Shown piece after piece: positions 1-64,000 of a stretch of 64,000 nucleotides of DNA. The stretch spans positions 14,666 to 78,665 of the forward strand of contig VXPE01000122.1 of the NCBI GenBank assembly GCA_009839745.1, read 5' to 3'. The stretch's first letter is position 1; each line of letters opens with the position of its first letter. The notes under the pieces were generated by a model. The model worked only from the letters and a program-made list of their open reading frames with translations, searched no databases and was not told the DNA's origin. Made by a program: the position numbers and the translations under genes. The stretch is from Candidatus Poribacteria bacterium. Its GTDB lineage: Bacteria; Poribacteria; WGA-4E; WGA-3G.

Positions 1-57
1 TTTTAGATCGGCGTTGACAACGGAAACGCCGTCCAGAAGCACATGGTTAAAAAAACG
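1..57 (+). repeat. Family A leader element, copy A1
   Basis: The 55 bases from position 1 recur exactly at 141-195. The hairpin spans 9-31, with left arm CGGCGTTG, loop ACAACG and right arm GAAACGCCG, and a tail runs to GTTAAAAAA. Where the other copies meet an ATG, this one reads ACG and no gene follows. It is probably a duplicated or orphaned copy whose start codon was lost. Confidence 0.8.
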
Positions 58-140
58 ATTAAAGCTGTGTCGTGCTCGTTGTCCTTGCAGTATTCCAATT
101 GTTAACAGACCCTTCATAACCTGAAACAGAATCTTAACAA

Positions 141-194
141 TTTTAGATCGGCGTTGACAACGGAAACGCCGTCCAGAAGCACATGGTTAAAAAA
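141..194 (+). repeat. Family A leader element, copy A2, abutting a start codon
   Basis: This is an exact copy of positions 1-54. The hairpin lies at 149-171 and its 3' tail GTTAAAAAA runs directly into the ATG at 195. The 85 bases between A1 and A2 hold no gene that I can recognise. Confidence 0.8.
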
Positions 195-1016
195 ATGAAA
201 CTTTCACTTTCCGTCCGCGTCGCAGAAACGGCATCGAAAAGAGATGCCACGCATACCTTTGAACAACTGACTGAACTGGCAGCAGGACTCGGCTACGAGG
301 CAGTCTGCATGCGTGCCTCCCAAGTCGGTATCCACTCGCCTTTGGAGCACATTACCGCCGCGCGCAAACAGGCGGCATCGCTTAACCTGAAGGTCTCAAT
401 GATCACTGGGGATTTTCCTGTTCCGCTCAACAACGAGCAAGGACCGGATGGACTCCGCAATATAACCCCCTATCTGGATTTAACGGAACTTCTTGGCGCG
501 GATCTCATCCGCATTGCGATGAAAGTCGAGGCAGACATCCCATGGGCACAACGTGCCTCCGATGAAGCCGCTGAGCGCGGTATCCGTCTGGCACATCAAT
601 CGCATACGCAAAGTCTGTTTGAAACGGTAGAGGGTTCAGTCGATGTATTGAAGCGGGTGGGTAGAAAAAATTTCGGGATCATCTATGAACCTGCCAACCT
701 CGACCTGTGTGCTCAAGATTACGGTGTTGAGACACTCAAACGCTTTTCACCGTATCTTTTCAATGTCTATCTTCAGAATCACATTCGCCGACCAGAGGGA
801 AAGACACGCCTTTTGACGTGGATTCAGGGTGAAGTCCCGCACGATCCGATCCGTTTGCAGGACGAAGGTGGCATCGATTATCCACTGGTGTTTCGCGGAC
901 TGAAAGCGCTCAGTTACGATGGATACGTGACGGTGCATCAGGCATTCCGAGAAATTATGGAGCCTGAAGACGCAGCGGAGCAGAGTTACACCTATCTCAA
1001 ACCCTTTTGTGGATAG
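195..1016 (+). CDS. Sugar phosphate isomerase/epimerase-like TIM-barrel protein
   Basis: The 273-residue product resembles the xylose isomerase-like TIM-barrel family (AP endonuclease family 2 fold), which isomerises or epimerises sugars and inositol derivatives with a bound divalent metal. Visible family-like stretches include the N-terminal LSVRVAE strand, IYEPANLDL in the middle, and GYVTVHQAF near the end, which supply the acidic and histidine metal ligands expected of the fold. I chose the ATG at 195 because the leader element ends exactly there; an in-frame ATG at 183 lies inside that element. A sulfatase follows 22 bases downstream, so the two are probably co-transcribed. The substrate cannot be inferred. 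Confidence 0.8.
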   Translation: MKLSLSVRVAETASKRDATHTFEQLTELAAGLGYEAVCMRASQVGIHSPLEHITAARKQAASLNLKVSMITGDFPVPLNNEQGPDGLRNITPYLDLTELLGADLIRIAMKVEADIPWAQRASDEAAERGIRLAHQSHTQSLFETVEGSVDVLKRVGRKNFGIIYEPANLDLCAQDYGVETLKRFSPYLFNVYLQNHIRRPEGKTRLLTWIQGEVPHDPIRLQDEGGIDYPLVFRGLKALSYDGYVTVHQAFREIMEPEDAAEQSYTYLKPFCG

Positions 1017-1038
1017 GAAAGGTAGCACCTTTAGCACT

Positions 1039-2553
1039 ATGAGCACACAGCAACCGAATATCCTGATTATCACGACCGATCAGCAGCGGACAGATAGTTT
1101 GAGCTGCTATGGGTCAGCGTTTACAGATACACCGCATCTGGACCAGTTCGCCGCTGAAGGTGTCTGTTTTGAACGGGCATACTGTGCAAATCCAGTCTGC
1201 ACACCCGCTCGCGCCTCAATTTTTTCGGGACGATATGTGAGTCGTCACGGGGCGTGGAACGTCGGCATGAACGTCCCTGAAGACGAAACCCTGCTGTCAC
1301 ATCGACTTGCTGAAGTCGGCTATCGCACGCACTACATCGGTAAGGCACACTTCCAACCTTTCGGCGCATCCCCGGCAGTGTCAGTTGAAACCCGCGGCGA
1401 TACGAGGCGTTACCCGAATTTCCGGGGTCCCTACTATGGATTTGAGACGGTGGAACTGGCACTCGGTCATGCGACTTATGGCGTTGCGGGACATTACGGT
1501 GAGTGGGTGCGTTCGTGCGTTTCTGCGGAAACGTTCGCGAGTTACAGCAAAGCAACACGCCTGAGTGAACGGGGGTTCGGGGGCGAGGCTTACGATTGGG
1601 ATATACCCCTGAAATACCATAATAGCGTCTGGACAGCCGATCGGACAATAGATTTCCTATCAAACCGAGACACCTCTCAGCCGTTCCTATTGGCGGTCGG
1701 TTTCCAAGATCCGCATCATCCACACTGTGTTCCAACTGAATTCGAGGCGCGCGTTGATCCAGCGCACGTCTCACTGCCGGATTTTGTCGAAGGCGAGTTG
1801 GATGACAAGCCGCCCCACTTTTTAGAGGCACGATATGGTCAGCTTGAAAAGTCGGAGATCCGTGGCACGTTTGCCATCGCGGGACAGGGTGGTGGTGCGG
1901 ATTATCGCAAGGTCTCCGAAGCCGATGCCCGTCTTGGTAGAGCATACTATTACAATATGGTGAAGATTATCGATCAGCAGATGGGACGGATTCTGGAGTG
2001 TTTGGATACATACGGACTGACAGAGAATATGTTAGTGCTTTTCACGACCGATCACGGTGAACTTCTCGGTGATCACGGTCTCTGGATGAAGGGACCGTTC
2101 CATTATGAGCAGCTCGTCCGCGTGCCAACGTTGCTGCGATTCCCCGCAATGATTCCTGCTGGACAGCGGACACAGGCACTTTTCAGCCATGTTGATATCG
2201 TCCCGACGGTCCTCTCTGCAATCGGCTTGCCACCCCCATCAAATACAGATGGTGTGGACGTTATACCGATGCTTACAGGTGGGACGGCATCCACCCGAGA
2301 TTCGGTATTGGTTGAATGTGTGGACGATCCGCGCGGCTTGCGACTCAAAACGATTGTGACGGATACACGGAAACTGACATGGTATTGTGGGCACACTTAT
2401 GGGGAACTCTACGATCTGGAGCAGGATCCGAGTGAACGGGTCAATCAGTGGGAGAATAGTGCCTACGCTGCAGATAGGATGTATCTTATGGGTCGTATTC
2501 TTGAGACGATGGAACCATTGGAAAGAAGGGTTGAGCGGCTATCGTATGCGTAG
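1039..2553 (+). CDS. Sulfatase (formylglycine-type, alkaline phosphatase superfamily)
   Basis: The 504-residue protein is a type I sulfatase, hydrolysing sulfate esters. The start PNILIITTDQQR carries the metal-binding aspartates. CTPAR near residue 53 is the C-x-P-x-R motif whose cysteine is oxidised to formylglycine, and GKAHF follows. A second metal-site stretch, FTTDHGELLGDHGLWMKG, lies around residue 335. No signal peptide is visible, so cytoplasmic action is likely. The ATG at 1039 begins the conserved core; an upstream in-frame ATG at 1009 overlaps the isomerase gene. The formylglycine-generating enzyme is not in this window. Two other sulfatases occur here, at 52703 and 61862. Confidence 0.9.
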   Translation: MSTQQPNILIITTDQQRTDSLSCYGSAFTDTPHLDQFAAEGVCFERAYCANPVCTPARASIFSGRYVSRHGAWNVGMNVPEDETLLSHRLAEVGYRTHYIGKAHFQPFGASPAVSVETRGDTRRYPNFRGPYYGFETVELALGHATYGVAGHYGEWVRSCVSAETFASYSKATRLSERGFGGEAYDWDIPLKYHNSVWTADRTIDFLSNRDTSQPFLLAVGFQDPHHPHCVPTEFEARVDPAHVSLPDFVEGELDDKPPHFLEARYGQLEKSEIRGTFAIAGQGGGADYRKVSEADARLGRAYYYNMVKIIDQQMGRILECLDTYGLTENMLVLFTTDHGELLGDHGLWMKGPFHYEQLVRVPTLLRFPAMIPAGQRTQALFSHVDIVPTVLSAIGLPPPSNTDGVDVIPMLTGGTASTRDSVLVECVDDPRGLRLKTIVTDTRKLTWYCGHTYGELYDLEQDPSERVNQWENSAYAADRMYLMGRILETMEPLERRVERLSYA

Positions 2554-2702
2554 GATTCGATTTTTAGACTTGCATAAAAAAGAAAGATTGGGTATCATAC
2601 TAAAATAGGAGGCGCACACCGTGTGCCGTAACCAGATTTCCAATCCTCTTTCGTCCCGTAGGGACGATATATTTATAGAGGGAAAACATTGGGGGCATCC
2701 AG
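2554..2702 (+). repeat. Intergenic spacer with palindromic repeats
   Basis: The spacer holds an imperfect GC-rich palindrome at 2611-2627 and a perfect hairpin at 2652-2666 (CGTCCC, loop GTA, GGGACG). The hairpin is followed by ATATATTTATAG. A similar ATATATTTCTAA tract flanks the hairpin near secA at 22511. No gene is seen. Confidence 0.6.
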
Positions 2703-3515
2703 ATGGAGCCTACACTATCCATTGTGATTCCGATTTACAACGAGGTTGCAAGTCTAAAAGAACTCCTGCAACAGGTCGGTAGTGTTGAAATCGGTATGAA
2801 AAAAGAGTTGATTCTCGTTGATGATTTTTCAACAGATGGCACACGCGATATTTTAAAGGAAATTGAAGCCATTCAAGCAGATTCAGACGAGATACGTCAG
2901 TATATCTCAGTACCCCAGATGCCCTCAAATGAAAATGCTATCTCCGATAGCGAAGTCCCGAAATCCGAAAGTTCCGCAGAAAACACCTCTGATATCTCCG
3001 CAAAAGTCTTTTATCACGATGTGAATAAAGGAAAAGGAGCAACTCTTCGGACTGGATTCCAGCATATCACGGGTGAAATTACTCTCATCCAAGATGCTGA
3101 CTTGGAGTATGATCCAGAAGATTATCCTAAATTGCTTCAGCCTATCCTCACTGGAGAAGCCGATGTTGTATACGGCTCTCGGTTTCTGGAGGGGCGACAA
3201 ACGGGATTGTTGCGCAGTTACCTCGCAAATCAATTTCTGACGACCCTTGCCAACATCGTCAATGGCACAAGGCTTACCGATATGGAGACTTGTTATAAGG
3301 TGATCCGAACATCAATTCTAAAGGAGATTTCGCTGTATTCGGATAGGTTCGGCTTTGAGCCTGAAATTACGGCGAAACTTGCCCGACGAAAGTGTAAAAT
3401 CGTTGAGGTGCCTATCTCCTACCGCGGCAGAGACTACCATGAAGGGAAAACAGTGAGTTGGAAAGATGGTGTCGCCGCAATTTTTCACATCCTCCGTTTC
3501 CGATTCTTTTCATAG
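2703..3515 (+). CDS. Family 2 glycosyltransferase, dolichyl-phosphate mannose synthase-like
   Basis: The 270-residue GT-A enzyme begins LSIVIPIYNE and has LILVDDFSTDGT, the nucleotide-sugar binding core, then the metal-binding QDADLEYDPEDY and the downstream GSRFL stretch. It most resembles polyprenyl-phosphate mannose/glucose synthases, which charge a lipid carrier with a sugar. A poorly conserved, Ser/Glu-rich insert spans roughly residues 60-105. It lacks the C-terminal membrane segments of some relatives, so it is probably a peripheral enzyme at the cytoplasmic membrane. The recQ start lies eight bases after its stop, suggesting co-transcription without a functional link. Confidence 0.85.
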   Translation: MEPTLSIVIPIYNEVASLKELLQQVGSVEIGMKKELILVDDFSTDGTRDILKEIEAIQADSDEIRQYISVPQMPSNENAISDSEVPKSESSAENTSDISAKVFYHDVNKGKGATLRTGFQHITGEITLIQDADLEYDPEDYPKLLQPILTGEADVVYGSRFLEGRQTGLLRSYLANQFLTTLANIVNGTRLTDMETCYKVIRTSILKEISLYSDRFGFEPEITAKLARRKCKIVEVPISYRGRDYHEGKTVSWKDGVAAIFHILRFRFFS

Positions 3516-3522
3516 TGAAAAT

Positions 3523-5337
3523 ATGTCTAATTTGCGAGACTTGCTTAAAGAGGTAGATGCTATCCTCAACTCGGAAACCGATGTGTCAAGGGTTCCGACA
3601 CAGGATTGTGAATCGCCAGCAGATCCCCTTTTGGTAGCACTCGATACCTACTTCGGTTACACTTTTTTCCGTAAAGGGCAACGCGAGATTGTTGAGGCAA
3701 TCTTAGAGGGCGAAAACGTATTTGCTGTATTCCCAACAGGACACGGAAAGTCGTTGTGTTATCAACTTCCTGCGTTGATGCTTGAGGGCATAACGATCGT
3801 GATCTCACCTCTCATTTCACTGATGAAGGACCAGGTCGATGCCTTACGAGAGCAAGGGATTCATTCGGTTGCGCTCATAAACAGCACGCAGACCTGGGAA
3901 GAATACCAGCGTGAATTGGCGCGTCTGAGACGCAATGAAATAAAACTGCTCTACATCTCACCAGAACGCCTTCGGAGCCGACGGTTCTTGGACATCTTGA
4001 ATGCGTTTCCCATCTCGCTATTCGTCATTGATGAGGCGCATTGTATCTCACAATGGGGACGCGATTTCCGTCCTGCCTATCTATCGCTCAAAGATACGAT
4101 TGACGTTCTCCAACCGCGCGTTATCGCACTTTTCACCGCAACAGCACCCCCAGAGATTCAAGAAGATATCCTCAACGTGTTGAACATACCAACACCGCGC
4201 ACCCTTACACAAGGGATCGAGCGCCCCAATTTGAAATTGGTCGTCCAACAGAGTGAAGATGACGATGAAAAGTATCAACACCTCGAAAGGTTTCTCACCG
4301 ATCAGGACCCAAATCTTCTGCCAATTCGTCTGGGGAATCTGAAGACTTCACCGAAAAATGGGATCATCTATGCGGGACGCCGGCGAGAGACTGAGGAGGT
4401 CTCGGACTTTCTTCAAAGACGCGGATTTCGGGCAGATTTCTATCACGCTGGACTTGAACCTAACGAACGCACCCGCGTGCAAGAAGCCTTTTTTGATAAT
4501 AGTGAGAACGGATTAGATATCGTTGTTGCCACAAACGCCTTCGGTATGGGTATAGACAAACCGGATATCCGATACATCGTGCATTGGACGCTTACTGGCA
4601 CGCTTGAGGAGTATTGTCAAGAAGTGGGTAGGGCGGGTAGAGATGAAGAGGATGCCCTCTGTATCCTACTTTTTTGTAACGATGACCGCGGGTTACACGA
4701 GTGGTTTATCAAAGAGAGCGCACCGGATAAGCAGTTTTTGCTTAAACTTTTAAAGGTTGTTGAAAATTTCAGAGGGAGCGAAAGGTATCGCACAATTTCT
4801 AACGATGAATTGGAGTGGATGAGCAGTGCTAAAGGGACAAAAATCCACGTCTGCCTCAGTTATCTGGAAAAACTCGGATTTTTGAAGCGGTGGTATAACG
4901 TGCCGTCTCAGCTTTCTGTGAGATTTCGCGGATCTTGGATTGGCGCAGGCGCACCAATGGAAGCAACCCAGCGTGAATTACTCGGTCAATTGCGGGGTGG
5001 AAAACCAAAGACGATTTTAGAACTCTGTGAAGCCGTTGGAGAAAACCCGAAGGAGATCATGGAAGGCCTTGCCGAGTTGCAAAGCGAGGGTTATATCCAG
5101 TACTGGGGGCAGGAAGATTTGCTCCTCATTGAACTCCTTGAGGACAGTCAAATGCTCAGCACACTGACAGATGAACAGATTGAGGTCGGCGACTATGTTC
5201 GCCGAAAACAGAGCCAACTCAATCAGATGATCGTTTATGCGTTAGAGACGACCTGCCGAATGCGTGTGATTCGAAATTATTTCGGTGAATCTGTTGACGA
5301 AGGTTACCGGTGTGGGATGTGCGATTTGTGTCAATAG
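3523..5337 (+). CDS. recQ: ATP-dependent DNA helicase RecQ
   Basis: This 604-residue superfamily 2 helicase unwinds DNA in recombination and repair. Motif I is FPTGHGKSLCYQLPAL, motif II is VIDEAHCISQWG (DEAH box), the C-terminal helicase lobe has YAGRRRETEEV, and motif VI is QEVGRAGRDEED. A winged-helix-like region follows at about 400-560. The cysteine cluster CRMRVIRNYFGE...CGMCDLC sits at the extreme C terminus instead of directly after the helicase core as in E. coli RecQ, and no HRDC domain is visible. Motif I has histidine where serine is usual. I chose the ATG at 3523 over the in-frame start at 3466, which overlaps the glycosyltransferase. Confidence 0.92.
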   Translation: MSNLRDLLKEVDAILNSETDVSRVPTQDCESPADPLLVALDTYFGYTFFRKGQREIVEAILEGENVFAVFPTGHGKSLCYQLPALMLEGITIVISPLISLMKDQVDALREQGIHSVALINSTQTWEEYQRELARLRRNEIKLLYISPERLRSRRFLDILNAFPISLFVIDEAHCISQWGRDFRPAYLSLKDTIDVLQPRVIALFTATAPPEIQEDILNVLNIPTPRTLTQGIERPNLKLVVQQSEDDDEKYQHLERFLTDQDPNLLPIRLGNLKTSPKNGIIYAGRRRETEEVSDFLQRRGFRADFYHAGLEPNERTRVQEAFFDNSENGLDIVVATNAFGMGIDKPDIRYIVHWTLTGTLEEYCQEVGRAGRDEEDALCILLFCNDDRGLHEWFIKESAPDKQFLLKLLKVVENFRGSERYRTISNDELEWMSSAKGTKIHVCLSYLEKLGFLKRWYNVPSQLSVRFRGSWIGAGAPMEATQRELLGQLRGGKPKTILELCEAVGENPKEIMEGLAELQSEGYIQYWGQEDLLLIELLEDSQMLSTLTDEQIEVGDYVRRKQSQLNQMIVYALETTCRMRVIRNYFGESVDEGYRCGMCDLCQ

Positions 5338-5367
5338 TTTTCAGTCTTTACTATAACTGTTCATTAT

Positions 5368-6633
5368 TTAACTTTCGGTGCGGAGTGCTTCAATCGGTGA
5401 AAGCTGAGCGGCGAGTATCGCTGGATAGACCCCGAAAGTGATGCCCATGAAAACTGAGAAGATAACGGAGGTCAATATCCACGGCAAAGAGAGCACAACG
5501 GGCCATTCTGGCACAACCTGTACAATTCGGACAGCAAGTTGCGCCATACCGTGTGCTGCCATCCAGCCTCCTGCAATGCCGAGCACCGCACCCGACAAAC
5601 AGAGACAGATGGATTCCGTCAAGAACTGACAGAAAATGTGAATCCGTTTCGCCCCGACGGATTTCCGCAAGCCTATCTCTCGCGTCTTTTCACCGACAGA
5701 GACGAGGCATATATTCATGATGCCGATGCCACTGACAAAGAGCGAAAAGCTGGCAATACTCCCTAAAGTAATTTTTATCACTTTTTCAATGTGGTCAAGT
5801 CGCCTGGCTGTCCGTTTTGCTATCCAGAGTCCGATAAAGTCATCCTTCCCTCGGTGCCTTTTACGTAGAATGTGCTTAACCGAATCAACGATGCTATCAA
5901 TATCGGTCCCTTTTTCAAAAAAGACGACCATATCTTCGAGATAGCGGGTGCCTGTGATCCGTTGTTGGTATGTTGTTAAGGGAACACAAAGGGCATCATC
6001 TAAAGAATACCAGATACTGAGGCTGCGGCCCTTTGGTTTCATCACCCCCACGACCTGTAGCCTGACTGTCGCTCCCCGCCAACGATACCGAACCTTTACC
6101 TCCTGTCCAATTGGGGATTCCTCTCCAAACAGTTCAGTAGCGGTATCGGCACCGAGGACACACACCTGCTTGGCATCTTCAATATCCCCCTCCGAAAGGA
6201 ATCTACCAGACTGTAACTTCCATCTCATGCCGTGTGCGTAGTCTGGCGTAACACCTTCCAGAAGCGGTCTGGCTTGGTTCCCATTCCTGCTGGTAACGAA
6301 GGTTTCGTAGCCTTCATGTTTGGGCAGGACATATAGAACATTCGGACATTCTGCCTCAATCGCAAGCGCGTCCTCAAGGGTATACCGTTCAGTGGTGCGT
6401 CGAACCAACCGTCGGCGTTTCCAAATAGAGGTCCGTGTCCAGAATTGGACTTGGTTTGCGCCGCCGAGGGTATCGATGTCTTGGGCGATAAGAAGTTTCG
6501 CACCATCGCCGATTGCGATCATGCACAGCACACTGGCAATCCCGATAAAGATACCGAGAATAGACAAACCGGCGCGGAGTTTATTTTGGACAAGATGCGC
6601 AATACCTGCGGTGATAGCATCACGAAATTTCAT
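5368..6633 (-). CDS. ABC transporter permease, MacB/FtsX type
   Basis: The 421-residue inner-membrane protein has a first transmembrane helix at about 20-40 (NKLRAGLSILGIFIGIASV), a long periplasmic MacB_PCD-like domain at about 45-275, and three C-terminal helices forming the FtsX domain, ending in the typical SPIEALRTES. Relatives are mechanotransmission ABC exporters for lipoproteins, peptides or antibiotics. No ATPase or adaptor partner is adjacent; recQ is convergent on the other side. The ATG lies immediately beside a CAGTTGTCAG-type repeat upstream. Confidence 0.85.
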   Translation of the reverse strand: MKFRDAITAGIAHLVQNKLRAGLSILGIFIGIASVLCMIAIGDGAKLLIAQDIDTLGGANQVQFWTRTSIWKRRRLVRRTTERYTLEDALAIEAECPNVLYVLPKHEGYETFVTSRNGNQARPLLEGVTPDYAHGMRWKLQSGRFLSEGDIEDAKQVCVLGADTATELFGEESPIGQEVKVRYRWRGATVRLQVVGVMKPKGRSLSIWYSLDDALCVPLTTYQQRITGTRYLEDMVVFFEKGTDIDSIVDSVKHILRKRHRGKDDFIGLWIAKRTARRLDHIEKVIKITLGSIASFSLFVSGIGIMNICLVSVGEKTREIGLRKSVGAKRIHIFCQFLTESICLCLSGAVLGIAGGWMAAHGMAQLAVRIVQVVPEWPVVLSLPWILTSVIFSVFMGITFGVYPAILAAQLSPIEALRTES

Positions 6634-6967
6634 TGTTATGGTTTTCAGTTGTCAGTTTTCAGTTGTCGGTGGGACGCGTGGGCGTTGCAAACGTTTTGTC
6701 TGCCACACATCCTTTTAACCAAAAACCGAGAACCGATAATCACTTATACAGACCTTTGGATGCACTTTCAAGGAATTCAACACGTCTCGTTCAAGTGCTA
6801 ATTTAAAGAATCACAGGTGTTTAAACCTCATTTTCACTTGAAAATTCATCTCGTCGGACGTTGTTGTGGTTATATAGAGGCGGATTCTCGGCAAAAAGGC
6901 TTAAAAAAGATAAAAACCAGTTTTCTGGAGTATGTGAAACGGAAGAAAACAAATTGGAGGGGTGAGT
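6634..6967. repeat. Intergenic region with family G palindromic repeat (copy G1)
   Basis: Tandem-like GGTTTTCAGTTGTCAG and TTTTCAGTTGTCGGT units lie at about 6640-6672. The partner AACCAAAAACCGAGAACCG lies at about 6718-6736, so the stretch can fold as an imperfect palindrome. It begins three bases from the ATG of the permease gene on the minus strand. The remainder (6740-6967) is AT-rich with no gene recognised. Confidence 0.6.
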
Positions 6968-8239
6968 TTAGGTTTCAGAGCGATCTACAGTATCAACAGG
7001 ATTGAGGTTACTGAGTGCCTGCGCATAGACCTGTCGGAGGGGGACGTTGTTCTGTTCCGCAAGCCGTTTGCAATCTTCATATTCGGGAACGGTTTTAATA
7101 AGGATGTCGTTGAGATACCCACGTTTCGCTCGAACTGTTCCCCACCGCGTCTTGACGTAGATGAAGTTGCGCCGTAGTTTGACCCGATTGGCAGACGAGA
7201 ATCTGACGCCAAAGGTCGTGGTTTCGGTGAGCAAGCGTTCGATGAGTTTATCGCGATGGGTCGTAGGACAGAGGACTGTTATCTGTGTGGCGGGTCTGTT
7301 CTTTTTCATGAAAATGGGTGTGAGAAAAACATCAAGCGCGCCGTCTTCAAAGAGCTGAGAGGTGACATACCCCGTAATCTCTGGCGACATATCGTCCACA
7401 TTGGTCTCAATGATGTCCACGCTGTCAGTTTCGGCGTGATGGTGGGTCGTTTGTAAACCGCCACTTGAAATCTTTTCACCGAGACAGAGGCGGAGGAGGT
7501 TGGGTCGTTGTTCAAGGTCGCGAGTGCCAGCACCGTACCCGACGCGATCCAATCGCATGTGGGGCATGGCACCGAATTCCTGCGATAATGTTGTAATGAG
7601 TGCAGCACCCGTCGGCGTTACCAGTTCTTTGGGTATATCGGTTTGATGAATCGGAAGACCCTTTAGGAGTTCCATTGTGCCGGGGACAGGAACAGGCATG
7701 CGTCCGTGAGCGCATTGGACAAAGCCCCTACCGAGAGAAAGGGGTGATGCGTAAACTGCGTCAACGTCGAGATAGGTCAAACCGATGACAGAACCGACGA
7801 TGTCCACAATTGAATCGATGCCACTCACCTCGTGGAGATGAACGTCGGCTTTGTCCATGTTGTGAACCTTCGCCTCTGCTTCGGCGAGCCTGTCAAAGAC
7901 GCGTTTGGCGGTATCCCGAATTTCTGGGTCTAAACCGCTGTCATCAAGCAATTTGAAAATATCGGAGAGATGACGAGCGGGTCCGTGCTCGTGGTGATGC
8001 CCATGCTCATGGTGTGAATCTGCGTGTGAGGTGTGTGCAGGGTGCACCTCCACAATCGCTTTGGTCCCGGTAATGCTGTGTTTCTTTGCTTTTTCAAAGT
8101 GTAGACTAAACTCGGCATCGAGTTTGAGCGTAGACAATCCCTCCCTAAGCATTTCGGGGGGAACGCCAGCATCGACGAGGGCACCCAGTGTCATATCGCC
8201 GCTAATACCTGAGAAACAGTCGAAATACGCGATTTTCAC
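6968..8239 (-). CDS. larC: Nickel pincer cofactor biosynthesis protein LarC
   Basis: The 423-residue protein matches the LarC (DUF111) family, which inserts nickel into the pyridinium-dithiocarboxylate cofactor of lactate racemase-like enzymes. KIAYFDCFSGISGDM opens the protein, and ETNVDDMSPE lies in the second half. A histidine-rich stretch at about 77-95 (DSHHEHGHHHEHG) is consistent with nickel binding. In Lactobacillus the gene is read through a programmed frameshift; here both halves are in one frame. I chose the GTG at 8239, preceded by AAGAGGATG and 20 bases after the sigma-factor stop. An in-frame ATG at 8329 would overlap that gene. larA, larB and larE are not seen here. Confidence 0.9.
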   Translation of the reverse strand: MKIAYFDCFSGISGDMTLGALVDAGVPPEMLREGLSTLKLDAEFSLHFEKAKKHSITGTKAIVEVHPAHTSHADSHHEHGHHHEHGPARHLSDIFKLLDDSGLDPEIRDTAKRVFDRLAEAEAKVHNMDKADVHLHEVSGIDSIVDIVGSVIGLTYLDVDAVYASPLSLGRGFVQCAHGRMPVPVPGTMELLKGLPIHQTDIPKELVTPTGAALITTLSQEFGAMPHMRLDRVGYGAGTRDLEQRPNLLRLCLGEKISSGGLQTTHHHAETDSVDIIETNVDDMSPEITGYVTSQLFEDGALDVFLTPIFMKKNRPATQITVLCPTTHRDKLIERLLTETTTFGVRFSSANRVKLRRNFIYVKTRWGTVRAKRGYLNDILIKTVPEYEDCKRLAEQNNVPLRQVYAQALSNLNPVDTVDRSET

Positions 8240-8258
8240 TATATTATAGTCATCCTCT

Positions 8259-9893
8259 TTAGAAATCTTGAAGTAAGTCTTGGAGCAGTGTTTTTGAGTC
8301 GTGTCGTTTGAGCTTAGCAATGGCTTCAACCTCTATCTGCCGGACACGTTCACGACTAATCCGAAGTTTGTTTCCGATGTCGGCTAAGGTATACTCGGTA
8401 CCGTCCATTAAACCGTATCGCAGAATAATCACCTGTGTCTCACGAGGATTGAGCGTTCGGTTGAGAACCTCCGTAATAACCTCGATTTTTGCATAATCGA
8501 GCAAGTAATTTTCAGGTGTAATTTGAGATTGATCCGGAATCAGTTCGGAAAACGAACCGTCCGGGGAGTCTTCATTGATCGGTGCATCGAGCGGAACCGG
8601 ATCCTTTGTGGCGTTGAAAATTTCGGAAACCTTTTTTTCTGTAAGTTCGACCTCTTTTGCAATTTCAGTCGTAGTCGGTTCACGTCCGAGTTGGGCTGTC
8701 AGATCTGATTGTGCCTGCTTAATGGCGCGACGGGCTTCGCCGATATAGCAGGGAACCCGGATCATCTGTCCTTGCTGATCGAGGGCGCGTTTGATGGATT
8801 GCATAATCCACCAAGTGGCGTAAGTGCTGAATCGGAATCGGAGGGTGTGGTCGAACTTATCTACGGCTCGCATCAATCCGAGGCTGCCTTCCTGCATCAA
8901 ATCAAGGAAGGTTAAGGATGTTTTACTAAAATGATGTTGTTTGGCAATACTGGCGACAAGTCGCAGATTTGCTTCGACAATTTTTAGTTTCGTTCCGTGT
9001 GTGACTTGGTCGGCTGCTTCCAATTGTTCCGCCAACCACCTGACATGTGCAAATTCCCTTCGGATGTCCTCAAGTACAAACCGGAGTGTATGTGGCTTGC
9101 AGGTCATCATCCGTCCGCCTAACATATCGGCAGGTAATTCCTCCAAGAGTGTTTCGACTTCGTGGCGGATAACGTCGAATTCTTGAAAAGCCAAGGACTC
9201 CTGTTCTTTGTCAAAACATGCTGCTGCGATACGAGAGAGTTCAGGGATCCGATGTGCTTCTGCCAAAGGGAACTCGGTCTGTCGTTGCCGCACTTTCGTA
9301 GTTTTTTTGTTAAAGGTACTGATGTTGCTGCGAATCGCTTTGCGAGCGTATGTCCGAAATTCCGTGCCCCGCTTTGTGCCGCTATCGTCAATAGCTTTCA
9401 AGAGTCCGAGGCCTCCGACCTGCATCAATTCGGGGGATGCAGTAGGGTCAACATATTTTTGTAGGAGATATAAGTTTTCTTCAAAGATTTTCCAGCGTGT
9501 TTGTTCCAATAAATTTGCCTTCGCCTCTAATTTTTCCAATAGGACCCCAAGTGCTTGGATTTCGGCGCGGACTTGGTCTATAATGAATCCGTGTTCTGAT
9601 TGTGGGGGTTCTAATTTTCGGTTTTTGTCTGAAGTAGGGTTCTCAGCAATGTTAAGCGAGGCTATCATCCAATCTGGGAATTGATTTAGCAGGTTGGTAA
9701 ACGCCTGGAAACCTTCTCGGTATTTTTCAAAGAGTGTGGTTTCTTGCTCAGGTTCCAACAAAGGGGTCTTTGCAATTTTCTGTAGGTACGCAAAGGTCTC
9801 ATCCCTTGGTGATTCTGTAGGGTTTTCTTCCCTCTCTTCATCCTCTGCAAAAAGTTCAGATTCTATTGCGTATGCCGGGTAATAGTCTCTCAT
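8259..9893 (-). CDS. RNA polymerase sigma-70 factor with a duplicated region 2
   Basis: The 544-residue sigma factor has region 1.2 at about 32-62 and canonical region 2 at 304-383 (EANLRLVASIAKQ, DLMQEGSLGLMRAV, FSTYATWWIMQSI). Region 3 follows at about 384-465 and region 4 ends in the ISRERVRQIE recognition helix at 512-521. Residues 135-215 align to region 2 again (EENLYLLQKYV, ELMQVGGLGLLKAIDD, FRTYARKAIRSNIS) but lack the Trp pair used in promoter melting. It may be the housekeeping sigma factor or a group 2 paralogue. GGGAGGTTGGAGAC precedes the ATG. A GCCCC-type hairpin lies in the leader. Confidence 0.9.
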   Translation of the reverse strand: MRDYYPAYAIESELFAEDEEREENPTESPRDETFAYLQKIAKTPLLEPEQETTLFEKYREGFQAFTNLLNQFPDWMIASLNIAENPTSDKNRKLEPPQSEHGFIIDQVRAEIQALGVLLEKLEAKANLLEQTRWKIFEENLYLLQKYVDPTASPELMQVGGLGLLKAIDDSGTKRGTEFRTYARKAIRSNISTFNKKTTKVRQRQTEFPLAEAHRIPELSRIAAACFDKEQESLAFQEFDVIRHEVETLLEELPADMLGGRMMTCKPHTLRFVLEDIRREFAHVRWLAEQLEAADQVTHGTKLKIVEANLRLVASIAKQHHFSKTSLTFLDLMQEGSLGLMRAVDKFDHTLRFRFSTYATWWIMQSIKRALDQQGQMIRVPCYIGEARRAIKQAQSDLTAQLGREPTTTEIAKEVELTEKKVSEIFNATKDPVPLDAPINEDSPDGSFSELIPDQSQITPENYLLDYAKIEVITEVLNRTLNPRETQVIILRYGLMDGTEYTLADIGNKLRISRERVRQIEVEAIAKLKRHDSKTLLQDLLQDF

Positions 9894-10073
9894 GTCTCCA
9901 ACCTCCCTATAGACATATTGCCCCGCTGGGGCTTTAGTATGAAAAAAAGTTTAACTTTTAATTGCGTATATGGTATGCTACTATGTATAATTTATTCGTA
10001 TACCTTCTAAATAATATAATTGGCTTGCAAGCAGCCCCCTAAAACGGAGTATCAGACTGGAGGCAGTTAATTA

Positions 10074-10649
10074 ATGGCTCAACTCACACAGAATGAAATA
10101 ATTAAAAAGTGTCAAGCCGGTGAATCTCTTTCTGGTGAAAATCTGGCAAACTTAGATTTAGCGAATCAACCGCTCATAGGTGCTGATTTATCGGAAGCGA
10201 ATTTGAGCGGGACTGATCTACAGAACGCGGATTTAACGGATGCGAATCTCAACGATGCGAATCTTTCCGGCGCGAATCTTTCCGGCGCGACTTTACATCG
10301 GACGTATTTGGTCGGTTCTAATTTAACGGATACCAACCTTGAAGCATCGAATCTATGTGGTGCGTTTCTCAGCGGAAGTCTGCTTTGTGGGACGAACTTC
10401 CGAGGTGCTGATCTGCGTCGTGCTACCCTTGGTTGTCCAAGATGCGAGGTGTCGGGACCCTTCGGTTCACTCACCAGTTTTGAGAACGCGAACCTCGGAG
10501 AGGCAATTTTCGGTGAAATCAAGCTGATAGGTGTTGTCTTACTCGGCGCCAATTTCAAAGATGCATATCTATATGAGGTTGACCTCTCTGAAGCCGTCTA
10601 TCGTGAAGCCGATCTTGAAGGTGCTATTACGAAAAAGGGGCGAAATTAA
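10074..10649 (+). CDS. Pentapeptide repeat protein
   Basis: The 191-residue protein is built of A(D/N)LXX five-residue repeats from about residue 20 to the end (for example ADLSEANLSGTDLQNADLT). Such repeats fold into a right-handed quadrilateral beta helix. Some relatives mimic DNA and protect gyrase, but most have no known role. A break in the repeat with a CPRCE segment lies at about residues 122-126. No signal peptide is visible. It is a single gene flanked by spacers on both sides. Confidence 0.9.
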   Translation: MAQLTQNEIIKKCQAGESLSGENLANLDLANQPLIGADLSEANLSGTDLQNADLTDANLNDANLSGANLSGATLHRTYLVGSNLTDTNLEASNLCGAFLSGSLLCGTNFRGADLRRATLGCPRCEVSGPFGSLTSFENANLGEAIFGEIKLIGVVLLGANFKDAYLYEVDLSEAVYREADLEGAITKKGRN

Positions 10650-11017
10650 ACACGAGGCTTTTTGTTTTCGCCATAGCGTCTACCCATTTCGTCGATGTCA
10701 TATCGATCTACCGATCTCATCCACCAATTGGAAATTGAGATTGCAAAAAATTGAATAGCACGGACCGCGTTCTTCTAATATGTGTGACGTTAACAAGGGG
10801 TAAGAGGTTTACCCAAATTGCATTTTTTTTTTTAGAGTTTCGATAATCTACGGGGCATCTTGTAAATATTTAAGAGTATACTCGAAAAGGTAAGAAATCG
10901 CGACCGGGAGATCGCTCCTACGAAATAGTGACCAGTCGTCAGTTATGAGTTAAGAGAGATCGCTCCTATAGGAATATAGAAGTAGCAATCAGCGGTCGGC
11001 ACCTCCGAATTTTAGGA
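10650..11017. repeat. Intergenic spacer with short dispersed repeats
   Basis: The sequence GAGATCGCTCCTA occurs twice (about 10908-10920 and 10955-10967), around a GTCGTCAGTTATGAGTTA stretch related to the family G repeats. A poly-T tract lies near 10825. I see no gene. Confidence 0.5.
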
Positions 11018-12982
11018 TTAGCTGAGCTGCATTTCACAGAGTTTTTGATACAACCCTCCGCTTGCTAACAATGTTTCGTGTGTTCCAGTCTCCAGAATTT
11101 CCCCATCCTTGATAACCAGAATTTTGTCAGCCCGAACCACGGTTGAAAGCCTGTGCGCAATAATAAAACTGGTTCTCCCCTCCATCAGGTTTACCAACGA
11201 TTTTTGGATGAGTGCTTCAGAGTGTGTATCCAATGAAGATGTGGCTTCATCTAAGATGAGAATCGGTGCATCTTTTAAGAGGGCACGGGCGATAGACAAG
11301 CGTTGCTGTTCCCCTCCTGAGAGTTTCATACCCGCTTCACCTATAGGGGTCTTATAACCTTGCGAGGTTTTCGTAATAAACTCGTGAGCGTTTGCCTTTT
11401 TCGCTGCAGCAATAATCGCCTCCTCAGTGGCACCTGGGCATCCGTAGCCGATGTTCTCCAAAATCGTGCCATCAAATAGAAAGGTGTCCTGTGGAACAAG
11501 CGCGATATTTTGTCGCAAGACTTCCAAATTTACTTCGGAAATAGAGACATTGTCAATCAGGATTCTCCCGGAACTCACCTCATAAAACCGTAACAGTAGG
11601 TTAAGGAGCGTTGTCTTTCCACTGCCACTCGGTCCGACAAGTGCTACAACCTCTCCCGACTTCGCTCCAAAGGTTATGTTGTCAATGACGGGTTTCGATC
11701 TTGGGTGGGGATTTCCCGAATTTGTTGTTAAAGGTTGGGGATAGGAAAAAGAGACGTTCTGAAATGTGACAGTGCCGTGGATATTTTGCAGTTGAATTCC
11801 GCCTGCTGTATCCTCTTCGAGGGTTCCGCGATCACGATTATCATGATGGCGTGCCTCCGTAGATTTCGGACGGAGATTATACTGACGTTCGTCGTTCTCT
11901 TGAGGCATCTCTGGTCCGAAGTCGAGGAGATAAAAGATCCGTTCTGCAGAGACAAGGCACTGTTGTAAGGCACTATTGACGCTGCCAATGGTTTTAATGG
12001 GCTTGAACATCCAGCTGACCATTGTAACATAGCCGATAAACCATCCTGTGGAGAGTTGTCCTATAATGACCTGCCAGCAGCCCAACCCGAAAACAGTTGC
12101 CACACCGAGGGCACCCAACCATTCGATCGTTGGTGGGAGAAGTGCGGCGAAACGGGCGCGTCGGATCGCTGAGCAGTACTGATCCCAGTTGATGGCTCGG
12201 AAGCGTTTGGTTTCAGCGTGTTCAGAGGTAAAACTTTTGATGATTTTGATACCAGCAAGTGTCTCTTTGAGTTGCGAATAGATATTTGCACTCTGCTGCT
12301 GAATTTCTATGCTGGCACCCCGAATTCGGGCACCGATAGATGTGATGAAGTAAGCAAGAAATGGGAGAATAAGCAGGACGAACAGGGTGAGTTTGAAACT
12401 TGTGATCAGCATCACAGAGACAAAGACACTCACAAGAACGACAGCGCGGATGATGTTCGCCATCGCGGCGACGAGATTTTGCCACACCCGGACATCGTCT
12501 GTGACGCGTGCCATGAGATCGCCAGTGCGTTCTTCACGTAAGATGCCTAAAGGGGCAGAGACCATACGTTCATAAAGGGCGTTCCGCAGTCGGAAGGATA
12601 GTTTGTGTCCGACCCGCGCCATCACGTAATCGTTACCGTAAACGAAGAACCCCTTGATGAATACAAGGATAAGCAACCCACCGAGAAGCCATAGGAAGGC
12701 TTTGAGAGCATCACCGGCATCTACCAATAATATCTCGAACCCTTCAAAAGCAAACAGACGTTCGCGCTGAAAGTATCGGATGGATACAGTCTCGTCGAAT
12801 GGGTTTCCACCGACAATTTCAAGTGTATTAATTGTATCGGCTAAAATCTGAACAGCCCCTAATTCACACATAGCAATTACCAAGGCGAAAGCCATTGCCA
12901 AGAGAAGGGAACCGGTGTAGGGGGCGTGATACCGGACGAATCGAGTAAAGATTGGGTTTTTTGTGAAAGTTTTTTTATCCAT
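11018..12982 (-). CDS. ABC exporter, MsbA/lipid-peptide half-transporter type
   Basis: The 654-residue protein fuses an N-terminal six-helix exporter membrane domain (about 1-330) to a C-terminal ATPase. Walker A is VGPSGSGKTTLL, the signature is LSGGEQQRLSIARAL, Walker B is ILILDEATSS, and IIAHRLSTV holds the H-loop. This is the layout of homodimeric MsbA-like lipid or peptide exporters. I placed the start at 12982, where an AAGGGAT ribosome site lies upstream; an in-frame ATG at 13018 is less likely. An insert of about 40 residues precedes the ATPase. It is the last gene of a minus-strand run that includes surface glycan genes, so export of a lipid-linked product is plausible but unproven. 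Confidence 0.9.
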   Translation of the reverse strand: MDKKTFTKNPIFTRFVRYHAPYTGSLLLAMAFALVIAMCELGAVQILADTINTLEIVGGNPFDETVSIRYFQRERLFAFEGFEILLVDAGDALKAFLWLLGGLLILVFIKGFFVYGNDYVMARVGHKLSFRLRNALYERMVSAPLGILREERTGDLMARVTDDVRVWQNLVAAMANIIRAVVLVSVFVSVMLITSFKLTLFVLLILPFLAYFITSIGARIRGASIEIQQQSANIYSQLKETLAGIKIIKSFTSEHAETKRFRAINWDQYCSAIRRARFAALLPPTIEWLGALGVATVFGLGCWQVIIGQLSTGWFIGYVTMVSWMFKPIKTIGSVNSALQQCLVSAERIFYLLDFGPEMPQENDERQYNLRPKSTEARHHDNRDRGTLEEDTAGGIQLQNIHGTVTFQNVSFSYPQPLTTNSGNPHPRSKPVIDNITFGAKSGEVVALVGPSGSGKTTLLNLLLRFYEVSSGRILIDNVSISEVNLEVLRQNIALVPQDTFLFDGTILENIGYGCPGATEEAIIAAAKKANAHEFITKTSQGYKTPIGEAGMKLSGGEQQRLSIARALLKDAPILILDEATSSLDTHSEALIQKSLVNLMEGRTSFIIAHRLSTVVRADKILVIKDGEILETGTHETLLASGGLYQKLCEMQLS

Positions 12983-13033
12983 GCCGAGTCTATCCCTTGG
13001 ATCTGAACCGGAGCGCAACGCAACAGATTTGTT

Positions 13034-14200
13034 TCATCTCAATTGGTAACTGCCAAATTGAATGGCACATGCCTGCTTCACGGCATCGTCTCCCTTTGAC
13101 AATGGAAAACGGATACTGAATTCTCGCTTTTGGAAATCAACCGCCTCGATAATCCCAATGGCGTAGGTATTACCGGCGGTATCGATTAAGCCAATCAAGC
13201 GGCGTTCAAAATAAGTGTGGACTTCTGTTGTGACGTGCGTCAAACTTAAATAGTTTTTGATGTGGGTAATCGTTGCTTTGGAAAGCGGTTCTGACGCAAC
13301 GAGACACAAGGTGCGATGTCCCCATTCGGCGTGGTCAATTTGCGTTTCGGCGAGTCGAGAGAGTATCTTCAATTCTTTCTCATTTGCGATGCGTCCGATA
13401 AAGAAAGGGGTGCGCTCCCCGCGAATCTGTTCAAACGGTAGGGATTGGATACTATTTTGGGATTTCTGTAGAACAGGCTCTGGAAACTCACACGCTTCGC
13501 CACTTCTAACAGCAATCTTTGGAAACCCACAAGTTGTGCCACTTTCAACAGCAAGCTTTGGCTCGCAAGCAGCGCCAAAGTATGCCTCAAATTGGGTTTT
13601 TCGGTATCGGCTGCGTGCCTTGCTACTTTTGGATCGAACATTTCGGTGTGGAAGCAGATAATGAATATCGAGCCAGTCCTGTTGACGGTAGCATGCGGTT
13701 ATCTGTTCCAATTCGCTGGAACGACCGATGCATACCACATGGTTGGGTCTGGTGAGTTCAATTTTGTGTCGTTTGAGAATAACAGCGGGTGCGTCGTGAA
13801 TGTAACCACTCGTGTCGACGATAATGAAATCAGCCTCGGTTTCACGAGCGTGATCTACCATCAACCGCGTTCCTGTTAGCACTTCAAGAGAGTGCCTGTG
13901 TGGCGACAAATCCCCGACAAAATACAACTGGTCGGCGATGCGATTGAACTGAACAGGGGAACTTTCTGGATCAAAGGATTTCATACCGATTGTAGTGGGA
14001 GGACCGATTTGAGATTGTCCGACATCTGTATCCACAAAGACGGTTTTCAGTCCCCGATCAACGGCAGAATCCACCAAAAAACGGCAGAAGGTCGATTTTC
14101 CAACATCGGTTGCCCCTATCACAAGTACAACCTGTTGGGGTTTGACAATCCGACTCTCAAGTTTTTCCCAGTGTTGGTTAACTTGATAGGTGTCCTTCAT
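13034..14200 (-). CDS. Clp1/Grc3-like polynucleotide 5'-hydroxyl kinase
   Basis: The 388-residue protein has a Walker A loop GATDVGKSTFCR near residue 30, then VDTDVGQSQIGPPTT and VDTSGYIHD, all as in the Clp1_P/Grc3 polynucleotide kinase family that phosphorylates RNA or DNA 5' ends. In eukaryotes these proteins act in RNA processing; roles in bacteria are poorly known. Residues about 205-250 form a variable linker with two similar FPKIAVRSG/FPEPVLQKS segments. A C-terminal domain with EVHTYFERRLIGLID follows. It sits between sppA and the ABC exporter on the same strand, with short spacing to the latter. Confidence 0.8.
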   Translation of the reverse strand: MKDTYQVNQHWEKLESRIVKPQQVVLVIGATDVGKSTFCRFLVDSAVDRGLKTVFVDTDVGQSQIGPPTTIGMKSFDPESSPVQFNRIADQLYFVGDLSPHRHSLEVLTGTRLMVDHARETEADFIIVDTSGYIHDAPAVILKRHKIELTRPNHVVCIGRSSELEQITACYRQQDWLDIHYLLPHRNVRSKSSKARSRYRKTQFEAYFGAACEPKLAVESGTTCGFPKIAVRSGEACEFPEPVLQKSQNSIQSLPFEQIRGERTPFFIGRIANEKELKILSRLAETQIDHAEWGHRTLCLVASEPLSKATITHIKNYLSLTHVTTEVHTYFERRLIGLIDTAGNTYAIGIIEAVDFQKREFSIRFPLSKGDDAVKQACAIQFGSYQLR

Positions 14201-14309
14201 TTTTGACCAAGGTTTTTATGATTTATGTGATTTACCATGATGAGATCTTCGATCATTAGGATAAATCTGATAATCATAACAATCTTTTGCAGATCCTATT
14301 CACTGACGG

Positions 14310-15176
14310 CTATTTGCCAAGGTGCATTTCATAACGAAAGGTGACACCGGGGAGGCTCAACATTTCATCCAAAGGGGGCATCTGTTTAATTCCGACGAGT
14401 TGCTCAAGGAGCGATGTCTTTTTCTCCTTACGCACGACCTTGGGTTTGCCTTCAATACCTGCTAACGCTCCGGCGGTTTCAATCGCATCAGGGAGATTAC
14501 CGAGTTGGTCCAGTAACTTTGAATCTAACGCCTGCTTTCCAGAGAAAATGCGTCCATCTGCAAGTGCAACAATTTCGTCGCGCGTTAAGTGATTCCCCCG
14601 TGCCTCAAAGATTGTATCCACAAATTGATTGTAAACATCGTCCACAGTGGATTGGAGAACGGCTCGTTCCTGTTCCGTCAACTCGCGGAAAGGTGAACCT
14701 GTATCTTTAAAGTCGCCGCTCTTAATGACTTGATGCCCTAAGCCGACTTTGTCGTATAAACCCTTTAGTTGCGTGAATTGCATGATAACGCCGATGCTAC
14801 CTGTCAAGGTGCCGGGGTTTGCGAAGATCGTGTCGGCGGCGCACGCGACATAGTAGCCGCCAGATGCCGCACTCCCGCCCATTGAAGCGACTACAGGCTT
14901 CTCTATTTTCTTCAATTCGCTGTAAATCTCTTGGACCGGGGCGACACTGCCGCCGGGGGAGTTGATTCTAACGACAATTGCTTTGATACTTTGATCATCG
15001 CGGTAAGTGTGAATTAGTTTAATTGTGTCATCTGAGCCTGAGATAATACCCGTAATGTCTACGACTGCGACCTTTTCTCCTATTGACACGTTGCTGCCCA
15101 TTGACCGTAAAAACAGCAGCACGAAGAACAGCGCGATGATAGTTCCTAAAATAATGTAAACACGTCTCTTTCTCAT
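14310..15176 (-). CDS. sppA: Signal peptide peptidase SppA, 36K type
   Basis: The 288-residue membrane-anchored serine protease has one N-terminal transmembrane segment (about 5-24). The catalytic serine lies in GGSAASGGYYVA and the catalytic lysine in SGDFKDTGSPFR. It cleaves remnant signal peptides in the membrane. Length and single-domain layout match the short, Bacillus-type SppA. A family B element ends exactly at its ATG. A second, long SppA is at 37999, so both architectures occur in this genome. Confidence 0.92.
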   Translation of the reverse strand: MRKRRVYIILGTIIALFFVLLFLRSMGSNVSIGEKVAVVDITGIISGSDDTIKLIHTYRDDQSIKAIVVRINSPGGSVAPVQEIYSELKKIEKPVVASMGGSAASGGYYVACAADTIFANPGTLTGSIGVIMQFTQLKGLYDKVGLGHQVIKSGDFKDTGSPFRELTEQERAVLQSTVDDVYNQFVDTIFEARGNHLTRDEIVALADGRIFSGKQALDSKLLDQLGNLPDAIETAGALAGIEGKPKVVRKEKKTSLLEQLVGIKQMPPLDEMLSLPGVTFRYEMHLGK

Positions 15177-15222
15177 TTTTTAATTATACCTTGCGGAGGA
15201 ACAGCGTGCGTTTGGACTTTGA
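15177..15222 (-). repeat. Family B leader element, copy B1, abutting sppA
   Basis: Reading the minus strand, the core CCGCAAGGTATAATTAAAAA occupies 15196-15177 and is followed immediately by the ATG of sppA. The upstream part, to about 15222, is shared with the copies at 18117 and 52100. AAGG could serve as the ribosome site, about 12 bases from the ATG. Confidence 0.75.
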
Positions 15223-15299
15223 AGTGCGTCCCTCAAATCCGCCTGCGTGTCTTTGCAATGTAATACATTGTCCCGCAAGTCCACGCGCGACTTGCGTAT

Positions 15300-15353
15300 G
15301 GATTTAGTCTATTCCGAGACTAAATCCGGTATTTCTGCGTATTGTTGCAGGCT
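15300..15353. repeat. Hairpin and dispersed 25-bp repeat
   Basis: A perfect 11-bp inverted repeat with a 6-base loop spans 15300-15327 (arms GGATTTAGTCT and AGACTAAATCC). The next 25 bases (15329-15353) recur exactly at 24483-24507. Neither has a U-run, so a Rho-independent terminator is unlikely on this evidence. Confidence 0.65.
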
Positions 15354-15378
15354 ACATACCTTGGGTTTAACAAAAATA

Positions 15379-16047
15379 TCATTTGGAGCGGTGGGGCGCG
15401 AAGATAACCACCCAAAAGGTTTTTAGCAACCATCCGACATCAGCAGCGATGCTCTGCGTTGCAATGTAGTGGAGATCCAATGCAAGTTTTTTTGGCATTA
15501 ACTCTGTTATGTAGTAATGCTCTGCATCGGGGTGCCCTTTGAGTTTCACCTCTTCATCGCGGTTCGCGAGTTGTGATGGACCCGTCATCCCTGGTTTTAC
15601 TTGTAAGACCCGTTTCTGCGTCTGCGTGTAGTACTTGACGTAATCGGGTGCTTCCGGCCGTGGTCCAATAAGACTCATTTCGCCTTTGATAACGTTGATT
15701 AAGTTTGGGAGTTCGTCCAATTTCGTCCACCGCAAGAACCGACCCATCGGTGTAATGCGTTGATCCCTATAGGTTGTCAAACTACCGCCGAGCGTATCGG
15801 CGTTTACGACCATAGTCCTGAATTTATACATTTCAAAGATGATTTCGCCCCTACCGACGCGTTTTGCTTTGTAAAATACAGGTCCTTTTGATTGCAATTT
15901 TGCGAGCAGACTCCCCAGGAGAAAAAAGGGAGAGAGAAACACGAGTCCAATGGTAGCGAATAGAAGATCGAACGCCCGTTTCGCCCAGTCACGTTTCGGT
16001 TCTATATCATCTTGAATTTCTGTGGTTAAACGCTTGGTATGAGGCAT
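15379..16047 (-). CDS. Undecaprenyl-phosphate sugar-phosphate transferase (bacterial sugar transferase family)
   Basis: The 222-residue protein has one hydrophobic segment (about 24-46) followed by the conserved catalytic domain: FYKAKRVGRG, FEMYKFRTM, RITPMGRFLRWTKLDELPNL, MSLIGPRPE and KPGMTGPSQ. Enzymes of this family (PglC, WbaP and EpsL types) move a sugar-1-phosphate to undecaprenyl phosphate and start assembly of a surface polysaccharide or glycan. It follows the nucleotide-sugar dehydratase at 16070, which would make its likely substrate. Confidence 0.92.
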   Translation of the reverse strand: MPHTKRLTTEIQDDIEPKRDWAKRAFDLLFATIGLVFLSPFFLLGSLLAKLQSKGPVFYKAKRVGRGEIIFEMYKFRTMVVNADTLGGSLTTYRDQRITPMGRFLRWTKLDELPNLINVIKGEMSLIGPRPEAPDYVKYYTQTQKRVLQVKPGMTGPSQLANRDEEVKLKGHPDAEHYYITELMPKKLALDLHYIATQSIAADVGWLLKTFWVVIFAPHRSK

Positions 16048-16069
16048 GCGCTTATCCTATTTTTCGGGA

Positions 16070-18097
16070 CTAACGGCGGCTTGCTCTGACGGTTTCCGTT
16101 TCCGTAGGAAACTGGATAATCTCAGACGCACCATCTGCATCATCTTCAGTGAGGAAGGCGCGGTTCGGCTGGTATGTTGGGACCAATTCTTGGAATTTAG
16201 TAACAATGCCTTCTGAATCCAATGCGTCTGCGAGTTGTGAGAGTTCTTCTATCTGGGCGAGGAGTTGGCGTTCTGCTATCTGCTCCAATTGTGCGACGAA
16301 AATACGCTGGTGCTTTGTGGCTGTAACGCCTTCTTGAGGGGTTAGGAGCTCCTCGTACAACTTTTCGCCCGGTTCTAAACCTGTAAATTCAATTTTGATG
16401 TCCGTGTCGACTTCAAGTCCCGAAAGGCGGATGAGGTCTTGGGCGAGGTCAAGAATTTTAATGGGGTCCCCCATGTCTAACATGAGAATTTCACCGTCGT
16501 TTCCCATAGCTCCTGCTTGGATGAGGAGTTGGACTGCTTCCGGGATGGTCATGAAGTAGCGTGTCGCTTCGCGATGTGTGACGGTGACGGGACCGCCCTT
16601 AGCGATCTGCCGTTTGAAATTGGGAATTACACTTGCCCGACTCCCAATAACGTTTCCGAAGCGGACTGCGATAAATCGGGTGCGGTTCTGCTTTGCTTTG
16701 CATTGCACCAATTTCTCTGTCACACGTTTGGAGGCACCGTAAACGCTCGTTGGGTTCACAGCTTTATCCGATGAGACGAGTATGAAAGCCTCTACCTCAT
16801 GCTCAATCGCGGTATTGATGAGGTTTTGCGTGCCAAGTATGTTGTTTTTAACGGCTTCATCGGGATGGTTTTCCATGAATTTAACATGCTTGTGTGCAGC
16901 AGCGTGAAAAATAATATCAGGACGGTATTTGCGCGTAACTTGTGAAACTTTAGCGTTATCCCGAATGTCGCCAATTACTAAAGCACGATTAAGGTATGGT
17001 TCGAATTCCCGGAGTTCTATATCTGTATGGTAGAGACTGTTTTCACCCCGCCCGAAGAGAATGAGGAGTTCGGGGTCCAGCTTCGCCACTTGTCGACAAA
17101 GTTCGGATCCGATTGAGCCGCCCGCTCCCGTTACCATCACGCGTTTTCCTGAGAGATATTTAGAGACCTCCGCGAGGTCCATTTGCGAGGTAGACCGTTT
17201 CAAAAGATCCTCAAATCGGACTTCCCGAATCTGGCTGACGCTGGCTCGTCCTTCAAGGATGGCATGAATGTTCGGGACGATTTTAAACTGACAGTCCCGG
17301 TATTCACACTGTCGGATAATATCACGAATTTTGCCGCCTGGTGCTGAAGGGATAGCGATGACGACCTCATCAATCTCACGCTTGCGAGCGATATAGGTTA
17401 GGTCGCGGGTCGTCCCCAAGACTTCAAGCCCTGCGACACTTCTGCCCACCTTGTGTGGTGCATCGTCAATAAAGCCGACTGGCACGTAGCCTTTTTCAGG
17501 GTGGTTTCTAAGGGCGCGGAGCACACCGATCCCCGTTTCACCTGCGCCAACAATAAGGACTTTTGTTGGCGGTTTTTGCATGGACGGTTGTGATTCGGCG
17601 TGTAGTCCTATTGCCCTTTTATTGCTTTGGGGTCTCCTATGTATCGTTCCTTTGTCTCTTTGGAAGATTTGCGCTGAAAATTTGGTAAACCCGATGAGTG
17701 CGAAGTTATAAAATCCATCGATTAAGAAAAGGATCCAAGCGATTTTTAGTAGCATGGACAGCCCAATAAGTCCTACAGTCGCGACGATAATCGCTGTTGC
17801 CAAGGCGCGAAATTCCTTAGCAGTGGCGTATTGCCATATCGGTTTGTAGAGATTGAAAGCTAGTAGTAAACCGACGCGGACTATTGTGACAGCAGCTGCG
17901 ATACCGAATCCGGTAATATGCTGTGGCTGGAAGGGAGATATATCAGCACTCTGCAGTATGGTGGAGAGTCCTGTAGCTTGTTCTAAAAAATCAAAACCGA
18001 GTTGCTTACCTGTCAAGTAAGCGAATAGAAATGCGAGATTGACGAGCAGCACATCAACAACAATTGTAAAACTCCATTTTATTTTGGGTTTATCCAT
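16070..18097 (-). CDS. CapD/FlaA1-like membrane nucleoside-diphosphate-sugar epimerase/dehydratase
   Basis: The 675-residue protein has four N-terminal transmembrane helices (about 1-140), a Rossmann CoA_binding_3-like domain (GAGETGIGVLRAL, about 185-300), and an SDR domain starting at VMVTGAGGSIGSELC. This is the PglF/WbpM layout; those enzymes dehydrate UDP-N-acetylglucosamine for surface glycans. The active-site stretch reads SSDKAVNPTSVYGASK, with tyrosine where WbpM and PglF relatives have methionine. This may point to a different chemistry. It lies between a GT4 glycosyltransferase and a sugar-phosphate transferase in one run. A family B element ends at its ATG. Confidence 0.9.
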   Translation of the reverse strand: MDKPKIKWSFTIVVDVLLVNLAFLFAYLTGKQLGFDFLEQATGLSTILQSADISPFQPQHITGFGIAAAVTIVRVGLLLAFNLYKPIWQYATAKEFRALATAIIVATVGLIGLSMLLKIAWILFLIDGFYNFALIGFTKFSAQIFQRDKGTIHRRPQSNKRAIGLHAESQPSMQKPPTKVLIVGAGETGIGVLRALRNHPEKGYVPVGFIDDAPHKVGRSVAGLEVLGTTRDLTYIARKREIDEVVIAIPSAPGGKIRDIIRQCEYRDCQFKIVPNIHAILEGRASVSQIREVRFEDLLKRSTSQMDLAEVSKYLSGKRVMVTGAGGSIGSELCRQVAKLDPELLILFGRGENSLYHTDIELREFEPYLNRALVIGDIRDNAKVSQVTRKYRPDIIFHAAAHKHVKFMENHPDEAVKNNILGTQNLINTAIEHEVEAFILVSSDKAVNPTSVYGASKRVTEKLVQCKAKQNRTRFIAVRFGNVIGSRASVIPNFKRQIAKGGPVTVTHREATRYFMTIPEAVQLLIQAGAMGNDGEILMLDMGDPIKILDLAQDLIRLSGLEVDTDIKIEFTGLEPGEKLYEELLTPQEGVTATKHQRIFVAQLEQIAERQLLAQIEELSQLADALDSEGIVTKFQELVPTYQPNRAFLTEDDADGASEIIQFPTETETVRASRR

Positions 18098-18150
18098 ATT
18101 TTAATTATTCCTTGCGGTTAAACAGTGTGGGTTCGGACTTTGACATGTCT
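18098..18150 (-). repeat. Family B leader element, copy B2
   Basis: On the minus strand the core CCGCAAGGAATAATTAAAAT (18117-18098) runs directly into the ATG of the epimerase gene. Its upstream part forms the last codons and stop of the preceding glycosyltransferase (TAA at 18118-18120). One element thus ends one gene and begins the next. Confidence 0.75.
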
Positions 18151-19371
18151 TTTCCGTGTATGAACTGCCTGTGCATAGACATGCTCTAAGCGTTCGCCGA
18201 TGGCTTCCCAACTATAATTGGTTTCGACGCGAGTTCTGGCGGTTTGCGCGAAAGTCTCTCGCGAATGCACATTATTCAGTAAATGAACGACCTGTTTCGT
18301 AAAGTCGGCGGGTGTATCGGCAACGAGTAATTCCTTGCCGATGTCTGCCTCTAACCCCATTGCACCAACGGAGGTTGTGACAACTGGCACTCCCATCGCC
18401 ATTGCCTCCAGGTTTTTTGTTTGTATGCCTGATCCTGCCCGTAAAGGGGCAACAAAAACAGACGCCTTTTCAAAATAGGGGCGGATGTCTGGAACATAAC
18501 CTGTGACGACTACACCGTCCTGTGTCTCAAGCCGCTTTACCTGATCCGATGGATGATTGCCTACTATATAAAATTGCGCGTTCGGATGACTCTCGCGGAT
18601 ACGCGGAAAAATCTCGTTACAAAAATAGATTGCGGCATCCGAATTCGGAAAATAGTTCATTGTTCCGGTAAAGAGCATCAAGGGTGTGGATTGTGCTGCT
18701 GACTTCGGTTGAAAATATCCGAGATCGACCCCCATTGGAACTATCGACAGATTTAGAGTGTTGTCCTGCTTTAGGAGATAGTCCTGATCAAAACGTGCGA
18801 CAACAGTGCCGCAGTCAAAAGCCTTCATAATGTTGACTTCGTAACGCCGGACCCGCTTTTCCTCTAATTTTACCAAAAAACGCTTTGGAGTGCAATCTAA
18901 TTTAATTTTCGCGAGCCACGGATTGCTTTCCAGTTCGGCGCGACGGCTCAGATTTAGTGCCAATGAATCACACAAATCTAAGACTTTGGTGGGACCCTGG
19001 ACTTCCGTCACGTATTGTCCCATCCGAAAGAGTTGTGCGTGAATCAGTTCAAAGTTCTCTTGTTCGAGGAGTTGGTTAATCTTCCGTTGCATCTGGGGTG
19101 AGTACCAGTAATGCAACTGAAGTGGACGACGCGATAAGCAGTGGATCCCTGTATTCATGAAGGCAAAAGAACGATGAAAACGGACCCATTCTACGCGTTC
19201 ACAAAAGGGTTCTAAATGCTTCGCGGATTCAATATCGTTTCCAGATTCTGCAAAGTAAACGAGTGTTACGGCATGTTGTTTCGAAAGTTGTTTAATAAAA
19301 TTGTAAGACCGGATCCGATCGCCCCGATGTGGTGGATATGGGCATCGGAGGCTTAAAAATAGAATCTTCAT
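18118..19371 (-). CDS. GT4-family glycosyltransferase, similar to exosortase-linked sugar transferases
   Basis: The 417-residue GT-B enzyme opens MKILFLSLRCPYPPHRGD and has the C-terminal nucleotide-sugar site stretches LFTGTMNYFPN, VTGYVPDIRPYFE and PLRAGSGIQTKNLEAMAMG with the E-x7-E pattern. The beginning resembles the TIGR03087 group associated with PEP-CTERM/exosortase systems, though no exosortase is in view. It probably adds a sugar during surface polysaccharide synthesis, together with the two genes downstream. The ATG is preceded by CCATAGTTAAAAAG, resembling the tail of family A elements but without a clear hairpin. Confidence 0.9.
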   Translation of the reverse strand: MKILFLSLRCPYPPHRGDRIRSYNFIKQLSKQHAVTLVYFAESGNDIESAKHLEPFCERVEWVRFHRSFAFMNTGIHCLSRRPLQLHYWYSPQMQRKINQLLEQENFELIHAQLFRMGQYVTEVQGPTKVLDLCDSLALNLSRRAELESNPWLAKIKLDCTPKRFLVKLEEKRVRRYEVNIMKAFDCGTVVARFDQDYLLKQDNTLNLSIVPMGVDLGYFQPKSAAQSTPLMLFTGTMNYFPNSDAAIYFCNEIFPRIRESHPNAQFYIVGNHPSDQVKRLETQDGVVVTGYVPDIRPYFEKASVFVAPLRAGSGIQTKNLEAMAMGVPVVTTSVGAMGLEADIGKELLVADTPADFTKQVVHLLNNVHSRETFAQTARTRVETNYSWEAIGERLEHVYAQAVHTRKRHVKVRTHTV

Positions 19372-19392
19372 CTTTTTAACTATGGAACATCT

Positions 19393-19686
19393 TCATTCGC
19401 TGCGTTTTTCGTCGGGCAATTCCGCTTCATCAATCAGCATAACTGGGATGCCTTCACGGATCGGATAGCGACGTTGACATCTGCCGACACACACGAGTTT
19501 CTGTGCCGTTTCATGGTATTCTATCCCACCTTTACAGGCTGGACATGCGAGAATCTCAAGTAGCGTCTTTGAAATTTTAATTTTACCTTGCGGTTCGGTG
19601 AGGTCATTTGAATGAACAACGATCCTCTCCGTAGAGCCGCCCTCCTTGTGCAAGTTTTTGGTGTGAAGTCTTAGCCTCCGTGGCAT
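19393..19686 (-). CDS. Trm112-like small zinc-ribbon protein
   Basis: The last 60 residues ([16 protein letters not shown], then [25 protein letters not shown]) are a typical Trm112/YcaR-like domain. In other organisms such proteins activate methyltransferases; in bacteria their role is mostly unknown. The start is uncertain. The frame is open from an ATG at 19686 that overlaps the secA stop, but the first 36 or so residues come from spacer and a family B repeat ([10 protein letters not shown]). Relatives begin near [10 protein letters not shown], where this gene has ATT instead of ATG. Either the long form is made by coupling to secA, or ATT is used. Confidence 0.8.
19571..19606 (-). repeat. 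Family B leader element, copy B3, read in frame
   Basis: On the minus strand, CACCGAACCGCAAGG is followed by TAAAATTAAAATTTC. It sits just where the Trm112-like domain should start but offers no ATG. It is translated as [10 protein letters not shown] if the long form is made. Confidence 0.7.
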
Positions 19687-22466
19687 CTCTTATATTTCTT
19701 GCCGCTTCCGCAAGGACAAGGTGCGTTTCTACCGACCTTCGGGATGTTCCCCATCGCCTGTTGCGAAGCAAATTCGGCATCAGCACGGGTTGCGGCTGCA
19801 CGGTTGCGTTGGGGTGCCCTCGGCTGGGGTCTACGCCGTCTGTCCGTTCGCTGACTCGGTGCCCTACGCGGTGCCTCGGTATTAACGCGAGATTTGAAGA
19901 TGAACTCACTGACCTGTTCCTCAATCTGTTGATACATATTTTCAAAGACAGAGAGCGCTTCGTTTTTGAAAACGACGATCGGGTCTTTGCCGCCATATCC
20001 TGCGCCGAACCGAATACCTTCCTCAATATAGTCGATGTTATGGAGGTGTTCCTTCCAGTGATCATCAATTCGGTCCAAAAGGAGTAAGCGTTCAAGGATA
20101 CGCATCATTCCTGGACCCATTTCTGCTTCGCGGGCTTCATAAGCGGTGCGCAACACCTGCAGTGTTTGTTCTTGAACCTCCTCGGGACTCGCCTGCGCCA
20201 AGGGTGTTTCCCATATCGGCTCGACTGGGAATGTGGTCGTCAACCACTGTTGAAACCGGTCAGGGGTCTCAAGGGGGCTTTCCGCCTTTTCTCCCATATT
20301 GTCCTCAATTGCATCTCTGACAACCCTCTCAATCATTCCCCAAATTGTGGTTTTGAGAGAGGTAGGGACTTTGGCATCCTTTTCAGCGAGTGCGGCGAGC
20401 CCCCCCTCGTCTGCCGTCTGTGCGTGTTCTTCAGGTAATTCGGCGATATCCGTGGTAGCAGCCAAGACGGTGTCCCGCAAGGTGTAGATGGTGTCGCGCT
20501 GTGTATCCATGACATCATCGAATTTGAGAAGATTCTTTCGGATCTCGAAATACATCTGTTCAACACGCGTCTGTGCCTTCTCAATGGATTTGGTGACCCA
20601 CGGATGCTCTAACGGGACGCCTTCATCTATTCCGGCGCGTGACATTAACCCTTGCAAACGCTCAGATCCGAATTTTCGCATCAATTCGTCTTCAAGGGAG
20701 AGATAGAATCGGGATGAACCTGGGTCGCCCTGTCTCCCGGCGCGCCCACGGAGTTGGTTATCAATACGGCGGGACTCGTGGCGTTCAGTGCCGACGATAT
20801 GGAGTCCTCCAGCGGCTAATACGTTCTCTCTGTTTTCGTCGCAAATGGCTTGCGCTTCTGCGAGTGCTGCTTGGAATTCTTCGGACTCTGGGGAGAGCGC
20901 TTCTGTCTTCGCTTTCCGTTTCCGGAGCGTTTCGAGTGCCATACCTTCGGGGTTACCGCCAAGGAGAATGTCTACACCTCTACCTGCCATATTCGTTGCG
21001 ATTGTCACAGCGCCCGGCACTCCTGCTTGTGCGATGATGTCGGCTTCGCGTGCGTGCTCTTTGGCGTTCAGCACCTGATGGCGGATTTTACGGTGTTTGG
21101 TTCTGAGCATTTTGCTCAATTTCTCGGAATTTTCAATCGAAACAGTGCCAACAAGGACGGGACGTCCTTTCTCGGTTTGCTCGACGATATCTTCCAGAAC
21201 GGCACTGTATTTTGCGTCTTCAGTGCTGTAAATTTGATCGGAATTGTCAACCCGGATCATCGGTTCGTTGGTGGGAATGACGGAAACCTCTAATCCATAG
21301 ATGTGTGCGAATTCGTTGGCTTCCGTAGCGGCGGTCCCTGTCATACCTGCGAGTTTGTTATACATGCGGAAGTAGTTTTGGTAGGTAATCTTGGCACCGG
21401 TTTCGCTTTCCTCAACGACCTTAACGCGTTCTTTCGCTTCAATGGCTTGATGGAGTCCTTCACTGAGCCGTCTCCCGATCTGTTTCCGTCCTGTGAATTC
21501 GTCAACGAGAAGGACTTCGCCATTTTCGACGAGGTAATCGACATCGCGCTTATAGAGCTGGTGCGCAGAAAGTGCCTGATTGACGTGATGCACCATAGCG
21601 ATGTTGGTGTGTTCATAGAGATTCCCCACGCCGAGACGCCGTTCGACTTCCTCAACGCCTTCATCGGTCAGGGTTGCACTGCCGCGCGATTTCCCCTGTT
21701 GATCGATTTGAAAGTGTTCACCTTCTCGGAGTTGTGCGACGACGCCGTTAATTTGCTTGTAAAGTTCTGGTGGTTTACCGGAGGGTTCTGAGATGATGAG
21801 GGGCGTGCGGGATTCATCAATGAGGATGCTGTCAACTTCGTCAAGGATGGCGTAGACATGCCCGCGCTGGACCTTATCTTCAACTGAGAGGGATTTGTTG
21901 TCCCAGAGGTAATCGAATCCAAATTCGCTGTGAACGCCGTAGGTAATGTCTGATTTGTATCCGAGTCTTTTCTGTTCCTTCGGCATTAGACTGAGTGTCA
22001 ATCCCACAGAGAGTCCGAGGAAGTTATAAATTTTGCCCATCCATTCGGCATCACGCCGGGCGAGGTAGTCGTTGACGGTGGCAAGGTGGACACCTTTTCC
22101 CGTCAAAGCGTTCAGATAGACGGCGAGGGTTGAGGTAAGCGTTTTGCCTTCACCCGTGCGCATCTCTGCGATAGTGCCTCGGTGGAGTGCGATACCGCCC
22201 ATGAGTTGGACATCGTAGTGTCGCTGCTTTAGGGTTCGCACCGCGGCTTCACGGACGACAGCGAAGGCGTCTGGTAAGAGGTCATCAAGGGATACCCCGG
22301 CATCCAACTGTCGGCGAAATTCTGGTGTTTTGGATTGCAGTTGGGCATCGGTGAGTTTTTTGATTTCGGGTTCGCGTTGATTGATGGCTTCAACGATGTC
22401 GCGAAACTTCTTGACATCACGATCCTCTTTACTGCCGAAGACTTTGGTTATCATTTTTTGGAACAT
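19671..22466 (-). CDS. secA: Preprotein translocase ATPase SecA
   Basis: The 931-residue motor drives preproteins through SecYEG. NBD1 holds MRTGEGKTL (Walker A, about residue 100) and [16 protein letters not shown] (Walker B). The preprotein cross-linking region, NBD2 ([25 protein letters not shown]) and the helical scaffold follow. The C terminus is an arginine-rich linker and a zinc/SecB-binding SEC-C motif ([15 protein letters not shown]). The length is within the family range. The ATG at 22466 is directly preceded by a family A element with its hairpin. Confidence 0.97.
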
Positions 22467-22511
22467 TTTTTTAACTATTGCTCCTGGGCGCCTTTCACGT
22501 TGTGAAAGGCG
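22467..22511 (-). repeat. Family A leader element, copy A3, abutting secA
   Basis: On the minus strand, a hairpin at 22511-22489 has left arm CGCCTTTC, loop ACAACG and right arm TGAAAGGCG. The tail CCCAGGAGCAATA then GTTAAAAAA runs directly into the secA ATG. Arm lengths and loop match copies A1, A2 and A4, but the stem sequence differs with pairing kept. AGGAG in the tail could be the ribosome site, 14 bases from the ATG. Confidence 0.75.
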
Positions 22512-22542
22512 ATATATTTCTAAGTCGTGATCGACTTGGCAT

Positions 22543-23673
22543 CTACGCCCCGTTCGTTTCAGTTAATTGCGATTCGGATGGGACTAACACATTCTGTCCG
22601 TCGAGTTTTTTTCTTAATATCGTATAAATTACCGTGTTTCCGGCAGAGGCGATTGAAAACAGGTATGCAATTATCAATCCCACACTCATGAGAAGTGTGA
22701 TCGTCAGAAAGATAGCGGTTACTGGGGTTGTAACTGTCGCCATTCCTGTTAGTGTCGGTATTTGATCACTTGTAGCGGTATTGAAAACTCCGAGACTGTT
22801 AACATAAGGCAGTGTTGCTATCCTTTCAATAGCCCCACCGAGCCATAGGTTCGCGTAACTCATCAACTGCTGCATCATTTCGGTGTGGAAGAGGCGCGTT
22901 GGAAGCGTCATGATCGAAAAGCCCGCGAGGCAAAAGAATGCCCAGATCGGCACGAAAATCAATTTGATCAGGAGCAACATCACCTCATAACACACTAACA
23001 ACCAAGGTTTGTTCCAAACGATCGCGAATTGCTGATAAATTATTTCAAATGCATCGGCACCCGTGGCAGCGGCAACGGCTGGCACAAAGAGCAAACTCAC
23101 ACTGAAAACGACCGCCATGAACACCATCAGAAGACCGAGGAAAAATCCGATCGGCATGAGCAGCGAGGTGAACATGAGGAACGGTTTTCCCACTGCTGGT
23201 AACTTCGCGATCCCTGCGATGCTGAGGGGGATTATCGCGAGAAATATCTGGATGAGTAGTAAACCGATGAACGCGCCGAAAACGGATTTCCAATGTCCTT
23301 TGAGGAATCCCAAAGCGTCCCCGACCGAAAAGAAGATATCCCCACGGAGCTGCTCGATGGTAATTTTAGAAGCCACGGTGCTTGCCAAGAAAAAGATGCA
23401 CGCGAAGCTGACTATCCCTACCCACATTGCGATTTCAGTTGTCTGCGTAAGTCCTGCATCACCGAAGGGTGGTAGAGGTAGGAGGGCATACGTGTTCCAG
23501 AAGTCCTGCACGGCAGTGCCTCCTACACTGACGAGACTGAGATACACCAAAGTTTCATAGATGAGATATGCGAGAACGAGTCCAATGAAATGAACTGCGA
23601 TCTTTCGTCCACTGAATCCGTAGCGGATAACTTGGAAAATATCCCTGAAATCGAAGTAGCGTTTTTCCATCAA
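22543..23673 (-). CDS. Multi-pass membrane protein of unknown function
   Basis: I do not recognise this 376-residue protein. It has about seven hydrophobic segments (near residues 25-50, 85-110, 140-165, 180-225 as two helices, 245-280 and 335-365) and begins with a cytoplasmic-looking [15 protein letters not shown] segment. It lies directly upstream of secA and has its own promoter-like sequence at 23709-23738. The position suggests an envelope role, but nothing in the sequence names it. Confidence 0.75.
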
Positions 23674-23708
23674 GGGTTCTTCTGCTTTTTTTGCGTATTC
23701 TTATATTA

Positions 23709-23738
23709 ATGATACGATAATTTGGGGTATTTTGTCAA
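23709..23738 (-). promoter_or_regulatory. Sigma-70-type promoter upstream of the membrane protein-secA run
   Basis: On the minus strand a perfect -35 TTGACA (23738-23733) and a -10-like TATCAT (23714-23709) are separated by 18 bases. They lie 36 bases upstream of the ATG at 23673. Confidence 0.6.
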
Positions 23739-23751
23739 GTGGTTATTCTTG

Positions 23752-24468
23752 TCAGTTGTCAGTAGGGGCAACGTTGGCGGTGACGGGGAGGGTCAGTGTT
23801 CGTTGGTTTGGGAAGTGGACAGTGAGTAGCGATGCAAAGGTGCCTCTGTCTTTCAAGGGACCGAGTTGGACAGTAATGAGAGCGGTATCTGTTTCCAGAT
23901 CGCGTGTTATCCGCCAAGTGAGTGCCTCATGTCCCGATGGCAGCAGGTGGATGTCCGATGTGTTGAGTGGGGCATTCACAGTGAGTTTAAGGGTCTTTTG
24001 ATGCATCGTTTCGGGATGGACCTTCCCAAATTCGCAAATGCTCGGTGTGAGGATCGCAAATCGTTTCGGGGCGGCGATGATTGTTAGATGGACAATTGGG
24101 GTCTTGGGACTGTCTGTGAAGATAGTGGTGGTTGCCGAGGTCTCGTCATCGGGCAAAAGTTCTGCGGTGAGGTGTATCTGGAATATGGCTTCTGTATCGG
24201 GTTGGATCACTTCCGATCCTGTGATTTCGGCGTAACTGCACCCGGTGTGGACGTTTTGGATGTGGAGGGGGGATTTTCCGACGTTTCGGGCTGTTACGGC
24301 TCGCGTTACGGGTCCCTCCCATTCTGGGAGCGTTCCGAAGTGGATCTGTTGCTGCGTTAGGAAGAGTTCGGCTGCGGGCGGTTGCCGGTTGTTGATGAGA
24401 AAGACAATAAGTCCAGAGATCAGTAAGGTAGGGATGATAATGGTTGTGAGGATTGTGCGTTTGGACAT
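23752..24468 (-). CDS. DUF1573-like membrane-anchored protein
   Basis: The 238-residue protein has an N-terminal transmembrane anchor (about 5-25). A DUF1573-type Ig-like domain follows, with the characteristic TARNVGKSPLHIQNVHTGCSYAE stretch (about 58-80), in which relatives use the cysteine after a TGC. A second beta-rich half follows. Such proteins are exported and of unknown function. GGAGCATCT precedes the ATG. The stop codon TGA lies inside a family G repeat (TGTCAGTTGTCAGT on the plus strand). Confidence 0.75.
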   Translation of the reverse strand: MSKRTILTTIIIPTLLISGLIVFLINNRQPPAAELFLTQQQIHFGTLPEWEGPVTRAVTARNVGKSPLHIQNVHTGCSYAEITGSEVIQPDTEAIFQIHLTAELLPDDETSATTTIFTDSPKTPIVHLTIIAAPKRFAILTPSICEFGKVHPETMHQKTLKLTVNAPLNTSDIHLLPSGHEALTWRITRDLETDTALITVQLGPLKDRGTFASLLTVHFPNQRTLTLPVTANVAPTDN

Positions 24469-24618
24469 AGATGCTCCTATGCGTATTTCTGCGTATTGTT
24501 GCAGGCTGCCATTTAGAAAATTACTCAGCTTTAAACTTACCTTGTCAAGGAATAAAGGCGATGCGTAGAACGACTGCTTTCCTCATGAACTGCCTACGCA
24601 GCCTGAATCAGGTGTTGT

Positions 24619-25320
24619 CTATCTCCCCTTGAGTTGTCCCCATATTAGGGTTAATTTTATTTCTGGAGAGACGTTCAGTCCGGAGATGGTGAAGGAATCC
24701 GCCCATGCCGCGCCGACCCATTCGTTTGCGATGTTAATGCCTTCCATAACGAAGCCGAGAATCTCAATCTTATTGAAGTTCGCGTCTTGGAAGGCTGTGC
24801 GGAGTTCGCCATCTGCGAACAATACAAAATGTCCGTTATTAAATTGGAGTTCCATCTTTGAGAGGGCATCCGTTTCCCAGCGGGTGCGTGGTTCTCTGGA
24901 GAGCCGAGTTCGGAAGGGATGGCTGCTCCCTTTACCGTCGAAACGCCTCGCTCTGATTTCATCTGGGAAAAACACGTAGAAGAAAGGATCCTCTTCCGAG
25001 GTGTCGAGGAAATGGCGTCCTACACAAAAGCCGAAACGTGTTTTGTCGCCACCGAAGTCGTTTATCGTGATTGTGAAGTTCCTGTAGGGGGGTGGGAGCG
25101 CGGTGAATTGGTAAAGTTCGTATTGCACATCCCAGTCTCGGTTGACCTCTGCGTGTAAGAATCCGTCGTTGATTTTCCAGATGGCATCGTTGCCGATGAC
25201 GCGCCACGCCTCCGGCTTTTCCGCATCGAAATCATCGTGCCACGTCGCGGCGGAGGCGGAAAGGGTGCAGCTCATGAACATATAAAAGAGTATGAGGCGT
25301 GTTGTGTTTTTGTTTGACAT
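24619..25320 (-). CDS. Secreted protein of the duplicated cassette, type B (copy 2)
   Basis: The 233-residue protein has a signal peptide (MSNKNTTRLILFYMFMSC, cleavage near SASAA). Its single domain looks like a lectin/LamG-type beta sandwich: TWHDDFDAEKPEAWRVIGNDAIWKI..., KMELQFNNGHFVLFADGELRTAF. It is a clear paralogue of the protein at 26116, with shared GNDAxWxIxDGFLxAE and NIxxxWVxAWxDxFxIxGLxVSP patterns. The ATG at 25320 lies just after the stop of the preceding gene, implying coupling. Function is unknown; carbohydrate binding is only suggested by fold. Confidence 0.7.
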   Translation of the reverse strand: MSNKNTTRLILFYMFMSCTLSASAATWHDDFDAEKPEAWRVIGNDAIWKINDGFLHAEVNRDWDVQYELYQFTALPPPYRNFTITINDFGGDKTRFGFCVGRHFLDTSEEDPFFYVFFPDEIRARRFDGKGSSHPFRTRLSREPRTRWETDALSKMELQFNNGHFVLFADGELRTAFQDANFNKIEILGFVMEGINIANEWVGAAWADSFTISGLNVSPEIKLTLIWGQLKGR

Positions 25321-25324
25321 GGGA

Positions 25325-26065
25325 TTAATTGATTTTGATGCAGTCATACCACTGCTGCGTTTTCTTTCCTTTTCGGCTGAGGACCCCAGGTTTGCGTTCG
25401 ACTGGGGGTCCGAAGTCTCCATCTTTCTGTTTTAGGACGTTCCAGTCTGGGGGAAACCATGTCCTGAGGGTTTTGCAATCGACTTCAACGGTTTCACCCT
25501 CCCATCCGCCGATCTTGTAATACATCGGGCAGACCCACCGCTCTGCGCCGCGGGCATATCGCCGCCAACCGATAACAGAGGCTTGTGCTCGGATAATGTT
25601 CCCGTCTCGCCAGTGTCGTTCGACGCCGCTCCACGGATAGCCGGTTGTTCCGCCGCCTACACTAATTTCATCCCATCCTAAATCGTCATGGAGCGTAATA
25701 TAGGAGAAGTTCGTACCCCACGGTGTCTCGTCCGTACTGAAATACCACCGCTGCCCACGATACCAACGGAGTGCACCTCGGATGCTTGAACGGGAAACTG
25801 TTGCATTTTCGATGGTTTCTACGATGTCGAACCGCCCCCTATTGTTATAAGGGTTGTGAACACCGACGCAGAGGGTCAACGAGTTGACTTCAGGTCCGAA
25901 CCACGTGCCGTTTGATCCCGGGGTTCTGTAATAGAATCCTGAATTCGCGGGTTGTGCACGCTCCCCAGGGTTCAATCTTGCTCTGGCGTAGGTGCTCCAA
26001 AACGCGATGAGGAGCACCACTCCGAGTAGAGATGCATTGAAAATCAGATCTAAGTTTTTTTGCAT
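25325..26065 (-). CDS. Secreted protein of the duplicated cassette, type A (copy 2)
   Basis: I do not recognise this 246-residue family. It has one N-terminal hydrophobic segment (about 8-26), acting as signal or anchor. Its core patterns are shared with the protein at 26878: YYRxPG, WFGPEVxSxxLC, NPxNxxGxFDI, WYRxQxWxFxTDxTPWGT, GYPWSGxExHWRxG, and a final LSRxxKxTxxWYDC. The ATG abuts an ATTAAAAA tail preceded by GTGACAACT of a family G repeat. Confidence 0.7.
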   Translation of the reverse strand: MQKNLDLIFNASLLGVVLLIAFWSTYARARLNPGERAQPANSGFYYRTPGSNGTWFGPEVNSLTLCVGVHNPYNNRGRFDIVETIENATVSRSSIRGALRWYRGQRWYFSTDETPWGTNFSYITLHDDLGWDEISVGGGTTGYPWSGVERHWRDGNIIRAQASVIGWRRYARGAERWVCPMYYKIGGWEGETVEVDCKTLRTWFPPDWNVLKQKDGDFGPPVERKPGVLSRKGKKTQQWYDCIKIN

Positions 26066-26115
26066 TTTTTAATAGTTGTCACTTATCAGAAAGCGTCGGG
26101 ATTCGGAGATTCCTC
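26066..26115. repeat. Family G repeat fragment between cassette copies
   Basis: AGTTGTCACTTATCAG (about 26076-26091) is a short family G unit. On the minus strand it is followed by CTATTAAAAA and the ATG at 26065. Confidence 0.5.
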
Positions 26116-26808
26116 CTACAATTCTTTTTTTAAGCTTGCCCATGTGGTTGTTAATTTCCGTTTTGGTGAAACCGCGAGTCCGTCAATCATAAATGTGTCT
26201 ACCCAGGCGCTCCCGATGTTAACGTCCTCTGTGACAAATCCGGCGAGGACGAAGGCAATGGTATCAATGTGATGGAAGTTTGCGTCCCTGAAGTCGAGGC
26301 GTGATTCGCCATCCGCACTCAATTGGAATCTGCCATCCTTGAAGTGGAGTTCCATCTGTTGGAGTGCGTCGGTGTCCCAGCGTCGTTCGGGTCCGACAAA
26401 CACACCCCCGTTTCGTGAGGCTTGCATATCGTTCGTGAAAAAGAGATAGTAGCCGAATTCCTCTATTTCGGTCCCGGCATTCTGAAAGTGCTTTGCGAGT
26501 GCAATGCCGAATCGGGCGCGCGTTGCGCCGACGGTTTCAAGCGTAATTGTAAAATCATTATAGGGACCGGGATAGGCGATGAGTTGGTAGCGTTCAAAGA
26601 TAACACTCCATTGGTTCTGTGCCTGAATTTCTGCCCTTAAAAATCCATCTTCGATCGTCCAGACGGCATCGTTTCCGAGGTGTTTCCAATCCACTACTGC
26701 CTCTTGCTCAAAGTGGTCTTCCCAAAAAGCGGCATTCACATTCCCTTGCAAAAGGAGGGAGGTATAAACAATGATGAGTGCATTTAGCAAATGCGCGATG
26801 TTTTTCAT
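26116..26808 (-). CDS. Secreted protein of the duplicated cassette, type B (copy 1)
   Basis: The 230-residue protein has a signal peptide (about 1-27, ending GNVNA) and one beta-rich domain like that of its paralogue at 24619: FWEDHFEQEAVVDWKHLGNDAVWTIEDGFLRAE, then MELHFKDGRFQLSADGESRLDF and GSAWVDTFMIDGLAVSP. This resembles LamG or DUF1080-like secreted modules. It is followed by a type A gene, so the gene order A-B-A-B shows tandem duplication of a pair. Confidence 0.7.
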   Translation of the reverse strand: MKNIAHLLNALIIVYTSLLLQGNVNAAFWEDHFEQEAVVDWKHLGNDAVWTIEDGFLRAEIQAQNQWSVIFERYQLIAYPGPYNDFTITLETVGATRARFGIALAKHFQNAGTEIEEFGYYLFFTNDMQASRNGGVFVGPERRWDTDALQQMELHFKDGRFQLSADGESRLDFRDANFHHIDTIAFVLAGFVTEDVNIGSAWVDTFMIDGLAVSPKRKLTTTWASLKKEL

Positions 26809-26877
26809 AGATTCGACGTAATTCCGGGTTCCAAATCCCTCTCACAAGAGGTTAGAAACCTAACCAGTGGAAAATAA

Positions 26878-27639
26878 CTATTTTAGCGGTAGACAGTCGT
26901 ACCAATTGTCTGTGCCTTTTTCGCGGCGGCTGAGTTGGTTAGATTCGGGACGAAATATCGGATCTGTCAAGTGTCCCTCGGTGTGGCTTAGGACTTTCAG
27001 GTTAAGCCATCCCGTCCCAGTCGCACAGATGTAGTCCAGCGTTCCGACTTTGATGTACTTCGGTGTGAGATATTTTTTGCCAGCGTGTTCATGAGGGTAG
27101 TAGCCGACTATATCTGCCTTAGATTTTACGAGGTCTCCCTCACGCCAATGTTCCTCGAACCCACTCCAAGGAAACCCCGTAGTGCTGTTCGTAGCGTCGA
27201 TATCCATCCAACCGATCTCGGATGCAAGGGTAACGCGGACGGTGTCTGTGCCCCAAGGCGTGTCGTCAGTTGCGAAACGCCACTCCTGTTTCCGATACCA
27301 CCACACTTTTCCGGGTCTTGAGGAGGGCCAGACTTGTGCCTCTTCTCTGGTATAGATGATGTCAAAGAACCCCGCGTCGTTAAAGGGGTTTGTCATCTTA
27401 TGACAAAGCACGCGACTGTCGATTTCCGGTCCGAACCAGCGATTTTCGTCTTCGGATTCAATGAATTTGCCTGGGTTTCGGTAGTAGTCGCCAGCGGCTT
27501 TCGGGACGGCAATCTCCTGAGTGATGATCCGCTCCCCATCATTATATACGCCGTGCAAGCCAGCATTTGCCGGGAGATAGAGAAATAGGATAGTGACGAT
27601 TGCTGTTAATGCGAGTGTAAATGCATGTTTCTGTGTCAT
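26878..27639 (-). CDS. Secreted protein of the duplicated cassette, type A (copy 1)
   Basis: The 253-residue protein of unknown function has a signal peptide (MTQKHAFTLALTAIVTILFL, cleavage near ANA). It shares a full-length pattern with the protein at 25325: WFGPEIDSRVLC, TPWGTDTVRVTL, TTGFPWSGFEEHWREGD and NWYDCLPLK at the end. The conserved cysteines, tryptophans and aspartates suggest an extracellular, possibly disulfide-bonded domain. Confidence 0.7.
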   Translation of the reverse strand: MTQKHAFTLALTAIVTILFLYLPANAGLHGVYNDGERIITQEIAVPKAAGDYYRNPGKFIESEDENRWFGPEIDSRVLCHKMTNPFNDAGFFDIIYTREEAQVWPSSRPGKVWWYRKQEWRFATDDTPWGTDTVRVTLASEIGWMDIDATNSTTGFPWSGFEEHWREGDLVKSKADIVGYYPHEHAGKKYLTPKYIKVGTLDYICATGTGWLNLKVLSHTEGHLTDPIFRPESNQLSRREKGTDNWYDCLPLK

Positions 27640-27716
27640 GCGTGGATGCCATACGGAATGTATTGCTTATGAGTTTTATGCCGCCTTTATGGTAAACGGG
27701 ACCCGGCGCGTGCCTA

Positions 27717-29270
27717 CTACTTTGTAAAGGGGGTACCGTCTCGCCTGCCGATGTAGATATGATATTCGGGACCAGCGGCAGGAATTTCAACCCGTTTGTG
27801 AAGAAGTGTCCGTTGATAACGTTCTGTCTCTGTTTCAAATATCGCGTGAACAGCACGGATGTGGAGTTGATAGTGCGCCTGTGTTAGGTGGTGGAATTTA
27901 AATTTGCCGTGCACGTCCGTTTCCACTTCAAACCGATCCAGCGTCATTGACATGTCATAGGGCTGTAATTCCCAAGGATACCATGAACGCGAAACGACAG
28001 CATTGTGGATAGGTTTACCTGTATCTGCCCAGAAAATTTGTCCATGTAATATTGTTGTGGACTGATCCGCTACAACAAGCACCTGTTCGGTATTCATTGC
28101 GGCATCTACATCAATTCGAGCCGCCGAAATGCCATTTCCAACGATATAGAGCGTATATTTTTCCGCAAAAAGCCCGTCAACCACAAAATCGGATTCTGTC
28201 ACAGGGAAGTGTCTTGACAAAATCGGTCTGTATAATACCAACGGATTCAGGCTTGGCTCCATCTGTGCCTCCATGGGAAACACCTTCACAGCATACTGCC
28301 CATCAGCGGGTATACTCTGCGGGAGGATCACACGTCCTTTAATACTCACCCCCTTCTTTAAGGGTAGAATTGACGGCATCTTACCGAGGTCTACGTTCTC
28401 GTATACCCTCGAAAAGTATCCTTTTTTACTGACTTCAAGTGAGAGCAGTCGTGGTTCAGTCTCTAAGACCTCCATCTGAAAGTTGCCCGCCTCGTTTGTT
28501 TGCGCTGCTGAGAGAAGGTCCCCGTGCCCGTGAGGTGTTTTCGCGTGCCGAGTTGCGTGGATCTGTGCGCCCGCTATGGGTCGCTCTTGCGCATCAACAA
28601 CTGTGCCGCGTAAGGTCTTCAATTGTAATAGACGGACAGAAATCTGTGCCTGTTTTTGTGGATGAATAGACTCTATAAAGGCTATGATACGTCCGCTCCG
28701 AGAAATTGTCAAGGTGTATTCGATTGGATAGAGCTCAGAAAAATGGAAATTGCCGGTCGGATCGGTCTTCACAGCGTGTTCAATCGGTGCAGCGGCGCGA
28801 AAGAAGTCTGCCGACTTGTCGTGCATCTTCAGGTTCACAACAAGTCCACCCACACTTTTCTCACCAGAAACGCTGCCTTGCAGGGGTAGCGTTCGCTTCA
28901 ACGCAATCACCCCCAAATTATATTCGCTTTTACTGGGAGGCATTTCCTTTCGTAAGCGCTTCGCCTGATATTGTGGGTGGAGTGCCATGAGTGAGAAGGC
29001 GTGATAGGCTTGGCTTTCGCTGGGAATGGTGAGCGAAAAAGTGCCTTTCGTGTCCGTTACGGTTGCGTGTGCGAACTCCTGATCGGGATAGACCTGCTCA
29101 ATTTTTTCAGGCGCAACGCGGACGAGGACCTCCGGAATAGGGTGTCCATCTTGGGCATCAACGAACGTGCCGTAGAAAGTGGTGTCATCCGATGGTGTTT
29201 GGCAGATGCCGGAGCCAGTCCAGAGAAAGAGCAGCAGTAAAATCGAGTGAGTGATACGCGCGTTGTTCAT
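27717..29270 (-). CDS. Secreted carboxypeptidase-regulatory (CnaB)-like repeat protein
   Basis: The 517-residue protein begins with a signal peptide (MNNARITHSILLLLFLWTGSG, cleavage near ICQ). It consists of four or more Ig-like carboxypeptidase-regulatory domains, each with the pattern GxVxDxxxxPxxxAxVxV...T(D/N)xxGxFxxxxL. Examples are FYGTFVDAQDGHPIPEVLV, LRGTVVDAQERPIAGAQI and ILHGQIFWADTGKPIHNAV. These modules are structural or binding elements of surface proteins. The ATG at 29270 gives a signal peptide; the in-frame ATG at 29300 does not improve it. It is the first gene of the secreted-protein run that continues to 24619. Confidence 0.8.
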   Translation of the reverse strand: MNNARITHSILLLLFLWTGSGICQTPSDDTTFYGTFVDAQDGHPIPEVLVRVAPEKIEQVYPDQEFAHATVTDTKGTFSLTIPSESQAYHAFSLMALHPQYQAKRLRKEMPPSKSEYNLGVIALKRTLPLQGSVSGEKSVGGLVVNLKMHDKSADFFRAAAPIEHAVKTDPTGNFHFSELYPIEYTLTISRSGRIIAFIESIHPQKQAQISVRLLQLKTLRGTVVDAQERPIAGAQIHATRHAKTPHGHGDLLSAAQTNEAGNFQMEVLETEPRLLSLEVSKKGYFSRVYENVDLGKMPSILPLKKGVSIKGRVILPQSIPADGQYAVKVFPMEAQMEPSLNPLVLYRPILSRHFPVTESDFVVDGLFAEKYTLYIVGNGISAARIDVDAAMNTEQVLVVADQSTTILHGQIFWADTGKPIHNAVVSRSWYPWELQPYDMSMTLDRFEVETDVHGKFKFHHLTQAHYQLHIRAVHAIFETETERYQRTLLHKRVEIPAAGPEYHIYIGRRDGTPFTK

Positions 29271-29350
29271 GCAGTAGTCCCGTTGATTTTTTAGAGTCAC
29301 GTCGAAAAATATCTGGGCACTTCAAAGAATTTCGTCTGCGTCTGGTAACA

Positions 29351-29388
29351 AAAAACAAGCCCCCTGGCAACAGAGGCTTGTTTTTTTT
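29351..29388 (-). terminator. Rho-independent terminator, probably bidirectional
   Basis: An 11-bp stem (AAAAACAAGCC at 29351-29361 with GGCTTGTTTTT at 29375-29385) has T-runs on both sides. It lies downstream of the minus-strand tRNA pair and should end their transcript before the secreted-protein run. Confidence 0.85.
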
Positions 29389-29422
29389 AAAGGAACTATT
29401 TTTGCGTTTGCTTTGAGTGAGA

Positions 29423-29497
29423 TACCCCCGACGAGATTTGAACTCGTGTCGCCGCCGTGAAAGGGCGGTGTCCTTGGCCAGGCTAGACGACGGGGGC
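29423..29497 (-). tRNA. tRNA-Glu (anticodon TTC)
   Basis: The 75-nt cloverleaf on the minus strand has an anticodon loop CTTTCAC with anticodon TTC and a T arm ACGAG-TTCAAAT-CTCGT. The acceptor is GCCCCCG paired with CGGGGGT, which makes position 1-72 a G-U pair. CCA is not encoded. Confidence 0.95.
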
Positions 29498-29506
29498 AAC
29501 AGAATG

Positions 29507-29579
29507 TGAGCCGTACAGGGATCGAACCTGTGACCACCTGATTAAAAGTCAGATGCTCTACCAGCTGAGCTAACGGCTC
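29507..29579 (-). tRNA. tRNA-Lys (anticodon TTT)
   Basis: The 73-nt cloverleaf on the minus strand has acceptor GAGCCGT paired with ACGGCTC, anticodon stem CTGAC/TCAG-type with loop CTTTTAA (anticodon TTT), and T loop TTCGATC. CCA is not encoded. It is transcribed ahead of tRNA-Glu from the promoter at 29596-29624. Confidence 0.96.
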
Positions 29580-29595
29580 GAATTAACAACATTTA

Positions 29596-29624
29596 ATAAT
29601 ACCATACTTTAAGTCGGATGTCAA
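29596..29624 (-). promoter_or_regulatory. Promoter of the tRNA-Lys/tRNA-Glu pair
   Basis: On the minus strand, -35 TTGACA (29624-29619) and -10 TATTAT (29601-29596) are separated by 17 bases. The -10 lies about 16 bases upstream of the tRNA-Lys 5' end. Confidence 0.75.
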
Positions 29625-29693
29625 ATTAAAATTCAGAAATTTTAGTAACGTCAGGCATCGGGATTCAGAGACCCGTTCTACCTCAATTTTGAC

Positions 29694-31212
<1,519 letters not shown>

Positions 31213-31608
31213 TTAACGCTTGGAGAATTGGAAGCGTGCCCGTGCGCCTTTCTGTCCGTACTTCTTCCGCTCCACCATTCTCGGATCGCGCGTTAAAAAT
31301 CCTGCCTTTTTCAATGAAGGCTTCAAGGATTCATCGGCTTTGACGAGTGCGCGTGCGAGTCCGTGTGAGATTGCTCCAGCCTGTCCAGTCTTTCCGCCGC
31401 CTTTTACGTTGACGTGGATGGCATATTCGCCGAGTTTCTCAACGTGCTCAATGGGGCGTTGTGCTGCCTGCCAGTGGTCTGCGCGTTCGAAGTACTCTTG
31501 AATCGGTTTTTTGTTAACGGTAACCCCGACTTCACCGCCGGGAATGATTCGGACCCGTGCGACTGAGGTTTTGCGTCTGCCGGTTCCCCAGAATTGTTCA
31601 ATAGCCAT
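31213..31608 (-). CDS. rpsI: 30S ribosomal protein S9
   Basis: The 131-residue protein opens FWGTGRRKTSVARVRI and ends KKYGQKGARARFQFSKR, the conserved S9 tail that reaches the P-site tRNA. GGAGAG lies upstream of the ATG. It follows rplM by 58 bases, the standard bacterial rplM-rpsI operon. Confidence 0.97.
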   Translation of the reverse strand: MAIEQFWGTGRRKTSVARVRIIPGGEVGVTVNKKPIQEYFERADHWQAAQRPIEHVEKLGEYAIHVNVKGGGKTGQAGAISHGLARALVKADESLKPSLKKAGFLTRDPRMVERKKYGQKGARARFQFSKR

Positions 31609-31666
31609 ACTGTTCGTACTCTCCGTAGCTGTAGGAGTGCCTTTGTTGACGACTCCTCAACTTAAC

Positions 31667-32104
31667 TTAAAGTGTTAAGACTTCCGGTTCCTGTGCTTGG
31701 TGCGGATGTGTTGGTCCGGTGTAAACCCTGAGCCCCTTCATGAGTTGTCGACCGAGATGATTTTTGGGGAGCATTCCCTTAACGGCATTGGTGATAATCA
31801 CTTCTGGCTTGCGAGCCATCTGTTCATCAAAAGTTCGATATTTATCACCGCCGGGGTAGCCGCTATGCCTAAAATAGGTTTTCTGCTCCCTTTTATTGCC
31901 TGTGACGACGATTTTCTCCGCATTCACAACAGCAACGCGAAAACCTAAATCGGCGTGAGGTGTATACCGTGGATCATTCTTTCCACGCAGTACCTGTGCG
32001 ATCCGGGATGCTAAACGCCCGAGCACTTGTCCGTCGGCATCCACTACATACCATCTAATATCTTTTTCCGTTTTCGGGAAATAGGTTTTCGTTTTCAGTA
32101 CCAT
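31667..32104 (-). CDS. rplM: 50S ribosomal protein L13
   Basis: The 145-residue protein has the L13 pattern (WYVVDADGQVLGRLAS, VVNAEKIVVTGNK, GMLPKNHLGRQ). I prefer the ATG at 32104, preceded by ACAGGAAATC and matching the family start, over the in-frame ATG at 32122. It is the first gene of the operon, read from the promoter at 32243-32271. Confidence 0.97.
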   Translation of the reverse strand: MVLKTKTYFPKTEKDIRWYVVDADGQVLGRLASRIAQVLRGKNDPRYTPHADLGFRVAVVNAEKIVVTGNKREQKTYFRHSGYPGGDKYRTFDEQMARKPEVIITNAVKGMLPKNHLGRQLMKGLRVYTGPTHPHQAQEPEVLTL

Positions 32105-32242
32105 GATTTCCTGTCCCTTCAACCGAATTTAGCCGGCGAGCGGTTAAATTTGGCATTGCTTTACACTGCTTTTTGTAGTTTGTTGTTCGGGTGCGCCTTT
32201 CCGAGAAAGGTATTCTCACGATTGCGAACACAACCGCATAAT

Positions 32243-32271
32243 ATTATACGATAAAACGGGGCGTTTGTCAA
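32243..32271 (-). promoter_or_regulatory. Consensus promoter of rplM-rpsI
   Basis: On the minus strand, perfect -35 TTGACA (32271-32266) and perfect -10 TATAAT (32248-32243) are separated by 17 bases. This leaves a leader of about 130 bases to rplM, long enough for autogenous control, though I see no clear structure. Confidence 0.85.
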
Positions 32272-32395
32272 ATTTTTTACAATTCGTCTGTTTTGCACAT
32301 TACCTTTCTTTTATCTTATCTTTCATGTTATACTATATAGCAGTAAGCGATCTGAACAAACTGAAGAAAAAATAAGACAGAGGAATTAAATAAGA

Positions 32396-33589
32396 ATGCG
32401 AATTATTCTTTACACAGGCAAAGGGGGTGTCGGCAAAACAACGATTGCCGCGGCTACGGGTATCAAGCTCGCAGAACTCGGTTACAAAACCATTGTTATT
32501 TCGCTGGACGTGGCACATTCGCTCCGCGATGCTTTTGACAACCACGAAAAACTTGTTCGTCAGCGTGAAGAGAAACAGATCCAAATCAGAGAAAATCTCT
32601 GGATACAGGAAATCAACGTTCAGGAAGCAATCGTTGAATACTGGAACGATGTATATGGCTATATCCGTTCGTTGCTGAATCGTTCTGGACTTGACAGTCT
32701 CGTTGCAGAGGAAATAGCGGTATTTCCCGGAATGGAGGAGATTTGCGCACTTCTGTATATCAATCAATATGTTCGCGAAAAAAGTTATGATGTGATTATC
32801 CTTGATTGTGCACCGACCGGTGAGTCGCTCAGGTTTGTCAGTATCCCCACGACGCTGGAGTGGTACATGCGCCACATTTTCAAATTGGAACGCAACCTTG
32901 CGAAAGTTGCGGGTCCAGTCATCGAACGGGTGAGTTCCGTTCCGATTCCACGAGATAATTACTTTCAGAATATTCAAGATTTATTCGATAAATTGGAAGG
33001 GATTGAGGGTGTCCTGACGGATCCGAAGATCACGACGGTCCGTTTAGTGACGAATCCTGAAAAAATTGTTATCAAAGAGACGCAGCGGGCATTCATGTAT
33101 TTTTGCCTTTACGGGTTGTGTATTGACGCCGTGATTATCAATCGCATTTTTCCTGATGACGTAGATTCGGCATACTTTGCGGCTTGGAAGCGATCACAAC
33201 AGCACTATATTGCGGAGGCAACGGACTATTTTTCGGATGTCCCGATTTGGAAGGTGAACCTCTTCACGGAAGAGATTGTAGGGGAACAGGGACTGCATCG
33301 GTTGGCGGACACACTCTATTCAGGGATTAACCCGGCAGATCAATTCTCTGAAGAGCGTCCGTATCAATTCCAAAAAATGGGAGATACGTATCAGTTATCT
33401 ATGCGTCTTCCGTTTCTGAGCAAAGAGGAAATTGGATTGACAAAACACGGCGATGAGTTAATTATCACAGTGGGTGGTTTTAAGCAACATATCGCACTGC
33501 CGCGGACGCTCTCGAACAAAAAAACGAGTGGCGCGAAACTCACCGGCAACCAACTCGTGATTAAGTTTGAAGGAGAGAGCCGGATCTGA
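32396..33589 (+). CDS. ArsA/Get3-family ATPase
   Basis: The 397-residue protein has the deviant Walker A loop YTGKGGVGKTTIAA at residues 6-19, VVISLDVAHSLRDAF (switch I-like), and IILDCAPTGESLRF (switch II). The C-terminal 80 residues resemble the HSP20-like ArsA_HSP20 domain (LSMRLPFLSKEEIGLTKHGDELIITVGG). Relatives move arsenite or tail-anchored proteins; with one ATPase domain and no ars genes nearby, arsenite export is unlikely. GAGGAATTAAATAAG precedes the ATG. A membrane protein gene follows at once. Confidence 0.88.
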   Translation: MRIILYTGKGGVGKTTIAAATGIKLAELGYKTIVISLDVAHSLRDAFDNHEKLVRQREEKQIQIRENLWIQEINVQEAIVEYWNDVYGYIRSLLNRSGLDSLVAEEIAVFPGMEEICALLYINQYVREKSYDVIILDCAPTGESLRFVSIPTTLEWYMRHIFKLERNLAKVAGPVIERVSSVPIPRDNYFQNIQDLFDKLEGIEGVLTDPKITTVRLVTNPEKIVIKETQRAFMYFCLYGLCIDAVIINRIFPDDVDSAYFAAWKRSQQHYIAEATDYFSDVPIWKVNLFTEEIVGEQGLHRLADTLYSGINPADQFSEERPYQFQKMGDTYQLSMRLPFLSKEEIGLTKHGDELIITVGGFKQHIALPRTLSNKKTSGAKLTGNQLVIKFEGESRI

Positions 33590-33594
33590 AATGT

Positions 33595-34326
33595 ATGTGT
33601 ACCAAAACGGACAAAGCGGTTTTTGCTGTAACAGGGACGACGCTTTTAACGTTCTTAATAGCCAGTCGCATCGGGACTATCTGGCTACTTTATCCAAACG
33701 TGCTGATTGCAGTCTCTTTGTGCGTTTATTGTATTTGGCAGCTTGACGAAGATGTTTCGCTCCTTTTAAGTAGTTCCATTTTTGGGATTGCGGCGACGCT
33801 GACATACGTGCCGATGGACTGGTTGTTCTCGCGAAAAGCGGGTTTAATTTTCTACCTACGTCCAGACTTTCTGGCGCATCTAACGACCCCGATCGGAATA
33901 ATCCTGAATTGGATAGTGTTCGCGACGCTGGCAGCATACTGCTATCAGCGGCTTACAATGATTTTCCGAACCCGTTTTGCGTCCGAGGCTGACAACTCGA
34001 AAATTGGGTTCATGGGTCTTGCCATGTTGGCGGCGGGTGTCACCGGTATCGCTGCGGGGGTGGGAAGTAACACAATTTACGCGCTTGGGGAATCGCAGTT
34101 GTGGGTGTGGAATGCAACACAGGTGGATCGGATACCAGAAATTGCGTCCGTCCCGGTTTTTGTGCCGATTTCTTTTCTGGTGGCTTTTCTGCTGTGTCCT
34201 TACTTTTTCGGGGTAGCCGGTGGTTTTCTGAGAGAACAACACGCGGGTGTCGCTGGGATCCGGTGTGGTATCTTTATCGGTGCCCTACAGTTCTTCAGCT
34301 TTCTTCTGTTTTATGTCTGGAAATAG
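33595..34326 (+). CDS. Multi-pass membrane protein of unknown function
   Basis: The 243-residue protein has about six hydrophobic segments (near residues 8-24, 30-48, 55-75, 92-118, 140-160 and 182-240) and no motif that I recognise. It begins five bases after the ArsA-like stop (another ATG lies at 33591), so the pair is translationally linked. A functional partnership with the ATPase is possible but not shown. Confidence 0.7.
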   Translation: MCTKTDKAVFAVTGTTLLTFLIASRIGTIWLLYPNVLIAVSLCVYCIWQLDEDVSLLLSSSIFGIAATLTYVPMDWLFSRKAGLIFYLRPDFLAHLTTPIGIILNWIVFATLAAYCYQRLTMIFRTRFASEADNSKIGFMGLAMLAAGVTGIAAGVGSNTIYALGESQLWVWNATQVDRIPEIASVPVFVPISFLVAFLLCPYFFGVAGGFLREQHAGVAGIRCGIFIGALQFFSFLLFYVWK

Positions 34327-34427
34327 TTATCGGTTGCCAGTTAAGAAGGGATTTGGAGTTCCTGAATGCCCCTGGTTCCTGTTAGATGACCGAAAACTGA
34401 TGGTTCTTAAAAAGGAAAGTTATAGGC

Positions 34428-34964
34428 ATGCACATTCGTTCAACAACGATTTTGGCGGTTCGCCGTGATGGCGAGGTAGCGGTCGGTGGTGATGGTCAAG
34501 TCACTTTAGGGGATACGGCGATTAAACACGGTGCCCGCAAAGTGCGTAAAATTCATAACGACAAGGTGCTGATCGGTTTTGCGGGTTCCGCCTCGGATGC
34601 GATCACCCTCTATGAGAATTTAGAGAAGAAGTTGGAGCAGTATCGCGGGAATCTTCAGAAATCAGCGGTGGAACTTGCTCGGGAATGGCGTAGCGATAGA
34701 GTTTTGAGACAGGTAGACGCACTATTAATCGCCGCGGACAGTAGCGACAGTTATCTCATCTCCGGGAGCGGGGACGTAATTTCGCCTGACGACGATGTTC
34801 TGGCAATCGGCTCCGGGGGTTCTATTGCCCTGGCGGCAGCAAAGGCACTGCTTAAATACTCAGACTTGACCGCAAAAGAGATTATTTCAGAAGCCCTTCA
34901 ACTGACGAGTGAAATCTGTATTTATACGAATGCAAAAATTGAAATTGACACGATAGGGACTTAA
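34428..34964 (+). CDS. hslV: HslV, peptidase subunit of the HslUV protease
   Basis: The 178-residue threonine protease has the active-site strand TTILAVRRDGEVAVGGDGQVTLG. The catalytic threonine is at residue 6 or 7, after a short MHIRS propeptide, so removal of a few residues is needed rather than of methionine alone. The SGSGDVISPDDDVLAIGSGG region is typical. AAAAGGAAAG precedes the ATG. It partners hslU 150 bases downstream. Confidence 0.96.
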   Translation: MHIRSTTILAVRRDGEVAVGGDGQVTLGDTAIKHGARKVRKIHNDKVLIGFAGSASDAITLYENLEKKLEQYRGNLQKSAVELAREWRSDRVLRQVDALLIAADSSDSYLISGSGDVISPDDDVLAIGSGGSIALAAAKALLKYSDLTAKEIISEALQLTSEICIYTNAKIEIDTIGT

Positions 34965-35114
34965 GATGTCTAACGTGATGCTATCCGAGTAGCATCGCAT
35001 TATTTATGGACGACCCTCTCATAATAGAGGGTTGTAGGGAAGAATACCGGACTTTATCCACACAAAACAGTTATGAAATGGCGAGAGGATAGTTAATTTT
35101 ACGGAGGTTTACCT
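34965..35114. other. hslV-hslU spacer with two hairpins
   Basis: A hairpin with arms GATGCTA and TAGCATC lies at about 34978-34997. A second with arms ACCCTCT and AGAGGGT lies at about 35013-35032. Neither has a T-run. They could be processing or attenuation structures. Confidence 0.4.
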
Positions 35115-36602
35115 TTGGAAAGACCAAAAGTAAAGCGCGCGGAGAACACTTTAGCAGCAGCTCTTACACCTCGGCAGATCGTTGAGGAATTGGATAAGTA
35201 TATCATTGGGCAGTTTGAAGCGAAACGTTGTGTCGCTATTGCCCTGCGCAACCGCGCGCGGCGGCAGATGTTGGCAGAAGATATGCAGGACGAAGTATCG
35301 CCGAAAAATATAATTATGATAGGTTCAACAGGCGTGGGAAAAACTGAAATCGCCCGTAGACTCGCGCGCCTCGTTGACGCGCCTTTCATCAAAGTAGAGG
35401 CATCAAAGTATACCGAGATCGGTTACGTGGGTCGAGATGTGGAATCCATGATACGCGACCTTACGGAAACGGCTATCAGTCGCGTCAAAGCCGAGCAAAC
35501 GGAGGCGGTTGAAGAAAAAGCACAGGAATCGACTGAAGAACGGCTGCTGGATTGCATTTTTCCGGTTCCCCGTTCGCTCCAGCGCCGGCCTCGTTTAAAA
35601 GAGGAGGATGCACTTGAGGAGCCAGAGGAAGAGGACGATGGAGTTCTACAACTTCCATTTGACCTGGGTCCCGATGTAGGGGCTGAAGCCGAGGAAGCCA
35701 GAGAGAAGGAGCGTGAACGTTATCTGAAAACGAGAGAGAAATTTAGAGAGTGGCTACGAGACGGTAGACTTGAGGAGAAACCGGTTGAAATCAATGTGAG
35801 ACATCAAAGCATGCCCTTTGTAGAAATCTTCTCGCCCGGCGGTATTGAGGAGATGGACATCAATTTCAAGGATATGTTCAGCAACATCCTACCGAATCAG
35901 ACGAAGAAACGAAGAGTGCCAGTCTCTGAAGCGCGAACCATCTTGATGCAGGAGGAATCCGAGAAACTTATTGATATGGATGCCGTCATCACTGAAGCGA
36001 TTCAACGGGTTGAAGACTCCGGCATCGTTTTTTTGGATGAGATCGATAAAATTGCAGGCAGGGAATCCCGGCACGGACCTGACATTTCGCGTGAAGGTGT
36101 GCAACGGGATATCCTTCCTATTATCGAAGGTAGCACGGTGACCTCGAAATACGGGGCGGTCCGCACGCATCACATCCTGTTCATCGCCGCTGGTGCGTTC
36201 CACGTCTCAAGCCCATCCGACCTTATCCCGGAGCTACAGGGCAGGTTTCCGATCCGAGTAGAACTCAAAAGCCTGAATAAGGATGACTTTAAATCTATCC
36301 TGACGGAACCGAAGAACGCGTTGGTGAAACAGTATGCTGCATTGCTAAGTACCGAAGGTATTGAGGCAACTATTACCGATGATGCGATTGATGAGATCGC
36401 TGCGCTTGCCTTCCAAGTTAATGAATCGGTTGAGGACATCGGTGCCCGCCGTCTGCATACGATTATGGAAAAACTCTTCGAGAACCTCTTTTTTGACGCA
36501 CCTAACCTCGGAAAAAATCACATCACCATTGATGCGGAATATGTCAAAGCGGAACTGTCAGAAATTGTCAAAGATCAGGATCTGAGCAGGTATATCCTCT
36601 AA
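35115..36602 (+). CDS. hslU: HslU, ATPase subunit of the HslUV protease
   Basis: The 495-residue AAA+ unfoldase has Walker [20 protein letters not shown], the [14 protein letters not shown] pore-region stretch, a charged I-domain at about 110-260, Walker [16 protein letters not shown], the sensor region [12 protein letters not shown], and the C-terminal [15 protein letters not shown]. The last residues (SRYIL) match the tail that docks into HslV. It starts with TTG, preceded by a strong ACGGAGG seven bases upstream. Confidence 0.97.
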
Positions 36603-36729
36603 CATAGTTATCAGTTTTCAGTTGTCAGTCATCAGTTAAAAGAAGATGTTGTTAAACGAATATCTTCTAACCAAAAACTGAAAGGGTTTTCATAGAAAAC
36701 CCGTACTGACAACCGACAGCTATTGAACC
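36603..36729. repeat. Family G palindromic repeat, copy between hslU and the WD40 gene
   Basis: GTTATCAGTTTTCAG and TTGTCAGTCATCAG (36606-36635) face ACCAAAAACTGAAAG and TACTGACAACCGACAG (36669-36720). A central hairpin GGGTTTTC/GAAAACCC lies at about 36682-36700. The reverse complement of this block recurs at 47305-47365. Confidence 0.7.
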
Positions 36730-37908
36730 GTGAAATATTACCGAATTCTTATCCCTCTGTTCGTCTATGCCGTGTTCCTCCCGGGCAGTTTCGCCGAAGA
36801 TGTGACGCAATGGCGTGTATTTGAAGGCGGTGCGGCATCCGTCGGCCCAACAGCGATAAACGCTATAACTTTCTCTCCCGATGGCACACAACTCGCCATC
36901 GCAGATGTAAACGGTATTACCGTATATGACACCTATACCGGTGAAACACTTGCGCTGCTACCGTCGTCAATAGGGCATGTGACGACCCTGGCATTCTCTC
37001 CCGATAACCGCACCGTTGCAAGTGCAGATGAAGATTCTACGATCCATCTCTGGAATGCACAGACCCGTGAACACATAACAGACTTTACAAGCCACACTGA
37101 TCCGGTTGTCGCGTTGGCATTCTCACCCGATGGCAAGACACTCGCCAGTGGAAGTTTCAAGGAGATTCGTTTGTGGGATTTAACCTTGGGACAGATGCGC
37201 CGTGCGACAGTCCTTCACGGACATCGAGATATGGTTACCACGTTAGCATTCTCACCCGATAGCAAGACGCTGGCGAGCGCGAGCTTTTATGGCACAATCC
37301 TATTATGGGATTTGGAAACTTTTCAACTCCGACACAATCTCTCCGCACATACCGACTCAATTTTGGCACTCGCCTTTTCGCCGGACAATCAAACCTTAGC
37401 GAGCGGTGGATATTGGAGTTCGGACGCGGAGAGCACAATTCGTATGTGGCATATACACACCGGACATCTCCTCGTCACCTTTGAAGACCACACCACGCCG
37501 GTTCTTGCCTTAGCGTTTGCGTCGGAGGTCTACGGGGTTAATGGAAGTCACCTTGTGAGTGCGGGTTGGGATAACACAATCCGTATGTGGGATTTATCCA
37601 CCGGGCAGTTACAGGCAATATTTGAAGCGCATACCGCTCCCGTCCTCGCCTTAGCGTTCCTACCGGATATCCACGGCTCTGATGAGAGAACACTCGCGAG
37701 CGCGAGTCTTGATGGCATAATCCAATTGAGACCTTTAACCAGTTCTCTGGTGCGGCTCCCATGGGATGTTAATAACGATGGTATCGTGAATATCTTGGAT
37801 CTGACGTTTATTGCTTCGCGTTTCGGGGAAGATTCACCCGACCTCAACGGGGACGGGATCGTCAATATTTTGGACCTGACGCTCATTGCCCGGCAGATTG
37901 GAGAATGA
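36730..37908 (+). CDS. Secreted WD40-repeat protein with C-terminal dockerin-like domain
   Basis: The 392-residue protein has a signal peptide (about 1-22, ending FAEDV) and about seven WD40 blades with the recurrent LAFSPDxxTLASxS...IRLWD pattern. Two dockerin type I-like calcium loops close it: DVNNDGIVNILDLTFIASRFGE and DLNGDGIVNILDLTLIARQIGE. It probably forms an exported beta propeller with a Ca-binding docking tail. No cohesin is seen here. The GTG start at 36730 has no clear ribosome site and follows a family G repeat, so the start is tentative. Confidence 0.85.
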   Translation: MKYYRILIPLFVYAVFLPGSFAEDVTQWRVFEGGAASVGPTAINAITFSPDGTQLAIADVNGITVYDTYTGETLALLPSSIGHVTTLAFSPDNRTVASADEDSTIHLWNAQTREHITDFTSHTDPVVALAFSPDGKTLASGSFKEIRLWDLTLGQMRRATVLHGHRDMVTTLAFSPDSKTLASASFYGTILLWDLETFQLRHNLSAHTDSILALAFSPDNQTLASGGYWSSDAESTIRMWHIHTGHLLVTFEDHTTPVLALAFASEVYGVNGSHLVSAGWDNTIRMWDLSTGQLQAIFEAHTAPVLALAFLPDIHGSDERTLASASLDGIIQLRPLTSSLVRLPWDVNNDGIVNILDLTFIASRFGEDSPDLNGDGIVNILDLTLIARQIGE

Positions 37909-37930
37909 AAAGGGGCAAAGGATTTGCGAC

Positions 37931-37959
37931 TTGACACACCTGGCGTTTTATGGTAGAAT
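37931..37959 (+). promoter_or_regulatory. Promoter of the long sppA
   Basis: Perfect -35 TTGACA (37931-37936) and -10 TAGAAT (37954-37959) with a 17-base spacer lie 40 bases upstream of the ATG at 37999. Confidence 0.8.
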
Positions 37960-37998
37960 GGTGAAGTCAAATTGGATGCCAAAAGAGAGGAAAAATTA

Positions 37999-39816
37999 AT
38001 GAGATTCTTACAAAAATGCGCGTTTCTACTGGCGTTGCTTGTGCTCGTCTCGCCGGTATTTGCTGAGGAACAGGCGACGGAAGAAACCGTTCCGCCCGTT
38101 AAAAAATATGTTGCGTTGACATTGGGGGGCACCTACACCGATACCAAAACAGTCAACACCTTTGGAACCTCCTCGACGAAGACGCTACGCGGGCTCTTTA
38201 AAAAATTAGATACACTCAAAACAGATGATGAAATTGCTGGGATTGTCTTCAAAATAGAGAATGTCAGCATGGGGTGGGCAACGCTTCAAGAAATTCGCAA
38301 TAAACTTCACGAATTGCGGGAAACCGAAAAAGAGACGATCGGGTATCTGGAAAGCGGTGGTAATGCCGAATATCTCCTCGCTGCTGCGATGGAGCGTGTT
38401 GTCCTGATGCCTGCCGGAAGCCTCAATTTAACGGGCTTACGCGCCGAAGTGCTTTTCTATAAGGGACTGCTGGACAAGTTGGACATCGAAGCCGATATGT
38501 TGGCGATGGGAAAATACAAGTCGGGTGTTGAACCCTATATGCGGGACGGCATGTCTGATGCGTTTCGTGAGTCGATGACCGCGCTATTGGACGATTTATA
38601 CGCCCAATTGCTGGCACACATTGCTGAGAGCCGAGACGGTATCACCGCTGAGGAGGTGTCGAATTTAATAAATAGTGGTCCGTTCACGGCGGAAGAAGCA
38701 CATCAGGAGCACTTGGTTGATGCGTTGCAATACTACGACGAACTCCTTGAGACCCTAAAGACAGCGTCTCCAGACGAAGATGTTCAGGTGGTCAAGCCGG
38801 ATTACGAGCGTAAGCGAAAAGTACCGGATATGAACAGTTTCGCCGGACTCATGCAACTACTTAGTATGTTGAACCCACCGCAACGGGCAAAAAGCACGGC
38901 GGAAAATCAGATCGCACTTATTTATGCGGATGGACCCATTTTACCGGATATTGATCAGTTATTTCCTTCAACGTCAGTGATTATGCCGAGCACGCTGAAG
39001 GAGGCGTTCGAGAAAGCGCGCACCGATGATACCGTTCGGGCAGTTGTGCTACGTATAGACAGTCCGGGGGGTTCTGCGCTCGCCTCGGATCTGATTTGGC
39101 GGGAAGTAATGCTCACACAACGCGAAAAGCCGGTTGTCGTTTCTATGGGAGATGTCGCGGCATCGGGTGGCTATTATATTGCAATGGCGGCTGGGACCAT
39201 CGTCGCACACCCAAGCACACTGACGGGTTCAATCGGTGTGTTCGGTGGTAAGCTGAACATGAAGGGATTTTATAACAAAATCGGTTTGACGAAAGAGATC
39301 ATCGCACACGGTCAGAACGCGACCCTCTATTCGGATTACGGCGGCTTTACACCGACCGAACGGGAACGCGTCGAAAAGATGATGAAAACGGTGTATAAGG
39401 ATTTTGTCAGTAAGGCGGCGGAAGGCAGAAACAAATCCTTTGATGAAGTCGATGAGATCGCGCAAGGGCGCGTCTGGACAGGTAAACAGGCGAAAGCACT
39501 TGGACTCGTTGATGAATTCGGCGGGCTTGAGACTGCGCTGTCTATCGCTAAAGAACAGGCGGGTTTTGCCGATGATGAAGAAGTTAACCTTATCGTGTTA
39601 CCGAAGCAGAAACCTTTTTTTGAGCAACTCATGGAACGGATGATCGAGGACATGGAGGGTTCGGTTCAGTTACCACTCGAATTGACAGCGAGTCATCCTG
39701 CCTTGTCCGTATTCGGTAATCGGTGGCAGCATGTCGTCACGTGGTTGAGCCTGTTTGGTTTTGAAGATGGGACACAAGTGGTAACAATTTTACCTTATGA
39801 CGTTTTAATTCGGTGA
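37999..39816 (+). CDS. sppA: Signal peptide peptidase SppA, 67K type
   Basis: The 605-residue protein is a tandem two-domain SppA. The N-terminal half carries the catalytic lysine (AMGKYKSGVEPYM, about residue 175) and the C-terminal half the nucleophile serine (GDVAASGGYYIAMAAG, about residue 390), as in E. coli SppA. The N terminus is signal peptide-like, ending VFAEE. I chose the ATG at 37999 because AGAGGAAAAATTA precedes it; an in-frame ATG at 37972 would lack the signal. It degrades cleaved signal peptides at the membrane. The short paralogue is at 14310. Confidence 0.93.
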   Translation: MRFLQKCAFLLALLVLVSPVFAEEQATEETVPPVKKYVALTLGGTYTDTKTVNTFGTSSTKTLRGLFKKLDTLKTDDEIAGIVFKIENVSMGWATLQEIRNKLHELRETEKETIGYLESGGNAEYLLAAAMERVVLMPAGSLNLTGLRAEVLFYKGLLDKLDIEADMLAMGKYKSGVEPYMRDGMSDAFRESMTALLDDLYAQLLAHIAESRDGITAEEVSNLINSGPFTAEEAHQEHLVDALQYYDELLETLKTASPDEDVQVVKPDYERKRKVPDMNSFAGLMQLLSMLNPPQRAKSTAENQIALIYADGPILPDIDQLFPSTSVIMPSTLKEAFEKARTDDTVRAVVLRIDSPGGSALASDLIWREVMLTQREKPVVVSMGDVAASGGYYIAMAAGTIVAHPSTLTGSIGVFGGKLNMKGFYNKIGLTKEIIAHGQNATLYSDYGGFTPTERERVEKMMKTVYKDFVSKAAEGRNKSFDEVDEIAQGRVWTGKQAKALGLVDEFGGLETALSIAKEQAGFADDEEVNLIVLPKQKPFFEQLMERMIEDMEGSVQLPLELTASHPALSVFGNRWQHVVTWLSLFGFEDGTQVVTILPYDVLIR

Positions 39817-39819
39817 ACT

Positions 39820-40605
39820 ATGCAATCTAACGACAATTTGCACGTTGATGTAACTGATGAACAGATCGCCTTCTTTCGAGAAAACGGATACCTGAGCATT
39901 CCACGTATTACAACAGAAGCAGAGGTAGAATGGCTCAAAGGCATCTACGATGAACTCTTCACGGAACGGACTGGCGAAGCGGAGGGACGGTATTTCGATC
40001 TTGCGGGTCCGCGTGCGCATACCGGACGAGAGACGTTGCCGCAGGTGTTAGGTCCAGAGGCGCGATTCCCGGAACTCCGTGAGACTGTCTATTTCCGAAA
40101 CGCGCAGCGGCTCGCCGCGAAATTGCTCCGTGTGTCAACTGACAAGGTGAGCGGCGGTGGACACATGATTTTGAAGCCTGCGCATTATGGCAATGAAACG
40201 CCGTGGCATCAAGATGAGGCGTATTGGAATCCAGAGGTGCTACCGCACAGTCTGAGTGTTTGGCTGCCACTTGATAAGGCGACAGTTGAAAGTGGGTGTC
40301 TCCAATTTATCCCGAAATCTCACAAAGGCGGGGTGCGTTGGCATCGGCACATTGACAACGATCCACTCGTGCACGGGTTGGTGACAGATGATGTTGATGT
40401 ATCCGAGGCAGTGGCATGCCCGATACCGGCAGGCGGTGCGACTTTCCATCACTGTCGGACTTTGCACTATTCTGCGCCGAACCGGACACCGGAAGCACGT
40501 AGAGCGTATATTCTCGTCTTTGGTGGACCCCCTAAGAAACTGGATACACCGGCGCATCGTCCATGGCAAAAGGAAGAACAGGAGGCACTTTTGGATCGAT
40601 GCTGA
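39820..40605 (+). CDS. Phytanoyl-CoA dioxygenase family protein
   Basis: The 261-residue non-haem Fe(II)/2-oxoglutarate oxygenase has the iron ligands in WHQDEAYW (H-x-D) and LHYSAP (distal histidine), with the 2-oxoglutarate arginine in EARRAYIL. The substrate is unknown; the family hydroxylates lipids, small metabolites and natural products. It begins three bases after the sppA stop. Its own stop TGA (40603-40605) lies inside the hairpin of the following family A element. Confidence 0.9.
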   Translation: MQSNDNLHVDVTDEQIAFFRENGYLSIPRITTEAEVEWLKGIYDELFTERTGEAEGRYFDLAGPRAHTGRETLPQVLGPEARFPELRETVYFRNAQRLAAKLLRVSTDKVSGGGHMILKPAHYGNETPWHQDEAYWNPEVLPHSLSVWLPLDKATVESGCLQFIPKSHKGGVRWHRHIDNDPLVHGLVTDDVDVSEAVACPIPAGGATFHHCRTLHYSAPNRTPEARRAYILVFGGPPKKLDTPAHRPWQKEEQEALLDRC

Positions 40606-40641
40606 CAACGGAGGCATCGCCAAGAGTACATAGTTAAAAAA
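40589..40641 (+). repeat. Family A leader element, copy A4
   Basis: The hairpin at 40597-40619 has left arm CGATGCTG, loop ACAACG and right arm GAGGCATCG. A tail CCAAGAGTACATA then GTTAAAAAA ends at the ATG at 40642. Compared with A2, three stem pairs have changed on both sides at once while the loop and 3' end are the same. Confidence 0.85.
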
Positions 40642-41664
40642 ATGAAAATTATTTGTACGGGTATCAGTTGTTCAGGACGTAAGGAGCTGATGGCGAATTT
40701 TAAGATACTGTGCATGAAACGGAAGTTGAACATCGGTTTCTTCAATGTCGGCGATGTGATGCACCGTGTTGCTGCGGAGGCGCGTGTCCATTTTACGGAC
40801 AAAGTGCTTGATTCGGATCCTGCGGTTTTATCATTGGCACGGCGCACGGCTTTCTATGAAATCGCTCGGCGCGCCGAGGATTATGAGCATGCTGTCATTG
40901 GATTACACGCCTGTTTCCGGTGGCGCGGGAGCCTTATTGAGGGATTTTCTTTTAAAGATATTGATATTCTTCTACCGGATCTGCTGATTAACGTTGTTGA
41001 CAACATCACCGATATATCGGAACGGATGGAAAACACGTCCCAATGGGAAGGGATGGGTAAAGCGGCACTCAACGTCTGGTTGGATGAAGAAGAGTTCCTG
41101 ACGCGGCAACTTGCACATTTCACGGAGAAACCCCATTATACCGTTGCGAGACAACACACTCTCGAAAATTTTTATGAACTCCTCTTTTCACCGAAGCCGA
41201 AATTTTACCTCAGCTACCCCATCACGCTCCTGAGAGATACGCCGAAGGAAATTGAGAAGATCCGCGAGATTGGAGAAAAACTGAGCCGTTCCTTCATTGT
41301 CTTCGATCCGCTCACGATCAAGGATATGGAACTCGTTACCCTCACGAAAGATGAAAGTGCTGATGCCCCACGCGTGAGTGAAATGGGTGAGGAAGTGATT
41401 GAACAGATTCAAACCCGAACGATCTCACGGGATTATCAGTTCGTTCACCAGAGCGATTTCGTAGTTGTGATTTATCCGACGGATAAGTTATCGCCGGGCG
41501 TTCTGAGCGAGATGAATTACGCTTCCCGCCATAACAAGCCTGTATATGCGGTTTATCCTGGAACCCGGAGTATCTTTTTCGAGAACTTGTGTGATCGGAT
41601 TTTTGATACATTTGAGGAGTTGGCGGATTTTCTGATTACTACCTATAAGACGGACGCAGGTTGA
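40642..41664 (+). CDS. Nucleotide kinase-like P-loop domain fused to a nucleoside 2-deoxyribosyltransferase-like domain
   Basis: The 340-residue protein opens IICTGISCSGRKELM, a P-loop where the usual lysine of GxxxxGK is arginine followed by lysine, then LNIGFFNVGDVM as in archaeal-type adenylate kinases. From about 187 (KFYLSYPIT) it resembles the 2-deoxyribosyltransferase/TIR-like fold, with DFVVVIYPTDKLSPGVLSEMNYASRHNKPVYAV, where the SPGVLSE glutamate is the expected catalytic residue. I cannot name a function. Nucleotide or NAD metabolism, or a sensor of these, would fit. It starts directly at a family A element. Confidence 0.65.
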   Translation: MKIICTGISCSGRKELMANFKILCMKRKLNIGFFNVGDVMHRVAAEARVHFTDKVLDSDPAVLSLARRTAFYEIARRAEDYEHAVIGLHACFRWRGSLIEGFSFKDIDILLPDLLINVVDNITDISERMENTSQWEGMGKAALNVWLDEEEFLTRQLAHFTEKPHYTVARQHTLENFYELLFSPKPKFYLSYPITLLRDTPKEIEKIREIGEKLSRSFIVFDPLTIKDMELVTLTKDESADAPRVSEMGEEVIEQIQTRTISRDYQFVHQSDFVVVIYPTDKLSPGVLSEMNYASRHNKPVYAVYPGTRSIFFENLCDRIFDTFEELADFLITTYKTDAG

Positions 41665-41950
41665 AAGTTTTAGATTCTTAACCTTCACACGGGGTGCGGA
41701 AAGGGCATGAAATCTTTGTTAGAATCCGCAGAAATACGCAGAAACACCCTATCAAAGCCCCCTATCAAAAACCCCAAGCAAATAAACTCTCCGGGATCCA
41801 AGAGGGATATTGGAGTGTGCGAGGTTTGTGCATAGAATCCGGCGCGGTTGCAAACCGTGCCTACCGGACCTGGGACCGCGTCTATTATTTTTTGACACCC
41901 GTGATGCGTTGGAGCATCGACCCTACTATCGTTATAGAAAGGTTTATCTT
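41665..41950. repeat. Spacer with dispersed hairpin repeats
   Basis: GGCGCGGTTGCAAACCGTGCC (41848-41868), followed by TACCGGACCTGGGAC, closely matches 54163-54198. CCGCAGAAATACGCAGAAA (about 41729-41747) is related to the repeat at 15331 and 24485. The frame open from 41810 through this repeat DNA is unlikely to be coding before 41951. Confidence 0.6.
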
Positions 41951-42484
41951 ATGGCTGATGCCTATTACACGACTGACGAATCTCATTACAATGAGTGTCT
42001 TGAGAAAGGAACTATTGTTCCGATAAAAGATTGGTATGGTAAAAGGTTTTGCATCGAGGATTTTTTAGCTGGTGATCACCAGTACATTTTTATGTTTGTC
42101 AATGACCGCTACAGTATTTTTGACGAGAACGGAAAGGATCAAACTTTCGGTTTTGTCTTGGACGCTGAGTCATTGGTTACAGAGAGCAATGCGCTTGTAG
42201 GACCGGATTTGATAAACAAGTATCGCTCTCTGATTAACGAGTGTGCAACGCTTTCTGTTGAACAAAACCCGGTGCTCAAAAATGTCCAATTGATTATTCG
42301 AGGCGTGCTTGCTGGTGCTGTTACCGAACCCGGGGTTGCTGAGACGATGCTGCTTTTCAGAACGCGTGTATCTGAACTTCAAAACGAACATCGTTGTCAG
42401 GGAGAGGCGGCACTGAAACTTTTGCGAGAATCAACGGAGCCGCTGGAACTGCTCATCGGCGGGAATTCACCAGCATCCAGATAG
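41951..42484 (+). CDS. Hypothetical protein
   Basis: I do not recognise this 177-residue soluble protein. It begins MADAYYTTDESHYNECLEKG, has an aromatic-rich first third (FCIEDFLAGDHQYIFMFVNDRYSIFDENGK) and a helical C-terminal half ending ALKLLRESTEPLELLIGG. The ATG at 41951 is preceded by GAAAGGTTTATCTT. The gene upstream is separated by repeats, and the ATP-grasp gene follows 18 bases downstream. Confidence 0.6.
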   Translation: MADAYYTTDESHYNECLEKGTIVPIKDWYGKRFCIEDFLAGDHQYIFMFVNDRYSIFDENGKDQTFGFVLDAESLVTESNALVGPDLINKYRSLINECATLSVEQNPVLKNVQLIIRGVLAGAVTEPGVAETMLLFRTRVSELQNEHRCQGEAALKLLRESTEPLELLIGGNSPASR

Positions 42485-42502
42485 CATTATATCTCTATCC
42501 AT

Positions 42503-43384
42503 ATGAAAATCGGTATCCTCTCACGGGGACCTCAAAACCACTCCACACGCAGGCTTAGCGAAACTGCCCTCACTGCAGGACACACCGCAGAAATTTTAGA
42601 TCCCTTCGGTTTCTATCTCCATATCGGTGGCACCGGTAACCGTATGACTTATCACGGGAAACCGGCAGAAGACTTTGATGTCATCGTGCCGCGACTCAGT
42701 CGGACGACAGCGCAATACGGCGAAGAGGTCTTGGCGCATTTTGAATGGGTCGGAACACTTGTGGTGAATCGGGCAAAAGCGATTGCGGCGGCACGCCATA
42801 AATTTCACTCCTTACGTATCCTTGCACAGCACGGCTTACCTATCCCACCGAGTCTCACCGTCGGTTCCGCTACGTTTTTAGAAGACGCTGTGGCGGAAGT
42901 CGGGACGTATCCCTTTATTTTAAAACCGTTTCACGGCACACACGGCACGGGTGTTATGTTGTTAGATACACCGACATCGCTCACGTCGGCTGTAGATGCG
43001 CTGTGTGATCTGCATCAGGACTATGTCATCCAACCGTTTATTGCGGAAGCCGGTGGCGTTGATATCCGTGTTTTTGTTGTAGGCGGTGAAGTCGTTGCGG
43101 CGATGAAAAGGAGTGCGCCTCCCGGTGAATTCCGAGCGAATATTCATAAAGGGGCATCTGGAGAGGCTATAGCACTGACAGACGAATACACGCGCTTGGC
43201 TATAGTAGCGGCAGCAGCACTGGAATTGGAGATAGCCGGGGTCGATCTACTTCAGACAAATGAGGGTCCCGTTGTTCTGGAAGTCAATCCATCGCCGGGA
43301 TTTGAGGAGTTGGAGTCAGTCACAGGCATCGATATCGCGGATGCGATTATTGAATTTGTAACGGCGTTCGCACAAGAAAGTTAA
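42503..43384 (+). CDS. RimK-like ATP-grasp ligase
   Basis: The 293-residue enzyme has the RimK/LysX layout: an N-terminal preATP-grasp domain (MKIGILSRGPQNHSTRRL) and ATP-grasp signatures FILKPFHGTHGTGVML, YVIQPFIAEAGGVDIRVFVVGG, ANIHKGASGE and VVLEVNPSPGFEELE with Mg ligands. Such enzymes attach an amino acid (often glutamate) to a protein, coenzyme or peptide end. The substrate cannot be told from here; RimK, LysX, MptN and CofF are all possible models. Confidence 0.88.
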   Translation: MKIGILSRGPQNHSTRRLSETALTAGHTAEILDPFGFYLHIGGTGNRMTYHGKPAEDFDVIVPRLSRTTAQYGEEVLAHFEWVGTLVVNRAKAIAAARHKFHSLRILAQHGLPIPPSLTVGSATFLEDAVAEVGTYPFILKPFHGTHGTGVMLLDTPTSLTSAVDALCDLHQDYVIQPFIAEAGGVDIRVFVVGGEVVAAMKRSAPPGEFRANIHKGASGEAIALTDEYTRLAIVAAAALELEIAGVDLLQTNEGPVVLEVNPSPGFEELESVTGIDIADAIIEFVTAFAQES

Positions 43385-43448
43385 AAAGTGTGTCGCCTGA
43401 AACGAAGTGGAAGACGGATCTACGGAAATGGGCATCAAACCTTCAAGT

Positions 43449-43484
43449 CACCTCACCGAACCGCAAGGAAAGTTAAAAATATTG
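43449..43484 (+). repeat. Family B leader element, copy B4
   Basis: CACCTCACCGAACCGCAAGG followed by AAAGTTAAAAATATTG runs into the ATG at 43485. AAGG lies about 15 bases upstream of that ATG. The frame is open across it (LTEPQGKLKI), as in copy B3. Confidence 0.75.
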
Positions 43485-44624
43485 ATGTTCAATCACGAAT
43501 TTCCACCGATTGGTGGAGGTGGTGGTTGGGTCAGCTACTTTTTAGGTAAACACTTCGCGGCGGCGGGGCATGAAGTGCATCTGATTACCTCTCAGTTTCG
43601 TGAGTGTCCAACAGCTGAGAAAATGGAGGGTTTTCATGTGCATCGTGTGCGTGCACTTCGGAAGAATCGCGATGTGTGTGCGGTCCACGAAATGCTGACT
43701 TACGCGGTGAGTTCAAGTCTCTACGGTTTGCGATTTGCGAAACAGTTCCAACCGGACATCGTTCAGGTCTTTTTTGGTATCCCTGCGGGGGGTGGTGCGT
43801 ATCTTCTCCAGAAACGCCGCGGTGTGCCATACGTCGTGTTTTTAGGGGGACGTGATGTGCCGAGTCGCAATCCGGATCCGCCCTATTATCGGTGGTTATA
43901 TCTACTGCTGAAGCCGATCATCCGAGCGATTTGGGGCAACGCATCAGCGGTTGTGGCGTGTAGTGACGGTTTACGCGAACTGGCGAGAGAGACGGATTCG
44001 GTTGTGAAAATGGACGTGATCCCTGATGGCTTGGATTTAGGACGTTTTGAGCCGGTTCACCGCGATGCCTGTCCGGAAAAGGTCCGAGTGCTCACAATTG
44101 GGAGGCTTATCCCGCGCAAAGGCTTCCAATTTCTGATTCGCGCGCTTCCCCAAATCATTGAAAACGCGGGAACCGATGACTTTGAAATCGAAATTGTCGG
44201 CGATGGACCGTATCAGGGGGAACTTCTGAAATTGTCAGAAGATCTCGGCGTAGCGTCACATATCCGATTCGCGGGTTCAGTGCCGTATTCGGAATTGCCA
44301 CAAAAGTATCGTGATGCTGACGTTTTCATTTTGCCCTCGCTCGCGGAGGGGATGCCGCTTGTTGTTTTGGAGGCGATGGGGACGGGGTTGCCGATCGTTG
44401 CCAGCCGCGTTCAAGGGATTGATGAACTCGTGGTGGAGGGTGTTAATGGTGCACTGTTCGACGCCGGTGATGTTGACGGACTTGCACACTCGCTGGTCAA
44501 ACTGATTAACGCCGGTGAAGGTCGTATTGAGATGGGTAAAGCGAGTGTTGAACGTGTTAAGCCCTACGATTGGAAACACATCGCAGACGCTTATTTAGCC
44601 CTTTACGATGATATTTTAGAATAG
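43485..44624 (+). CDS. GT4-family glycosyltransferase
   Basis: The 379-residue GT-B enzyme opens MFNHEFPPIGGGGGWVSYFLGKHFA, with VLTIGRLIPRKGFQFLIRALPQI in the C-terminal domain and the nucleotide-sugar stretch LPSLAEGMPLVVLEAMGTGLP (E-x7-E). It transfers a sugar from a nucleotide donor to an unknown acceptor. I prefer the ATG at 43485, where the leader element ends and homologues begin. The frame also runs from an ATG at 43407, giving a 26-residue N-terminal extension encoded mostly by repeat. Confidence 0.9.
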   Translation: MFNHEFPPIGGGGGWVSYFLGKHFAAAGHEVHLITSQFRECPTAEKMEGFHVHRVRALRKNRDVCAVHEMLTYAVSSSLYGLRFAKQFQPDIVQVFFGIPAGGGAYLLQKRRGVPYVVFLGGRDVPSRNPDPPYYRWLYLLLKPIIRAIWGNASAVVACSDGLRELARETDSVVKMDVIPDGLDLGRFEPVHRDACPEKVRVLTIGRLIPRKGFQFLIRALPQIIENAGTDDFEIEIVGDGPYQGELLKLSEDLGVASHIRFAGSVPYSELPQKYRDADVFILPSLAEGMPLVVLEAMGTGLPIVASRVQGIDELVVEGVNGALFDAGDVDGLAHSLVKLINAGEGRIEMGKASVERVKPYDWKHIADAYLALYDDILE

Positions 44625-44803
44625 CGGCCAGCAATCAGAAAGCGGATGTGAAAGTTTCAAAGTTGTAAAGTGTGCTAAAGTTTCAAAGTTGTAAGGTTGT
44701 CAGAAGTGATGAAACCCTCTTTGCTGATAGAAACCGAAAGCGAATAAAGTGAACGTGCTGATAACCAATAGCCAAATCGAAAATGGAGGTTTAAACGTAA
44801 AAA
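44625..44803. repeat. Spacer with short direct repeats
   Basis: AAAGTTTCAAAGTTGTAA occurs twice (about 44650-44667 and 44674-44691). GCCAGCAATCAGAAAGCG and CTGATAACCAATAG look like worn family G units. GGAGG at 44785-44789 lies upstream of the next ATG. Confidence 0.5.
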
Positions 44804-46264
44804 ATGCTGCCAACCAAAATACTTGCGATCGGTGCGGGCGGTTTACAACGCGCCTTAACCCATGAATTTGTCCATATCCTCAATCAACGGAACCTTTATG
44901 ATGGCGGTATATTTGTGGGTCAGCCGCGCGGCACTGAGAAAGCCGATGCCTTCAACCAACAAGGCGGGGTATACCATGTTGTCACGTTCGATATGCGTGG
45001 TGTTCATGACATCCGACAGGTCTCAAGCGTCGTTGGTGCGACGACACTCGCAACAGCGGCAGGACGCGAGCAGTTCTATGCACAGACAAAACATCCGTTG
45101 GACCTCCTCCTTATCGGTGTAACTGAAGCAGGGATCGCCAAGGGTGAACTGGCGATGGATGTGTTGGAAGAGACGCTCTATCGCTATTTCTGTCATCACT
45201 GTGCGGAGGCGACGCTTTGTGTCATCAACACCGATAACCTCCGAAATAACGGAGATATTATTCGCGATATTCTCTGCAACGCGTATCCGAAACGGAGTGA
45301 TGATTACGCGGCGTGGCTGGAAACGAACGTGGGGTTTCTCAACGAAATGGGGGACCGGCTTGTGCCGCAGGTCTATGCCGTGCCTGACGAGATTCAAGAG
45401 GAGGCGCGTGCACGCATCGAACGTCAAGATGAATTGATAACCTACGCCGAGGCAATGCCAGCGACCCCGCTTATCTTGGAGGATTTGGACGCCGTGTTGC
45501 GTGTGCCATTCAGTAAACTTCAAGACGCCGGCGTTGTTGTCAGTCGCGAGAGTATTGAACCGTATCATGACTGGAAATTGCTCCTGGTGAATTCCGTGCA
45601 TGTGCCTGGGATTACGCACAAAGGAACACTCTCCGGTATTGAATATGTCAACGAAGCAGCGACACACCCAACGTTTGCACCACACCTGGAGCGTCTGATG
45701 GATGGATACGCTAAGATCGTGGAAGCGGACATCCCGATAGCTGGAAAAAGCGCGCGGGCATATTCATTGGAATTCGTTGCGCGTATCCGTCGCGTCAAAG
45801 ATGACAATGCCCGGATTAACATCATCGAAACAGTGAAACTTCGTGAACGCGCCGCCGACATTGTGCGTTCACCGAACTATGATGCGAGTACAGAACTCTT
45901 CAAATCCGATTTCGCGTATTCCTTCGCAACAGTGCTTCGGTTTCTGACCCCGCACACAATCTCGTCTCCTGACGACTATAAAGGTATTACCGATACGGGT
46001 GAGGTATACGAAATCCGTGACCCTGATCGGACGATACAGGATATTCTGAAGGGAGCGTTTGGGGTTAGCGAATCAGATGCAGCGGCGCGGATCGCGACGA
46101 TTCTCTCAAATGCGGCGTTGTGGTCGCCTGCGGGTGCTGTATCGTCAAGTGGTTTGGACGGGAACCGGGACTTTATGGAACGCGTCAGCGGATATTATCA
46201 TCGGTTGGTTAATCGGGAGACGTGTCTCGGGGTTTTGGAAAACATTAATTTGGGGACAGCGTAA
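44804..46264 (+). CDS. Mannitol dehydrogenase/tagaturonate reductase-family protein
   Basis: The 486-residue NAD-dependent polyol dehydrogenase has the N-terminal Rossmann start KILAIGAGGLQRALTHEF and the family stretch VINTDNLRNNGD (CDN-x-x-x-NG type). The C-terminal helical domain begins near KLLLVNSVHVPG. UxaB and MtlD reduce keto-sugars or sugar acids to polyols, so it probably acts in sugar or sugar-acid catabolism with the nearby oxidoreductases. GGAGG lies 14 bases upstream of the ATG. Confidence 0.85.
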   Translation: MLPTKILAIGAGGLQRALTHEFVHILNQRNLYDGGIFVGQPRGTEKADAFNQQGGVYHVVTFDMRGVHDIRQVSSVVGATTLATAAGREQFYAQTKHPLDLLLIGVTEAGIAKGELAMDVLEETLYRYFCHHCAEATLCVINTDNLRNNGDIIRDILCNAYPKRSDDYAAWLETNVGFLNEMGDRLVPQVYAVPDEIQEEARARIERQDELITYAEAMPATPLILEDLDAVLRVPFSKLQDAGVVVSRESIEPYHDWKLLLVNSVHVPGITHKGTLSGIEYVNEAATHPTFAPHLERLMDGYAKIVEADIPIAGKSARAYSLEFVARIRRVKDDNARINIIETVKLRERAADIVRSPNYDASTELFKSDFAYSFATVLRFLTPHTISSPDDYKGITDTGEVYEIRDPDRTIQDILKGAFGVSESDAAARIATILSNAALWSPAGAVSSSGLDGNRDFMERVSGYYHRLVNRETCLGVLENINLGTA

Positions 46265-46331
46265 AAGAAGAGACGCGCTTTAAAAGCGCGCCTACAAGAA
46301 ATAGAACATACCTAAAGAGAAAGTGAGTCCA

Positions 46332-47285
46332 CTAATCAACCAAAGAGATAACGCCTTTTTTGCGTTGAAGGACAGCATCATAGAACCGCATCGTGCCAAC
46401 ACAATCGTGTATGCTGGATATTGGCTCTCGGTCTTCACGAATGGCGTTGACGAACTCGGTGAGACTGATGCCATCCCCTGTTAGTTCGCCGTTGCGCTGA
46501 TCGGAGAAGTTTGAGGTGAAGGAGTTCCCGGATTCGGTGAAGTGTTGCGCGCCCCACAATCCGTCTAAAACGATGTATTCGTGTTGTCCGGTAATCTCGA
46601 TGTAGTCATAGTTGCGCTGCCATAAGCGTTGGCTGGTCAACTGTAAACTTCCGACGGCGCCGTTTGTGTATTCTACAGCGACAGCGAAGGCACCTTGTCC
46701 ATCAACTTCATTGTGAAAAACGCTGAGTTCTTTCACATCCGCGCCAGCGATGTGTCGTGCCAAATCGAAGTGGTGGATCGCGAAATCGAGCAGGTAACTT
46801 TTGACCGTCGGGTACTTTCCACTACAGAACGAGCAGAAGAGTTGTGTGAGTTGTCCGAAGGATTCGGTTTGCATGATTTCCCGTGCCTCTCGCACCCCAA
46901 GACTGAACCGACGCTGGAAGTTCACCATCAACGTCCTATTGTGTTGTTCTGCGGTTTCCGCCAGCGTGAGTGTTTCCGCGAGCGATGGTGCGGGGGGTTT
47001 GGGGACGAAGACATGATAACCTTCTGCAAGCGTTTCAAGCACGAGGGACTGCCTCGGGTCGGGTCCCATGCAGATGATGACGGCTTCCAAGTCTTCCTTT
47101 GCAAACATTTCGTGCCGATCGGTGTAATATCTGCCCGTGCCGAATTTGCCGGCAGCGTCCTTTGCCCGATTCTCGTCGGCATCGCAAACGGCTTGCAATG
47201 CGACAGGGGCGAGATGTAATGCGGGATAAATGGTGTGCCTTGCGAAACCGCCGGCACCGAGAAATCCAATCCGAAGAGGTTCCAT
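46332..47285 (-). CDS. Gfo/Idh/MocA-family oxidoreductase
   Basis: The 317-residue NAD(P)-dependent protein has the nucleotide site RIGFLGAGGFARHTIYPAL and the VFVPKPPAPSL stretch in place of the usual EKP lysine motif (here PKPP). The C-terminal alpha/beta domain ends ISLVD. These enzymes oxidise or reduce sugars, inositols and their derivatives. The ATG is preceded by AAGGAATAATTAAAAAAT, the end of a family B/G composite repeat. Confidence 0.88.
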   Translation of the reverse strand: MEPLRIGFLGAGGFARHTIYPALHLAPVALQAVCDADENRAKDAAGKFGTGRYYTDRHEMFAKEDLEAVIICMGPDPRQSLVLETLAEGYHVFVPKPPAPSLAETLTLAETAEQHNRTLMVNFQRRFSLGVREAREIMQTESFGQLTQLFCSFCSGKYPTVKSYLLDFAIHHFDLARHIAGADVKELSVFHNEVDGQGAFAVAVEYTNGAVGSLQLTSQRLWQRNYDYIEITGQHEYIVLDGLWGAQHFTESGNSFTSNFSDQRNGELTGDGISLTEFVNAIREDREPISSIHDCVGTMRFYDAVLQRKKGVISLVD

Positions 47286-47610
47286 ATTTTTTAATTATTC
47301 CTTTTTTTGTAGTTGTCAGTTGTCGGTTCGGGTTTTCTACGAAAACCCTTCCGGTTGTCAGTTAAGAGGTCTCTTTAAACGAAAACCTTTTAACCGATAA
47401 CCGATAACCGACTATCGGCAACTCATACAGCGTTTGTATGAACTTTAGCACAACCTTAGGGTGCTGTAAAGGATTTTTTTTCGAGGGTCGGATAAACGAT
47501 GGAAATTTCAATTCAACCTAATTGCGAAAATTGTGTCAAAATATAAAGTGCAGGATTTCTGATTGCTGCGGTTATAATACAAAAAGTTTGGATAGGAATA
47601 AAAAAAGAGA
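47286..47610. repeat. Spacer with a composite family B/G repeat
   Basis: On the minus strand a partial B core AAGGAATAATTAAAAA ends at the ATG at 47285. Beyond it lies a family G block (47307-47425) with a GGGTTTTC/GAAAACCC hairpin at about 47331-47349 and three CCGATAACCGA units near 47392-47415. A TATAAT at 47573-47578 could be the -10 for the MFS gene, but no good -35 is seen. Confidence 0.6.
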
Positions 47611-48981
47611 ATGCCTAAAAAAGTAGGTGACCAACGGCGAAACTTCCGATTTGCGCTGCTCCAAGGCACCTTTATGCGCATTAATTTAGCGTTTGCGGAT
47701 TCATCGACGGTGCTGCCTGCTTTTATTCATAAATTAAGCGGTTCCGACATTCTGGTGGGTTTAACGGGTTCAATGATGACGGCAGGGTGGATGTGGCCTC
47801 AACTGCTGATGTCGAACCTGCTTGAACACCGTCCGAGAAAAATGCCGTTCTACGCGCTGGGTATGAGCGTCCGGGTTTTAGCATGGCTCGCTGTCTTTTT
47901 CTGCACTATTACGATTGGTGAGCGAAATCCAACGTTGCTCGCGGCTTCCTTTCTGTCTCTTTATTTTATATCCTCCTCCGCCATGGGCGTTTCGACCCTT
48001 CCGTACATGGACATCGTTTCTAAAGCGATAGCCCCGCAGCAGCGCGCCCGTTTCTTTAGCCTACGACAACTCTACGGTGGCTTTTTCGCGATCTGGGTTG
48101 GGTTCTTGGTTCGTGCGGTGCTCGGGGACGAATCTGAATTTACAGGTATATTGGGGAGTATCACACAAGCTTTCAAAACGGTCACGATGTATTTTATCGG
48201 TTCCATCTGTAATCTGGATACCGATCTTGGGTTCCCGTATAACTATGCCTTTCTTTTTGTCTGCTCGGTGGCGGCAGCGTTCTTCTCTTTCGTGAGTTTT
48301 TTAGGGGTGCGCGAGCCGATTCACCCTGTTCACCCGAGGCGTCAACCGATGTGGCAACATTTAAAACATGGTGCCTACTTCCTCCGGACAGACGAGAATT
48401 ATCGGCGTTTTATTTTCTTCCGCGTTTTTGCACATTTCTCTGGCATGGCATCACCTTTTTATATGCCTTACGCCCTGAATGAACTCGGATTTTCAGAAGC
48501 GACGATGGGATTTTTCATCGTTTGTTCTGCGTTGAGTGGTGTGGTTTCAAACGCGTTGTGGGGACCTATCGGGGAAAAGTATGGTGTTCGATGGTTGTTG
48601 ATTATTACAGCAGCACTGATGGGTATCCCGCCTGGCCTCGCCTTTTTGTCCGGCATGTTGCCGACCTCCTTGCAAATGCCTGCCTTTTTCTTAATCTTCA
48701 TCGTTGGGGGTATTTTGGCGAACGGTATGATGGTAGGTTTCATGGCATACATGTTAAACATTGCGCCGCCGCGGAACCGTCCGAGTTACATCGGTTTCAT
48801 GAACACGCTCCTTATGCCTGTGAGTTGCGCGCCGCTCCTTGGCGGGTTTCTCGCGCCTTACATCGGTTATCAGTCGTTGTTCGCTATATCGGTAGGTATC
48901 TGCATCGCGGCTTTCTGGATTGGGCTCAAATTAAAGGAAATTATGCACGAAGATGAGACAGGAGAGGAAACCGAAGCGTAA
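47611..48981 (+). CDS. MFS transporter
   Basis: The 456-residue protein has about twelve hydrophobic helices and major facilitator-like loops (for example VGLTGSMMTAGWMWPQL and LEHRPRKMPFYALG after helix 2, and GPIGEKYGVRW after helix 8). A cytoplasmic loop with HPVHPRRQPMW divides the halves. It probably imports a sugar or related substrate used by the adjacent dehydrogenases. The exact subfamily is not recognised. Confidence 0.85.
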   Translation: MPKKVGDQRRNFRFALLQGTFMRINLAFADSSTVLPAFIHKLSGSDILVGLTGSMMTAGWMWPQLLMSNLLEHRPRKMPFYALGMSVRVLAWLAVFFCTITIGERNPTLLAASFLSLYFISSSAMGVSTLPYMDIVSKAIAPQQRARFFSLRQLYGGFFAIWVGFLVRAVLGDESEFTGILGSITQAFKTVTMYFIGSICNLDTDLGFPYNYAFLFVCSVAAAFFSFVSFLGVREPIHPVHPRRQPMWQHLKHGAYFLRTDENYRRFIFFRVFAHFSGMASPFYMPYALNELGFSEATMGFFIVCSALSGVVSNALWGPIGEKYGVRWLLIITAALMGIPPGLAFLSGMLPTSLQMPAFFLIFIVGGILANGMMVGFMAYMLNIAPPRNRPSYIGFMNTLLMPVSCAPLLGGFLAPYIGYQSLFAISVGICIAAFWIGLKLKEIMHEDETGEETEA

Positions 48982-49001
48982 AATGTAGAAGGGAGATTTG
49001 A

Positions 49002-50015
49002 ATGAAAGTTGTTGCAAAATTCGGTACTGAAAGTGCGGGTTTAATAGATAAACCCGACCCAGTTGCTAAAGGTGAGTTCGTCGTCGTCAAAATTCATTCG
49101 GCCCCGATGTGTACGGAATACAAAGGTTTCAAAAGCGAACATACAGGCGACAGTTTCGGGCACGAAGCCGCGGGTGAAGTGGTAGAAATAGCACAGGAAG
49201 GCACTGTTAAGGTAGGCGATCGCGTTGTGGTAATGCCACACTACCCTTGTGGGAAGTGTCATCTCTGCTTAACAGGCGAATATGCGCACTGCCCAGACGA
49301 CAACAAGATCCTACACGTTACCGAGCAGACAGGTGTGACGGCGACTTTCGCGCAGTACATCCTTAAGCAGGACTGGTTACTGGTGCCGATTCCGGACGGG
49401 ATCTCGTATGATCACGCTGGAATGGCATGTTGTGGACTCGGATCGACATCTAATGCCATGCGGTTGATGAATGTCAACGCGTTTGATACCGTTCTGATTA
49501 CGGGAATGGGACCCATCGGGCTTGGCGGCGTGATTAACGCAGTGTATAGAGGTGCGCGCGTCATTGCGGTTGAGAGCCATCCGTATCGGGCGGACCTGGC
49601 GAAGAAACTCGGTGCAGCAGCAGTCGTCAACCCACAAGACGAGGATGTCGCCGATCAGATTCAGGATTTGACGGATGGTAAAGGTGTAGACAAAGGCGTG
49701 GAGTGCTCAGCGGCTTCTCCAGCAGTTCGACTCTTGATTGACGTAACACGCCCGAAAGGACACATTGCGTTGATTGGTGGAATTGGTGACGTGGAAATTC
49801 AGGGGAGCAGTATTATCAATAAAGGCTTGATATTACACGGCACGCGGCATTATAACCTCGCAGACACACCTGCTATGATGCGGATGATTGCAGAAGTGAA
49901 GGATCCGTTGGATACATTCATCACACATACCTTCCCGATGCGCCAGATTCAGGAGGCGTGGGCATTGCAGTGCACACATGACTGTGGGAAAGTTGTCCTT
50001 GACGCGTGGGCGTAA
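49002..50015 (+). CDS. Zinc-binding medium-chain alcohol/sugar dehydrogenase
   Basis: The 337-residue enzyme has the catalytic GHEAAGEVVE stretch (residues 47-56), a four-cysteine structural zinc site CGKCHLCLTGEYAHC, and the NAD-binding ITGMGPIGLGGVINA. It resembles threonine- and sorbitol-type dehydrogenases. GAAGGGAGATTTGA precedes the ATG. It lies 20 bases after the MFS gene and 52 before a Gfo/Idh/MocA gene, so the three probably form one catabolic unit. Confidence 0.9.
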   Translation: MKVVAKFGTESAGLIDKPDPVAKGEFVVVKIHSAPMCTEYKGFKSEHTGDSFGHEAAGEVVEIAQEGTVKVGDRVVVMPHYPCGKCHLCLTGEYAHCPDDNKILHVTEQTGVTATFAQYILKQDWLLVPIPDGISYDHAGMACCGLGSTSNAMRLMNVNAFDTVLITGMGPIGLGGVINAVYRGARVIAVESHPYRADLAKKLGAAAVVNPQDEDVADQIQDLTDGKGVDKGVECSAASPAVRLLIDVTRPKGHIALIGGIGDVEIQGSSIINKGLILHGTRHYNLADTPAMMRMIAEVKDPLDTFITHTFPMRQIQEAWALQCTHDCGKVVLDAWA

Positions 50016-50067
50016 CAGTGAACATTAGACAGACCCACCAAGTATGCTTCGACGAACGGAGATTGTT

Positions 50068-51117
50068 ATGAATTCTATGACCAACAACATACCTCTCTCA
50101 ACACCACTGGACATTCGCCGCGGACTTACCAGTGCTACAGATGTCGCTTTTCCGTTGCGTTGGGGTATTCTCGGTGCTGGTAACATTTCAGCGCAGTGGG
50201 TAGAGGTTCTACACGCCTGTGAAGGCGCGACCCTAACCGCTGTAGCGGCACGGGAGATTGATCGAGCGCAAGAATTCGCGCGGCAGTATGGCGTTGCGAC
50301 TGCTTACGGGGACTATAGGGAAATGGTGGCAGCCGATGACGTAGATATTGTATACATCGGGACGATCAACCGACTGCACAAGGAGCATACCCTTCTCGCA
50401 ATCGAGGGGGGCAAGCATGTGCTTTGTGAGAAACCGCTCACGGAGACCCTCTCCGATGCCGAAGAGATGTATGCGGCAGCCGAGGCGAAGGGTGTCATGA
50501 TGCAGGATGGCATGTGGACGCGTTTCTTTCCTGCGGTGGAGCATGCTCGCGCCGCTATTGAGGCAGGCATGATTGGGAAAGTTGTGCTCACACAATCCGA
50601 CTTCTTCGACCCGATCTATACCATCCAAGCGGCACCGCTTGCCTTTGGTGCGTCGGCTGTGCCTGTAGCGGTCACCGCCTTGGGTGATAAAGCCGGTGGT
50701 GCGATTGTTGATTACGGTGATGACAAATACGCCGTATTTACATTTCCGCCTCGCGCCTCTGAACTCGCAGAGGTGACGGAACTCGTTGGGACAGAGGGAC
50801 GCATTACGCTTGAGCGACCCGGACATTGCCCGACGCGTATCTCTATCCGAATTCCACCGCCGAATGGCGTGCCTTCTCAATACAGGACCCGAAACGCCCC
50901 TGCGCCGCTGCATTACTTTGAGTATCCGTTGCCGGGGTCTGTCGCGATGGCGAGATCCTCTCCGAATCAACACGGATTTCTCTATCAAGCCGAAGCAGTT
51001 CACCGGTGCCTTGCTGCCGGTTTACGTCAGTGCCCACAATACGACAAAGAGGAATCCTTACACGCCATGAACGTGTTGACGGAGATCAACAAGGCGAAAC
51101 AAGCGGCGGTCACCTGA
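50068..51117 (+). CDS. Gfo/Idh/MocA-family oxidoreductase
   Basis: The 349-residue protein has RWGILGAGNISAQWVEVL for NAD(P) binding and HVLCEKPLTETLSDAEEM with the catalytic-type EKP lysine, then a C-terminal substrate domain. It resembles dihydrodiol/D-xylose dehydrogenase-like members. GGAGATTGTT precedes the ATG at 50068, favoured over 50044. It is convergent with the dioxygenase-like gene that follows, with adjoining stop codons. Confidence 0.88.
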   Translation: MNSMTNNIPLSTPLDIRRGLTSATDVAFPLRWGILGAGNISAQWVEVLHACEGATLTAVAAREIDRAQEFARQYGVATAYGDYREMVAADDVDIVYIGTINRLHKEHTLLAIEGGKHVLCEKPLTETLSDAEEMYAAAEAKGVMMQDGMWTRFFPAVEHARAAIEAGMIGKVVLTQSDFFDPIYTIQAAPLAFGASAVPVAVTALGDKAGGAIVDYGDDKYAVFTFPPRASELAEVTELVGTEGRITLERPGHCPTRISIRIPPPNGVPSQYRTRNAPAPLHYFEYPLPGSVAMARSSPNQHGFLYQAEAVHRCLAAGLRQCPQYDKEESLHAMNVLTEINKAKQAAVT

Positions 51118-52056
51118 TTATTTCTCCACCCAATCAGAAATTTTGCCGTCAGTGTGGGTCTCGGGAACCTCGGCTTGAAATCTCGCCTTTCTCGCTTCCC
51201 GCTCGACATCCTCATCAAACAGAGCAAGTAAGCGCACTTCAATGGTTTTTCGAAGTGGCGCGTCTTCCGGGGTTGTCGGATCGTCTATCGCCCCGTGGAA
51301 GGCTGTGCGCATGTTGGATTTCTCTTGACGTGTGTCATACTGCTTGAAAATTAGCGTTTCCTGCGGTGTCATTCGTGGGAAATAATACCAACGCTGGTTC
51401 GGGCTATGCACGAGCCGCAAACTGACGAGTCGTCTCGGGGTTTCCGTCTGAGACCAAGCATCGGCGGCAATTATATCCTCTCTCGCAACCGTTGCCATAT
51501 CGCAAATAGCGAGTGGCATGACGTAAATGTCTCTCTCCAGATCGGTGCTCCGCCACACATTGTACATCTGAAAGTGCTTTCCGTTGGCGATTTTTTCAAA
51601 TCCATCTTCGGAATACGGACTCACATCCGAATGGATGCCCCCATAGGTGCCTTCGCTTCCATTCGCTGTCGGTTTATTGCCACGTGGATGCCCTTCAGGC
51701 AGTCCGCCGAACCCATTCCGATATTGGTGTTGCATCACGTGTGTGTCGCTGCACCCTGTAATTGCCGTGATGAGGCCAGCGCACTCCTGATAGAAATGGG
51801 TTGTTATGGCATCCTGATCGTGCAGATTTCTCACCTGCGTATCGGCGTCTACTAACTGGAATCCGTTCGCTTCAAGGTTCGGAGGTGGCTGCAATAGACG
51901 GGCATTGTGGACTTTGATCGATTCCCGCACATACATACTTTTCCGTTCATCGGGATTTTCAACCCATTCTGGTGGCGGCATGCGGGTACCTCGGTATCTT
52001 GCGTTCGCAAAACTACCCGTCGATTCCACGAAAGGTAGCGTTTCTCGTTGTGCCAT
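51118..52056 (-). CDS. CmcJ/NvfI-like oxygenase
   Basis: The 312-residue protein resembles the CmcJ/NvfI family of non-haem iron, 2-oxoglutarate-type enzymes. Visible family patterns include HSDVSPYSEDGF (iron ligands), YNVWRSTDLERDIYVMPLAICD, RWYYFPRMTPQETLIFKQYDTR and the closing RTAFHGAIDDP. In fungi and actinomycetes such proteins act in natural-product hydroxylation or methoxylation; the substrate here is unknown. GGGGAG precedes the ATG. A family B element (B6) lies 25 bases upstream. Confidence 0.8.
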   Translation of the reverse strand: MAQRETLPFVESTGSFANARYRGTRMPPPEWVENPDERKSMYVRESIKVHNARLLQPPPNLEANGFQLVDADTQVRNLHDQDAITTHFYQECAGLITAITGCSDTHVMQHQYRNGFGGLPEGHPRGNKPTANGSEGTYGGIHSDVSPYSEDGFEKIANGKHFQMYNVWRSTDLERDIYVMPLAICDMATVAREDIIAADAWSQTETPRRLVSLRLVHSPNQRWYYFPRMTPQETLIFKQYDTRQEKSNMRTAFHGAIDDPTTPEDAPLRKTIEVRLLALFDEDVEREARKARFQAEVPETHTDGKISDWVEK

Positions 52057-52080
52057 TGGTGCTCCCCTTTGTGTTGGAAG

Positions 52081-52125
52081 TTTTTAATTGGACCTTGCGG
52101 AAGAACAACGCGATTGGAGATTTAA
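52081..52125 (-). repeat. Family B leader element, copy B6
   Basis: On the minus strand, CCGCAAGGTCCAATTAAAAA (52100-52081) is preceded by a part resembling copy B1 (TCTCCAATCGCGTTGTTCTT). Unlike most copies it stops 24 bases short of the ATG, and a separate GGGGAG site serves the gene. Confidence 0.7.
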
Positions 52126-52276
52126 CGGTTTTTTTCAGAGTATCCACCCGCACCGTTGTTGCGTGCTGCGTTTTTGATACTAATTTTCAAGAGATGAGCC
52201 GGACGCATTTTCTGACATGATACGATAGTCGCAATTTACTGTCAACAAAATGTATAAATATTTTGAAAAAAAATCC

Positions 52277-52305
52277 TTGACATTTTTGCGAATTTAAAGT
52301 ATACT
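52277..52305 (+). promoter_or_regulatory. Promoter of the 70-residue small protein
   Basis: Perfect -35 TTGACA (52277-52282) and -10 TATACT (52300-52305) have a 17-base spacer, 86 bases upstream of the ATG at 52392. Confidence 0.8.
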
Positions 52306-52391
52306 TGGGTTATACAACATTAACCAGATATGCATTGGCTTTCCTATCCGCTCTCAGTTTTGATGGGGCGGACGTTCATAGGAGGTGTACC

Positions 52392-52604
52392 ATGTCAAAA
52401 ATTGTTGAAACGACAATCGATGCCCAGCGCACTACGGAATTCACTCGACCCCATCGATTGCCCAAAATCAGACGAGCATTTGCGACAATTTTCAGTGAGG
52501 AACTCCGAGTTCCTGAAATTGCCTTGCTAAGTGAATTTGTGCTTACGCAAGATCGGCACCTTTCGGAGGAAGATACTGCCCGGGCACACCTCCAGCCGGA
52601 GTAA
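52392..52604 (+). CDS. Small hypothetical protein
   Basis: This 70-residue protein (MSKIVETTIDAQRTTEFTRP...) is preceded by a strong GGAGGTG five bases from the ATG and a near-perfect promoter, so it is likely expressed. It has a basic centre (HRLPKIRRAFATIF) and an acidic helical end (DRHLSEEDTARAHLQPE). I recognise no family. The frame is also open from 52305, but that part lies in the leader. A GGCGCGC hairpin at about 52659-52680 follows. Confidence 0.65.
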   Translation: MSKIVETTIDAQRTTEFTRPHRLPKIRRAFATIFSEELRVPEIALLSEFVLTQDRHLSEEDTARAHLQPE

Positions 52605-52656
52605 CTCCCGGCTTATGCAAAAGAGTTTTGGGTAAATAAAGAAGTCTTTTTCAAAA

Positions 52657-52680
52657 TTGGCGCGCTCCATAGGCGCGCCT
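52657..52680. repeat. GC-rich palindromic repeat
   Basis: GGCGCGC and GCGCGCC flank a seven-base loop, followed by TACTTTATATT. It is similar to the hairpin at about 46274-46292. It could end the small-protein transcript, but there is no T-run. Confidence 0.45.
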
Positions 52681-52702
52681 ACTTTATATTAAGGGTTACT
52701 GC

Positions 52703-54034
52703 ATGAACAAACCAAATATAGTCTATATTCATTCACACGATACAGGTCGGTATGTGCAACCTTACGGGCATGCGATCCCGACTCCGAATATCCAGAAACT
52801 CGCAGAGGAGGGTGCTGTCTTCCGAAACGCATTCTGTGCGAATCCAACGTGTTCACCCTCCCGTGCTGCACTCCTCACCGGACAGTGGGCACATAGTTGC
52901 GGTATGGGCGGTTTGGCAAATCGGGGGTGGAGCCTTCCAGTGCCAGAACATCTGATCACCTACACCTTGAATGCGGCTGGATATACCACTGCCTTGGCAG
53001 GATTCCAGCATGTCGTCCGAGATCTTAAGGAGACAGGATACCAACGACTTTTATCCGAAGGCACCGTCCGAGCAGGCGCAGAGGAACGCGCACGCGATTT
53101 CATCTCGGAGAAGCATGACGCGCCATTTTTCTTAGACGTTGGATTTGGTGAGACGCATCGCCGACAGAAAGGATTCGATCCGCCGCCGGATGGAGCACCG
53201 AAAACCGATCCACGCTATGTGAAACCGCCTGCACCGTTCCCCGATACACCTGTTACGCGACAGGATATGGCGGAATATATAGACGCGGCGCGCACGTTAG
53301 ATAGGAAAATGGGTGTGGTTTTTGACGCCCTGGAGGAAAACGGTCTTGCTGAGAACACGCTCGTGATATGCACGACTGACCACGGGCTTGCCTTCCCTCG
53401 TATGAAGTGCCATCTCAGCGACCACGGCATCGGGATAATGCTTATTGTCCGCGGTCCCGGGGGTTTCAGTGGTGGACAAGTTTTGGACGGGTTGGTGAGT
53501 CAGATTGACCTCTTCCCGACGATTTGCGAATTGGCGGGGATTGAAGCACCGGCGTGGTTACAAGGGAATTCTGTGCTCCCGTTGGTTCGGGGTGAAGCGG
53601 AAGATGTGCGTGATGCGATTTTCGCTGAAGTTAACTATCACTGTTGTTATGAACCGCAACGCGCCATCCGAACGAAGCGATGGAAATATATCCGCCGTTA
53701 TGACACTGCGGAAAAATGGGCACTGCCGAACTGCGATGACAGCATTAGTAAAACTTTTATGATGGAACACGGTTGGGGTGATGCTCCCGTTGAATCGGAA
53801 CGGTTATACGATGTCGTGTTTGATTCGTCGGAGGCACATAATCTCGCGGGGAATCCCGATTACGCAGACGTTTTGACGGAGATGCAAAACTGTTTGGAGC
53901 AGTGGCGGACGGAGACCGATGATCCGGTGAACGAAAATCAGATTATGGTGCCACCGGAGACGGCTGTATCCAACGATCCGAGGGATATATCCCCAGGGGA
54001 TACGCATTATCCAGCACGCGATATGATTTTTTAA
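52703..54034 (+). CDS. Sulfatase (formylglycine-type)
   Basis: The 443-residue sulfatase has PNIVYIHSHDTGRY at the start, the CSPSR formylglycine motif (CANPTCSPSRAALLTG) near residue 52, and the second metal site CTTDHGLAFPRMKCHLSDHGIG at about 225-246. No signal peptide is seen. The substrate is not evident; it resembles heparan N-sulfatase-like members. The last codons and stop (ATG ATT TTT TAA) lie in an opposing family B repeat, so the original C terminus may have been altered. Confidence 0.9.
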   Translation: MNKPNIVYIHSHDTGRYVQPYGHAIPTPNIQKLAEEGAVFRNAFCANPTCSPSRAALLTGQWAHSCGMGGLANRGWSLPVPEHLITYTLNAAGYTTALAGFQHVVRDLKETGYQRLLSEGTVRAGAEERARDFISEKHDAPFFLDVGFGETHRRQKGFDPPPDGAPKTDPRYVKPPAPFPDTPVTRQDMAEYIDAARTLDRKMGVVFDALEENGLAENTLVICTTDHGLAFPRMKCHLSDHGIGIMLIVRGPGGFSGGQVLDGLVSQIDLFPTICELAGIEAPAWLQGNSVLPLVRGEAEDVRDAIFAEVNYHCCYEPQRAIRTKRWKYIRRYDTAEKWALPNCDDSISKTFMMEHGWGDAPVESERLYDVVFDSSEAHNLAGNPDYADVLTEMQNCLEQWRTETDDPVNENQIMVPPETAVSNDPRDISPGDTHYPARDMIF

Positions 54035-54060
54035 TTATACCTTGCGGTTCGGTCAGATCA
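54026..54060 (-). repeat. Family B element, copy B7, at a stop codon
   Basis: On the minus strand, CTGACCGAACCGCAAGG is followed by TATAATTAAAAAATC (about 54056-54025), overlapping the sulfatase stop. No minus-strand gene starts here, so this copy is an orphan. Confidence 0.7.
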
Positions 54061-54213
54061 ATTGTGTCAATTACGCTTCTTGCCGTTGATCCGCCTGCGC
54101 CGATGTTGCAGGCTACAATTTCTATCTCATGAAATGGTTTAATTATATCTTGGGATAAGGTAGGCGCGGTTGGAAAACCGCACCTACCGGACCTGGGACA
54201 ACATTGTTTTCCT
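54061..54213. repeat. Repeat-filled spacer between convergent genes
   Basis: A GCCTGC/GCAGGC hairpin lies at about 54093-54113. TTTAATTATATCTTGGG (54132-54148) is a worn B core on the minus strand. GGTAGGCGCGGTTGG with AAAACCGCACCTACC (about 54159-54188) is a long hairpin shared with 41848. No gene is seen. Confidence 0.6.
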
Positions 54214-54849
54214 TCAAAGGCGGTTTCCAGCCCATAACGCGCCGCGGCAGATAACCCTCTGAAAACTCGGATTCTCAAGCACTGCCATATCGTGTCCAAG
54301 GGCGAAGTAGCACACTCTGCCTTCGCCATACGTATGGTGAAACGCCATGACATGCGTCTCATCTTTCGTCTCGTCATAGGCGTGCATGAGATGGTGTGAG
54401 GCATCGGGATTGTGCTTTAGATAATAGAGTTCATCCGTTACCTCAAAATCGGTTAATCCCTCGGTAATTGGATGTGCAGCGTCGCTTACATTGACGGTGA
54501 AATCCATATATGGACTGTGCCCGTCAAAAAATCCGTTGAGCATACCGTGGTAGCCTTCAGCCTCCCTGAACGAAGCGGCTGCGGTGTGGAGTCCAAAAAA
54601 TCCGCCTCCCCTTTGGATATAGGTGAGTAGACCGGTTTCTTGTGCCTCCGTGAGTTCCCCGACATCGGTGTAGAAGAGCACGGTATCGTATGTGTCAAGT
54701 CCATTCGCAAGTTGGTTGTAGTCTTGCGAGAACTCGGCTTCAATATTAGCAGTATCGTTGAGCATCGTTGTCAAGAACTGTCCGTTCCCGGCGTGATCGT
54801 GGTAAATCCCTTCCGTCCCGACAAATATAAGCAGTTTAAGAGTCTCCAT
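54214..54849 (-). CDS. ThuA-like (trehalose utilisation) domain protein
   Basis: The 211-residue protein has a class I glutamine amidotransferase-like fold. LLIFVGTEGIYHDH is near the start, YDTVLFYTDVGELT follows, and GGGFFGLHTAAASF sits where the nucleophile elbow lies in relatives. HTYGEGRVCYFALGHD near the end is characteristic of ThuA. Members act in sugar utilisation or are uncharacterised secreted sugar enzymes; no signal peptide is seen here. I moved the start to the ATG at 54849, preceded by GGAGGTAAG. Confidence 0.87.
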   Translation of the reverse strand: METLKLLIFVGTEGIYHDHAGNGQFLTTMLNDTANIEAEFSQDYNQLANGLDTYDTVLFYTDVGELTEAQETGLLTYIQRGGGFFGLHTAAASFREAEGYHGMLNGFFDGHSPYMDFTVNVSDAAHPITEGLTDFEVTDELYYLKHNPDASHHLMHAYDETKDETHVMAFHHTYGEGRVCYFALGHDMAVLENPSFQRVICRGALWAGNRL

Positions 54850-54859
54850 CTTACCTCCG

Positions 54860-55891
54860 TTAATTATTCGGCAACACGAGAACTTTGACAGATCCGTGTT
54901 CATCACGTCCAGCAGCGACTGCGAAGGCTTGTGCAACGTCGTCTAAGTCGAACCGATGCGTAATCAGTGGATTCGGGTCGAGTTTGCCGGCAGCGAGTAA
55001 GTCGATGGCGATTTGGAACTCCGTTTTCCCACCGCGTCTGCCGTAGCAGAACGACCAGATGACTGTGAGTTCTCGACTCCGTGCGAACCGTTCCGAAAAG
55101 GAGAGCGGGGTCCGATGCCCACCTACCATACAGATACGTCCGCGTTTCGCGGCGATCTCTGTTGCTTGTTCCAGCGTATTCGCGCTCCCACCAACCGCCT
55201 CAAAAACGACATCCGCCCCTCTGCCATCGCTCCACTCCATAACAGCCTCGACAGCGTCCGTTTTATCTACATTGATAGGCACGGCACCGACCGCCTCGTG
55301 TGCGATCTGTATGGGACCGTCTGGTTTGCCGAGCATAGCGATAGAGGTCGCGCCCGCGCTATCGGCTACCTGGGCGATCGTCAACCCAACGGGACCACTT
55401 CCGATAATAGCGACGCAGTCTCCGGGGGATACCATCGCTCTGTTGACGGCATGGACGGCGACTGCGTAAACCTCTGCCAAGGCGCCACCTTCTGCAGAAA
55501 CACTCTCCGGCAATGTGTACACGTTTGGCGTGCGGGCAACCGTGAACTCCGCAAAGCCGCCGCCCGCGTGCCGCAGGTTGCCACAGATATTGTAGTAGCC
55601 ATTAAAGCATTCGGGACAGTTGTTACACGGCGTGATCGGTTCAACGGCTACGCGCGTGCCTTTCTCATGCCCTGTAACGCCTTTGCCTATGTCGATAACT
55701 TCTCCCGTCAATTCATGTCCACCAATACGTGGCGATAGAGGTTTCTCGGGTTGATGATGGTAGCCGTGCAGATCACTTCCACAGATCCCTGCGGCTTCCA
55801 CTTGGACCAGCACTTGTCCCTCTTCGGGTGTTGGATCAGGGACGGTTTCGACCCTTATGTCTTTTCCACCGTAAAATTGTGCGGCTTTCAC
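54860..55891 (-). CDS. Zinc-binding medium-chain alcohol/sugar dehydrogenase
   Basis: The 343-residue enzyme has the zinc ligand stretch GICGSDLHGYHHQ, GHELTGEVID, structural zinc cysteines CNNCPECFNGYYNIC and the NAD site IGSGPVGLTIAQVAD. It resembles sorbitol/butanediol dehydrogenases. It starts with GTG, preceded by GAGGAGAATATT. The ThuA-like gene follows 10 bases downstream, so the two are co-transcribed. Confidence 0.9.
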   Translation of the reverse strand: MKAAQFYGGKDIRVETVPDPTPEEGQVLVQVEAAGICGSDLHGYHHQPEKPLSPRIGGHELTGEVIDIGKGVTGHEKGTRVAVEPITPCNNCPECFNGYYNICGNLRHAGGGFAEFTVARTPNVYTLPESVSAEGGALAEVYAVAVHAVNRAMVSPGDCVAIIGSGPVGLTIAQVADSAGATSIAMLGKPDGPIQIAHEAVGAVPINVDKTDAVEAVMEWSDGRGADVVFEAVGGSANTLEQATEIAAKRGRICMVGGHRTPLSFSERFARSRELTVIWSFCYGRRGGKTEFQIAIDLLAAGKLDPNPLITHRFDLDDVAQAFAVAAGRDEHGSVKVLVLPNN

Positions 55892-55985
55892 AATATTCTC
55901 CTCAAATGCTAAGAGTGTGTTTGAAATATAGCATAGGATCGAAATTGTGTCAATACGCGTTTGGGCAGGAGTGGGTCTAAAATCT

Positions 55986-56014
55986 TTGACAAAACCCCGA
56001 TTTTAGATTATACT
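55986..56014 (+). promoter_or_regulatory. Promoter of the Uma2-like gene
   Basis: Perfect -35 TTGACA (55986-55991) and -10 TATACT (56009-56014), 17-base spacer, 75 bases upstream of the ATG at 56090. Confidence 0.8.
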
Positions 56015-56089
56015 TATATGTAATGCAGACCTCGGATCAAAATTCTAAAACCCGTTCTTCAGGCATTCTACGGAAAAGGAGGGACACCG

Positions 56090-56794
56090 ATGCAAAATTA
56101 CCCGAATCAACCCAAAATCCCCTACGCGCCGACTGAAACGGAACTTTACCCAGAAACGGACGGAAAACCTATGGCAGTCAGTGATATGCACAGACGCATC
56201 CTCACTCGCATCATACAAACACTTGAGAATCATTTTTCACAACGTCCGGAAGTCTATGTTTCTGGCGATATACTCATGTATTACGTGGAGGGGCAACCAC
56301 AGAAGGTCGTCACACCCGATGCTCTTATTACTTTCGGAATGGGTCAGAAACCTCGGCTGACGTATAAGGTCTGGGAGGAAGGCAAGGTGCCTGATTTTGT
56401 GATGGAGATGAGCAGCAAAACCACCTATCGAAACGACTTAGGCGAGAAGATGGAGCTCTATGCTTCATTGGGAATCCAGGACTATGTCTTGTATGATGCA
56501 GAGGGGCTGTATTTGCCTACATCGCTGATGGGGTTTACATTGGTGGATGGCAGGTATGTGGCAATTTCACCAAATGCGGATGGGGGTATCTATTCAGAGG
56601 CATTAGGCTTAGAGTTTCGGTTGCGTGATATGGAGTGTGGGATTTACGATCCGGTTTCGGAGGTATGGCTGCAAACACCTGCAGAAGCGGCTGAGGCACG
56701 CGCTGAAAGTGCCGAAACACGCGCTGAAAACGCTGAATCCGAAGCTGCAAAACTCCGAGAACAACTCGCTCGTTTGCAAGCACGTTCCCGATAA
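56090..56794 (+). CDS. Uma2-family putative restriction endonuclease-fold protein
   Basis: The 234-residue protein has the Uma2 (DUF820) fold of the PD-(D/E)xK nuclease superfamily: VVTPDALITFG and VPDFVMEMSSKTTYRNDLGEKMELYASLGIQDYVLYD, with the acidic and SSKT core. The C-terminal 45 residues form an Ala/Glu heptad-like coiled coil (AEARAESAETRAENAESEAA). The biological role is unknown despite the nuclease fold. AAAAGGAGGGACACCG precedes the ATG. It stands next to restriction-modification and transposon remnants. Confidence 0.88.
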   Translation: MQNYPNQPKIPYAPTETELYPETDGKPMAVSDMHRRILTRIIQTLENHFSQRPEVYVSGDILMYYVEGQPQKVVTPDALITFGMGQKPRLTYKVWEEGKVPDFVMEMSSKTTYRNDLGEKMELYASLGIQDYVLYDAEGLYLPTSLMGFTLVDGRYVAISPNADGGIYSEALGLEFRLRDMECGIYDPVSEVWLQTPAEAAEARAESAETRAENAESEAAKLREQLARLQARSR

Positions 56795-56877
56795 CGTGAA
56801 AGAAGATGGACAGTCCACCAGTTTTTTCGCCCTGACAAAAACCCTTGCACAGAAGACCCGAAAAGGGTATAATGCCT

Positions 56878-57418
56878 ATGAACTTTCAAACACGTTGTAA
56901 CCGTTATCTACAGAAGATACGCCGCACACAAGAGAGCGCAGCAGCAACTCCAGAACTTTCGCTATTTCCACATCTGCAAGCCTTCCTTGAGGAACTCTCC
57001 GTTGAGCATTTTCGTAGAAACACGATACGGTTCGTCCAAGAGCCGAGGCGATTAGATCAGATCGGTAGACCGGATTTCGTTGCGATGAATGGGCTCCTGC
57101 CGCTCGGTTATATTGAGGCGGAGGCGTATGGCAGAGATCTGAGAGGATAAATACAATACCCTTTCAGAGAACGATATCCAATCCACTGAGTGGTATGAAC
57201 TACAACCGACTTCACCGTATTATCTTTTTGCGCCGCAAGTAACAGACTATGGCACTGAATATGACACAGGCTGGCAAATTACTGACACCTTTCAAACCAA
57301 ATCAATTGGAATTGTAACAGCACGAGATAAATTGACTATTCATCGGACAGTTGAAGAGGTCCACGAAACAGTAACCAATTTTGCTTCACTTTCTGTGGAC
57401 GAAGCGCGGGAACGGTAA
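56878..57418 (+). pseudogene. Remnant of a type ISP-like restriction-modification gene
   Basis: Two pieces of one large protein are visible. 56878-57150 encodes the N terminus (FQTRCNRYLQKIRRT..., LPLGYIEAEAYGRDLRG, stop). 57141-57418, in another frame, encodes the C-terminal pattern KYNTLSENDIQSTEWYELQ, PYYLFAPQVTDYGTEYD, SIGIVTARDKLTIH and SLSVDEARER, typical of the target-recognition end of N6-adenine methylase/nuclease fusions. The methylase and helicase middle is missing, so an internal deletion joined the ends near 57145. The right end is cut where the transposase remnant begins. Confidence 0.75.
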
Positions 57419-57941
57419 GGGTTACCAAAGGATACTCGAGATTGGCAAGTTCATCATCCGTATTTCTCGTTCACACCTGTATCAAGGGCCCGATTGGCAT
57501 GGCAGGATCGCAAGCAAACGCCGCTACTTCTATGGGTTAAAAGCGCATCTGATGGTCACCGAGACCGGTAAAATCGTTGAAGCGTTTTTCACCCCAGGAC
57601 GCTGTTCGGATGTGCTTGGCTTACGGTGTTATGCCTTTGATTTACCCCAAGGGTCTGTTGTATACGCAGATAAAGCGTATTGTAACTATGGTATTGAAGA
57701 TGCCTTAGCGGCCTCCGGGATTTCGCTGAAACCCATACGTAAGAAAAACGCTAAACGTCAGTATCCGCCTCATGAAGTTTATCTCCAACACTTCCACAGA
57801 AAGCGCGTGGAGGTGACCAACAGTCTCGTTGAGCAACTTTTACCGAAGTCGATCCATGCGGTGACAGCAACCCGTTTTGAGTTGAAAGTCTTTCTGTTTA
57901 TCATCGCTACAAGCATTAGACAACTCTTTGGAGAACAATAG
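57419..57941 (+). pseudogene. Truncated IS982-like transposase
   Basis: The readable frame encodes about 170 residues of a DDE transposase C-terminal portion: RYFYGLKAHLMVTETGKIVE, VVYADKAYCNYG (second catalytic Asp) and RVEVTNSLVEQLLPKSIHAVTATRFELKVFLFIIA (catalytic Glu region). This resembles the IS982 family. The N-terminal third, with the first Asp, is absent. AGCAACTTGGGTT (57940-57952) just after the stop may be the right inverted repeat. No left end is seen. Confidence 0.75.
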
Positions 57942-57969
57942 CAACTTGGGTTATCATAGGCTACAAGCA

Positions 57970-58748
57970 TTATCGCTCTTGCACTTGTGTCAACTGTTTT
58001 ATAATTTGGGCTTTGAGGTTTTCATCCTTTGCTTTCTCTGCCAAATCCAATGCGCTTTGAAAATCTGTTTTCGCTTCGTTGGTGCGCCCCAAAGTGTTTT
58101 TGGCAATACCTCGATTGTGGTAGGCATTGGCATAATCAGGGTTTAAGTGGATAGCCGTGTCATAATCGGGGATGGCTTCGTTATGGTGTCCCAGCAGGAA
58201 TTTTGCGAGTCCCCGGTTGTTATAGGCTGCTGCAATATTTGGATCAAGGTGGATAGCCGTGTCGAAATCAGAAATGGCTTCAAATAATTTTCTTAATCTT
58301 CCTTTCATAGTACCTCGATTGCTGTAAGCTCCTGCATTGTTCGGATCAAGGCGGATAGCCGTGTCACAGTCGGAGATACCTTCAAAATGTTGTCCCATCT
58401 GGCTCTTTAGACCCCTCGGTTACTGTAGGCTTCCGCGGAATCTGGATTTAGGCGGATCGCTGTATCAAAATCAGAGAGAGCTTCCGAATGTTGCCGTATT
58501 TCCGCTTTCACAATACCTCGGCGGTTATAGGGTTCTGAAAAATCTGGGTTTAGGCGGATCGCCTCATTATACTCCGAGATAGCGGATTGATAATCTTTTT
58601 GATTGTAGAATGTGTTTCCTCTATTAAGGCAATCTTGGGCAGATAGAGTTGAGTCTTCAGTATTTTCATTGAGGGGTTCCTCCCATAGGATTGGACTTCG
58701 ACCCTGGATCCGGATAACTGGGCTGAAATTCCAGCACCTCTGAATCAA
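57970..58748 (-). pseudogene. TPR-repeat protein gene with a frameshift
   Basis: The minus strand encodes six tetratricopeptide repeats with the NRGxxKxxLGxxxEAIxDxDTAIxLxPDxAxAY pattern, split into 58748-58407 and 58398-57970. The first frame stops at SNRGV; the second resumes with KSQMGQHFEGISD. Adding one base in the G-run near 58410 restores the repeat, so a single-base deletion (or an assembly error) is likely. The N terminus (a TTG start near 58748) is weak and has no signal peptide. Confidence 0.7.
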
Positions 58749-58762
58749 AAGTAGGAGGTATC

Positions 58763-59161
58763 TTATTCTGGGAGTGTTGCTGCTTCTTGGGTGTATTCCT
58801 CGCTCTTTCTACTTCTTTTATTCCAATTAGACCATAGTACTCGCGTCAGTGGGATGCCGAAAACTCCGGCTATCAGTATATAGAGTAAATTAGAATGCAA
58901 TTTTGTCCTTTCATCAAGTCTTGCGAGCTGTGTGTTAAGTTCTTGGACGTTTTTGTTTAGCTCCTTCAGATTTACGCTTAGCTCCTTCATATCTTTACTC
59001 AAGTCTTTCACATTTCTGTTGAGTTCCCCTACATCTATTTTCTCGGTAACTGTTATAACTCCTGAGTCTGATGGCGCAGGTTGACCTGATGCGATAAAGA
59101 CAACAGAAAGGAGAAAGAAAATCCCTAATATCCCACACAGCGTGTTCCGCCCATTTCGCAT
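58763..59161 (-). CDS. Small exported coiled-coil protein with a C-terminal membrane segment
   Basis: The 132-residue protein has a signal peptide or anchor (about 8-27), then a heptad-like coiled coil (VGELNRNVKDLSKDMKELSVNLKELNKNVQELNTQLARLDE). A hydrophobic segment (LLYILIAGVFGIPLTRVLW) and a short charged tail follow. No family is recognised. The layout suits a membrane-tethered oligomer. It lies 14 bases upstream of the TPR remnant and is probably co-transcribed with it. Confidence 0.65.
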   Translation of the reverse strand: MRNGRNTLCGILGIFFLLSVVFIASGQPAPSDSGVITVTEKIDVGELNRNVKDLSKDMKELSVNLKELNKNVQELNTQLARLDERTKLHSNLLYILIAGVFGIPLTRVLWSNWNKRSRKSEEYTQEAATLPE

Positions 59162-59288
59162 TGTAATTCTCCTATACTTTTATACCATGAAAGCAGCATG
59201 CATACTTGCATTAACATTTTAAACTATTTTAGCAGATTATTCAAGAATTTTCAAAAAATGAGATTACGAAAACGACTACAATTTTCCC

Positions 59289-59317
59289 TTGACTTCTAAA
59301 GGCGAAAGGCTTAAAAT
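59289..59317 (+). promoter_or_regulatory. Promoter of the Gfo/Idh/MocA gene
   Basis: -35 TTGACT (59289-59294) and -10 TAAAAT (59312-59317), 17-base spacer, 32 bases upstream of the ATG at 59350. Confidence 0.7.
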
Positions 59318-59349
59318 CAAGAAGACATAATACGAATAAGGAGATGGAA

Positions 59350-60408
59350 ATGCGAACAATTAAATTAGGTTTGATTGGGGCAGGCGGTATCTCAGGAGCG
59401 CACTGCAGCACACTTGCTGAGATTGAAGGTGCTGAGATCATCGCTGCTGCCGACCTCGTCCCTGCAAACCTGGAGCGTGCGACAGAACAGTGGGGTATCA
59501 AGCGCACGTTCACCGATTACAATGAAATGCTTAAAATGGACGAGATCGAGGCGGTGTATGTCTGCACGCCGACAGGTGTGCATGCGGCACCGACTGTCGC
59601 CGCGCTGAACGCTGGCAAACACGTTTTTTGCGAGAAGCCGATGGAAGCGACGTTGGACGCTGCTGCGTCAATGTGGCGTGCTGCAAAAGAAAACGATAAA
59701 ATCCTCATGGTCGGTTTGAAACTCCGATATTCACCAGAGGTCATTAAAGCGAAAGAGATTGTTGACGCTGGGACCCTTGGCGATATTTACTATGTTGAAA
59801 CGGTTGCAGATAGACGGCGCGGGAATCCGGGTGGCAGTTTTATCCGCAAGGCGACAGCGGGTTTAGGGGCATCTGCGGACATCGGTGTCTACGCCTTGGA
59901 TACCGCTCTCTATTTGATGGGACATCCGACACCTGTCGCAGTTTCTGGTATCACCTCTAACTACCTGAGCCACCACAACACGTGGAATCCTGCCCTGAAA
60001 GAGACCGAAGTTGAAGATTTCGGTGTCGGTTGGGTGGTTTTCGAGAACGGTGCGCGTATGGTTTTCAAAACGTGCTGGTGCATGAACATGGATTCGCTGG
60101 GTGGGACGATTTTCCTTGGCAAAAAAGCGGGACTGCGTCTCGGTATCGGTGAAGTTCGCGGACCGGAGGAGGGTGTGCGCGTCTATGGCGACAAAGACGG
60201 TGAGATTTTTGACCAAGAATTCACGGAGTTTGAATCGGTGAGCGTATTCCATGAGGAAGACACGGCATTCATCGATGCTGTTCGTGAAGGGAAACCGTCA
60301 CCGATCGATCCTTACGGCGTGATGCTCACGAACGTTATTATCCAAGGGGTTATCGACTCTTCAAATGCGGGTGGACGTGAAGTCGCAGTCACGGTGCCGA
60401 CTTTGTAA
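59350..60408 (+). CDS. Gfo/Idh/MocA-family oxidoreductase
   Basis: The 352-residue NAD(P)-dependent protein has LGLIGAGGISGAHCSTLAEI, CTPTGVHAAPTVAALNAGKHVFCEKPMEA with the EKP lysine, and a C-terminal domain with GASADIGVYALDTALYLMG (the conserved DxxxH-like stretch is GVYALD here). I chose the ATG at 59350, six bases from AAGGAG; the ATG at 59344 directly touches that site. A GGCGAGGT hairpin downstream (60417-60438) probably ends the transcript. Confidence 0.9.
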   Translation: MRTIKLGLIGAGGISGAHCSTLAEIEGAEIIAAADLVPANLERATEQWGIKRTFTDYNEMLKMDEIEAVYVCTPTGVHAAPTVAALNAGKHVFCEKPMEATLDAAASMWRAAKENDKILMVGLKLRYSPEVIKAKEIVDAGTLGDIYYVETVADRRRGNPGGSFIRKATAGLGASADIGVYALDTALYLMGHPTPVAVSGITSNYLSHHNTWNPALKETEVEDFGVGWVVFENGARMVFKTCWCMNMDSLGGTIFLGKKAGLRLGIGEVRGPEEGVRVYGDKDGEIFDQEFTEFESVSVFHEEDTAFIDAVREGKPSPIDPYGVMLTNVIIQGVIDSSNAGGREVAVTVPTL

Positions 60409-60703
60409 TATTGTAAGGCGAGGTCTCTATACCTCGCCCTTCGTTTCTGGTGTTTATTTTACTATCTTTTTTCACCCTTGTAGACTCTATACAATATGTA
60501 CAGAACGCTGCTGGATTTACAAAACTGGTGTTCAACCGAGATCCACGCTTCGGCGCGGAGCATTGTGAGTTTGTCCCTTTCACTGTAACACGCGTTCTCA
60601 TAGAAAGTGCAGAGGCGTTTCAGGATGAAGGTTGTTGAAATTACGGGTAAAATTCATCGGATGTGTATAATACAAACACAAAGAGGTTTTTTAGGAGCTG
60701 AAG
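60409..60703. other. Spacer with hairpin and -10-like sequence
   Basis: A perfect 8-bp hairpin with arms GGCGAGGT and ACCTCGCC lies at 60417-60438 and may be a weak terminator. TATAAT at 60666-60671 may be the -10 for the RDD-PspA gene; no good -35 was found. GGAGCTGAAG precedes the ATG at 60704. Nothing else is recognised. Confidence 0.5.
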
Positions 60704-61819
60704 ATGGCATCTATTAAAATCGCGGGGAGGAAATTCAAATTGGCATCCCGAATGGCACGGTTATACGCGCTTTTTATAGATATTGCGATCTTAGGTGCCG
60801 GGCAATCCGTTTTGGGACTTCTTTTATCGGTTGCAATGATCCTGTTTCTTGGAGATAGCTTCTTCGGAGATAGCCCCTTCAATATATTCGGGAAAGTGAT
60901 GTCTGGTATTGTTGGACTCAGCGTTCTTGCTTCTTTGTTCAGTGCTGCCTTGTGGATATTCGGTCTGTTTTTTATCGACGGCTTCAGAAAAGGTCAAGGT
61001 ATAGGGAAAAAGTTGTTGTCGCTACAAGTGCTGCGTTTGAAGGATGGCAAACCGTGTACTTTCAAAGATGCTTTCGTTCGCCGATGCGCAGGTATCTTTC
61101 AACCCCTTGATTTACTCTGGTTCCTCGGGCAAAAACAGCAACGACTCGGGGATAAGTTTGCAGAGACAGTTGTTGTGCAATATGAGCCGGAATTGGCACA
61201 GACCGAGGTTGAAACTGAAGACCCAGATCGGGTTTTAGAGCGTGTTATCGTTGCGATGAAAAACCGGCTTTCAGAGGCACAGGAGAAGGTTGCCGCCTCT
61301 ATCGGTGTTGAAAAACAGTTTCAGGATGCTTATGAAAACGCTGTTTCCCAAGCGGAGCGGTGGCAAGAACGCGCGATTATCTCTCTTGAAGCCGGACGTG
61401 AAGATCTGGCGCGTGAAGACCTGGAAAAACGAAACGAATATCGACGGTTAGCAGATCAATATAAAAACCAGTTGGAAGATCAGAAACAGATGGTCGGGAA
61501 TCTCAACGATCTCCTTGAACATCTGCAGCAGAAGACGATGGAGGCAGAAGGGAAAAAAGCCGTTGTCATCGCACAACATAGAAACATCGATGCTGAAGCG
61601 CATCTGCGCGAGATGCTAAAAGAGATACAGGACAGCAAAGCATTCGACGCGCTTGCGAAAACGGAACAGGATGCGACCGAGGCGGCCACTTTGGCGAAAG
61701 TAGCAGCTGAGGTGGATGTCGCATATCAGGATGCGAAGTTAGCGCGTGAATTTTCGAGTTACGCTGAAGAGGCATCGCTTGATAAAGACCTCGCTGAATT
61801 AAAGGCGAAATTACAGTAG
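60704..61819 (+). CDS. RDD membrane domain fused to a PspA/IM30-like domain
   Basis: The 371-residue protein begins with an RDD domain (about 14-160): SRMARLYALFIDIAIL, two or three helices, then GQGIGKKLLSLQVLRLKDGKPC and QQRLGDKFAETVVV. Residues 172-371 resemble PspA/Vipp1: ERVIVAMKNRLSEAQEKVAA, ERWQERAIISLEAGREDLAREDLEKRNEY, MEAEGKKAVVIAQHR. PspA proteins belong to the ESCRT-III superfamily and form membrane-remodelling polymers under envelope stress; they are normally peripheral. Here the domain is tied to the membrane. I know of no named protein with this order. Confidence 0.85.
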   Translation: MASIKIAGRKFKLASRMARLYALFIDIAILGAGQSVLGLLLSVAMILFLGDSFFGDSPFNIFGKVMSGIVGLSVLASLFSAALWIFGLFFIDGFRKGQGIGKKLLSLQVLRLKDGKPCTFKDAFVRRCAGIFQPLDLLWFLGQKQQRLGDKFAETVVVQYEPELAQTEVETEDPDRVLERVIVAMKNRLSEAQEKVAASIGVEKQFQDAYENAVSQAERWQERAIISLEAGREDLAREDLEKRNEYRRLADQYKNQLEDQKQMVGNLNDLLEHLQQKTMEAEGKKAVVIAQHRNIDAEAHLREMLKEIQDSKAFDALAKTEQDATEAATLAKVAAEVDVAYQDAKLAREFSSYAEEASLDKDLAELKAKLQ

Positions 61820-61828
61820 ATATCTAAC

Positions 61829-61861
61829 GCAACTGACCGAACCGTAAGGTAAGTTTAAAAA
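61829..61861 (+). repeat. Family B leader element, copy B8
   Basis: CAACTGACCGAACCGTAAGG followed by TAAGTTTAAAAA runs directly into the ATG at 61862. The copy keeps the 3' border although GCAAGG has become GTAAGG. Confidence 0.75.
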
Positions 61862-63334
61862 ATGGATACACACAGCTCCCCAAACATTGTCTTTATCATG
61901 GCAGACGATATGGGATATGGTGATGTCGGCTGCTATAATCCCGATTCAAAGATTCCGACCCCGAATATGGATAAACTCGCGCAGGAGGGAATCCGCTTCA
62001 CCGATGCACACTCCCCTTCTGCAGTCTGTACGCCGACACGATACGGGGTCTTAACCGGACGATACTGCTGGCGAAGTCGTCTCAAACACGGTGTGCTCTA
62101 CGGGTACGAACCTCCGCTTATCGAACCCGAACGTCTAACGGTCCCTGGATTGCTGAAAGATGCGGGTTACAATACTGCCTGCGTCGGTAAATGGCATCTG
62201 GGTCTCGAATTTTCGACCGTTCCGGGATACGATTTCGATTTCCATGCGCCGCTCCCGTGGCAGAACGCAGAACGCGAATTGGAAGAACATATCGACTTCA
62301 CGGCACCGCTCACCGGGGGTCCAATAGATATCGGCTTTGACTATTTCTATGGAAACGCCGGTTGTCCGACGTGCCAACCGCCTTACGGCTTCATTGAAAA
62401 CGATACGTTTGTCGAGATTCCGAGCGTCTATCATGACGTGCCAGAGTTTACGAGTCGCCGTGGGATGATGGTCCCCGGATGGGAGCACAAAGATGCCGAT
62501 CCGATTATTGCACAGAAGGCGGTTGAATATATTGAGGGACACGCCGATGCGGATGCTCCCTTTTTTCTCTATCTAACGCCTTCCGCACCGCATGAACCTT
62601 GTACAGAGGCAGTCGTCCCAGATTTCGCACGTGGCAAAAGCAGCGCGGGTCCCCGGGGGGATATGGTGTGGCTTGTCGATTGGATGATCGGTGAGGTGAT
62701 GGATGCGTTGGCGCGGACTGGCAAAACCGATGAGACGCTTATCTTCGTTACGAGCGATAATGGGGCATTGCCGGGTGATCGAATTCCAGGGGACAACAGC
62801 CCGATGCCGTATCACCTCTACGATCATAAGTCATGCGGCGATTGGCGCGGCTATAAGGCACATATCTGGGAGGGTGGACATCGTGAACCTCTGATTGCCC
62901 GCTGGCCCGGGGTTATTGCACCCAATACGCAAACCGACGCGTTAACCTGTCTCATCGACCTGATGGCGACGTGTGCGGCTATCGTTGGAACAGAAGTCCC
63001 CGAAGATGCGGGACAGGACAGTTGTAATATTTTGCCTGCCCTGTTAGGTGAAGAGATAGAGAGTCCCTTGCGAGAGGCTATCGTTCATCACTCCAGCACG
63101 GGTGTTTTTTCTATCCGTCACGGCGAGTGGAAGTTGATATTGGGGACACAGGGGTCAGGTGGATGGCCTCCACCACGGGATGGGGGTCCGAAATCGGATG
63201 TGCCAGGGCAACTGTATCAGATTTATGAGGATCCAGCTGAAACAAACAATCTGTGGGACGAACACCCAGAGATTGTGGAACGCCTGACGGGATTGTTGGA
63301 GAGATTTAAACATGAGGGACACAGCCAGATGTGA
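61862..63334 (+). CDS. Arylsulfatase-type sulfatase
   Basis: The 490-residue sulfatase has PNIVFIMADDMGYGDVGCY with the paired metal aspartates, the formylglycine motif CTPTR (SAVCTPTRYGVLTGRY) near residue 57, KWHLGL, and the second metal site FVTSDNGALPGD near 300. It resembles arylsulfatase A/GalNAc-6-sulfatase-like enzymes. No signal peptide is seen. Its start coincides with the end of a family B element. A phytanoyl-CoA dioxygenase-type gene follows. Confidence 0.93.
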   Translation: MDTHSSPNIVFIMADDMGYGDVGCYNPDSKIPTPNMDKLAQEGIRFTDAHSPSAVCTPTRYGVLTGRYCWRSRLKHGVLYGYEPPLIEPERLTVPGLLKDAGYNTACVGKWHLGLEFSTVPGYDFDFHAPLPWQNAERELEEHIDFTAPLTGGPIDIGFDYFYGNAGCPTCQPPYGFIENDTFVEIPSVYHDVPEFTSRRGMMVPGWEHKDADPIIAQKAVEYIEGHADADAPFFLYLTPSAPHEPCTEAVVPDFARGKSSAGPRGDMVWLVDWMIGEVMDALARTGKTDETLIFVTSDNGALPGDRIPGDNSPMPYHLYDHKSCGDWRGYKAHIWEGGHREPLIARWPGVIAPNTQTDALTCLIDLMATCAAIVGTEVPEDAGQDSCNILPALLGEEIESPLREAIVHHSSTGVFSIRHGEWKLILGTQGSGGWPPPRDGGPKSDVPGQLYQIYEDPAETNNLWDEHPEIVERLTGLLERFKHEGHSQM

Positions 63335-63374
63335 AGGTTACAAACTGTTACGAATTGTGTAAGGAGTTATGGCT

Positions 63375-64000
63375 ATGGACACAACGACGACACTTGATTC
63401 GCTTTTCCGATTATCGGGTCCGTCTCAGGCAGACCTCGACTCTTTTCATAACGATGGCTACATCGTGTATCCAGACGTATTCACAGACGACGGTAGAGAA
63501 GGGTTGATTGAAGAAATCACGCAGCGCTTTGAACCGGCGCGCCAGTTCATTGAGGCGTTGCATAACGGTGAGGAACAAGCACGCTCCTATTTTACTCGTC
63601 CATGGAACGATCGCGGTGAATACAGCGACCGACTCATTGACGATCCCTTCATTACGACACTGATACGCGCAACTATCGGGGACGCATACCACTTCTGCCA
63701 CTCTGCCCTCAATATCGCTCCCCGCGGGATCGGTCCACTTGGATACCATCAGGACCATCACCATTGGAAACATGAGAACCCCGTTAACCTCGCCGAGCGT
63801 GATAACTACTATATACAGATTTTGTACTATCCGAACGGCTTCACACGCGGGGATCGGAACCTTAAAGTTATACCGGGGAGCCATAAGGTCGCACCGACGA
63901 AAGCGGCGACACCTGAACGGATGCTCACAGGCGATTTCGACGGAGAAGTTGGACGCAAACTACAAGAGAAACGGCTTGAATTGCCTCCGGGAAGTATGGT
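63375..64000 (+). CDS. Phytanoyl-CoA dioxygenase family protein, truncated by the window edge
   Basis: The first 208 residues are present; the gene continues beyond 64000. QADLDSFHNDGYIVYPDVF is the usual family start, and GYHQDHHHW carries the H-x-D iron ligands. The distal histidine and 2-oxoglutarate arginine lie outside the window. The ATG at 63375 is eight bases from AAGGAG; the ATG at 63369 is too close to it. Confidence 0.9.
   Translation, partial: MDTTTTLDSLFRLSGPSQADLDSFHNDGYIVYPDVFTDDGREGLIEEITQRFEPARQFIEALHNGEEQARSYFTRPWNDRGEYSDRLIDDPFITTLIRATIGDAYHFCHSALNIAPRGIGPLGYHQDHHHWKHENPVNLAERDNYYIQILYYPNGFTRGDRNLKVIPGSHKVAPTKAATPERMLTGDFDGEVGRKLQEKRLELPPGSM

Follow-up and report, generated by a model that had tools for sequence, protein, structure and literature searches.

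An apparently undescribed palindromic repeat of sponge-associated Candidatus Poribacteria that often ends at start codons

The described systems closest to the repeat considered here are the REPINs, the MIRUs and the bacterial MITEs. Compensatory stem changes have been reported in REPINs (PMC3116915), MIRUs are mobile-looking repeats that lie at start codons in gene-dense regions (PMC12548453), and ERIC, Correia and other bacterial MITEs are elements of ~100–200 bp with terminal inverted repeats that are transcribed with genes and can alter their expression (PMC10969869). In a window of 64,000 nucleotides (the whole stretch of DNA that was analysed) from a Candidatus Poribacteria genome, and in related genomes, we find a repeat, designated family A, that resembles all three. 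Like the MIRUs it is placed at start codons, and like the MITEs it is of similar size and has terminal inverted repeats. In a MIRU, however, an ORF is coupled at −4 nt to the gene that follows, whereas family A has no conserved coupled ORF (the frames that end at −4 mostly lack a start codon and are inconsistent in length), and sequence and hosts are unrelated. From ERIC, Correia and the other MITEs it differs in sequence and hosts, and in its abutment to start codons and the exchange of its stem around a fixed loop, neither of which is described in the passages of PMC10969869 consulted. Family A fits the loose class of bacterial MITEs in all but an autonomous partner and a target duplication, and is a member of neither the REPINs nor the MIRUs. 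The precedents are the REPIN doublets with compensatory changes and the MIRUs at start codons; what is new is the combination of covarying stems and an invariant loop with start-codon placement.

Family A might be thought a true REPIN that a RAYT (Y1 transposase) mobilises, as it shares with REPINs the form of a short, intergenic, non-autonomous inverted hairpin doublet with compensatory stem changes of the kind reported (PMC3116915), and Y1_Tnp genes are present in the genome. We regard this as unlikely. The family A alignment has no conserved GTAG or CGTC foot, the repeat is longer (~150 bp), ends in TTTTAAC/GTTAAAA, has no linked RAYT and is strongly placed at start codons. No Y1 gene adjoins a family A copy, none of the 7 Y1 transposase genes of this genome has a family A hairpin within 1.5 kb, and REPs of the GTAG type lie on both sides of one of them. 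At locus L193, a Y1 gene at 1501–1800 has GTAGGTGCGG-type REPs at 1296, 1351 and 2029 and is likely a RAYT with its own GTAG-REP family. No gene-carrying (autonomous) copy of family A was present among the own-genome matches, and a candidate in genome G028, a 1.28-kb direct pair, was rejected as it encloses ordinary genes. Integron attC sites are folded, have a variable stem and YYYAAC...GTTRRR ends, and lie at the 3′ ends of cassette genes. Family A is also folded, with a variable stem and ends that resemble YYYAAC/GTTRRR, but it forms inverted doublets, is found at core genes such as secA rather than at the 3′ ends of cassette genes, and does not fully match RYYYAAC/GTTRRRY, and an attC assignment was rejected.

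Family A is a ~150-bp palindromic dispersed repeat, and the hairpin that the sequence-only reading had described as a leader in its own right is only one end of it. That hairpin is real and covarying; it is not an isolated unit and occupies the terminal 53–62 nt of a larger repeat, the full-length copies of which have, as is typical of short non-coding MITEs, terminal inverted repeats (TTTTAAC...GTTAAAA) and two inverted subterminal hairpins. A full-length copy reads TTTTTTAAC, followed by a first hairpin in reverse (usually CTGC...GCAG); beyond a central part come a second hairpin, whose stem is the exchanged one, and finally GTTAAAAAA. In the subterminal hairpin of each end the GACAACGGA loop is invariant and the stem exchanges freely, and the A tract of some copies contains an AGGAG-like motif. 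The genome has 20 exact matches to ACAACG(N20-36)GTTAAAAAA and 1 to the same pattern reversed, far above chance; for a related pattern the numbers are 37 and, with its reversed control, 1. With one full-length copy as the BLAST query, 53 places in the genome were recovered, many of them full-length at 77–100% identity; as with MITEs, the copies are multiple and dispersed and their occupancy differs among relatives. The whole element folds with z of −4.1 as RNA and −3.7 as DNA and beats 199 of 200 shuffles either way.

The four hairpins first noticed in the window, at 9–31, 149–171, 22489–22511 (minus strand) and 40597–40619, are present with the arms and loop described, and the covariance model recovers exactly those four. 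They are, however, not all independent. The right-end unit at 1–55 (plus strand; hairpin 9–31, tail to 55, model match 1–50) is not, because the 55 bases that precede a 10-N gap just outside the window (L014, 1653–1662) are identical to window positions 1–55. It is probably an assembly duplicate, in which contig ends overlapping by one k-mer were then scaffolded, and this would therefore leave three usable copies. The 9–31 copy sits within a tandem element and the 149–171 copy is part of a second, tandem one; with 55-base identical flanks around the 10-N gap, the tandem copy number at the window start is uncertain.

These three copies all abut an ATG, as had been claimed: at 195, at 22466 (minus strand; secA, see below) and at 40642. 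The element copy at 53–194 (plus strand) comprises a diverged left end (about 53–102), joined to the preceding copy via a common A tract, and a right end, and it aligns by BLAST to a full-length copy (query 33–152) at 98% identity. Its right-end hairpin, CGGCGTT-GACAACGGA-AACGCCG (149–171, plus strand; 68.7 bits with the covariance model), is followed by the tail TCCAGAAGCACATGGTTAAAAAA (172–194, plus strand), which abuts the ATG at 195 of a gene for a xylose-isomerase-like TIM barrel (195–1016, plus strand; Pfam PF01261), the orthologues of which begin at the same ATG. The copy at 40589–40641 (plus strand; 55.0 bits) is a half element, consisting of the right end only from TTTTGGATCG, with its hairpin at 40597–40619; it abuts the ATG at 40642 of a P-loop AAA_17 or kinase-like gene (40642–41664, plus strand; Pfam PF13207) and provides the stop codon of the upstream gene (TGA, 40603–40605). 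At 19372–19396 (minus strand), ahead of an ORF at 18118–19371, the leader ends in CATAGTTAAAAAGATG, a family A-like tail with no detectable hairpin.

The search of this and related genomes shows that the repeat extends well beyond the window copies, with 46 covariance-model matches in this genome. By DNA BLAST, family A was found in 23 of 60 genomes, every one in the same genus, while the covariance model was positive in all 38 same-genus genomes (2–50 matches each). Of three further genera in the family one was positive, and the 28 genomes from outside the family gave no match. The one positive genome of another genus, G064, has 27 matches, which suggests that family A is older or was transferred. 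An Rfam search at gathering and permissive thresholds gave no match, in agreement with the initial impression that no such family is described, and the literature search found no paper on the repeat in Poribacteria. Viral carriage was considered and rejected: 120 loose-pattern matches in viral contigs look like chance, and the model gave 1 match (E 0.12) over 80 fetched contigs. Family A is a real, family-restricted and apparently undescribed repeat family of sponge-associated Candidatus Poribacteria.

The covariation of its stems is strong. In 47 distinct stems selected on loop and tail alone, 76% of positions are paired against 47% (maximum 55%) with the arms shuffled. A 40-unit alignment has 95.5% of cells paired, a percentage favoured by the choice of units with ≥5 of 7 pairs, together with 71 double-change cells where shuffles give 20; its pairing score drops at every slide, and single-sided pairs are scarce in this dispersed set (9 of 200 cells). 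There are, as a natural set, at least 20 stem variants around one family A loop. Compensatory change had been taken as evidence of a selected RNA structure; it shows a conserved hairpin, which is compatible with RNA, with single-stranded DNA or with the copying of one arm by template switching, so that the part of the claim specifying RNA and selection does not follow.

The last of these would account for the covariation by mutation alone, with template switching at quasi-palindromes copying arm onto arm and producing matched arms without a selected structure. The 71 double-change cells and the rarity of one-sided pairs in the dispersed set (9/200) are as it would predict, and arms are likewise matched and exchanged in the unrelated family B (below). 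We consider it a possible but doubtful explanation, as the stems change while loop and flanks stay fixed, secA orthologues have G-U intermediates at changing pairs, and both the dispersal of the repeat and its placement at ATG are left unexplained.

The leader of secA (19671–22466, minus strand; Pfam SecA domains) is a family A right-end unit at 22467–22523 (minus strand; 54.2 bits with the covariance model), whose hairpin at 22489–22511 precedes the ATG it abuts at 22466. A second small hairpin, AAGTCG-ATCA-CGACTT, lies upstream in the same leader (22522–22537, minus strand) and has undergone compensatory change too. The protein-coding gene is up to 99% identical to that of named Poribacteria MAGs, and the leader unit is present in named Poribacteria relatives of several species. 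The secA copy has the loop context C-ACAACG-TG, not G-ACAACG-GA, and a stem two pairs longer, and in nine genomes both helices show covariation, with G-U intermediates where pairs change, in a small set whose shuffled control keeps no relatedness. The intermediates and the two covarying helices favour a constraint at the RNA level at this one gene. This right end is old and diverged, and the reading we propose is that it was kept as a leader with its hairpin preserved.

Clustering at start codons, which had been raised from four copies, holds across the genus. Among 97 genus copies compiled by hand (clear non-members and most orthologous repeats left out), 48 have an ATG at −1 to 4 nt from the end of GTTAAAA, 33 of them at offset 2, against a background averaging ~1.4 per offset at offsets 5–12. 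Of 86 ends at the fetched loci, 36 begin an ORF of ≥60 codons within the same −1 to 4 interval, compared with 2.9% of random places; pattern matches and fetched loci are the basis of these figures. Of the measured family A ends, about half thus stop a few bases from a start codon, where the repeat would become the gene leader, an insertion at start codons as in MIRUs. Abutment is commoner at right ends (39/68) than at left ends (9/29; p = 0.026), and Shine-Dalgarno motifs are weakly, and suggestively, richer at ATG-abutting ends (p = 0.055). Within the window, A4 tracts are ~9 times as dense beside starts as elsewhere in non-coding DNA, with repeat leaders counted in.

Occupancy of the same junctions differs between species. 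The stretch from the upstream stop codon to the ATG of the isomerase holds family A in this genome, G021 and G012. In the close relatives G008, G013 and G010 a different repeat leader is found there, and in more species still others. At the kinase-like gene, the half element is present in this genome and G008 only, is missing from other species, and also replaced the end of the upstream gene. Thirteen further orthologous sites were compared. At L027, G023 and G010 have a short (about 20-bp) spacer, 'GACATTTTTTATGGC', and the native start there is already CATAAAAAATG; at L032, G008 has a short native leader with CAGGAATTCAAAATATG and also CAAAATATG, and G010 and G013 have a family B leader; at L031, G008 is without family A; and at the tRNA-side site L029, G010 and G013 have a ~55-bp unrelated spacer. 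The old leader of an FtsX/MacB-like permease (L044) is common to four species. In other species, orthologous stop-start junctions hold either a repeat of another family or a short spacer of unrelated sequence, so that family A is gained and lost; occupancy therefore changes, with the stop codon and the ATG as its limits and with A/T tracts that pre-exist at some of them. Elsewhere among the species these stop-start junctions are filled by further palindromic repeats (AGGACTTACGCA..TGCGTAAGTCCT; CAGCGGTCAG..CTGACCGCTGA), as seen at loci L315, L317, L318, L325 and L348.

Of the two functions first suggested for the hairpin, this variation fits the mobile element, of which it would be one end. 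The other, a leader that senses a ligand or protein, is not supported, because the genes that follow the hairpin are unrelated to one another and orthologous genes show the element replaced, with sister species either lacking family A or carrying another repeat. As a general account, such a leader family would act in cis as RNA, with a protein (for example a GGA-binding, CsrA-like one) or a ligand binding the loop to control translation of a scattered regulon, and its copies would have spread because they are useful. The invariant loop GACAACGGA with its covarying stem, the half of ends at start codons with their right-end bias, and the secA leader, with G-U intermediates and two covarying helices in several species, all speak for it. 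Many copies, however, lie at gene ends, beside tRNA or in tandem, the hairpin belongs to an inverted pair like those of mobile doublets, and the enrichment of ribosome-site motifs (p = 0.055) is weak. We therefore judge it improbable and the less likely account for the family as a whole, while individual old copies such as that of secA may differ.

At several sites, among them L029 and the kinase site, the old spacer is missing, so that the event resembles a replacement more than a simple insertion, and therefore insertion plus deletion, or recombination. Leaders might accordingly have been exchanged as intergenic blocks, by homologous or illegitimate recombination, with no transposition of an element. 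Stop-to-start spacers are replaced whole, and the sharing of the isomerase copy among this genome, G021 and G012, but not the close relatives G008, G013 and G010, would be expected of such exchange. Copies at non-orthologous genes within one genome nevertheless require a copying step, and the ends of the element are constant whatever the flank, which makes exchange alone a rather doubtful explanation.

The hairpin of family B combines a loop that does not vary, AACGAAGTGGA, with stems that covary (75% paired, 50% when shuffled), and its tail, CCGCAAGG, is followed about 12 nt later by an ATG in 31 of 110 tails; its sequence is unrelated to that of family A and its architecture is the same. In the window it is found at 18118 (−), 19594 (−), 43460 (+), 54048 (−) and 61841 (+), and as the leader of 14310–15176 (−). 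It is conceivable, if unlikely, that unrelated repeat families (at least A and B) converged on an invariant loop ending in GGA, an exchangeable stem and an A-rich tail to the start codon, and so became interchangeable mobile 5′ leaders that share a host factor.

The reading we prefer, with a probability of about 70%, is that family A is a non-autonomous, ~150-bp palindromic MITE/REPIN-like mobile element of the Poribacteria lineage, which inserts into tracts at gene junctions and is tolerated there. A putative trans-acting enzyme would probably recognise the hairpin by its shape and loop and insert the element into short A or T tracts. Because such tracts lie directly 5′ of start codons in the genus, the element would tend to land at stop-start junctions, where its T tract could supply a TAA to end the upstream frame and its A tract could become the leader of the downstream gene. 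Insertion would be tolerated because the element contributes a stop codon at one end and an A-rich leader at the other, and old copies, such as that of secA, would be retained as leaders with the hairpin preserved. The analysis found no transposase gene linked to the ends of the element. No consistent target-site duplication was seen in 12 copies read by eye, with a TTAA duplication possible, and the right-end bias toward ATG runs against pure tract targeting, which predicts no such bias.

As a caution, compensatory change within a repeat is alone no proof of a regulatory RNA, and the stem variants around one loop would make the RNA and single-stranded DNA readings of the hairpin testable. If convergence of the leader families is true, gene leaders are swapped wholesale between species. 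Leaders that adjoin start codons turn over between close relatives of this group, and copies of an apparently undescribed repeat come to form the leaders even of such basic genes as secA.
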